From positions 1 through 37,507 of the forward strand of contig JACCQZ010000095.1 in NCBI GenBank assembly GCA_013813875.1: a DNA stretch of 37,507 nucleotides, given 5' to 3'. Shown here piece by piece: positions 1 through 37,507 of this stretch. The notes below the pieces were generated by a model. The model searched no databases. It was not told where the DNA came from and worked only from the letters and a program-made list of their open reading frames with translations. A program made the position numbers and the translations under genes. Numbering within the stretch: the stretch's first letter is position 1; the number at the start of each line of letters is the position of its first letter. This DNA is from Gemmatimonadales bacterium. GTDB taxonomy: Bacteria > Gemmatimonadota > Gemmatimonadetes > Gemmatimonadales > GWC2-71-9.

Positions 1-1120
1 CGAACGCCGCGACGATCGAGGTGGGAATCGCGAGTCCGGGAATGATCGTCGCCCGCAGGTTGCGCAGGAAGATGAAGATGATGACGACCACCAGCAGGGC
101 CGCGATGATGAGCGTCTCCTGCGCCTCTTCGATTGACCGCTGCACGAAGATGGACTGGTCGAAGGCCGTGTTAATGGTCACGCCCGGCGGGAGCGACTGC
201 TGAATCCGGGGCAGCTCAGCCCGGATCGCCTCGGACACCGAGAGGATGTTCGATTTGGACTGGCGGATCACGCCGATCGCCACCGAGGGCGTTCCCTTGA
301 AGCGCAGCAGGCTGCGCTCGTCCTCCGGGCCCAGCTCGACGCGACCCAGGTCGCGGAGCTTGACCAGAACTCCGTCGCGATTGCTCACGACCAGATCGGA
401 AAACTCCTCTGGCGTCTTGAGCTCGCCCAGCGAGCGGACGGTGAACTCCCGGCGCTCCGACTCGATCCGGCCCGCCGGCACCTCCACGTTCCGGGTGCGG
501 ATGGCCAGCTGCACGTCCTGCACGGTGAGCCCCCGGGCCGCCAGCTCGCCGGCCGAGAGCCACACCCGCATGGAGAAGCGGCGCTCACCGAAGATCTGGG
601 CCCGGCCGACCCCGGAGAGGGTCTGCAGCCGGCTCTTGACCAGCCGGTCGCCGACGTCGGAGAGCTGGAGGAGGTCGTAGTTCTCACCCGACAACGCGAG
701 CCAGAAGAACGGCTGGGCATCGGCGTCCTCCTTGGCCACGACCGGCTCTTCCACGTCTTCGGGGAGGCGCTCCCGGATTCGGGCGACTTTGTCGCGGGTG
801 TCCTGCGCCGCGGCTTCGATGTCCCGGTCGAGGTTGAATTCCAGGGTGATGTTGCTGAACCCCTCCTGACTCGCGCTGGTCAGGGTGCGCAGCCCCTCCA
901 CCGTGCTCAGCTCTTCTTCCAGGATGTCGGTGACAGCCGACTCGACCACCTGAGGATTGGCCCCCGGCAGCGCGGTGGCGACCGACACGATCGGGGGGTC
1001 CACGTCGGGGAACTCGCGGACCGCCAACTGGGTGTACCCAATGGCGCCGAAGAGCACCAGGGCCAGGCTGACCATGCTGGCCAGCACTGGCCGCCGAATG
1101 GACATATCCGAGAGCATCAT
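1..1120 (-). CDS. RND efflux transporter permease (AcrB/MdtB-like), 5' part; runs off the left edge
   Basis: Reverse strand reads MMLSDMSIRRPVLASMVSLALVLFGAIGYTQLAVREFPDVDPPIVSVATALPGANPQVVESAVTDILEEELSTVEGLRTLTSASQEG...; classic RND N-terminus; ends ...QRSIEEAQETLIIAALLVVVIIFIFLRNLRATIIPGLAIP at the edge. Confidence 0.95.
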   Translation of the reverse strand, partial: MMLSDMSIRRPVLASMVSLALVLFGAIGYTQLAVREFPDVDPPIVSVATALPGANPQVVESAVTDILEEELSTVEGLRTLTSASQEGFSNITLEFNLDRDIEAAAQDTRDKVARIRERLPEDVEEPVVAKEDADAQPFFWLALSGENYDLLQLSDVGDRLVKSRLQTLSGVGRAQIFGERRFSMRVWLSAGELAARGLTVQDVQLAIRTRNVEVPAGRIESERREFTVRSLGELKTPEEFSDLVVSNRDGVLVKLRDLGRVELGPEDERSLLRFKGTPSVAIGVIRQSKSNILSVSEAIRAELPRIQQSLPPGVTINTAFDQSIFVQRSIEEAQETLIIAALLVVVIIFIFLRNLRATIIPGLAIPTSIVAAF

Positions 1121-1254
1121 AGCGTTATCCCTGCGGGTAATGGCGGCGCCTACATCCTGACGATCGTCGCGTTAGCGTGAACACGTTGCCTTACGCAACA
1201 GGCCCGCCGGAGATTCAGCGGCATTACATTGGTACTTCTGCCACCCTCGAAACC

Positions 1255-1620
1255 ATGGCCATCAAACTCACGTCGCGACAACAGGCTCAGTTGGCTTTTC
1301 TGCAGACGCTGCCACCGAAAATGCAGCGGGTGCACAGCGTCATCGAGCAGATGGCCTCCCTGAAGGCGGACGAAGCTATCGTCCGGGGGCTGAGCCGGCT
1401 TCTGGACGAGATCAAGGCCAACTCGGCCTCTCTAAGTCTCAACGGCCTGGCCGAGACGGCCGGCCTGATGGGGACGATGTCCCGGCGTGGTGGAGGACTG
1501 CAGGTGAAGGTGCGGGGTCTGCGAGAGCTGCTGGGGAGCCTCAAGATCAACTACGAGGCCTCACTTCGCTCGGCGACCAAGCCGGAGAGCTCCGAGCAGT
1601 CCTCGGGTGAAGGCAGCTAG
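1255..1620 (+). CDS. hypothetical small helical protein, possibly a degenerate HPt-like fold
   Basis: ORF 1177..1620, probable ATG at 1255 (MAIKLTSRQQAQLAFLQTLPPKMQRVHSVIEQM...); HPt resemblance is weak and the phospho-His is absent. Confidence 0.6.
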   Translation: MAIKLTSRQQAQLAFLQTLPPKMQRVHSVIEQMASLKADEAIVRGLSRLLDEIKANSASLSLNGLAETAGLMGTMSRRGGGLQVKVRGLRELLGSLKINYEASLRSATKPESSEQSSGEGS

Positions 1621-1778
1621 CGGCCTCGTCTGCGCAGGGCATTGTCAATGATCGGCCCTGACATGAGAACGATCATGGCATTCACCAGCACTCCGATCAG
1701 GGCGGACACAAAGGTAAGCGCCCCCAAGATGAGGCTGGCGCCTATGGTAGCTAAGAGGACTCCGAGCCAATAAAGCAT
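1617..1778 (-). CDS. 53-aa small membrane protein
   Basis: MLYWLGVLLATIGASLILGALTFVSALIGVLVNAMIVLMSGPIIDNALRRRGR*; two hydrophobic segments and a positive C-terminus; not in the supplied ORF list (under 60 aa). Confidence 0.5.
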   Translation of the reverse strand: MLYWLGVLLATIGASLILGALTFVSALIGVLVNAMIVLMSGPIIDNALRRRGR

Positions 1779-1903
1779 CGAATTTCTCCGGACGGGATGG
1801 CGGTCGAGGGCAGTAGGTTACCCGCGGGATCCGGTCCCCGCAACCCGTTCCGCCGATGCATGACATGACCGTGACATCAACCACTCACCGAGGTTCTCGA
1901 GCC

Positions 1904-2554
1904 ATGCGCGTAACGCTGTGCCTTCTCGCGGCGCTGGTCGCTCCCCTGTCGGCCCAACAGGGCGACAAAGAACACGCCGATCATGCGGTTACCCAAGGTG
2001 GGTCGTTCCCAGCCGGCTGGACGGTGCGGCCCGACGGAAAAGGAGAGATGAAGAACGTCAAGCTGGTTACGATGGAGCCGGGCATGCACCTGACCCTCGG
2101 CCCCGCCGTCATCCTGTACCGGGCGGACACTCGCGGCACAGAGCCCTTCCATACTCTGGCAACTTTCACCCAGACCAGGAAGTCGGAGCACGCCGAGGGC
2201 TATGGACTCTTCTTCGGAGGCCGGGCGCTGGAGGGTTCAGACCAGAAGTACACTTACTTCCTGGTGCGCCAGGACGGTAGCTATCTGATCAAGCGGCGGG
2301 ACGGGGAAAAGACTTCGGAGATCAGCAAAGGCTGGGTCAAGCACCCGGCGGTGAAAGAACCGGATGCCAAGGGCGTGGCCACCAACCTTCTGGAGATTGA
2401 CAACAAGAGGGATCCGAGCAAGGTGACATTCATGGTCAACGGCCAGAGCGTCCATACGGCCGACGGCAAGACGATGGATCCGGGCGGCAGCGTCGGTATT
2501 CGAGCCAACCACAATGTGGACTTGCACATCCAGGGGTTCGACGTGCATCGTTGA
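1904..2554 (+). CDS. exported protein with LamG/DUF1080-like fold
   Basis: Signal peptide MRVTLCLLAALVAPLSAQQ; later ...YTYFLVRQDGSYLIKRRDG...VTFMVNGQSVHTADGKTMDPGGSVGIRANHNVDLHIQGFDV, a pattern typical of concanavalin-like secreted domains. Confidence 0.75.
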   Translation: MRVTLCLLAALVAPLSAQQGDKEHADHAVTQGGSFPAGWTVRPDGKGEMKNVKLVTMEPGMHLTLGPAVILYRADTRGTEPFHTLATFTQTRKSEHAEGYGLFFGGRALEGSDQKYTYFLVRQDGSYLIKRRDGEKTSEISKGWVKHPAVKEPDAKGVATNLLEIDNKRDPSKVTFMVNGQSVHTADGKTMDPGGSVGIRANHNVDLHIQGFDVHR

Positions 2555-2592
2555 CCGGCTCGCGTGGGGGGCGGCAGGTAGGTCGCCGCCGG

Positions 2593-3234
2593 TCAAAGCT
2601 GCGTCGGCCGCACCAGCTGAAGCAGCTCGCTTCTGTCCCACATGCCCAGTAGCGCCGGGTCCCTGCGGATCCCCGGGTCCACCTCGGGGCCCGGAGGCAG
2701 TGAACCCGCAGCTTCTTCAACAGGTGCTGAGGCGGCCGCCCGACCCTGATGGATCTCGATGAAGGGCCTGGCGGTAACGGGGGTGATGTCGTGCGCCAGG
2801 GCCCGGGCCAGGGCCAAGAGCTCCTGGGGTTCGGCGCCGGCCGAGATCCGAAGGCGGTCCACCTGGCGTGCGAGCATCCTGGCCTGAAGGCTCAACTCAT
2901 GGGGGACGCAGCGCTCCGGCCTGGCATCCACTTCGACCGGCGCGTGCTCGACCGCGGCGGCCGCGGCCGTGAGCGCCAAGTCTTGGGCGGCATCGTTGGC
3001 GGGATCGACGCGGAGCAACGCCACCAGATCGCCAAAGCGCTTGATGAAAGTGGACGTGAGGTCCACGCCGGTCCCTTGGGTGAGAGGGGGTCCCTGGTCA
3101 ATGGTGTACTGCCAGCCTGGACTTTGCAACCCCTTACCCGGGCATCCCTTATCCGCAGGAAAGCGCGAATTTCTGCAGCCGGTAGCCAACGGCCGGCGGC
3201 CTCGATCCTTCCCGACCGGCGACGACGCGACCAA
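2593..3234 (-). CDS. hypothetical protein (alternative GTG start near 3066)
   Basis: Open frame; part after the GTG reads VDLTSTFIKRFGDLVALLRVDPANDAAQDLALTAAAAAVEHAPVEVDARPE..., plausible alpha-helical protein; N-terminal extension doubtful. Confidence 0.55.
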   Translation of the reverse strand: MVASSPVGKDRGRRPLATGCRNSRFPADKGCPGKGLQSPGWQYTIDQGPPLTQGTGVDLTSTFIKRFGDLVALLRVDPANDAAQDLALTAAAAAVEHAPVEVDARPERCVPHELSLQARMLARQVDRLRISAGAEPQELLALARALAHDITPVTARPFIEIHQGRAAASAPVEEAAGSLPPGPEVDPGIRRDPALLGMWDRSELLQLVRPTQL

Positions 3235-3302
3235 GCTGACCTCACCCTCGGGCCACAGCGATCTGAAGCTGTGGGGCGGAGTCTCGATCGGGTGGGCGCG
3301 CG

Positions 3303-3323
3303 CCCTGGGCCAGGGGCCCAGGG
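3303..3323 (-). terminator. strong GC hairpin downstream of the ArsR/SRPBCC pair, terminator-like
   Basis: ccctgggcc-agg-ggcccaggg, perfect 9-bp stem; no T tract. Confidence 0.35.
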
Positions 3324-3362
3324 AGGGGGCGGAGTAGTTTTGACTTAGCGCTGACCGGTGAG

Positions 3363-3821
3363 TCAGGTGCGAGCGCCGCCCTCGGCGTTCCTGCGCACGC
3401 CCTCGAGCAGATCGGCCCAGCCCTCAAACATTCCCGTGCGGTCCTCCTCCGGAACTAGTCCCACCGCGCTGTGCTTGAAGGTGATCAGGGTTCCTCCGTC
3501 CACCGGGCTCAGCCGGTACTGGATATTGGAGACCGCGGCATAGGACATGAACAGTGGGCCGGTGAACTCCAGCAAAGTGGGCCGCTTGATAGCCTGAACG
3601 TGCCCCCACAGATGTCCATTGTCATCGCCCAGATCGCGGTACCAGCGACCGCCGGGGCGCGCCTCGATCTTCATCCGCAACGGCTTGCCGTCTTCGCCCG
3701 CAAAGCGGGGTCCCATCTCATCCAGAATGGCCGCGAAAGTCGCTTCCAGCGAAGCATTGACCCGCACTTCCTGGCTGATGCTGAGAGTAAGCTCGTGGGC
3801 GGTTGATGCAGGTGTGCTCAT
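3363..3821 (-). CDS. SRPBCC/AHSA1-type protein
   Basis: MSTPASTAHELTLSISQEVRVNASLEATFAAILDEMGPRFAGEDGKPLRMKIEARPGGRWYRDLGDDNGHLWGHVQAIKRPTLLEFTGPLF...; overlaps the upstream ArsR gene by 4 bp. Confidence 0.85.
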   Translation of the reverse strand: MSTPASTAHELTLSISQEVRVNASLEATFAAILDEMGPRFAGEDGKPLRMKIEARPGGRWYRDLGDDNGHLWGHVQAIKRPTLLEFTGPLFMSYAAVSNIQYRLSPVDGGTLITFKHSAVGLVPEEDRTGMFEGWADLLEGVRRNAEGGART

Positions 3822-4162
3822 GGGTTACCTCTTGATTCTCTAGGGTTCGATTCTGCGCGCTGCTTGATCCGGCTGAGCTGCTGACTCCAGAAGCGCTCGA
3901 AGGTGCCGGCCCACTCGTACAGAGGCTTGATGGCCCCTGCATTGGTGCGATAGAGTATCCGCCGGCCCTGGCGCCGCGCCCGCACCAGGCCCACCTGGCG
4001 CAGCACTCGCAGGTGCTTCGAGACCGAAGGCTGAGACAATCCCAGCGCCTGTACCAGGTCTCCGACCGGGCGCTCGTCCACTGCCAAGAGATCGAGCATG
4101 GCCCGACGTTGCGGTTCGGCGACGGCGTTGAACACGTCTGAGCTGGTAGCGGCTCGCGGCAC
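3818..4162 (-). CDS. ArsR-family winged-helix transcriptional regulator
   Basis: EPQRRAMLDLLAVDERPVGDLVQALGLSQPSVSKHLRVLRQVGLVRARRQGRRILYRTN. Confidence 0.92.
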   Translation of the reverse strand: MPRAATSSDVFNAVAEPQRRAMLDLLAVDERPVGDLVQALGLSQPSVSKHLRVLRQVGLVRARRQGRRILYRTNAGAIKPLYEWAGTFERFWSQQLSRIKQRAESNPRESRGNP

Positions 4163-4210
4163 CTGGACAACATATACCGATATCGGAATGTGTCAACCGG
4201 CGCGCTCCTC

Positions 4211-4588
4211 CTACTTCGCTGGAACGAACGTGAGCTCGACCGAGTCGCGGAGACTGTACATCCGGATGTTGAACTGGTCCCGGCTCAATCCCAGCACCTT
4301 GGCCCTATACGCTACGCCCTCCTCGACGACGGTCAGGGTGTCGCGGCCGTAGCTCCACCGGCCGAGTGCCGGCGTGCCGTGAAACGAGGCCACGAGGAGC
4401 GTACTGTCCGAGAGAAATACGTAGAGGTCACCCGTCGAGCCGCTGGACGACCGGCTTACCTTCCACACCCGGTTGGCAAAGGCGACGGCCGGGTCCGCTG
4501 GCGGGCGCGAGCAGCCCGGCAGGTAGATGGTGGGGATCAGCATCATGGCGATCGCGTGCCGTAAGCATAGCCTGCGTCTCATCCGCAA
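4211..4588 (-). CDS. small lipoprotein
   Basis: Hydrophobic N-terminus then lipobox-like LPGC; SRPPADPAVAFANRVWKVSRSSSGSTGDLYVFLSDSTLLVASFHGTPALGRWSYGRDTLTV... Confidence 0.65.
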   Translation of the reverse strand: MRMRRRLCLRHAIAMMLIPTIYLPGCSRPPADPAVAFANRVWKVSRSSSGSTGDLYVFLSDSTLLVASFHGTPALGRWSYGRDTLTVVEEGVAYRAKVLGLSRDQFNIRMYSLRDSVELTFVPAK

Positions 4589-4653
4589 CCCTCCTCAAGT
4601 ATCGTTGGCGGCCTACCAGTGTTCCCCGCGCGGGCGAAAGCCCCATCATGCAC

Positions 4654-5914
4654 TCACCCCCACCAATCACGCGCGCGGTAGTAGGCGCCGACCAGCGGAA
4701 GAAACCAGGGGGTGCCGCGGTATAGGGGAAAGGCTTCGAGCCGGCCGCCGAGATCGGGAACCGGTGTGCGTCCCGCCAACGCATCTCCCATCCGCTCGCC
4801 CAGCCACGAGGAAAGCGCCACTCCATGGCCGCAATAGCCGAGCGCGTAGTGGATTCCGTCCACCTGCCCCACGTGAGGCAGGTGATCCATCGTGAACGCG
4901 ACCTTTCCGGCCCAGGCGAACTCGACCGGCACGCCCGGCGAGCTCGGGAAAAACTCTGCACATGCCCGCGGTAAGGATCTCCGCGCTCCGCCTGGTGCTG
5001 GTGGGTGTGAAAGAAGCTCGGCCGCCAAACATCATGCGCCGGTCCGGCGACAACCGGAAATAGGAGAGCAGGTGCCTGGTGTCGCTGGCCACTCGCCCTC
5101 GCGGCAGGAGACGTTCGCTCAACGAGGGATCGAGAGGCGCGGTGGCGATCAGATAGCTTCCTATCGGCACCACGCCGCGCTGAAGCCGCCCGAACGCGGG
5201 GCCGGTATACCCGTTGGTGGCGACCAGCACCTCGGTAGCGCTGAGGGGGCCGCGCGCAGTGGTGAGATCGAACCGGCCGGCCTCCCGCCGTATCCCGTGC
5301 ACCTCAGCCCCTTCCAGCAGCTGAGCTCCGGCACCTTCGGCCGCGGCGGCAAGGCCGAGGCAGTAGCGCCCGGGATGAAGAGCTCCGCTGCCCGGGTCCA
5401 GCAGCGCGCCATGGTAGCGGGACGATCCGATCTCACCGGCGAGCTCGCCGGGTCGGAGCAGTGCGGTATGGTACGAAAGCTGGTCGCGCAGAAAGCGATG
5501 ACTTTGTTCGAGCCGGCGGAAGTGGGAGGGCTTGGCGGCGAGAGTAAGGGCACCGCAGCGGGAGTAGTCGCAATCAATTGGCTCGGCCGCTACCAGATTC
5601 TCGAGCTGCTCCACCGCTTGGAGTGAGATTTGGAAGAGGCGCCGAGCGACAGCCAACCCATACCGCCGCGCCAGTGATTCCACATCCGCTTGGTACCCTG
5701 GGAGAACGAAGCCGGCGTTTCGGCCGCTGGCTCCCCAGCCAATCGTGTGCCGCTCCAGCACCACGACGTCGGCCCCGTGCCGGGCAAGCACGCGGGCGGC
5801 GGCAAGGCCGGTGTAGCCTCCGCCAACTATCGCTACGTCCACCCGTTCCGACAGTGAGCCGGCCGCCGGCCGCAGCGGCTGGGCGTTCGGGGTCCAGAGG
5901 CAGCGCTCGATCAC
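4654..5914 (-). pseudogene. FAD-dependent amino acid/polyamine oxidase (DAO family, PuuB-like) with an apparent single-base frameshift
   Basis: N-terminal frame (ORF 4667..6025) has VDVAIVGGGYTGLAAARVLARHGADVVVLERHTIGWGASGRNAG...MCRVFPELAG; C-terminal family motifs VPVEFAWAGKVAFTMDHLPHVGQVDGIHYALGYCGHGVALSSWLGERMGDALAG lie in the adjacent frame (ORF 4654..5028); shift at about 4925-4945. Confidence 0.85.
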
Positions 5915-5936
5915 TGTGCCTCTGTGGTAAAGCTGT

Positions 5937-7289
5937 TCATTCGCGCTGAGCAACTTCTTCCAGCGCCTCACCCACCGCATCGAGCCCCTCGTCAATGAGG
6001 GCGTCGGGCGCGGTGAGAGGCGCAAGTATGCGGACCGTGTTGCCGCAGGTGCCGGCTGAGAGCAGGAGCACGCCGCGCTCGAGCGCCGCGGCCAGGAGGC
6101 GGCTGGTCAGCGCCTTGTCGGGCGAACGGGTCTCGCGGTCGGTGACGAGCTCCATGCCGACCATCGCGCCGAGTCCCCGGACATCGCCGATGCACGGATG
6201 TCGCTCCGCCCACGCGCGGAAGCGCGCCGTGATCCGATCGCCGGTGCGCTGGGCGCGCTGGGGGATACGCTCGGCCTCCATGGCATCGAGCACCGCGAGC
6301 GCGGCCGCGCAGGCAAGTGGGTTACCGCCGTACGTCCCACCGAGACCGCCCACCTGGGGAGCGTCGAGCACGTCGGCTCTGCCGGTCACCGCCGCAAGCG
6401 GCAGACCGCCCGCGAGGGACTTGGCCGTGGTGATGAGATCGGGCACCAGCCCGTAATGTTCGCACGCGAAGAGCTTCCCGGTCCGACCGAACCCGGTCTG
6501 GATCTCGTCGGCGATGAACAGGATACCGTGCTCCCGGGCGAACGCCGCCAACGCGCGCACGTAGTCCAGCGGCGCGGGCACGAATCCCCCCTCACCCAGC
6601 TCGAGCTCCATGATGATCGCCGCCACCGACCCCGGGTCCACCGTAGCCGCGAATATGCGCTCCAGGCGTTCGCGGCTCGCCATGCAGCACTGGCTCCGAC
6701 TCCGATCGCTCGGGCCCTCGGCGCAGCGGTAACAATAGGGAAACGGAATCCGATACACCTCCGGCGCGAAGGGGCCGAACCCCTTCTTGTAGGGCATCAC
6801 CTTGGAGGTGAGCGCCAGGGCGAGATTGGTCCGCCCGTGGAAGCCGTGTTCGAAGCAGACTACCGCCTGCCGGCCGGTAAAGAACCGGGCCGCTTTGACC
6901 GCGTTCTCCACCGCCTCGGCGCCGCTGTTCACCAGGAGCGTGCGCTTCTCGTGGCTGCCCGGTGTGAGCCGGTTGAGCCGTTCGGCGAGCTCGACGTAGG
7001 GCTCGTAGGTGGAAACCGGGAAACAGAGGTGGGTATAGCGGTCGAGTTGAGCCCGTACCGCGGCGACCACTGCCGGATGGCGGTGCCCGGTATTCACCAC
7101 TCCTATCCCGCCGGCGAAGTCAATCAGCCGGTTGCCGTCGGCATCGGTAAGAACAGCCCCCTCGGCATGGACCACGGCGATGGGGCTGACCGCAGGCACG
7201 CCCCGGGGGACCGCCCGTGCCCGGCGGGCCAGCAGGGCTCGGCTGTGGGGGCCGGGGATCTCGGTCCGGAGCTGAATGACGCCGGCCAT
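5937..7289 (-). CDS. gabT: 4-aminobutyrate-type class-III aminotransferase
   Basis: MAGVIQLRTEIPGPHSRALLARRARAVPRGVPAVSPIAVVHAEGAVLTDADGNRLIDFAGGIGVVNTGHRHPAV...; FIADEIQTGFGRTGKLFA; TTAKSLAGGLPLAAVTGRA. Confidence 0.9.
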   Translation of the reverse strand: MAGVIQLRTEIPGPHSRALLARRARAVPRGVPAVSPIAVVHAEGAVLTDADGNRLIDFAGGIGVVNTGHRHPAVVAAVRAQLDRYTHLCFPVSTYEPYVELAERLNRLTPGSHEKRTLLVNSGAEAVENAVKAARFFTGRQAVVCFEHGFHGRTNLALALTSKVMPYKKGFGPFAPEVYRIPFPYCYRCAEGPSDRSRSQCCMASRERLERIFAATVDPGSVAAIIMELELGEGGFVPAPLDYVRALAAFAREHGILFIADEIQTGFGRTGKLFACEHYGLVPDLITTAKSLAGGLPLAAVTGRADVLDAPQVGGLGGTYGGNPLACAAALAVLDAMEAERIPQRAQRTGDRITARFRAWAERHPCIGDVRGLGAMVGMELVTDRETRSPDKALTSRLLAAALERGVLLLSAGTCGNTVRILAPLTAPDALIDEGLDAVGEALEEVAQRE

Positions 7290-7521
7290 GGGGGCCTCGG
7301 GAGGCAATCTGGAGTTGAGTGTGTCTGCCGGAAGTATGGTGTAACCGGTCCGGCCCGCTACCCCCGATCGGGGCATCGAGACCCGGATCGCGAGTCAAAC
7401 CGATAGTGCGCATGGAGTTGACTACTTGCAGCCCTCCGGGAGTGAATTGGGTCACACGGGCGATGCCCACCGGGGGGCTGGACAGAGGGTGGGGGCTCGG
7501 GGCTAGAATGGCTATGCGTCG

Positions 7522-7567
7522 CCTCCCCAGGGGAGGGTCGCGTTTGCATCCTCCGACCAAGCGGAGG
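7522..7567. promoter_or_regulatory. pair of hairpins in the divergent intergenic region, each ending GGAGGGTC
   Basis: cctcccc-a-ggggagg at 7522-7536 and cctccg-accaag-cggagg at 7550-7567; both continue as ggagggtc. Confidence 0.35.
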
Positions 7568-7699
7568 GTCCACTCTCGCAGCTGACTTTCTCCTTGAGTT
7601 GCGAGCCCCCATCAGCGGCGGGGGCGAGGCGGCAGGCCCGGGAAGAACGAGCTTCGACCGCCAGACCGAGTGCCGCGCAAACAATGAAAAGAGGAGTTT

Positions 7700-8938
7700 G
7701 TGAAAGTCCTGATGTTGGGCGCCGGCGCGGTGGGGACCGTGTCCGCCTTGAAATTCGTGCAGGAGGCGATGCTCGAGCAGCTCGTCATCGCCGACGCGGT
7801 TTCCGCCCGCGCCTCCCTCCTTGCGGACCGGCTCCAGGATCCCCGGGTTTCGGCCATGTGGCTCAATGCCGGCGACCGGGCAGCAGTGACCCGCACCATC
7901 CGCGAGACCGGCAGTACCATTCTGCTGAACGCGGCCTTGCCCGCCACCAATATCGAAGTGATGCGCGCCTGCCTGGAGGCCGGCTGCGATTATATCGACC
8001 TGGCCAGCGGTGGCACCGACGCCGACGGCATCCCCAAACTCGACGACCAGTTCGCGCTCGACGCCGAGTTCAAGGCGGCCGGCCGCCTTGCGCTGCTGGG
8101 GATGGGCGCCGACCCCGGCACCACCAATGTCTATGCCGCGTATGCCGCCAAGCATCTGCTCGACGAAGTGACCGAGCTGCGGGTTCGAGACGGCGACAAT
8201 TCCATCTGTCAGGGGCACGATGGATTCGTGGCGGCCTTCAGCCCCTGGGTCTTCATTGACGAGTGTCTCTGCAAAGCCGTCTCCTGGCGCGACGGCCGCT
8301 ATCACCTGGAGCAGCCCCTCACCGGGTTCGAGCCGTTCGACTTTCCTGAGCTCGGCGTGCTCAACTGTTACTACGTTGATCACGAGGAGTCGCAGACCCT
8401 GCCCCGATTCTTTCCCCTGGTCCACACCGTGGATTTCAAGCTGTGCATGGACGATGTGACGGTCGAGACGCTTCGGGTAATGAAGCGCCTCGGGCTCTCG
8501 AACAAGAATCGGGTAAGGGTCGGAGATGCTTCGATCGCGCCCCGGGATCTCGTGGTCTCGCTGCTGCCGCAGCCCAAGGATCTGGCCGGGTTGATGCGGG
8601 GCAAGACCTGCGTCGGTGTTCTCGCCAAGGGGCGCAAGCACGGCGAGCCCAAGGCATACTATATCTACAACGTCTCGGACCACGAGGCCGCCTATACCGA
8701 GTTGGGCGTTCAGGCGACGGCGTATCAGACCGGGATCCCACCGGTCATCGCCGCACGGCTGATTCGCGACGGAATCTGGCGCGGCAGCGGTGTCATGTCG
8801 CCCGAGCAATTCGACCCGGACCCGTTTCTGGAGCGCCTGGCACGCGAGGGCATGCCCTGGCGCCTGCGCGACGACTCGGCGCGCGCCGGGATCCCGAAGG
8901 TGAGAGCGCTGATCTCACTGGAAACGGTGGCGGCGTAG
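7700..8938 (+). CDS. saccharopine dehydrogenase family protein
   Basis: GTG start after gaggag; MKVLMLGAGAVGTVSALKFVQEAMLEQLVIADAVSARASLLADRL...LNAALPATNIEVMRACLEAGCDYIDLASGG...LLGMGADPGTTNVYAAYAA. Confidence 0.88.
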   Translation: MKVLMLGAGAVGTVSALKFVQEAMLEQLVIADAVSARASLLADRLQDPRVSAMWLNAGDRAAVTRTIRETGSTILLNAALPATNIEVMRACLEAGCDYIDLASGGTDADGIPKLDDQFALDAEFKAAGRLALLGMGADPGTTNVYAAYAAKHLLDEVTELRVRDGDNSICQGHDGFVAAFSPWVFIDECLCKAVSWRDGRYHLEQPLTGFEPFDFPELGVLNCYYVDHEESQTLPRFFPLVHTVDFKLCMDDVTVETLRVMKRLGLSNKNRVRVGDASIAPRDLVVSLLPQPKDLAGLMRGKTCVGVLAKGRKHGEPKAYYIYNVSDHEAAYTELGVQATAYQTGIPPVIAARLIRDGIWRGSGVMSPEQFDPDPFLERLAREGMPWRLRDDSARAGIPKVRALISLETVAA

Positions 8939-8965
8939 CAAGAAGGCTCGGTGTTTTAAGCTTTC

Positions 8966-9053
8966 ACCACAGAGGCACAGAGGGCACGGAGAAGAGAACT
9001 TTGTGGGTGTGCTGTTGACCACCAGTTCTCCGTGCCCTCTGTGCCTCTGTGGT
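8966..9053. repeat. palindromic intergenic repeat (CCACAGAGGCACAGAGGGCACGGAGAA type), 28-nt perfect arms
   Basis: Left arm 8966-8993 and right arm 9026-9053 are exact reverse complements; lies between two same-strand genes. Confidence 0.9.
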
Positions 9054-9112
9054 AAGTTTGAACCGAGAGCCCAGGCCCACAGCGTGAGGTCTGCCTAGAG
9101 GATTGGAGGAGC

Positions 9113-10615
9113 ATGATGACCATCGCGGCGGCAGCAAAGGGAGCGACCCGGAAATCCGAGGTCACCCGCTACCAGATGTATATCAACGGCAAGTTTACCG
9201 ACGCCGAGAGCGGCAAGACGTTCGAGGTGTACGATCCCGCCACCGAGGGCATCATCGCCACCTGCCCGGCGGGCGGACCAGAGGACGTGGACCGGGCGGC
9301 TCAGGCGGCTCACCGCGCCTTCTATGAGGGATGGAAGGGGACGACCGCGCAGGAGCGGGGACGCATCCTCTTTCGGTTGGCCGAGCGGATTCGCGCGCGG
9401 CGGGCCGAGCTGGCGGAGCTGGAGACGATCAACTCCGGCAAGCCGATCGTGGAGGCGGAGTACGACATGGACGACACCGCCACCTGCTACGAGTACTATG
9501 GCGGCCTGGCCACCAAGATCAACGGCGAAGTGCTGCCGGTACCGGCCGATGCCATCGCCTTTGCCATGCGCGAGCCGATCGGGGTGGCGGGCCAGATCAT
9601 TCCCTGGAACTATCCGCTACTGATGGCCGCCTGGAAGATCGCGCCGGCGATCGCGGCCGGCTGCACGGTGGTCATCAAGCCCGCCGAGCAGACACCGCTC
9701 ACCCTGCTCAAGCTCGCCGAGGATTTCGAGGCCGTCGGGCTGCCGCCGGGCGTGGTCAACGTGGTGACCGGGGACGGCCCCGGCGCCGGCGCCCCACTGG
9801 TGGCGCATTCGCTGGTTCGTAAAATCGCCTTTACCGGCAGCGCGGAAGTCGGCAAGCTCATCATGCGCAGCGCCGCCGATCAGCTCAAGCGCGTCTCCCT
9901 CGAGCTGGGTGGGAAGTCGCCCAACATCTTTTTCAGCGACGCCGACTTCGAGAGCGCGGTGGACGGGGCGCTGTTCGGAACCTTCATCAATCAGGGAGAG
10001 GTCTGCTCCGCCGGGAGCCGGGTCCTGGTCCAGCGAGACATCTACACCAAGTTCGTGGATGCCGCCGCCGCCAAAGCCAAGACCATCAAGCTGGGCCGCG
10101 GGCTCGACCGGGAGACCAAGATGGGACCGCTGGTGAGCTCCGAGCAACGGGACCGCGTGGCCGGCTACCTCGAGGTGGGCCGCGGCGAGGCCAAGGTGGC
10201 CGCGGGCGGCGGCAGGCCCAAGGAATTCGACAAGGGATGGTACGTCGAGCCCACCATCTTCTACGACGTTGACAATTCTGCCAGGGTGGCGCAGGAGGAG
10301 ATCTTCGGCCCGGTGATGAGCGTAATTCCCTTCACCGACGAGGCGGACGCCATCCGAATCGCCAACGCCAGCCAGTACGGCCTGGCGGCGGCGGTCTGGA
10401 CGCGTGACATCTTCAAGGCGTTTCGGGTGGTGAAGTCGCTTGAAGCCGGCATCGTGTGGGTCAACCACATGCAGCCGACCTTCGTGGAAGCTCCCTGGGG
10501 CGGCTACAAGGCCTCGGGCTTCGGCCGGGAGCTGGGCCACTGGGGAGTGGAAGAATATCTCGAGACCAAGCAGGTGTTCATCAACTTGGACGAGAAGCCG
10601 ATTGGATGGTATTAG
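9113..10615 (+). CDS. aldehyde dehydrogenase (betaine-aldehyde / gamma-aminobutyraldehyde dehydrogenase-like)
   Basis: PIGVAGQIIPWNYPLLMAAWKIAPAIAAGCTVVIKPAEQTPLT; VSLELGGKSPNIFF; FINQGEVCSAGSRV; EEIFGPV. Confidence 0.93.
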   Translation: MMTIAAAAKGATRKSEVTRYQMYINGKFTDAESGKTFEVYDPATEGIIATCPAGGPEDVDRAAQAAHRAFYEGWKGTTAQERGRILFRLAERIRARRAELAELETINSGKPIVEAEYDMDDTATCYEYYGGLATKINGEVLPVPADAIAFAMREPIGVAGQIIPWNYPLLMAAWKIAPAIAAGCTVVIKPAEQTPLTLLKLAEDFEAVGLPPGVVNVVTGDGPGAGAPLVAHSLVRKIAFTGSAEVGKLIMRSAADQLKRVSLELGGKSPNIFFSDADFESAVDGALFGTFINQGEVCSAGSRVLVQRDIYTKFVDAAAAKAKTIKLGRGLDRETKMGPLVSSEQRDRVAGYLEVGRGEAKVAAGGGRPKEFDKGWYVEPTIFYDVDNSARVAQEEIFGPVMSVIPFTDEADAIRIANASQYGLAAAVWTRDIFKAFRVVKSLEAGIVWVNHMQPTFVEAPWGGYKASGFGRELGHWGVEEYLETKQVFINLDEKPIGWY

Positions 10616-11120
10616 AGAGTGCAGGTGCTGAGTGGGTGGGAGTGACAAGTGACAAGTGACGAGTGACAAGTGAAAAGTGAAAAGGGACCTCTCCGTTTTC
10701 TGTGTGTGAGGCGTGGGTGACATCACGTGGTCTTGATGATCTTCCGCAGCTGCAGGTGCAGGCTCTCGATCGCGGATAGCGGAGGCCGTCTGGACTGACC
10801 GCGAAGGCCGCGAGCGCCGCCGCGCCCGCGGCCACCGTCTCGGCCCGGTAGAGGGTCCGAAGCACCGCCGCGACGCGCTTGCGGTCCTGATAGGAGACGT
10901 AGGCCAGGCTCCGCCGCACCAAGTGCACGACGCAGGGACGCCTGCGGGGGCTTGCGTGGTCGGGCCATAATACCTCCTGACTACAGAGTATGGCCTCAGA
11001 CACAGAATTTCCGACAGGCCCAGTGAAGGCGGAAGCGTACCACTCCGCACTTGTCACTTGTCACTTTCCTCTTTCCTTCCTCCTTCCACCAACTCAGCAC
11101 TGAGCACTCTTCACAAACCC
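10614..11120. mobile_element. composite region: inverted heptamer-repeat arms (about 10614-10690 and 11044-11120) flanking an IS256-type transposase relic
   Basis: Left arm agtgacaagtgacaagtgacgagtgacaagtgaaaagtg; right arm reverse complement ...gtgctgagttggtgg...gtgacaagtgacaagtg; internal transposase remnant. Confidence 0.7.
10725..10985 (-). pseudogene. IS256 / mutator-type transposase fragment
   Basis: One frame encodes RPCVVHLVRRSLAYVSYQDRKRVAAVLRTLYRAETVAAGAAALAAFA, the next frame SAIESLHLQLRKIIKTT; these match recognised IS256-family blocks (CxVHLxRxSLxxVSxKDRK..., NAIESLxxQLRKxxKT) with the intervening segment missing. Confidence 0.85.
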
Positions 11121-12883
11121 TCCCCCTCCCCCAGCATCTCTCTCCTCACCAGCGGAATCGGCGGCCCGCCGTAGGAGAGAAAGCGGTCGTGGAACTCGCG
11201 CCAGGCCATTCGGCCGCCGCGAGACTTTGTCCAGTCCTCCCGCAGCTTCATGATCATCAACTTGCCGAGGGTGTAGTTGAGGTAGGCCGGGTCGTAGGTG
11301 CCGCGGGCGGCCTGTTGGCGGGCGTTGCCGGCGTCCTGGTAACCCTGCTCCCGGAACATCCGCTCCGATTCGGCGACCGTCATCCCCTTGGTGTGCAGGC
11401 CGATGGCCGACATGTAGCGGACGTTGCGCAGCAAGGCGTTGAGGAGCTGGCCGATGTGCACCTCGGCGTCGCCACCCCCGAGCCCCGCCTCCCACACCAT
11501 CTCCTCGGTGTAGTGCGCCCATCCCTCGGCAAAGGCGTAGCCCACGAAGACCTTGCCGAAGGTCGAGCGGGCACGGTTGGAGTGCAGGAAGTTGAGAAAA
11601 TGCCCCGGCCACACCTCGTGCACGCTGGTGAAGAGCAGCTCCGCGGCACCGGGCACGTATGCCCGCTGCTCCTCCAGCGACCAGCTCGGGTCCGGCGGCG
11701 CGATATAGTAAATGGAGGGCAGCCCTTTCTCGTAGGGGCCCGGAATGTCAATGTACGCCGAGTTGAACCGCTGATACGGAGGCGACTCCCGAACCAGCGC
11801 CTGCTCGGTCCCTGGGATCGAGACGAGTTGGCGCTCGCGCAGGAACTGCTCGAGGGTGTCGAGCTGCCGCAGCGCTCCGGCGACCGGTCCACCCGCCGTC
11901 TTGTTGGCGTTGACCCGCTGAGCGCACTCCGGGATCGGCCGGCCCGGCGCGAATCGGGCGCACGCCGCCCGTATGGCCGCCAGGTTTCGCTCCAGGTCGG
12001 CGCGGCCGACCTCCTCCAGGCGCTCGAGCGAAACCTCCACCCCCTCGGTCTCCCACAGCATGCGCTGAAAGAGCTCGGCGCCCATGGCGAAGTCGTCCGT
12101 CCCTCGCTTGGCTTCCGCCGCAAACCATTGACCGGTGGCCGAGAGGGCCCGGATAGCTTCCGCATTCGCCACCTCGAAGCTGGCGCGAAGCGCCGCATCG
12201 GTTACCGGCGCGAAGACGGTGGGCACATCCTGCTCCAGGTAGCTCGCCAGCCCCGAGAACCGTCCCTGCGCGATCTCGGCGTACACCTTGGGCAGAGGGG
12301 TGCGAAGATTGGAGCGCATCTGGGCCAGCGCGCGCGGCAGTCCCTCGGCATAGCGGATGAAAGCGCGCATCCGCTGGGGGAGCGGGGCATATTCGCGGGC
12401 AAGATAGACGTTGGGGTCAATCTGATCGGAGTACCATTCCGGGTTTCGCCGGGGCCAGTCGGCCTGCTCGAGCCAGAAGAGGTCGTCGTCAATTCTGGAG
12501 ACGAGATAGTCCCGCTCGAGGCGCCGGGTGGAGTCGGCGGGAGGAAGTCGGAAATCCACGGCGCCGTCTCGAAGCGCGTGCAGCCGCCCCACCCACCCCT
12601 CGAGCCCCGCCTCACTCCAATCGGGCCACCCGCCGTCGAACTCGTGGCGGCCCTGGTTGACGGCGAAGGGGGGATTGGCCCTGAAGTAGCTTTCCAGGAA
12701 GCCGGCGACGAACCGGTCCCAGTCGGGAGCCGCGGGAGCGGGCTGTCCGGTGCTGCAGGCGAGGGAGAGAGTCACTGCGGCGGCAACAATTCCGCGGCCG
12801 GACCGGGAAGTCACAGAGAACCTGCCTGGTGGAAGGACACCGACGTTGCGCGGCCCGTAATCTTCCCGTTTGTTTCGACCCAT
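11111..12883 (-). CDS. DUF885 family peptidase-like lipoprotein
   Basis: Lipobox-like AAVTLSLACS; ...LLFTSVHEVWPGHFLNFLHSN...FVGYAFAEGWAHYTEEMVWEAGLG...ARQQAARGTYDPAYLNYTLGKLMIMKLREDW. Confidence 0.9.
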   Translation of the reverse strand: MGRNKREDYGPRNVGVLPPGRFSVTSRSGRGIVAAAVTLSLACSTGQPAPAAPDWDRFVAGFLESYFRANPPFAVNQGRHEFDGGWPDWSEAGLEGWVGRLHALRDGAVDFRLPPADSTRRLERDYLVSRIDDDLFWLEQADWPRRNPEWYSDQIDPNVYLAREYAPLPQRMRAFIRYAEGLPRALAQMRSNLRTPLPKVYAEIAQGRFSGLASYLEQDVPTVFAPVTDAALRASFEVANAEAIRALSATGQWFAAEAKRGTDDFAMGAELFQRMLWETEGVEVSLERLEEVGRADLERNLAAIRAACARFAPGRPIPECAQRVNANKTAGGPVAGALRQLDTLEQFLRERQLVSIPGTEQALVRESPPYQRFNSAYIDIPGPYEKGLPSIYYIAPPDPSWSLEEQRAYVPGAAELLFTSVHEVWPGHFLNFLHSNRARSTFGKVFVGYAFAEGWAHYTEEMVWEAGLGGGDAEVHIGQLLNALLRNVRYMSAIGLHTKGMTVAESERMFREQGYQDAGNARQQAARGTYDPAYLNYTLGKLMIMKLREDWTKSRGGRMAWREFHDRFLSYGGPPIPLVRREMLGEGEGL

Positions 12884-14657
12884 GCAAGCGACCACGCTCG
12901 GGAGTGAGATGGAGCTGGACGCCGCCCTGCTTCAGGCCGCCATCACGGCCGCGCTGGCGGTGCTCTGCGCCTTTCTCTTCCACCGCTACCGCAAGCCATA
13001 CTTCGCCTGGTGGGCAGGGGCGTGGGGGCTGTACCTGCTGCGGGTGGGCGCTATCTCCAGCTTTCTGCTCACCTCCGACTGGGCCTGGCTCTACTGGCAC
13101 CAGGTCTTCACCGGCTGGACCGCTCTCGCCCTGCTGTACGCCGCCCTCCTCTTCTCCCAGCAGGTACGCTGGCGCTGGTGGTATCTCGGAATGGTCCTGT
13201 TCCCGCCGGTCTGGTCTTACATAGCCATCTACCGGCTGGACAACTTTCTCGCCGCCGCGGGGCCCGCGGTGCTCTTTCTGAGCCTCTCCACTCTGTGGAC
13301 CGGATGGGTGTTCTTCCGCTACCGGCGCCAGGTTGCTTCCAGCGGCGCCACTCTCCTGACGGTGGCCTTCGCTCTCTGGGGACTGCACCATCTCGACTAC
13401 CCCTTTCTGCGGGCGCGCGGCGCGTGGGCTCCCTGGGGCTACTACATAGACATCCTGCTCGCCCTCGTGGTCGGCGCCGGGATTCTCCTCCTGGTGCTCG
13501 ACGACCTTCGTCGTGGCCTGGGGGCGCTGTCAGCCCTCTCCGGCGACCTGCAGCACGCCGGCAGGAAGCAGGACGTAGTGGACGTTCTCCTGGCGCGGCC
13601 GCTCACCCTCCCAGCCGTAAAGGGAAGCGCGCTTTCTCTGCTCAATGGCGGCCGGGCCCGCTTCGTCCGCGGCGCGGGCGTCTGCACCGACTGGGTCGGC
13701 ACCGAACCGGCAGGACCGGCGGCGCTGGTGCTTGGCCGGGCGCTGGAGACGGGCCGGCCCCAGGTTTCGGGTGACTGGGCCGATCAGCGGGCCGGCGGAT
13801 CGGCCGCTTACCCCTACGCCGCGGTGCTGCCGCTGCTGCGGGAGGACGCGGTTATCGGCGCGCTGGTGCTGGTGGGAGAGGCGCGCGACCCCTTTACCGC
13901 GCTGGATGACCGCTTTCTGGTCGCGCTGGGACAGCAGGTGGGCGCCGCGCTGGAGCAGGCCGACCTCTACAGCCGGCTGCAGGCCCGCACCGTCGAGCTG
14001 GCCCGGCTCTCCGCCCGCATGATCGAGCAGCACGAAGAGGAGCGGCGCCGGCTCTCCCGCGAGCTGCACGACGAAACCGCGCAGGTCTTCTCGGCCGTGA
14101 AGATGGAGCTGGGCATGCTGCGCGAGGCGGCCGCACCGGCCCCCGCGGCACGACTCGACCATGTGCTGGGGCTGATTGACACCGGCATCCGGAGCATCCG
14201 CAGCGTCACCAACGACCTTCGTCCATCGCTGCTGGACGACCTCGGTCTGCTGCCGGCTCTCCGATCGCTGGTCGCTGATTTCAGCGAGCGCAGCGGCATC
14301 CGGGCCGGGCTGGCCGCACCGCCGTCGCTGCCACCGCTCTCCAAGGAAGCGGAGCTGGCGCTGTTCCGCGCCCTGCAGGAAGCGCTCTCCAACGTGCTGC
14401 GTCACGCGGGAGCTCGGTCGGTGAATATCGGGATCTCGGTGAGCAGCACCGGTATCCTCCTCGAGGTGCGGGACGACGGCCGCGGCGTCCCCGATGAGAG
14501 CGCCCCGGACCGGCTGAGGCTCGACCGACACATGGGCCTCGCCGGGATGCGGGAACGGATCAGTGCCCTGGGGGGTACGGTGCGCTTTCAGGGGGCTCCG
14601 GGAGTCGGCGCATCGCTCGAGGTGCTGGTGCCCGCGGGACCGACGGGGACCGGGTGA
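12882..14657 (+). CDS. sensor histidine kinase: multi-TM N-terminus, GAF, HisKA_3, HATPase_c (NarL/DegS class)
   Basis: About seven hydrophobic segments; RRRLSRELHDETAQVFSAVKMELGML; ALFRALQEALSNVLRHAGARSVNIGI...LEVRDDGRGVP; MGLAGMRERISALGG. Confidence 0.92.
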   Translation: MQATTLGSEMELDAALLQAAITAALAVLCAFLFHRYRKPYFAWWAGAWGLYLLRVGAISSFLLTSDWAWLYWHQVFTGWTALALLYAALLFSQQVRWRWWYLGMVLFPPVWSYIAIYRLDNFLAAAGPAVLFLSLSTLWTGWVFFRYRRQVASSGATLLTVAFALWGLHHLDYPFLRARGAWAPWGYYIDILLALVVGAGILLLVLDDLRRGLGALSALSGDLQHAGRKQDVVDVLLARPLTLPAVKGSALSLLNGGRARFVRGAGVCTDWVGTEPAGPAALVLGRALETGRPQVSGDWADQRAGGSAAYPYAAVLPLLREDAVIGALVLVGEARDPFTALDDRFLVALGQQVGAALEQADLYSRLQARTVELARLSARMIEQHEEERRRLSRELHDETAQVFSAVKMELGMLREAAAPAPAARLDHVLGLIDTGIRSIRSVTNDLRPSLLDDLGLLPALRSLVADFSERSGIRAGLAAPPSLPPLSKEAELALFRALQEALSNVLRHAGARSVNIGISVSSTGILLEVRDDGRGVPDESAPDRLRLDRHMGLAGMRERISALGGTVRFQGAPGVGASLEVLVPAGPTGTG

Positions 14658-15313
14658 CGGAGACACCCATCCGGGTCCTCGTGGCCGATGACCACGCCAT
14701 CGTTCGCACCGGAATCCGGCATGTGCTGGAAGGAGAGCCGGGGTTCGTGGTGGTGGCGGAGGCGTCGAACGGTGAGGAGGCTCTTGCCCTGGCTGGAGAG
14801 TTGCGGCCCGACGTGGCGGTGCTGGACATCTCCATGCCCGGCGTGTCGGGGCTTCGGGTAACAGCGGAGCTCCAGCGGCACTCCCCCAAGACCCGGGTAC
14901 TCATTCTCAGCATGCACGACAACACCGAGTATGTACTGGAAAGCGTACGGGCCGGCGCCCACGGCTACATCCTCAAGGACTCGGCGGCGACCGAGTTGCG
15001 CGGCGCGGTCAGGGCAGTGTGCCGCGGCGAGTCGTACTTCAGCCCGCCCATCGCCAGCCGGCTGAGCGCCGTCGTGCGGGACGGGCCGGCTGCCGAAACC
15101 GGCGTTCGCATGCTCGGCCTGCTGACCAGCCGTGAGCGGGAGGTCCTGACGGGAGTGGCTCGCGGGCTCACCAACAAGGAGATCGCGCTTGAGCTGGGGA
15201 TCAGTCACCGCACGGTCGAGACCCATCGCGAGAGTCTGATGCGGAAGCTCAAGCTGAGGACGGTGGCGGAGCTCACCCGCTTCGCGCTCGAGTCCCGAGT
15301 GATCGGACCCTGA
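14654..15313 (+). CDS. NarL/LuxR-type response regulator
   Basis: IRVLVADDHAIVRTGIRHVLEGEPG...VAVLDISMPGVSGL...LLTSREREVLTGVARGLTNKEIALELGISHRTVETHRESLMRKL; GTG start overlapping the kinase stop. Confidence 0.95.
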   Translation: MTETPIRVLVADDHAIVRTGIRHVLEGEPGFVVVAEASNGEEALALAGELRPDVAVLDISMPGVSGLRVTAELQRHSPKTRVLILSMHDNTEYVLESVRAGAHGYILKDSAATELRGAVRAVCRGESYFSPPIASRLSAVVRDGPAAETGVRMLGLLTSREREVLTGVARGLTNKEIALELGISHRTVETHRESLMRKLKLRTVAELTRFALESRVIGP

Positions 15314-15329
15314 CGGTTATATTGCGCCG

Positions 15330-16448
15330 ATGACCAAGGCCAAGACCGGCATCGTCATGATGAACCTGGGAGGACCGGCCAACCTCGACCAGGTGGAGCC
15401 GTTCCTGCTCGAGCTCTTTGCCGACCGGGAAATCATCCAGCTGCCGCTCCAACGCTGGCTCGGCCCCTTCATAGCCCGCCGCCGCACTCCCAAGGTAAAG
15501 CGGCTGTACCAGAGTATCGGTGGCGGCTCGCCGATTCTGGGTTACACCGAAGCGCAGGGCCGCGGCATGGTGGAGCGACTCGACCGGCTCTCACCCGCCA
15601 CCGCGCCCCACCGATTCTACGTGGCCTTCCGCTACGTCCCACCCAAGAGCGAGGACGCGCTGCGCGCCATGCACGCCGACGGAGTGAAGCGAGCGGTGGC
15701 CTTCACCCAATACCCCCAGTTCTCCTGCAGCACCACGGGTTCGAGCCTCAACGAGCTGTGGCGCGCTGCCGCCCGCACCGGCCTGCGGGACGCATTCGAG
15801 TGGAGTGTGATAGACCGGTGGCCGGTGCACGACGGCTTCATCGCCGCCATGACCGACACGGTGCGCGAGGGGCTGGAACAGTTCGATCCCGCCGATCGCG
15901 ACCGGGCCGTGATCCTCTTCAGCGCCCATTCACTGCCGCTCGATGTGATAGATCGGGGCGACTCGTACCCGCAGGAAGTGGGTGCGGGGGTACAGCGGGT
16001 GGTGGAGCGGCTGGGAGCGCCCAATCCGTACCTGCTCGCCTACCAGTCGGATGTGGGGCCGGTCCGGTGGCTCGGTCCCAGCACCGAGCAGGTCATCCGC
16101 CGGCTCGGTGCCCGCGGAGAGAAACGCGTTCTCGTGGTGCCGATCGCCTTTACCAGCGACCATATCGAGACGCTTTCAGAGCTGGATCGGGAATACGGTG
16201 AGGTTGCCCATCGGGCGGGGATCAGCCACTACAAACGGGCCCCGGCGCTGAACGATCGGCCGCGCTTCCTCGATGCCCTGGCCGACATCGTGCGCGAGCA
16301 TCTCGCGTCGGGACTGCCCTACTCCTCCCAGTACCGGGAGCGTTGCGCGGGCTGCAGCAATCCGCAATGTCGCAACATACTGAACCCGATCGTTACAGCA
16401 GCGCAGCAGGCGGGCGATGGACAAGAGCGGCTGACGGTGGGCAGATAG
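15330..16448 (+). CDS. hemH: ferrochelatase, with the cysteine pattern of [2Fe-2S]-type enzymes
   Basis: GIVMMNLGGPANLDQVEPFLLELFADREII; TQYPQFSCSTTGSSLNEL; SAHSLPLDVIDRGDSYPQEV; CAGCSNPQCR. Confidence 0.96.
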   Translation: MTKAKTGIVMMNLGGPANLDQVEPFLLELFADREIIQLPLQRWLGPFIARRRTPKVKRLYQSIGGGSPILGYTEAQGRGMVERLDRLSPATAPHRFYVAFRYVPPKSEDALRAMHADGVKRAVAFTQYPQFSCSTTGSSLNELWRAAARTGLRDAFEWSVIDRWPVHDGFIAAMTDTVREGLEQFDPADRDRAVILFSAHSLPLDVIDRGDSYPQEVGAGVQRVVERLGAPNPYLLAYQSDVGPVRWLGPSTEQVIRRLGARGEKRVLVVPIAFTSDHIETLSELDREYGEVAHRAGISHYKRAPALNDRPRFLDALADIVREHLASGLPYSSQYRERCAGCSNPQCRNILNPIVTAAQQAGDGQERLTVGR

Positions 16449-16477
16449 GTCGAGTGCGGGCGCCCGCCGCCGCTTTG

Positions 16478-17734
16478 CTACCTTCCCTCGGGTCGGCCGT
16501 CCTCTCGCACACTCCGGCTGACCGGATACAGCACCCGCCTCACCAACCTGTCGGCCATCTCCCGAACCACCTGGCGCTCGCGCTCGGATAACTCCTCGAG
16601 CTGGGCCAGCGCCCAGGCCGTCTCCTGCTCCGCCATCTGGGCGCCAAGCCGGTGCAGTTCGGTGAGGCGCGGCGCGGCCGCGCGTCCCCTGAAACAGAGA
16701 TCGAGCCGGGCGATCTCTTCGCCCAGCACCCGCTCGGCCCCGGCCGGCGCGGCGGAGGCGGTTCCGGCCACGGGGCAACAGAGGCGCTGCAGGTCTTCGA
16801 GATCGAGGAGCTGAATTCCGGGAATCGCGCGGGCAGCCGGCTCGACGTTGCGGGGAACGGCCAGGTCCATCACCATCAGTCCGCGTCCACCGCGGGCGGT
16901 CATCCCTTCGGCCAACTGCAGCGCGGAAAGCAGCGGCCTGCTCGCGGCGGTGGCGACCAGGACCAGGTCCGCCGCAGCCAGCAGAGCGTCCAACTCGGTC
17001 CACAACCGGATGTCGGCCCCCCAAGCCGCGGCCAGCGGCCGGGCGCGATCCGGATTGCGGCTGACGAGGGTTACCCGGGTGGCCCGGTGCTCGTGCAATC
17101 GCCGTAAAACCCCTTCCGCCACTTCCCCGGCGCCGAGCACCAGGATGGGACGATCCTCGATCCCGTTGTACCGCCTGGCGGCGAGGTCAACGGCCGCGGA
17201 GCTGACCGAGGAGGGATGCCGGCCCAGCGAGGTTTCCTGGCGTACCCTCCTCCCGGCGGCGAGGGCGGCGGAGAAAACCGCGTCCAGCTCACGCGTGGTG
17301 GTGCCGGCGGCGCGCGCGGTGTCGAAGGCGCGCCGGACCTGGCCCAGGATCTCGGTTTCCCCGAGAATCTGGGAGTCGAGGCCGGCGGCTACCTGAAAGA
17401 GGTGGCGCACCGCCTCCACGCCGTCGAGCCGGGTCACCGCTCCGTCGTGGTCTACGCCCCGCGAGAGGGCGAGCTCCCGGAACCACGCCTCGTAGTCGTG
17501 GTCTCCGGTCCAGTAGAGCTCGAAGCGATTGCAAGTGGAGAGCAGCAGCGCGGCGCGGCCGGCCCGGCGCTGTTGTTCCAGCCAGACCGACCGATCGGCG
17601 GGAGCGAAGGCGAGTTGCTCCCGCACTTTCAGCCCGACCGTATGGTGGCTCACCCCAACGACATGGAACGACAGTTCTGGCGGCACGTGAGAACGGTACA
17701 GCGGGGCCACCAGGGCAGCAATCCGCGTTCCCAC
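16478..17734 (-). CDS. hemA: glutamyl-tRNA reductase (GTG start near 17686 likely)
   Basis: SFHVVGVSHHTVGLKVREQLAF; ALLLSTCNRFELYW; LGETEILGQVRRAFDTA; ILVLGAGEVAEGVL. Confidence 0.96.
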   Translation of the reverse strand: MGTRIAALVAPLYRSHVPPELSFHVVGVSHHTVGLKVREQLAFAPADRSVWLEQQRRAGRAALLLSTCNRFELYWTGDHDYEAWFRELALSRGVDHDGAVTRLDGVEAVRHLFQVAAGLDSQILGETEILGQVRRAFDTARAAGTTTRELDAVFSAALAAGRRVRQETSLGRHPSSVSSAAVDLAARRYNGIEDRPILVLGAGEVAEGVLRRLHEHRATRVTLVSRNPDRARPLAAAWGADIRLWTELDALLAAADLVLVATAASRPLLSALQLAEGMTARGGRGLMVMDLAVPRNVEPAARAIPGIQLLDLEDLQRLCCPVAGTASAAPAGAERVLGEEIARLDLCFRGRAAAPRLTELHRLGAQMAEQETAWALAQLEELSERERQVVREMADRLVRRVLYPVSRSVREDGRPEGR

Positions 17735-17808
17735 GGAGCCGGGCTACGTAGAAATACGGAGCGAAGGCCGCCAAATGTTCTGGGTCGGGGATTCGTTGCC
17801 CAATGGTT

Positions 17809-17874
17809 GTCACCCTGAACGCAGTGAAGGGGCCATGACTTTAGCTATGGCCCCTTCGCTTTGCTCAGGGTGAC
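17809..17874. repeat. palindromic intergenic repeat (GTCACCCTGARCRMAGYGAAGGGGCCAT type), 28-nt arms
   Basis: Left gtcaccctgaacgcagtgaaggggccat; right arm reverse complement gtcaccctgagcaaagcgaaggggccat; about 4 mismatches. Confidence 0.85.
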
Positions 17875-17901
17875 AGCGGACACTAGTGCCTCGTCACCGC
17901 T

Positions 17902-18954
17902 TCAGAGTTGGGAGCTCACTAGGCTCGCCAGCCACTCGCGAGCCTTCTCGGACCAGGGCCGATCCCGCCACATATCCAGCGTGCTGCGGCGAGCTCGGGC
18001 CATGTCCCGCTCGAAGACGACGGCCTGGCCGCGGGCGAACTCCTCGTCCAGGATATTGAGGTTGGCTTCGTCGTTGAGCCGAAACGACCGGTTGTCGAAG
18101 TTGGTGGACCCCACCGATACCCACTGGTCGTCCACGATCATCACCTTGGTGTGGTACATCGTGGGTTGATACTCATAGATCGCCACGCCGGCCTGGAGCA
18201 GTGGACCCCACAGCGCCCGCGACGCTCTCCGCACGATGGAGAAGTCAATGTGCCGGCCGGGCACGATGATCTCCACCCGCACTCCGCGGCGCTGCGCGGC
18301 GGAGAGCATCTCGATCGAGGTCTCGTCGGGAACGAAATAGGCATTGGAGAGCCGGATGCTGCGAGCCGCCGCGGCAATGGAGAGCAGATACATGAGCCGG
18401 ACGCTCTGGCTTCCGTCACCCGATGAGCTCTGGAAGAGCTGAGCCAGATGCGGACCCACCGGATCGAGATCGGGGAATACTGCTTGCCGTCGAGGACGGA
18501 CCCTCGGGTCTCCAGCCAGTTGTCCATAAACCCGGCCTGCATCTGGGCCACGACCGGCCCCTCCACCTGAAAGTGGGAATCGCGCCAGTGCTCCGGATCC
18601 TGGGCATCGCCCTGCCACTCGTCGGCGATTCCTCCCGTCCGATTTCCCCGGACCAGTAGATATAGGTCTCGAAGGTGATCGTCTGTCGGGCCGAGCTGAT
18701 GGCGGCAAGCATCGCGGGGAAGATCTCGACTCCGTTGATGAGCGCGGACACCCTGTTGCCGTCCTGGAGAGCCGGGCCGAGCAGCACGCCCATCGAGCGG
18801 CTGAACTGGGAGTCGCTGACGGAGTAGGAATGCGGAATGGCTCGCTCGACCGCTTCTCGCTCGAGGTCAGGTTGAGCACGATGAGGACTGCGGTGGTCGT
18901 GAGCACCACCACCCCCGCGAGCCACAGCAGCTTCGGCTTCCGACTCTTGGCCAT
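17902..18954 (-). pseudogene. cardiolipin synthase / phospholipase D family gene with several disruptions
   Basis: Intact C-terminal HKD module (MYHTKVMIVDDQWVSVGSTNFDNRSFRLNDEANL); upstream parts spread over three frames (VSALINGVEIFPAMLAAISSARQTITFETYIYWSGEIGR; GGIADEWQGDAQDPEHWRDSHFQVEGPVVAQMQAGFMDNWLETRGSVLDGKQY); first HKD motif missing. Confidence 0.9.
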
Positions 18955-18989
18955 GCGCAGACCTCGGGAGAGCTGGTGCATCACGTGAA

Positions 18990-19017
18990 AGCCTCCCGGG
19001 GTAGCACCCGGGAGGCT
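18990..19017. promoter_or_regulatory. 11-bp perfect hairpin between divergent genes
   Basis: agcctcccggg-gtagca-cccgggaggct. Confidence 0.45.
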
Positions 19018-19129
19018 CGGGACCTGCAAGGCCGCCCATACTGAGTCTGCATGACTTCAATATGGATGCTGGATGTGCCAGGCTATGGCCCAGCTCACCC
19101 TCCGAAGTCAGACCCAGGTACGTTGAGGA

Positions 19130-20290
19130 ATGATTCTGCCACGTGGGCCCGACGCCGGTGGCCGCCTTCTTCTGGTGGGTGGGGGCCACGCTCATCTGTT
19201 CGTGCTGGAGGGGCTTGGCCGCGGACGGTTTCCGGCCGGCGTGCAGGCCACTCTGGTAGCTCCCGAGCGGCTTCACCCCTACTCCGGGATGGTGCCGGGC
19301 CTGATCGGCGGGCGGTACCGGCCCGAGGAGGTGGTCTTCGATCTGGAGACCCTCGCCCGCTGGGCAGGCGCGAGATTCGTGCAGGGATCGGCCGCCGGGA
19401 TAGACCTGACCGCCGAAGCGATCGAGTTGGAGAGCGGGGAACGCCTTCCCTACGACATAGTCTCCTTTGCGGTTGGAGCCGGGCCTTCGGGAACCTCGAT
19501 TCCCGGAGTGGGGGCCGCGGTGCCGGTCAAGCCGATCGAGCGAACGCTGAAAGTGGGGCCGGAGCTCGCCCGGGCGGTGGAACAGGTGCGCGGGCGGCAA
19601 GTGGAAATCGTAGTCGTCGGTGGCGGTGCGGCGGGTGTCGAGATCGCCTTCAACCTTCGGGCCCGCCACCGACTGCTCTCCAGCGCGCCCGCCCGCATAA
19701 CCATCGTGGATGGCCACCCCCACCTGCTTCGCGACCGCTCCGCCGCCACGGCGAAGTTGGCCCGACGGGCGCTGAACGAGAGCGCCATCGGGCTGAGGCT
19801 GGGATCCGAGGTGGCAGAGGTGCGGGACGGTGCCGTCCGCCTGGCCGGCGGGGACGAGCTACCCGCCGATCTCACGATCTGGGCAACCGGCGCATCGGCG
19901 CCGGCACTCTTCTCCCGGGCGGGACTCGCCACCGATGGGGACGGCTTCGTTCTGGTGGACCAGACGCTTCGGTCGGTTTCGCACCCGGCGGTGTTCGCGG
20001 CCGGGGATGCCGCCACCCTGAAGCGCTATCCGGACACGCCGAAGGCGGGGGTCTACGCCGTGCGCCAGGGGGCCCTGCTGTGTGACAACCTTGCCGCGGC
20101 CTTGAGGGGAACACCCGGCAGCTCTCGCGCCTATCGGCCACAGCGTCGGTTTCTCGCGCTGCTCAACACCGGGGATGGAAGCGCGATCCTCTCCTACGGC
20201 CCGGTCGCGCTGTGGGCGAGGTGGGCCATGGTGCTCAAGGATCGAATTGACCGCCGCTTCATGGCGCGGTTTCGGCGCGCCGCCGAGTAG
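19130..20290 (+). CDS. FAD-dependent pyridine nucleotide-disulfide oxidoreductase (NDH-2/SelD-N-terminus-like)
   Basis: GRLLLVGGGHAHLFVLEGLGRG; VEIVVVGGGAAGVEIAFNLRARH; TIWATGASAPALF; HPAVFAAGDAATL. Confidence 0.9.
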   Translation: MILPRGPDAGGRLLLVGGGHAHLFVLEGLGRGRFPAGVQATLVAPERLHPYSGMVPGLIGGRYRPEEVVFDLETLARWAGARFVQGSAAGIDLTAEAIELESGERLPYDIVSFAVGAGPSGTSIPGVGAAVPVKPIERTLKVGPELARAVEQVRGRQVEIVVVGGGAAGVEIAFNLRARHRLLSSAPARITIVDGHPHLLRDRSAATAKLARRALNESAIGLRLGSEVAEVRDGAVRLAGGDELPADLTIWATGASAPALFSRAGLATDGDGFVLVDQTLRSVSHPAVFAAGDAATLKRYPDTPKAGVYAVRQGALLCDNLAAALRGTPGSSRAYRPQRRFLALLNTGDGSAILSYGPVALWARWAMVLKDRIDRRFMARFRRAAE

Positions 20291-20298
20291 GCTTTCCG

Positions 20299-20559
20299 CT
20301 ACCGCTGCGCCAGGCGCACCTGCTGCTGGTAGAGCCCGATCAGCCGATCCATTCGCGCCAGCTGCTCTGCCAGCCGGTCGGTGTCAGGTCCTCCCGTGCT
20401 CCCGGGCCCGCCATCGAGGTCGCGGGTAATCGAATCCTCCAGCGCCCTGAAGGCACCGGTATGGCAAATATGACCGAACCATTGTGTGCTCCTCACGCTC
20501 ATGGTCCCACCTGGTGGGGCAAACAAGGCACGGTGAGGAAGCCGAGTCGGTATTCCCAC
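20299..20559 (-). CDS. hypothetical small protein (start uncertain)
   Basis: C-terminal helical ...TDRLAEQLARMDRLIGLYQQQVRLAQR; follows the kinase operon on the same strand; weak support. Confidence 0.35.
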   Translation of the reverse strand: MGIPTRLPHRALFAPPGGTMSVRSTQWFGHICHTGAFRALEDSITRDLDGGPGSTGGPDTDRLAEQLARMDRLIGLYQQQVRLAQR

Positions 20560-20574
20560 TCACTAGTGGATGGT

Positions 20575-21645
20575 CTATCGTCCGAACAATCTGCCAAGGA
20601 CGCCCGAGCTCACCACCCCCTCGAAGGCGTGGGCCAGTTCGGCCATCGAGCCGTAGCGTTCGGCGGGATCCACGGCCAGAGTTCTGGCGATGACGCCTTC
20701 CAGCCTGCTGGGAAGCTCCGAGCGCACCTCCCGCAACTGCATCGGGGCGCCGCGCAGCCGGGCGATCATCGTCTCCTGAGCTGATTTTCCGGCGAAGGGG
20801 AGCTGCCCGGTGAAGAGCTCGAAGGCGAGCACGCCGAGCGCGTAGATGTCGCTGCGGCCATCGAGCTGCTTGCCGCGGATCTGCTCCGGGCTCATGAACT
20901 CCGGGGTGCCGAGCACGATTCCGGTGGCGGTGAGCTTGGCCACTTCGGGCCCCGCCCGGCGCTCCTTGGCCAGACCGAAATCCATGACCACGGCGCGGCA
21001 GCCCGAAGCATCGGGTGCCGCGTTCTCACCCGGCACCAGCATGACATTCTCGGGCTTCAGGTCGCGGTGGATGATCTGGAGCTCGTGCGCATGCTGCAGC
21101 CCCTGACACATCTGCACCAGCAGCGCGATCCCCTCGGCGAGGGGAAAGGGTCCCCGGCGGGTCTCATGCTCGCTGAGCGGCTCGCCCTCGAGGTAGGGCA
21201 TGACGAGGTAGATGAGGCGTTCGGGTGTCTCGCCCAACCGGAGGATGGGGCAGACGTTGGGGTGGTCCAGCCGCATGGCGATGGTGGCCTCGCGCCGGAG
21301 CCGCTCGACCGATGCGGGGTCTCGGGAGAGCCGCGGGATCAGGATCTTCACCGCGACCGGCTGGTCGGTTTCCCGGTCGTGGGCGCGGTAGACGTAGGAC
21401 ATCCCGCCTTCCCCCAACCGCTGGCCGATCTGATAGCGCTGGTCGAGCGTCTGGCCGGTGAGGGTAGCGGCGAACGCAGCGGGACTGGCCGGCAGATTCA
21501 GGACGGCGGCGTGGGCTTCGGCTGCCGCCCGGGTGGCTCCCACCCGCTGGCCACCTTCATCAACCAGCGGCGACCCGTCCTTGACACAATAGCGGGCGGG
21601 AGGCGGGTAAGTCGCCTGGCAGCGCGGGCACCGCCGATCGCTCAA
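20575..21645 (-). CDS. Ser/Thr protein kinase (PknB-like) with N-terminal Cys-rich motif, no C-terminal TM seen
   Basis: CPRCQATYPPPARYCVKDG; YQIGQRLGEGGMSYVYRAHDRETDQPVAVKIL; IIHRDLKPENVMLVPG; MDFGLAKE; GTPEFMSPEQIRGKQLDGRSDIYALGVLAFELFTG. Confidence 0.95.
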   Translation of the reverse strand: MSDRRCPRCQATYPPPARYCVKDGSPLVDEGGQRVGATRAAAEAHAAVLNLPASPAAFAATLTGQTLDQRYQIGQRLGEGGMSYVYRAHDRETDQPVAVKILIPRLSRDPASVERLRREATIAMRLDHPNVCPILRLGETPERLIYLVMPYLEGEPLSEHETRRGPFPLAEGIALLVQMCQGLQHAHELQIIHRDLKPENVMLVPGENAAPDASGCRAVVMDFGLAKERRAGPEVAKLTATGIVLGTPEFMSPEQIRGKQLDGRSDIYALGVLAFELFTGQLPFAGKSAQETMIARLRGAPMQLREVRSELPSRLEGVIARTLAVDPAERYGSMAELAHAFEGVVSSGVLGRLFGR

Positions 21646-23072
21646 TCGCGGAACCGATTCCGGCCGTCGGTCTTGGCCCGATAGAGGTGGTTGTCCGCCA
21701 GCCGGAGGAGCGACTCCCCGTCGGTGACCTGCTCGTCCGGATAGGAGGCGATCCCGATGCTGATGGTCACCCGGACCGGGTGGCCCGCCTCCCCGAAGTC
21801 GTGGGTGGCCACCCGGCGCAGGATGCGCTCGGCGAAGTTGCGCGACTCGGCGCTGGTCGTCTCCGGCAGGAGTACGACGAACTCTTCCCCGCCGTAGCGC
21901 GCCACTATATCCACCGAGCGCTGCTCCCGCTTGAGCAGGGAGGAGAGCTGCTTGAGCACCTTGTCGCCCACCAGATGTCCGTAGGTGTCGTTGATCTGCT
22001 TGAAGTTGTCAATGTCTATCATCATCCCGGTCAGCATGGTGGCGTACCGGGCGGCGCGATCCATCTCCTGCTCCAGCTTGTCCATCAGCGCGCGCCGGTT
22101 GAAGCAGCTGGTCAGCGGATCGGTCTCGGCCAGATGGCGCATCTGCTCCTGGCCGATCACCGCGTTTTCCAGGTCGTAGGCCTTTTCCAGAGCCGCCACC
22201 GCGGCGGTGATCACCTGCTCGGCAAAACGGACGTCCTGTTCGTTGAGCGGCGCGTCGTCGGTGGTAGTGCGAAGAAAGAAGACGCCCGCGGGTTGCTGCC
22301 GCAGCGCAAACCTGATCGCGATAGCCGACCGGGTGGGCACCGGCCGTCCCGCCGCCTCCCACTCGGCTCGCACCTCCTGGTACAGCGGGTCGGTGAGCAC
22401 GTCCCGCACCAGTACCACCTCGCCGGACTCCAGGGCTCGGCAGATCTCGGGGTAGCGCCGTAAATCCACCGACAGGTTGTGGAGCATGGGGTTCTCGAAC
22501 GCCGCCATCACGGTTCCGCTCCCCTGTTCGGGGCCCGCGGTGATGATGGAGCAGCGAGAGAGGTTGAGCCCGTGGGCCACCCGCCGTACCAGGATCTGGT
22601 AGATCTCCTCCGGCTTGAGCGAGGCGGTGACTTCCTGCATGATGTCCATCATCTCGGACCGGGAGCGCGCCTCCGCTCGCGCCTGGTTGAGCTCCCGCCC
22701 CACTCGCAGGTGGGCTTTGACCCGCGCGAGAAGCTCGCGCACCCGGAACGGCTTGGGGATGAAGTCGGCGGCGCCGAGGCCGAGCGAGCGCACCGTGGCC
22801 TCCTCGGGGGGCATGGAGGAGATCATGAGGACCGGCAGGTCCTTGAAGCGGGGATCGGACTTGACCCGCTGGAGCAGCTGAAGCCCGTCCACTTTGGGCA
22901 TCATGATGTCGAGCAGAAGAAGATCGAACTGATCGGTCGTGAGATGTTCGAAGAGATGCTCGCCGCCGGGGACGGTGAGCACCTCATACCCGTTCTCCTT
23001 CAGGATCCAGGAGAGGGTGCGGGAGAGGGCCTGATCGTCGTCGGCGACGAGGATCTTCGGTGCGAGCGTCAT
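21642..23072 (-). CDS. REC-GAF-GGDEF diguanylate cyclase
   Basis: KILVADDDQALSRTLSWIL...LLLLDIMMPKVDGLQLL; GAF-like middle; IDNFKQINDTYGHLVGDKVLKQ; RSVDIVARYGGEEFVVLLPETT. Confidence 0.95.
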   Translation of the reverse strand: MTLAPKILVADDDQALSRTLSWILKENGYEVLTVPGGEHLFEHLTTDQFDLLLLDIMMPKVDGLQLLQRVKSDPRFKDLPVLMISSMPPEEATVRSLGLGAADFIPKPFRVRELLARVKAHLRVGRELNQARAEARSRSEMMDIMQEVTASLKPEEIYQILVRRVAHGLNLSRCSIITAGPEQGSGTVMAAFENPMLHNLSVDLRRYPEICRALESGEVVLVRDVLTDPLYQEVRAEWEAAGRPVPTRSAIAIRFALRQQPAGVFFLRTTTDDAPLNEQDVRFAEQVITAAVAALEKAYDLENAVIGQEQMRHLAETDPLTSCFNRRALMDKLEQEMDRAARYATMLTGMMIDIDNFKQINDTYGHLVGDKVLKQLSSLLKREQRSVDIVARYGGEEFVVLLPETTSAESRNFAERILRRVATHDFGEAGHPVRVTISIGIASYPDEQVTDGESLLRLADNHLYRAKTDGRNRFRD

Positions 23073-24049
23073 GCACGTACCAGACGTTGAAAGAGTTCGG
23101 GATCCACGTTGCCGCCGCTCAGTACCGCCACCGTGGGACCGGTGGGGCGCACATGTCCCGCGAGTAGCGCCGCCGTGGCCACCGCACCCGAGGGTTCCAC
23201 CGAGAGCCCGGCCTCGCGATGAAGCAATCGTACCGCGGCGGCGATATCGTCCTCCGAGACCCGCACCGCCTCCCGTACCACGGTCCGCAGAATGGGGAAG
23301 GTGATCTCTCCCACCGACCGCGCCAGCAGCCCATCGGCCATGCTGGCGGTGCGCTCCAGGGTCCGAGGCTCTCCCGCCGCGAGTGCCGCGGAAAGCTTGG
23401 CGGCCCCCTCCGGCTCCACCCCGATGACGCGCACCCTGGGCTTGAGCGCCGCGACCGCCACGCAGATGCCGGCGATGAGCCCGCCGCCGCTCACCGGAAC
23501 CAGGATCGTCTCGACGTCGGGCCGCTGCTCGAGGATCTCGAGACCACAGGTTCCTTGCCCCGCGATGATGTCGGGATGATCATAGGGGGGGATCATGGCC
23601 AGCCCCTGCTCCAGGGACAGCTGCTCCGCCTTCCGCTGCTGCTCGGCTGAGCGGGTGGCGCCGGCCAGCACCACCTCGCCGCCATAGCGCCGCACCCCTT
23701 CCACCTTGATGGCCGGCGTCGAAGCGGGCATGACGATCACGGCCCGGAGACCGAAGCTCCGTGCGGCGTACGCCACCGCCTGCCCGTGATTGCCGCTGGA
23801 GTGGGCCACCACGCCGGACACCTCTCCCGCGAGCGCTACCCTGGCGATGGCGGTGTGGGCACCGCGGATCTTGAAGGCACCGGTCGGCTGCAGGTGCTCA
23901 CACTTGAGGGCAACCGGGACGCCCACTCGGGACGAGACCGAGGGGACCTCGAGTGTCGGTGTGCTAACCGCGACCCCCTCGAGCCCGCGGGCGGCTGCCC
24001 GCACGGCGTCAAGGGAGACCGCACCGGTCCGTTCAGTGGCCAGAGCCAT
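23069..24049 (-). CDS. threonine/serine dehydratase, PLP-dependent fold II
   Basis: VPVALKCEHLQPTGAFKIRGAHTAIARV; VAHSSGNHGQAVAYAAR; ILVPVSGGGLIAGICVAV; VAVLSGGNVDPELFQRLV. Confidence 0.93.
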   Translation of the reverse strand: MALATERTGAVSLDAVRAAARGLEGVAVSTPTLEVPSVSSRVGVPVALKCEHLQPTGAFKIRGAHTAIARVALAGEVSGVVAHSSGNHGQAVAYAARSFGLRAVIVMPASTPAIKVEGVRRYGGEVVLAGATRSAEQQRKAEQLSLEQGLAMIPPYDHPDIIAGQGTCGLEILEQRPDVETILVPVSGGGLIAGICVAVAALKPRVRVIGVEPEGAAKLSAALAAGEPRTLERTASMADGLLARSVGEITFPILRTVVREAVRVSEDDIAAAVRLLHREAGLSVEPSGAVATAALLAGHVRPTGPTVAVLSGGNVDPELFQRLVRA

Positions 24050-24068
24050 ATATAGATCTAGCTAAATG

Positions 24069-24102
24069 CGCACAGGGGCTTGATTAATCAAGCCCCTGTG
24101 CG
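24069..24102 (-). terminator. 34-nt perfect palindrome downstream of gyrA
   Basis: cgcacaggggcttgattaatcaagcccctgtgcg; identical to its reverse complement; no clear T tract. Confidence 0.6.
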
Positions 24103-24127
24103 GTTCGAGTCGAAGCCCCCATTGCCC

Positions 24128-26623
24128 CTATTCTTCCGCGGCCGCCGGCGCCACTTCGTCGCCACCCGGCACATCCCCCGGTCCGGCCTCGTCCTCCTTG
24201 ACCACCCGGGCGACGCCCACCACCGTGTCGCCGGCATCGAGGTTCATCACCTTGACCCCCTGGGTATTGCGTCCGATGACCCTGATGCCGTCCACCGGCA
24301 ACCGGATGATGACTCCCTGCCGGGTGATCATCATCAGCTCGTCATCGGGTATCACCTCTTTGAGAGCCACGATGGGTCCGGTTTTGTCCGTCTTCTTGAG
24401 GGTGATGATCCCCTTGCCGCCCCGCTTCTGCACCCGGTAGTCCACCAGCTCGGAGCGCTTGCCGAAACCCTTGGCGCTCACCACCAGGAGGGTGGCGTCC
24501 CGCCGGACGACGACCATGCCGATGACCTCGTCCCCCTTTTCCAGCTCGACTCCCTTGACCCCGGTGGTGGCCCGGCCCATCTCGCGCACGTCGCCCTGAT
24601 GAAAACGGATGCTCATCCCGTCTTTCGTAGCCAGCACGATGTCGCTGTTGGGGTCGCACACCTGGACGTCAATGAGCTCGTCGTCGTCCTCGACGTTGAT
24701 GGCGCAGATTCCGTTGCTGCGCACGTTGCCGTAGGCCGACAGCAGCGTCTTCTTGACCGTCCCCAGGCGGGTGGCGAAGACCAGACACCGGTCGCCGGCG
24801 AACTCGCGCACCGGCACCAGCGCCGCCACCTGCTCGTTGGGCTTGATGGCAATGCAGCTCACCACCGGCTTTCCCCGCGCCGCGCGCCCGGCCTGCGGGA
24901 TCTCGTGTACCTTGAGCCAGTAGAGCTGGCCGGTATTGGTGAAGAAGAGCAGGTAGTCGTGCGTGCTCGCGATGAACAGATGCTCGACCCAGTCGTCGGC
25001 TTTGAGATCGGCGCCGTTGAGCCCCCGGCCGCCGCGGCGCTGCCGCTTGTAGGAGGAGACCGGGATCCGCTTGATGTAGCCGGTGTGGGAGATGGTGATG
25101 ACCATGTCCTCTTCGGCGATCAGATCCTCCACCGTGAACTCGCCCTGGTCGGCCACGATCTCGGTGCGGCGCTCGTCGCCGAAGCGCTCGACCACCTCTT
25201 CCATTTCCCCTTTGAGGATGAGCATCCGCTTGGGCTTGGAGGCGAGGATCCCCTTGAGCTCTTTGATGGTGGCCCGGACTTCCTTGAGCTCGGCATCGAG
25301 CTTCTCGATCTCGAGCCCGGTCAGTTTGGCCAGCCGCATGTTGAGGATGGCGTCGGTCTGCTTCTCGCTCAGGCCGAAGCGCTTGCGCAGGCGAGCGTCG
25401 GCCTGCGGCGTATCCTCCGAGCCCCGGATGATCTTGATCACCTCGTCAATGTTGTCAACGGCGATCTTGAGACCCTCGAGGATGTGCTCCCGCGCCAGCG
25501 CGGCGTCGAGGTCGAACTGGGTCCGGCGGACGATGATCTCGTGGCGGTGCTCGATATAGCGCTCGAGCAGCGTCTTGAGGTCCATGACCTTGGGCGCGCC
25601 CTTGTCGAGCGCCAGCATGATCACACCGAAGGTGGACTGCATCGAGGTGTGCTTGTAGAGCTGGTTGAGCACCACGTTGGGAATGGCGTCGCGCTTCAGC
25701 TCGATGACGATCCGCATGCCGTCCTTGTCGGACTCGTCGTTGACCCCGCTGATGCCCTCGATCTTCTTCTCGGCGCCCAGCTCCGCGATGGCCCGGACCA
25801 GATTTTCCTTGTTGACCTGGTAGGGGATCTCGGTCACCACGATCTGCGAGCGGCCGGTGGATTCCTTCTCCTCGATCTGGGCCCGCGCGCGCATGATCAC
25901 CCGGCCGCGGCCGGTCTCGTAGGCCTCCTTGATTCCCTGCCGGCCGTAGATATAGGCGCCGGTGGGAAAATCAGGACCTTTGATGACCTTTCGCAGATCG
26001 GTGATGGTGGCTTCGGGGTTGTCAATCAGAAGCTCTATTGCCCGGGCCACCTCCCGCAGATTGTGCGGGGGGATGTTGGTTGCCATGCCCACGGCGATAC
26101 CGCTGGAGCCGTTGACCAGCAGGTTGGGAATCTTGGCCGGCAGGACGGTGGGCTCCTGCAGCCGATCGTCATAGTTGGCTTGGAAATCAACGGTGTTCTT
26201 GTCAATGTCCTCCAGCATCGTGACGGCGACTCGGGTGAGCCGAGCCTCGGTGTAGCGGTAGGCCGCGGCGGGGTCGCCATCCACCGAGCCGAAGTTGCCC
26301 TGACCGTCAATCAGTGGATACCGGAGCGAGAAGTCCTGCACCATACGCACCAGCGCATCGTAGACCGAGCTGTCTCCGTGCGGGTGGTACTTCCCCAGCA
26401 CATCGCCAACCACCGTCGCCGACTTCTTGTAACCCCGGCCGGGCACCAGCCCCAACTCGTTCATGGCGTACAGGATTCGGCGATGCACCGGTTTGAGGCC
26501 GTCGCGGACATCCGGCAGCGCCCGAGAGACGATGACGCTCATCGAGTAGTTGATGAACGACTGCCGCATCTCCTCGTCAATGAGCCGGGGCAGAATACGT
26601 TCGCGCGAGTTGGGTGCGGTCAT
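24128..26623 (-). CDS. gyrA: DNA gyrase subunit A
   Basis: [77 protein letters not shown]; GyrA-box-like QRRGGRG. Confidence 0.97.
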
Positions 26624-26792
26624 GGCCTTCGGTGTCAGGGAATTGGGCTGGTCTCGGCTCGTTGCGTGACCGGGGAATATACCCGGGATCAGGGGCCCGA
26701 CGCAACCGTGCGGAGGGGGTGGAAGTGAGGCGATAGTAAGGGGTTAGGGATGGGAAAAGAGTTGTGAAAGCGAGGAACTGAGCGGGGCGACA

Positions 26793-26875
26793 TGTCATCC
26801 CGAGCGGAGCGAGGGATCTTGCTCGCGGGTACCGGAGATGAGCGGAAAAGATCCCTCGCTCCGCTCGGGATGACA
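26793..26875. repeat. palindromic intergenic repeat (TGTCATCCCGAGCGGAGCGAGGGATCTT type), perfect 28-nt arms
   Basis: Arms 26793-26820 and 26848-26875 are exact reverse complements; 27-nt loop. Confidence 0.92.
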
Positions 26876-26913
26876 GTGTTGGCGGCGCTCCGAGCCCTCT
26901 CCCCCCGCCCCCC

Positions 26914-28590
26914 TCACTGCTTACACGGCGCCTCGGGATCGGGCTTCGGCTGGTCCACCACCGGCCGCCGGTCCAGGTTGGCCACCCGGTTCGCCAGATC
27001 AGCCACAAACCGGGTGACGGCGGTGAATTTGTCGAAGTCGAGGTACTCCAACTCGTCGGTGATCTGGTGATAGTCGCGGTGCCCGCCGGTGCTGAAGAAG
27101 GCGATCGGAATCCCGTAGCGGGCGTACATGTAGTGGTCGCTGCGGCAGTAGAAGTTGTCGGGGTGGCCGTCGGCGTCGTAGGTGTAATCGAAAGCCAGCC
27201 CATGCTTGCCGTCGCGATTGACCGACACCGCCAGATCCCCGAGCTCGGTGGACAGCCGGCGGGAGCCGATCACCTGAACGTAGCCGGCGCCACCCTTCTG
27301 CTCGTCTTCCGCATTGCCCCGTGCGATCATGTCGGTATTGATCTGCGTCACGATGGAATCACGAGGCACCGTGGCATGATCGGTAAACCAGCGGCTCCCG
27401 TGCAGCCCCGCCTCTTCTCCGGTGTGCCACACGAACAGCAGCGAGCGCCGGGGACGTTTCCCGCGGGAGGCCGCCTCGGCTACCTCCAGCAGGCCCATCG
27501 AGCCGGAGCCGTCGTCATCCGCACCGTTGACGATCGAGTCCAGTCGAGCCGGCCGCAGCTTTCGCAAGCTGTCTATGATGCCGCGGATCCGGCCCCACTG
27601 CGCCTCGGAGGGCTCGCTCGGCGGATCGTTGGCCCCGCGGGGCCGCATGATCGTGTTGTAGGCCCGGAGCGAATCGTGCTCGACCGGCTCTACCACTCCG
27701 ATGGCGTCGTTATGGGCTCCCAAGGCCACGTATTCACCCCTGAGTGCCGGATCCGAGCCCTCCAGCACCGCCACCACATTGGAGGCGCCCACGTCGCCCG
27801 CGTCGAAGGCGACCTCGCCCTGGATGGCGGGCCCTGTATCGCCGGGCCGCAAGGCGTCGAGCGTCCTGCCGAAGAGCGCTTCGACCGATCCCGTGGGAAC
27901 GAAGAGCATGCGCGGTTGGGTGGCTCCGGGCGGGACGGCGAGATCCTGCTTCAACTTCACTTGCGGCTCGGCGAGAGACTGAGCGAAGTTGGCGATGAGC
28001 GGATCGATCTGGGTTATCGCAATTCCGGCGATGAGTCCCAGTCGCCCCTGTGGGCTGAGGTCGGGCGCGCCGAGCGCGTTGCCGCTCGCCTCGCTCCGGA
28101 AGACCACCAGCTTGCCGTCGAGTTCCTCCCTCGGCGGAAGCCCCGCGGTGTCGGCCGCGCCGCCGATGTAGAGCAGTTGGGCGCCATCAATGGGACGGAC
28201 CGGCACCTCGAAGATCGCCTGATAGGGATAGTACTCCTCGAACACTTCCAGTCGCGCCGACCCGGCGCGAAGCGTGGCGCGGGCGGTGTCCACGGTGTAG
28301 CGCAACAGCGGGACCTGCTGCAGGTAGGTCCCGCTGTCGCCGGCCGGCCTGAGTCCCAGCCGGGCGAGCTCACCGGTGATGTAGGCGTTGCCGCGCACGT
28401 TCCCCGGCGTGCCCGTCCGCCGGCCCTGCATGGAATCATGGGCGAAGATCGAGGCCCGCACCCGCAGATCGGCGGGAGTAATGGCCGCCGTAGTGGCGCC
28501 GCGGGGAGCGGGCGAGTCCGCCGCACGGGAGCCCGCGCAGGCGGCAAAGGCCGGAAAAAGGACGAACGGAAGGAGCCAGGACCTTCGCAT
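26914..28590 (-). CDS. M28-family metallopeptidase, lipoprotein or exported
   Basis: MRRSWLLPFVLFPAFAACAGSRA; YVALGAHNDAIGVVE; NGADDDGSGSMGLLEVAEAAS; LLFVWHTGEEAGLHGSRWF; DHYMYARYGIPIAFFSTGGHRDYH. Confidence 0.93.
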   Translation of the reverse strand: MRRSWLLPFVLFPAFAACAGSRAADSPAPRGATTAAITPADLRVRASIFAHDSMQGRRTGTPGNVRGNAYITGELARLGLRPAGDSGTYLQQVPLLRYTVDTARATLRAGSARLEVFEEYYPYQAIFEVPVRPIDGAQLLYIGGAADTAGLPPREELDGKLVVFRSEASGNALGAPDLSPQGRLGLIAGIAITQIDPLIANFAQSLAEPQVKLKQDLAVPPGATQPRMLFVPTGSVEALFGRTLDALRPGDTGPAIQGEVAFDAGDVGASNVVAVLEGSDPALRGEYVALGAHNDAIGVVEPVEHDSLRAYNTIMRPRGANDPPSEPSEAQWGRIRGIIDSLRKLRPARLDSIVNGADDDGSGSMGLLEVAEAASRGKRPRRSLLFVWHTGEEAGLHGSRWFTDHATVPRDSIVTQINTDMIARGNAEDEQKGGAGYVQVIGSRRLSTELGDLAVSVNRDGKHGLAFDYTYDADGHPDNFYCRSDHYMYARYGIPIAFFSTGGHRDYHQITDELEYLDFDKFTAVTRFVADLANRVANLDRRPVVDQPKPDPEAPCKQ

Positions 28591-28642
28591 GAGGGCCGCC
28601 CGGAGAAAAAATGGAGAGTGGGTTGTCGCCCCCACTACCGGA

Positions 28643-28673
28643 GCCGGCCCCGAAACGTTTCAGCGGGGCCGGC
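28643..28673 (-). terminator. 10-bp GC hairpin between a small ORF and the M28 peptidase
   Basis: gccggccccg ... cggggccggc. Confidence 0.45.
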
Positions 28674-28674
28674 G

Positions 28675-28821
28675 CTACGATGTCCGGCTGAGAAAGACGG
28701 TAGCCGCCATCCTCGCCACCACCGGCTCGCCCGCGGGCTGCACCACGCGACCGATAGGATGCCCTTCCCCGTCGAGCACCTCATATACCGCCACCGGCTC
28801 CCTTCTCGCGAGCTGGACCAT
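28675..28821 (-). CDS. 48-aa hypothetical protein
   Basis: MVQLARREPVAVYEVLDGEGHPIGRVVQPAGEPVVARMAATVFLSRTS*; same strand as and upstream of the peptidase; below the ORF-track length cutoff. Confidence 0.45.
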   Translation of the reverse strand: MVQLARREPVAVYEVLDGEGHPIGRVVQPAGEPVVARMAATVFLSRTS

Positions 28822-28872
28822 GACTCACTCCATTTTCGAATTGAAGCAGCGCATCGAATGTGGACGTAGCTA

Positions 28873-29030
28873 GGATGGGGCGGAGGCGGAAAAGGTTGGC
28901 TGGGTGGAGGTCGAAGGTCTCGGGTCTAAGGTCTTAGGTCCTGCAGCACCGAGCGTCCGAGCCTCAGACCTTCGACCTTCGACCTTCTACCTTCGACTCC
29001 CACCAGCCAACCCTTTCCCTCCCATCCGTG
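28873..29030. repeat. large imperfect inverted repeat carrying period-7 AGGTCNN tandem units in both arms
   Basis: Left aggtcga-aggtctc-gggtcta-aggtctt-aggtcct; right arm reverse complement gagtcga-aggtaga-aggtcga-aggtcga-aggtctg; outer arms aaaggttggctgggtgg / aaagggttggctggtggg. Confidence 0.8.
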
Positions 29031-29062
29031 TCTGATCCAGCGACCCTCATGCTCCGGAGCCC

Positions 29063-29596
29063 GTGAACGACCGCGAATTGATCGGCCGAGTGCTGGCAGG
29101 GGACCCGAGTGCTGAGCGCGCGCTGTATGACGCGCACGTTGACCGTGTGTTCCGGCTGGTCTACCGGATGGCCGGGGACCTCGACCGGGCGCAGGATTAC
29201 GTCCAGGAGACCTTCATCCGCGGCTTCGACCGCCTGGGGGATTTCAGAGGCGAGTCGGCGCTGTCAACCTGGCTCTGCTCGATCGCGATTTCGATCACTT
29301 TGAACGGGTTGCGCAAGGTCCGGAGGTTCAACGAGCGGGAAACGGAGCTGGACGATGGGTTGCAGGCGGGTTCGCCCGTCCGGGAGGCCGATCCCGACCT
29401 CAAGGTCCGGCTCTCCCGCGCCATCGAGGCGCTTCCCGAGGGCTATCGCACGGTGTTCGTGATGCACGACGTCGAGGGGTACACCCATCAGGAGATCGCG
29501 GACACCCTGGGCGTGCAGCCCGGAACTTCGAAGGCCCAGCTCTCCCGCGCCCGTGCCCGGCTGCGCGCGGCGCTCGCCGATTTTGCCAGGGACTGA
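29063..29596 (+). CDS. ECF RNA polymerase sigma factor
   Basis: GTG start; DRVFRLVYRMAGDLDRAQDYVQETFIRGFDRLGDFRGESALSTWLCSIAISITLNGLRK...LPEGYRTVFVMHDVEGYTHQEIADTLGVQPGTSKAQLSRARARLR. Confidence 0.95.
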   Translation: MNDRELIGRVLAGDPSAERALYDAHVDRVFRLVYRMAGDLDRAQDYVQETFIRGFDRLGDFRGESALSTWLCSIAISITLNGLRKVRRFNERETELDDGLQAGSPVREADPDLKVRLSRAIEALPEGYRTVFVMHDVEGYTHQEIADTLGVQPGTSKAQLSRARARLRAALADFARD

Positions 29597-29598
29597 AT

Positions 29599-30234
29599 AT
29601 GGACGATGACCGTTTGGACGATCCGATCCGCGATGCCGCTCGCCAATACAACGCACCGCCCGACACTCCGAAGGAGGAGATGTGGGCCCGGGTGCAGGCG
29701 AGTCGGCGGTTGGGCGCGCAGCGGGGCAAAGGCCGCAGGGTCGTTTCTCCCCGGTACTGGGTACCCTGGGCTGCCGCCGCGGCCGCCGTGCTCGCGGCGG
29801 GAATAGGGCTCGGCCGGCTCTCGGTTAGCCCGGAGACCGTTGTGCCCGAGGTGGCGGAGCGCCGAGCGCCGCAGGTGAACCCCACCGCCTACCGCCTCGC
29901 CACCATGGAGCACCTCGGCCAGTCGGAGGCTTTTCTCACCCTCTTCCGCACCTCGGTCGTGGCCGGCGGCAACGAGCGGCTGGCGTCGGCGTCGGCCCGG
30001 CAACTGTTGGCGACCAACCGGCTGCTGCTCGATTCACCGGCGGCGGAAGACCGCAGGGCTCGGCTGCTGCTCCAGGACCTCGAGCTGATCCTGGCCGAGA
30101 TCGCTCAACTCTCCCTGGAGTCGCGGGAACAGGATCTTCAGTTGATCAGAGAAGGGATCGAGCGGGGCGACATGATGCCTCGTCTCAGGACCGCCGTACC
30201 GGCGGGCCCGAACTCAATGCAAGGAGCGCTCTGA
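29599..30234 (+). CDS. single-TM protein, putative anti-sigma factor without an obvious zinc motif
   Basis: Short cytoplasmic N-terminus, TM YWVPWAAAAAAVLAAGIGLGRL, helical periplasmic part (LLDSPAAEDRRARLLLQDLELILAEIAQLSLESREQDLQLIREGIERGDMMPRLR); directly follows the ECF gene; no HxxxCxxC. Confidence 0.7.
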   Translation: MDDDRLDDPIRDAARQYNAPPDTPKEEMWARVQASRRLGAQRGKGRRVVSPRYWVPWAAAAAAVLAAGIGLGRLSVSPETVVPEVAERRAPQVNPTAYRLATMEHLGQSEAFLTLFRTSVVAGGNERLASASARQLLATNRLLLDSPAAEDRRARLLLQDLELILAEIAQLSLESREQDLQLIREGIERGDMMPRLRTAVPAGPNSMQGAL

Positions 30235-31670
30235 TGTTTCGCATACCGTTCGGATTGGCGCTGGCAGCGGTGGCCGGCCTCGGCGGCTGGTGGATGCCCC
30301 CTCCCGGCGAGCCACAGGACCGGACTCCTCCGGCTCCGTGGCTCCAGGGTGACCCGGCCGATTCGTTGTATCGCGCCGCCCGGGAGGCGCTGAACCGGCG
30401 TGAGTATCGCCGCTCCGCCGAGCTTTTTGCCGAATTGCCCAGCCGCTTTCCACGCTCGGGCTATGCGGCCGACGCGCTCTACTGGCGAGCCTTCGCGCTC
30501 TACCGCGTAGGGGGCGAGAGGCAGCTGCGGGAAGCGCTCCAGTCGCTGGAAACCCAGCGGGGACGCTTTCCCAAAGCGGCGACGAGAGGGGATGCAGCCG
30601 CACTCGAGCGCCGGATTCAGGGTGAGCTGGCCCGCCAGGGAGATCCCGACGCCGCCGCCGATGTGGCCCGAGCGGCGGCCGGAGTACTTCCCCCGGAGCC
30701 GCCGACGCCGCCCACTCCGCCTATTCCTCCTACTCCTCCTACTCCGCCCACGCCGCCGACTCCACCCACGCCCGGCAGCCACGCGAGGGAGTGCGCGGAC
30801 GACGAGAACGACACCAAGGTGGCGGCCCTCAACGCCTTGATCCACATGGACGACGAACGGGCCCGTCCCATACTTCGCCGGGTGCTTGCCCGGCGGGATG
30901 CGGCGACAGCCTGCCTCCGGCGGAAAGCCGTCTTCCTGGTTGCGCAGGGCGGAGGTGAAGGGGTCGAGGACATCCTGTTGGATGCCGCACGCAGCGACCC
31001 GGACGCCGAGGTGCGGGAGCAGGCCGTCTTCTGGCTCTCACAGGTCGGAAGCGAGCGGGCGGTCAGCGCGCTCGACTCGATCCTGAGGACCTCCAAGGAC
31101 CGCGGCGTGCAGGAGAAGGCGGTGTTTGCCCTGTCGCAGCACGACAGCCCTCGCGCGCGACAGGCGCTGCGAACCTACGCCGAGCGGTCCGAGTTGCCGG
31201 ACGACATCCGGGAGAAAGCGATCTTCTGGATCGGCCAGAGCGAGGGGCGGGAGAATGCGGCGTTCCTGCGCGCGCTGTACGGAAAGCTCGAGAGCGAGGA
31301 GTTGCGGAAGAAGGTGCTCTTCTCGCTTTCCCAGATGGGAGGCGAGGAGAACCAGCGCTGGCTCCTGCAGATCGTGCGGGACAAGGCCCAGCCGGTCGAG
31401 CTGCGCAAGCAGGCATTGTTCTGGGCGGGACAGAGCGGCGCCTCCATGGCCGACCTCGGAGCGCTGTACGGTACCCTCCTCGACCGCGAGATGCGCGAGC
31501 AGCTGATCTTCGTTTACTCCCAGCGCGACGAGCCCGCGGCTGTTGACCGGCTGCTCGACATCGCGCGGCGCGACCCCGACACCGAGCTTCGCAAGAAGGC
31601 GCTCTTCTGGTTGGGCCAGAGCGACGATCCGCGCGCGGCCAAGGCCCTTCAGGACATCATCGAGCAGTGA
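30234..31670 (+). CDS. exported TPR-like / Pro-Thr linker / HEAT-repeat protein
   Basis: Hydrophobic N-terminus; YRRSAELFAELPSRFPRSGYAADALYWRAFALYRVGG; (PPT)n linker; eight HEAT units with motif E[VIL]R[KE][KQ]A[VIL]F[WASV]x[GS]Q. Confidence 0.88.
   Translation: MFRIPFGLALAAVAGLGGWWMPPPGEPQDRTPPAPWLQGDPADSLYRAAREALNRREYRRSAELFAELPSRFPRSGYAADALYWRAFALYRVGGERQLREALQSLETQRGRFPKAATRGDAAALERRIQGELARQGDPDAAADVARAAAGVLPPEPPTPPTPPIPPTPPTPPTPPTPPTPGSHARECADDENDTKVAALNALIHMDDERARPILRRVLARRDAATACLRRKAVFLVAQGGGEGVEDILLDAARSDPDAEVREQAVFWLSQVGSERAVSALDSILRTSKDRGVQEKAVFALSQHDSPRARQALRTYAERSELPDDIREKAIFWIGQSEGRENAAFLRALYGKLESEELRKKVLFSLSQMGGEENQRWLLQIVRDKAQPVELRKQALFWAGQSGASMADLGALYGTLLDREMREQLIFVYSQRDEPAAVDRLLDIARRDPDTELRKKALFWLGQSDDPRAAKALQDIIEQ
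30690..30773 (+). repeat. in-frame Pro-Pro-Thr tandem repeat (nine PPx triplets)
   Basis: PPE PPT PPT PPI PPT PPT PPT PPT PPT encoded by near-9-nt DNA units. Confidence 0.9.
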
Positions 31671-31677
31671 GGATTTC

Positions 31678-32430
31678 ATGACGATTATCCGAAGAGTGGC
31701 CGCCGTGAGTCTGCTCCTGCTTCCGGAGGCGCTCGGCGCCCAGGCCTTGGCCCGGCGAGTGGAGGCCGCGGGAGATGGCACGGTACGGATGAGCTTCGCG
31801 GCGCGCGAAGGGGTCTGCGGCAGCGGCAGCGGCAGCATCACCATCCATGACGGCCACGACGACGACTGGGTGGCCAACTGCGATCGGGGACCGGTACGAG
31901 TGTCGCTCACTCTGCGGCAGGGGCGGGTGACAGAGGCTCACTCCTATGTGGGGGGCCGTTGGCGCCAGGGAAGCGGCAGGGTGAACGACCTGGGATCAGT
32001 GCCGGCGCGCGAGGCGTCCGCGTACCTCCTCACACTCGCGCCGCGCGCCGGGGAGGATGGCGGCGAGCTCATCACCGCGGCAACGCTCGCGGACAGCGCT
32101 ACGGTCTGGCCCTCCCTTCTCCGCATTGCCCGGGAGGAGGGCGTTAGCCTCGAGACCCGTCGCCAGGCAGTCTTCTGGCTGGGACAGGCCGCGGGCAAGG
32201 CGGCGGCGCGGGGGCTCGACTCGATTGCCGTGGACGATAGCGGGGATATCGAGGTGCGGAAGCAGGCGGTCTTCGCGCTCTCTCAGCGGCCTGAGGAAGA
32301 AGGCGTGCCGGTGCTCATCCACATCGCCCGAAGCAACCCCCATCCCGAGATCCGCAAGTCCGCTCTCTTCTGGCTGGGTCAGAGCGAAGATCCACGGGCG
32401 CTCGCCCTGTTCGAGGAGCTGCTGCAGTAA
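31678..32430 (+). CDS. exported HEAT-repeat protein, shorter companion of the preceding gene
   Basis: Signal peptide MTIIRRVAAVSLLLLPEALGAQA; C-terminal RRQAVFWLGQ, RKQAVFALSQ, RKSALFWLGQS units; 7-bp spacing from the previous stop. Confidence 0.88.
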   Translation: MTIIRRVAAVSLLLLPEALGAQALARRVEAAGDGTVRMSFAAREGVCGSGSGSITIHDGHDDDWVANCDRGPVRVSLTLRQGRVTEAHSYVGGRWRQGSGRVNDLGSVPAREASAYLLTLAPRAGEDGGELITAATLADSATVWPSLLRIAREEGVSLETRRQAVFWLGQAAGKAAARGLDSIAVDDSGDIEVRKQAVFALSQRPEEEGVPVLIHIARSNPHPEIRKSALFWLGQSEDPRALALFEELLQ

Positions 32431-32480
32431 ACCCTTTGGTGGCTTCCCCTGTCTAATCCGCGCACTCAACAGGGGAAGTC

Positions 32481-35141
32481 ATGATCGTCGCCCAGCTCTG
32501 CCTCACGGTTCTCGCGGTGTCACCCGCCGTTCAAGCCAATTCGCAGGACTCGCTCGCCAGCGCCGTCACTCGCGCGCCGGCAGTCCGGGCAACGCGCCTG
32601 GCCGGACAGCTCACGGTGGATGGGATCCCGTCTGAAGCTGCCTGGCAGACGGCGGGGCCGGTGACCGACTTCATCCAGCTCTTGCCATACGAGGGGACGG
32701 CCGCCACCGAGCGCACCGAAGTGCGCGTGCTCTACGACGACGACGCGCTGTACATCGGGGCCCGGCTCTACGACCGGGCGCCGGACTCGGTGGCCTCGCA
32801 ACTGGCCCGGCGGGATCGCGTCGCGCGGTCGGACCGCTTCATCGTTTACCTCGATTCCTATCATGACGGGCGCACCGGCTTTTTCTTCGGCGTCAACGCC
32901 GCGGGCACGCTCTACGACGGCACTCTCTACAATGACGAATGGGACGACGACACCTGGGACGGAGTGTGGGATGGTTCGGCGGTGCGGGATTCCCTCGGTT
33001 GGAGCACGGAGCTGAGGATCCCCTACTCCCAGCTTCGCTTCCAGAAGGGCGGCGACTATCGCTGGGGAATCAACTTCGCCCGCGAGATCGCCCGCCGCAA
33101 CGAACGCGACTACCTGGTCTACCGGCCCAGCAACGGCAGCGGGTTCGTGTCCCGCTTTGTCGCACTGGAAGGCATGCAGGATGTGACCCCGCCTCCACGG
33201 CTGGAGTTGCTGCCCTACTTCACCACCCGGGCGGAGTTTCTCGGTCATGAGGCGGCGGACCCATTCAACGATGGCTCCCGGTATGCCGCGGGCGCGGGTG
33301 CAGACCTCAAGCTGGGGCTGGGAGCGAACCTGACGCTGGCGGCCACCGTCAATCCCGACTTCGGCCAGGTGGAGGTGGACCCCGCGGTGGTCAACCTGAG
33401 CGACGTCGAGACCTTCTTCGAGGAGCGCCGGCCCTTCTTCATCGAGGGGGCGAGCATCTTCGAATTCGGCTACGGCGGAGCCAACGATTTCTGGGGATTC
33501 AACTGGGCCAACCCCACCTTCCTCTACACCCGACGGATCGGACGCGCGCCGCAGGCGGAAGAACCGGACGCGGACTACACCGAGGTGCCCGCCGGCACCA
33601 ACATCATCGGGGCGGCCAAGCTCTCCGGAAAGGTCGGCTCGTGGAGCTTGGGCGCGCTCAACGCGGTCACCAGCCGGGAACACGGGAGCTTCGCGCTCGG
33701 CGACCGGCAATGGCGAGAGGAGCTGGAGCCGCCGGCGTACTATGGGGTCTATCGCGCACAGAAGGAGTTTGACGGAGGAACCCGGGGGCTTGGGGCTATC
33801 GCCACCACGACGGCCCGAGCCTTCGACTCGGAGCCGCTGCGAGACCAGTTGAGCTCTACCGCGTTTACGCTCGGGGTGGACGGCTGGACCTCGCTCGACC
33901 GCGACCGGGTCTGGGTAGTGACCGGGTGGGCTGGAGCCAGCCGGGTGGCGGGAAGCCGCGAACGACTTCAACGGCTGCAGGAAGGCTCGGTGCACTACTT
34001 CCAGCGGCCTGACGCCGGCTACCTGGGCGTGGACTCCAGCGCCACCTCGCTGGCCGGATTTGCGGGACGGGTGACGCTCAACAAGCAGAAGGGCGACTGG
34101 ATGTTCAACTCCGCCCTCGGCCTGGTGGATCCCCGCTACGAGGTGAACGACCTCGGCTTCCAGAGCCGCGGCGATCAACTCAACGGCAGCGTCGTGGTGG
34201 GCCGCCGCTGGACCAAGCCGAGCCGCCACTTCAGGAGCTTCCGACTCAACCTCGCCACCTTTCGAACCTACAACTTTGGCGGTGATCTTACCTGGGACGG
34301 CTACTTTCTCACCGGTGTGTACCAGCTCAACAACTTCTACGACGGGCGCTGGTTCGTGGCCTATAATCCCCCGTCGTTCAGCGACCGGCAGAGCCGGGGC
34401 GGGCCGCTGATGCTGAATCCACCCGGAGTCGAATGGGATTTTCAACTGACATCCGACGCCAACCGGCGCTGGATCGTGGGGTTGGCGCTGCACGGCCTCG
34501 ACTATAGCCGCGGAGCCGACCAGAGCTGGAGCATCCGGCCCAGCCTGGCGTGGAAGCCGGGCGGCCGCTTCTCGCTCGAGCTGGTGCCCGAGCTGCAGCG
34601 GAGCAGGACCGCGGCGCAGTACGTGGACACGTTCGACGATCCACTCGCCACCGGCACTTTCGGGCACCGCTACGTGTTCGCGGAGCTGGATCAGACCACG
34701 CTGTCGGCCAGCCTCCGGCTGGACTGGACCTTCACTCCGAAGCTGAGCCTGGAGCTCTATGCCCAGCCGCTGCTCTCCTCCGGCCGGTATGCCGGCTTCA
34801 AGGAGCTGGCGCGGGCTCGAAGTTACGCGTTCAATGCGTATCCCGATCCGACTCCGACCGAGGACCCGGACCGCATCGTGGTAGATCCCGACGGCCCGGC
34901 TGGGCCGGCCCCGGCCGAAGAGACAGACGACCCCAACTTCTCGCTCGCCTCGCTGCGGGGGAATGCGGTGCTCAGGTGGGAGTATTCGCCGGGATCCACC
35001 TTCTTTGTGGTGTGGACCCAGAATCGCTCCGACACCGAAACGATCGGCGGATTCGACACCGGCCGCGGGCTGAGCCGGCTGGGGCGGGCGGCGGGGGATA
35101 ACATTTTTCTGGTGAAGGTGGCGTATTGGTGGAATCCGTAA
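32481..35141 (+). CDS. DUF5916 family outer-membrane protein with CBM9-like N-terminal domain
   Basis: TVDGIPSEAAWQTAGPVTDFIQLLPYEGTAATERTEVRVLYDDDALYIGARLYD...DRFIVYLDSYHDGRTGFFFGVNAAGTLYDGTLYNDEWDDDTWDGVWDGSA...; C-terminal beta-barrel alternation. Confidence 0.9.
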   Translation: MIVAQLCLTVLAVSPAVQANSQDSLASAVTRAPAVRATRLAGQLTVDGIPSEAAWQTAGPVTDFIQLLPYEGTAATERTEVRVLYDDDALYIGARLYDRAPDSVASQLARRDRVARSDRFIVYLDSYHDGRTGFFFGVNAAGTLYDGTLYNDEWDDDTWDGVWDGSAVRDSLGWSTELRIPYSQLRFQKGGDYRWGINFAREIARRNERDYLVYRPSNGSGFVSRFVALEGMQDVTPPPRLELLPYFTTRAEFLGHEAADPFNDGSRYAAGAGADLKLGLGANLTLAATVNPDFGQVEVDPAVVNLSDVETFFEERRPFFIEGASIFEFGYGGANDFWGFNWANPTFLYTRRIGRAPQAEEPDADYTEVPAGTNIIGAAKLSGKVGSWSLGALNAVTSREHGSFALGDRQWREELEPPAYYGVYRAQKEFDGGTRGLGAIATTTARAFDSEPLRDQLSSTAFTLGVDGWTSLDRDRVWVVTGWAGASRVAGSRERLQRLQEGSVHYFQRPDAGYLGVDSSATSLAGFAGRVTLNKQKGDWMFNSALGLVDPRYEVNDLGFQSRGDQLNGSVVVGRRWTKPSRHFRSFRLNLATFRTYNFGGDLTWDGYFLTGVYQLNNFYDGRWFVAYNPPSFSDRQSRGGPLMLNPPGVEWDFQLTSDANRRWIVGLALHGLDYSRGADQSWSIRPSLAWKPGGRFSLELVPELQRSRTAAQYVDTFDDPLATGTFGHRYVFAELDQTTLSASLRLDWTFTPKLSLELYAQPLLSSGRYAGFKELARARSYAFNAYPDPTPTEDPDRIVVDPDGPAGPAPAEETDDPNFSLASLRGNAVLRWEYSPGSTFFVVWTQNRSDTETIGGFDTGRGLSRLGRAAGDNIFLVKVAYWWNP

Positions 35142-35149
35142 TAGGTAGG

Positions 35150-35292
35150 GAGGGCAGGATCACCACCTTCTTTTCTATCCGGCCGAAAACATGACGCCGT
35201 AGGCGTGTGCACACCGTCACGTAGTAGATACCCGGCCGGGTGTAATCGTAGCCGGGGAGTCGAAGATTGCGTCGCCTCGGCGGATGGAACAT
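35150..35292 (-). pseudogene. N-terminal fragment of a REP-associated tyrosine transposase (RAYT, IS200-like)
   Basis: MFHPPRRRNLRLPGYDYTRPGIYYVTVCTRLRRHVFGRIEKKVVIL matches the conserved RAYT start (RxSxRLxGYDYxxxGxYFVTICTxxRxxLFGxI); no catalytic body follows. Confidence 0.85.
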
Positions 35293-35415
35293 GAATCGGA
35301 TGGATGTCGGGAACGTTCAAAGGCACCATCCATTCCCCGCGTGACTGGTCTATTTGCGATAGACGGGGGGGCGGTACGGGCCGTCGGGGCAATCCTGCCC
35401 GATTACATTCCCAGA

Positions 35416-36540
35416 GTGACCCTACATTTCCAGCCCCTCCGTGCCACCCTGATCGGCGTGGCCCTGACGGCCTGCGGCGGCCCGGAGCCCCCGGCTCCCG
35501 TCGTCCAGCTGCCGGCCGCGACCGACAGCGTTGATTCGCCCTACGCCGAGGTGCCGGATGGCGTTTGGCTCGGGGCCGGCCGGTGGGCGGTCGTGGCTCC
35601 ACTCGATGTTGTCGTGGGGGTCGTGGAGCCGGCGGCGGGAACGGTGATGCCGCTCGGTGGCGCCGCGGCCGGCAAGGAGCTGCGCAATCCCTCCACCATC
35701 TTCCGCGCCGGCGACAGTTTGTACGTCGGAGACTGGGGTGTCCGCCGCACCACCCTCTGGACGCTCGAGGGCCGGCTGGTGCGGGCGATTCCCGCCCTCG
35801 ATGCGGCGCGCGGCGCGCTGCCCCGGGGCCGCGACGCTCAGGGCCGTTACTACTACGAGCTGATGCCTCCTCCGGGGCCGGACGGCAGCGGCAACCGCGA
35901 CTCGGCCGCGGTCATTCGAGCGGGTCCCGGAGGCCAGGATGTCGACACCATCGCGCGCCTGGCCCCGCTCGACGTGGCCGAGGTGATGGGGGACGCGGGA
36001 CGACGCTTCGAGCGGCGGGTCTTCAGTGGGAACGACCGGTGGGGCGTTCTGTCCGATGGCTCGCTCTGGGTGGCGCGGGTGTACGAGAACCGGGTTGACT
36101 GGCGCGACCCGGATGGCGACTGGACCCGCGGCGAAGCGTTGCCCGACCGGGTGCTCGAAGTTACCCGCTACGATCGCGAGGTGTTCCTGCGCCGGTTTCC
36201 GCCCGAGCTCAGGGCCACCGCGGAGCAGCTCCCCTTCGCTCCGGTGAAGCCGCCCTTCGAAGCGGGGTTCACCGCTTCCTCAGGCGAGGTCTGGCTGGAA
36301 AAGAGCCGGGCACCGGCCGATTCCACGCGGCGCTATCACGTGGTGGACCGCGAGGGACAGTTGCTGCGTGACGTCCGGGTTCCGGGCGCCGGACGTATCG
36401 TGGCACTGGGAGCCGATGCCGCTCTGGTAGCCGAGCGAATGACCGAAGGCACCCGCTTCCGCCGGTTCCCGATTCCTCCGGGGCCGGCCGATAAGATGTC
36501 TCTCTCGGCCCGGGATGGCAGTGCATTGCCTTCGCGATGA
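35416..36540 (+). CDS. lipoprotein, probable beta-propeller-like, member 1 of a tandem pair
   Basis: GTG start, lipobox GVALTAC; SDGSLWVARVYENRVDWRDPDGDW shared with the next gene. Confidence 0.8.
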   Translation: MTLHFQPLRATLIGVALTACGGPEPPAPVVQLPAATDSVDSPYAEVPDGVWLGAGRWAVVAPLDVVVGVVEPAAGTVMPLGGAAAGKELRNPSTIFRAGDSLYVGDWGVRRTTLWTLEGRLVRAIPALDAARGALPRGRDAQGRYYYELMPPPGPDGSGNRDSAAVIRAGPGGQDVDTIARLAPLDVAEVMGDAGRRFERRVFSGNDRWGVLSDGSLWVARVYENRVDWRDPDGDWTRGEALPDRVLEVTRYDREVFLRRFPPELRATAEQLPFAPVKPPFEAGFTASSGEVWLEKSRAPADSTRRYHVVDREGQLLRDVRVPGAGRIVALGADAALVAERMTEGTRFRRFPIPPGPADKMSLSARDGSALPSR

Positions 36541-36549
36541 TGCTTCCGT

Positions 36550-36600
36550 CCTGTCGGATGACGGCTCTACCTGTCGGATGACGCTCTTTACCTGTCGTTG
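36550..36600 (+). repeat. 20/21-nt direct repeats upstream of the second lipoprotein
   Basis: cctgtcggatgacggctcta / cctgtcggatgacgctcttta / cctgtcgttg. Confidence 0.8.
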
Positions 36601-36612
36601 GAGATATTTCGA

Positions 36613-37507
36613 ATGAAGGTGTCGCACTCGCTCGGTGTACTGGCACTGCTGGGACTGACCGCCTGTTCTTCAGCCGAAAGCCAGGGTGGCATGACCCTGG
36701 AGGCCAAGCTTCCCACCAGCTATGCCCAACTGAGCAACGTGGTGGAGTTGGGCAGCGGCCGGGTCATGTTCGCAGAAACCAAAGACAAGCTGTTCCTGAG
36801 CGCCGACCTCACCAGCGGCAAGGTGGACACGCTGGGTACCCGGGTTGATTCGCTGCCGCCGAACGCGCCCGCGGCACAGTACAAATTTCCCGGCTGGGTG
36901 GCGCACCTGGCCGGTGACACGGTAGCCCTGGTTGATTTCAGCGCCCAGCGCACCACGCTCTGGGACGAACAGGGGCGGTCGCTTCGCGAGCTCACCATCG
37001 CGCCGGTTGCCGGCAGCGCGCCGGTGCTGGTGTACGACGCCGTCGGGCACGGATACAAAATCGATTATCAGACGATCCTGGGCGGCGGCGAGCCGGGGCA
37101 GACCATCCGGCCCGACAGCATTCCGGTGCTCCGGATCAATCTGCGGAGCGGCGCGGTTGACACCGTGGCCCGGCTGGCCGGACCCGAGTTTGGCGACGCC
37201 ACTTTCGGCGACCAGACACAGCAGGCCGCGAAGGTCTTCGCTCCCAATGATTTCTTCGGTGTTCTGCCGAACGGGACCGCGTGGGTGGCGCGTGGCCGCG
37301 AGAACCGAGTGGATTGGCGCTCACCGGACGGCAAATGGACTGTGGGTAAGAGCCAGGAGTATGCCAGGCAGCCGGTGACGCAGGGCGATCGCGATCGGGT
37401 CGTCGCCCAGGTCCGCGAGCAGGGCAAGCAGTTCGGGATGCCGCAGGATCTGCCGATCAAATACCCTTTCGCCGAGAGCAAGCCCCCATTCGACTTTGCG
37501 CTCGGCC
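36613..37507 (+). CDS. lipoprotein paralogue, member 2 of the tandem pair; truncated by the right edge
   Basis: MKVSHSLGVLALLGLTACSSAES; PNGTAWVARGRENRVDWRSPDGKW...PLIKYPF-type tail (IKYPFAESKPPFDFALG) parallel to member 1. Confidence 0.85.
   Translation, partial: MKVSHSLGVLALLGLTACSSAESQGGMTLEAKLPTSYAQLSNVVELGSGRVMFAETKDKLFLSADLTSGKVDTLGTRVDSLPPNAPAAQYKFPGWVAHLAGDTVALVDFSAQRTTLWDEQGRSLRELTIAPVAGSAPVLVYDAVGHGYKIDYQTILGGGEPGQTIRPDSIPVLRINLRSGAVDTVARLAGPEFGDATFGDQTQQAAKVFAPNDFFGVLPNGTAWVARGRENRVDWRSPDGKWTVGKSQEYARQPVTQGDRDRVVAQVREQGKQFGMPQDLPIKYPFAESKPPFDFALG

Follow-up and report, generated by a model that had tools for sequence, protein, structure and literature searches.

The HEAT repeats of two neighbouring bacterial proteins, here named H1 and H2, alternate between two signatures, and we could confirm that this two-repeat period is real and conserved across several phyla. 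Both proteins are solenoids of the HEAT_PBS kind whose repeats carry an unusual signature that is conserved; they are encoded within a window of 37,507 nucleotides, the whole stretch of DNA analysed here, from a Gemmatimonadales bacterium; the genes, signatures and promoter sites located below lie on its plus strand.

Written in six letters, units 2 to 9 of H1 read FLVAQG, FWLSQV, FALSQH, FWIGQS, FSLSQM, FWAGQS, FVYSQR and FWLGQS. The five-letter signature running from Phe to Gln is located at 30933..30947 in unit 2 (FLVAQ), in the Trp phase at 31029..31043 (unit 3, FWLSQ), 31224..31238 (unit 5, FWIGQ), 31419..31433 (unit 7, FWAGQ) and 31605..31619 (the C-terminal unit 9, FWLGQ), and in the small phase at 31125..31139 (unit 4, FALSQ), 31320..31334 (unit 6, FSLSQ) and 31509..31523 (unit 8, FVYSQ). 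H2 reads FWLGQA, FALSQR and FWLGQS, with its Trp-phase signatures (FWLGQ) at 32173..32187 and 32368..32382, in both of which F and W are invariant in 44/44, and its small-phase signature (FALSQ) at 32272..32286. Over the eight motif units of H1, the residue following the invariant Phe is hence L, W, A, W, S, W, V, W, and in H2 it is W, A, W. In the window alone, the probability that four Trp among eight units in order alternate perfectly by chance is 2/70 = 0.03, and the significance of the alternation therefore comes from the homologues.

The homologue set comprised 80 loci with 71 non-divergent rows, 65 of them complete arrays from Gemmatimonadota, Acidobacteriota/Aminicenantes, Rhodothermia and Calditrichota. 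The exact phase of the window is kept in 56 of the 65 complete arrays and the opposite phase is found in none, so that the motif strings and their alternation, first written down from the window alone, are borne out. Homologues lacking the alternation had been named as the observation that would speak against it; instead it is kept across phyla, including Aminicenantes/Acidobacteriota (L070, L071, L074, L075), Rhodothermia (L079) and Calditrichota (L081). Counting W/nonW by G/nonG over all units yields 192:71 vs 18:273; as the rows are related to each other, a P-value for this association should not be read at face value. The first-pass annotation had called the opposition of W..G and small..S strict, and here it went too far, since unit 3 is W..S (47 S and 19 G in the homologues).

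To place the signature on a known scaffold, the HEAT units were aligned to alphaRep by phmmer. Phe falls on alphaRep position 26 and Gln on position 30, both of which belong to the variable positions randomised for target contact (18, 19, 22, 23, 26 and 30; PMC3754942), while the Trp/small residue falls on position 27 and Gly/Ser on position 29, which both belong to the framework, position 27 being Ala in alphaRep. No alternation is seen for Phe and Gln, each of which occurs in some 90% or more of the units of either phase (96/92 % for F, 93/89 % for Q). The residues that alternate are instead those at position 27 (W 96% vs A/S/V) and position 29 (G 73% vs S 81%); a weaker alternation is present at position 24 (A 98% in Trp units vs A/V/I/L in small units) and position 21 (R 93% vs K/R/Q). 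H1 and H2 share with alphaRep and its natural HEAT_PBS and HEAT_2 parents the repeat in register and the helical solenoid, and among PDB entries these come closest to them in both sequence and fold. However, in alphaRep and ordinary HEAT_PBS proteins positions 26 and 30 vary and Ala27 and Gly29 recur in every unit, whereas H1 and H2 have Phe and Gln almost invariably at positions 26 and 30 and switch between W,G and small,S at positions 27 and 29. The periodic surface of Trp and Gln proposed earlier is thus partly supported: the alphaRep register does point to a periodic face, but the contact surface, if any, would consist of Phe and Gln with one rung per repeat, present in every unit, and Trp at framework position 27 would add a two-repeat modulation beside it. 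Since alphaRep has a framework Ala at position 27, Trp is more likely to pack at the seam between repeats or next to it.

In other HEAT proteins of the same class, Trp at position 27 was found in 0 of about 58 units, the only such units in this control pool being those of H2 homologues, which were set aside. Two other HEAT proteins of Gemmatimonadota (L191, L204) repeat WALGEI over five to seven consecutive units, with Trp at position 26 and Glu at position 30, an acidic counterpart of the Phe/Gln pattern. Within the divergent Gemmatimonadaceae clade (Gemmatimonas-type; L056, L057, L058, L060, L063, L065, L067, L068, L078) the pattern is gone after unit 3–4. This clade retains sigma factor, anti-sigma factor and H1, and in most cases H2, despite the loss of the Phe/Trp/Gln signature, and a full ladder of Phe and Gln is therefore not essential to the module everywhere.

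H1 (30234..31670) consists of an N-terminal hydrophobic/signal segment, a TPR-like region (30345..30599), a Pro-rich linker of PPTPP repeats (30690..30776), predicted to be disordered from its sequence and an AF2 pLDDT below 50 at model residues 136–147, and nine HEAT_PBS-type units (30807..31667) detected by Pfam (HEAT_2, 7e-25) and a unit scan. The TPR-like region resembles YbgF (CpoB) and BamD, with a match to NCBIfam TIGR02795 (9.8e-12, below the family cut-off) and to BamD structures in the PDB. It does not reach the curated cut-offs of YbgF/CpoB and BamD (45.5 of 90.1 and 32.4 of 81.4 bits), and H1 further differs from these TPR proteins in that linker and HEAT array follow. H2 (31678..32430) combines a signal-like segment, a beta-rich N-terminal domain with conserved cysteines and a short C-terminal array of HEAT units. 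For both proteins the HEAT_2 score exceeds the curated Pfam cut-off of 27.7 bits, with 87.6 bits for H1 and 40.4 bits for H2. The AF2 model of H1 is all-helical (pLDDT 92.6, pTM 0.82), while that of H2 (pLDDT 92.0, pTM 0.85) shows strands at mature residues 13–86 followed by helices. With the H1 model, Foldseek returned alphaRep as best PDB matches (E 1.7e-07), in keeping with a solenoid of tandem helix pairs, and additionally retrieved importin-alpha at a TM of about 0.3. No ARM repeat family was among the Pfam matches, and no RseB/MucB domain was detected in H1 or H2 with Pfam or NCBIfam. We infer that both proteins are exported to the periplasm.

The two genes follow an ECF sigma factor and its probable membrane anti-sigma factor, and the gene order is sigma, anti-sigma, H1, H2 and DUF5916. 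The sigma factor (29063..29596; Pfam Sigma70_r2 1.6e-13, Sigma70_r4_2 1.3e-18) contains regions 2 and 4 only and adjoins its cognate anti-sigma factor, as in ECF sigma/membrane anti-sigma pairs. The product of 29599..30234 is taken as the anti-sigma factor from its position, one hydrophobic segment, a weak NCBIfam antisigma match and its homologues, and its stop overlaps the start of H1 at position 30234. A zf-HC2 domain gave no Pfam match in the copy of the window; in homologues of other phyla it is clear in L070 and L077 and sub-threshold in L079 and L080. The C-terminal, helical and periplasmic part of the protein carries a conserved LL.TRLLLDSP..D...LL.DLEL.L.QI.QL, and the helical region around LL.DLEL.L.QI.QL is common to all anti-sigma homologues examined. 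Downstream of H2 lies a gene for a protein with a CBM9-like part and DUF5916 (32481..35141; Pfam DUF5916 2.6e-49).

The order of sigma, anti-sigma, H1 (TPR-like plus HEAT) and H2 (beta domain plus HEAT) is kept in nearly all loci over several phyla, and the H1 profile has matches in 90 of 150 sampled Gemmatimonadota genomes. A third HEAT protein, apparently a duplicate of H1 or H2, is present in the operon at four loci (L028, L030, L040, L061), and in the Calditrichaceae locus L081 a small unrelated ORF (5736–6155), DUF559-like by eye, is inserted between H1 and H2. Neither the module nor a two-repeat HEAT period was found described in open-licence texts, which is not proof of absence, and the module thus appears to be both conserved and uncharacterised.

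Upstream of the sigma gene, we identified an ECF-type operon promoter at 29009..29032, AACCCTTT-N10-CGTGTC or equivalently AACC.TT-N14-GTC, from a motif enriched at this position. By strict regular expression, AACC.TT-N14-GTC precedes sigma in 25 of 64 homologous loci with 0 matches elsewhere in 1.5 Mb. The canonical GGAAC-N15-17-CGT ECF promoter was found upstream of sigma in none of 67 loci, the motif being a different one. Further upstream, 28905–29000 contains copies of GGTCGAAGGTC / GACCTTCGACCTT arranged as short repeats, both inverted and direct. The source genome contains only two sites with at most one mismatch to the 24-base pattern, the one at 29009, which is its only perfect match, and the one at 32430 (32430..32453), 27 nt before the DUF5916 gene. 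As other ECF sigma factors may share its -35 AAC element, the motif is likely, though not certainly, that of this sigma factor.

Looking at DUF5916 genes of at least 52% identity, namely the gene of the window, seven orthologues from other genera that share 55–65% identity, and one sharing 52%, AACC.TT-N14-[AG]TC lies within 150 bp upstream of 9/9 (expected 0.004 each). The [AG] was admitted once these sequences were known; the sigma-derived GTC form alone matches 6/9. Below 50% identity, the extended motif precedes 2 of 21 DUF5916 genes. A further DUF5916 gene in G179 also has the motif upstream. General adjacency of DUF5916 to the operon did not hold (3/60 loci upstream, 0/62 downstream); since this linkage is occasional, it is the promoter and not adjacency that carries the argument for a target. 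The DUF5916 gene is accordingly a likely target of the sigma factor, its product a predicted outer-membrane protein, and the presence of the motif before the window gene and its homologues in other genera suggests a small conserved regulon.

Overall, the evidence agrees best with a sigma system for envelope signalling to which two exported HEAT proteins are accessory. We propose that H1 and H2 are HEAT solenoids that would be exported and assist a conserved ECF sigma/membrane anti-sigma module; Phe26 and Gln30 of every unit would lie on the target-contact face of the groove helix and form a continuous Phe/Gln ladder. The Gln side chains may hydrogen-bond the backbone of an extended polypeptide while the Phe rings hold its side chains, in analogy to the WxxxN motif of importin-alpha, where Asn contacts the backbone on the concave side and aromatic and amide together hold an extended peptide (PMC3885797, PMC4756613). 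Importin-alpha and designed armadillo repeats also place an aromatic and an amide at i and i+4 on the groove helix with one rung per repeat; unlike H1 and H2, they are eukaryotic three-helix ARM repeats with Trp/Asn rather than Phe/Gln. At the low Foldseek TM, the likeness is one of register and chemistry, and we claim no sequence homology. The alternation at positions 27 and 29 would be of old origin and kept by selection, serving the packing or the register of an array whose length is fixed. By this analogy, H1 and H2 may bind an extended polypeptide, most likely either the conserved domain that the anti-sigma factor would place in the periplasm or an outer-membrane protein in unfolded form; ladder occupancy would then control release of sigma, which in turn would transcribe its own operon and the DUF5916 gene. 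The closest parallel for such a presumed effect on sigma is RseB–RseA of the sigma-E envelope stress response, where an exported protein is likewise encoded beside an ECF sigma factor and a membrane anti-sigma factor. The site of action of H1 and H2, like that of RseB, would be the anti-sigma factor's periplasmic part, but they contain no RseB-type domain and have an entirely different fold.

Taken as a whole, this explanation, from ladder and ligand to sigma control and DUF5916 output, is held tentatively and stands somewhat short of an even chance. Its most far-reaching form we regard as distinctly improbable: an undescribed ECF module crossing phyla whose two exported HEAT solenoids would recognise an extended polypeptide through a Phe/Gln ladder analogous to WxxxN and report it to the anti-sigma factor, each repeat pair being given its register by the Trp alternation and the output consisting of DUF5916 outer-membrane proteins. 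H1 and H2 could also be envelope-assembly or maintenance factors, products of the sigma regulon rather than regulators of sigma, which we consider a possible reading, though one we would not favour. The YbgF/BamD-like TPR region of H1 and the sigma promoter before the whole operon and the predicted outer-membrane DUF5916 gene fit well with such a role; however, the tight co-occurrence and order with sigma and anti-sigma in many phyla is typical of regulators, and both roles are compatible.

A purely structural origin of the signature, in which Trp27 fills an inter-repeat cavity in every second repeat and sets the curvature of the superhelix, with no ligand at the ladder, appears rather unlikely. 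It agrees with the framework role of position 27 in alphaRep and with position 24 on the same flank of the helix, where size is exchanged between near-uniform Ala in Trp units and A/V/I/L in small ones, yet it leaves the invariant Phe26 and Gln30 at normally variable, exposed positions unexplained, and the ordinary HEAT proteins of this class manage without Trp27 alternation.

The first-pass annotation had further taken the alternation as a fossil of array growth by duplication of two-repeat units. We therefore compared units of same and opposite phase with positions 27 and 29 masked. For Gemmatimonadota, masked similarity was 1.21 within and 1.24 between phases, the true split ranking 28 of 35. 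The values for the protein of the window are 1.14 vs 1.29, so that opposite-phase units are the more alike ones. Each complete H1 array parsed (Gemmatimonadota, Acidobacteriota/Aminicenantes, Rhodothermia) contains nine units. Whole-unit pairing was likewise not seen in most Acidobacteriota arrays under the same masking. Only H1 of L079 (0.61, 0.008 of splits) and the second protein of L080 (0.37, 0.029 of splits) showed it. One-to-one orthology of units across phyla could not be established, with a weak diagonal only from units too short to resolve it, and the best cross-phylum matches are dominated by the C-terminal unit. The proposed self-comparison of repeats consequently gave a divided answer, with pairing in these two proteins and none in the window or the Gemmatimonadota arrays. 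As masked same-phase units are no more alike, and the number of units is constant across phyla, expansion by pair duplication is unsupported in the lineage of the window and, despite the two paired arrays, we judge it improbable as the origin of the alternation. The simplest reading looks to be an old array of fixed length under selection at few positions, not recent copying of pairs; a very old pair duplication is possible.

Selection can thus maintain an alternation of repeat signatures even where no trace of repeat-pair duplication is visible. With the sigma factor, the anti-sigma factor, two HEAT proteins and a DUF5916 target gene, a concrete set of partners is at hand for experiments on an apparently uncharacterised envelope-signalling module, which is found in more than half of the sampled Gemmatimonadota genomes. 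Being natural and nearly invariant at the contact residues, its HEAT array could show how a bacterial HEAT groove binds extended polypeptides.
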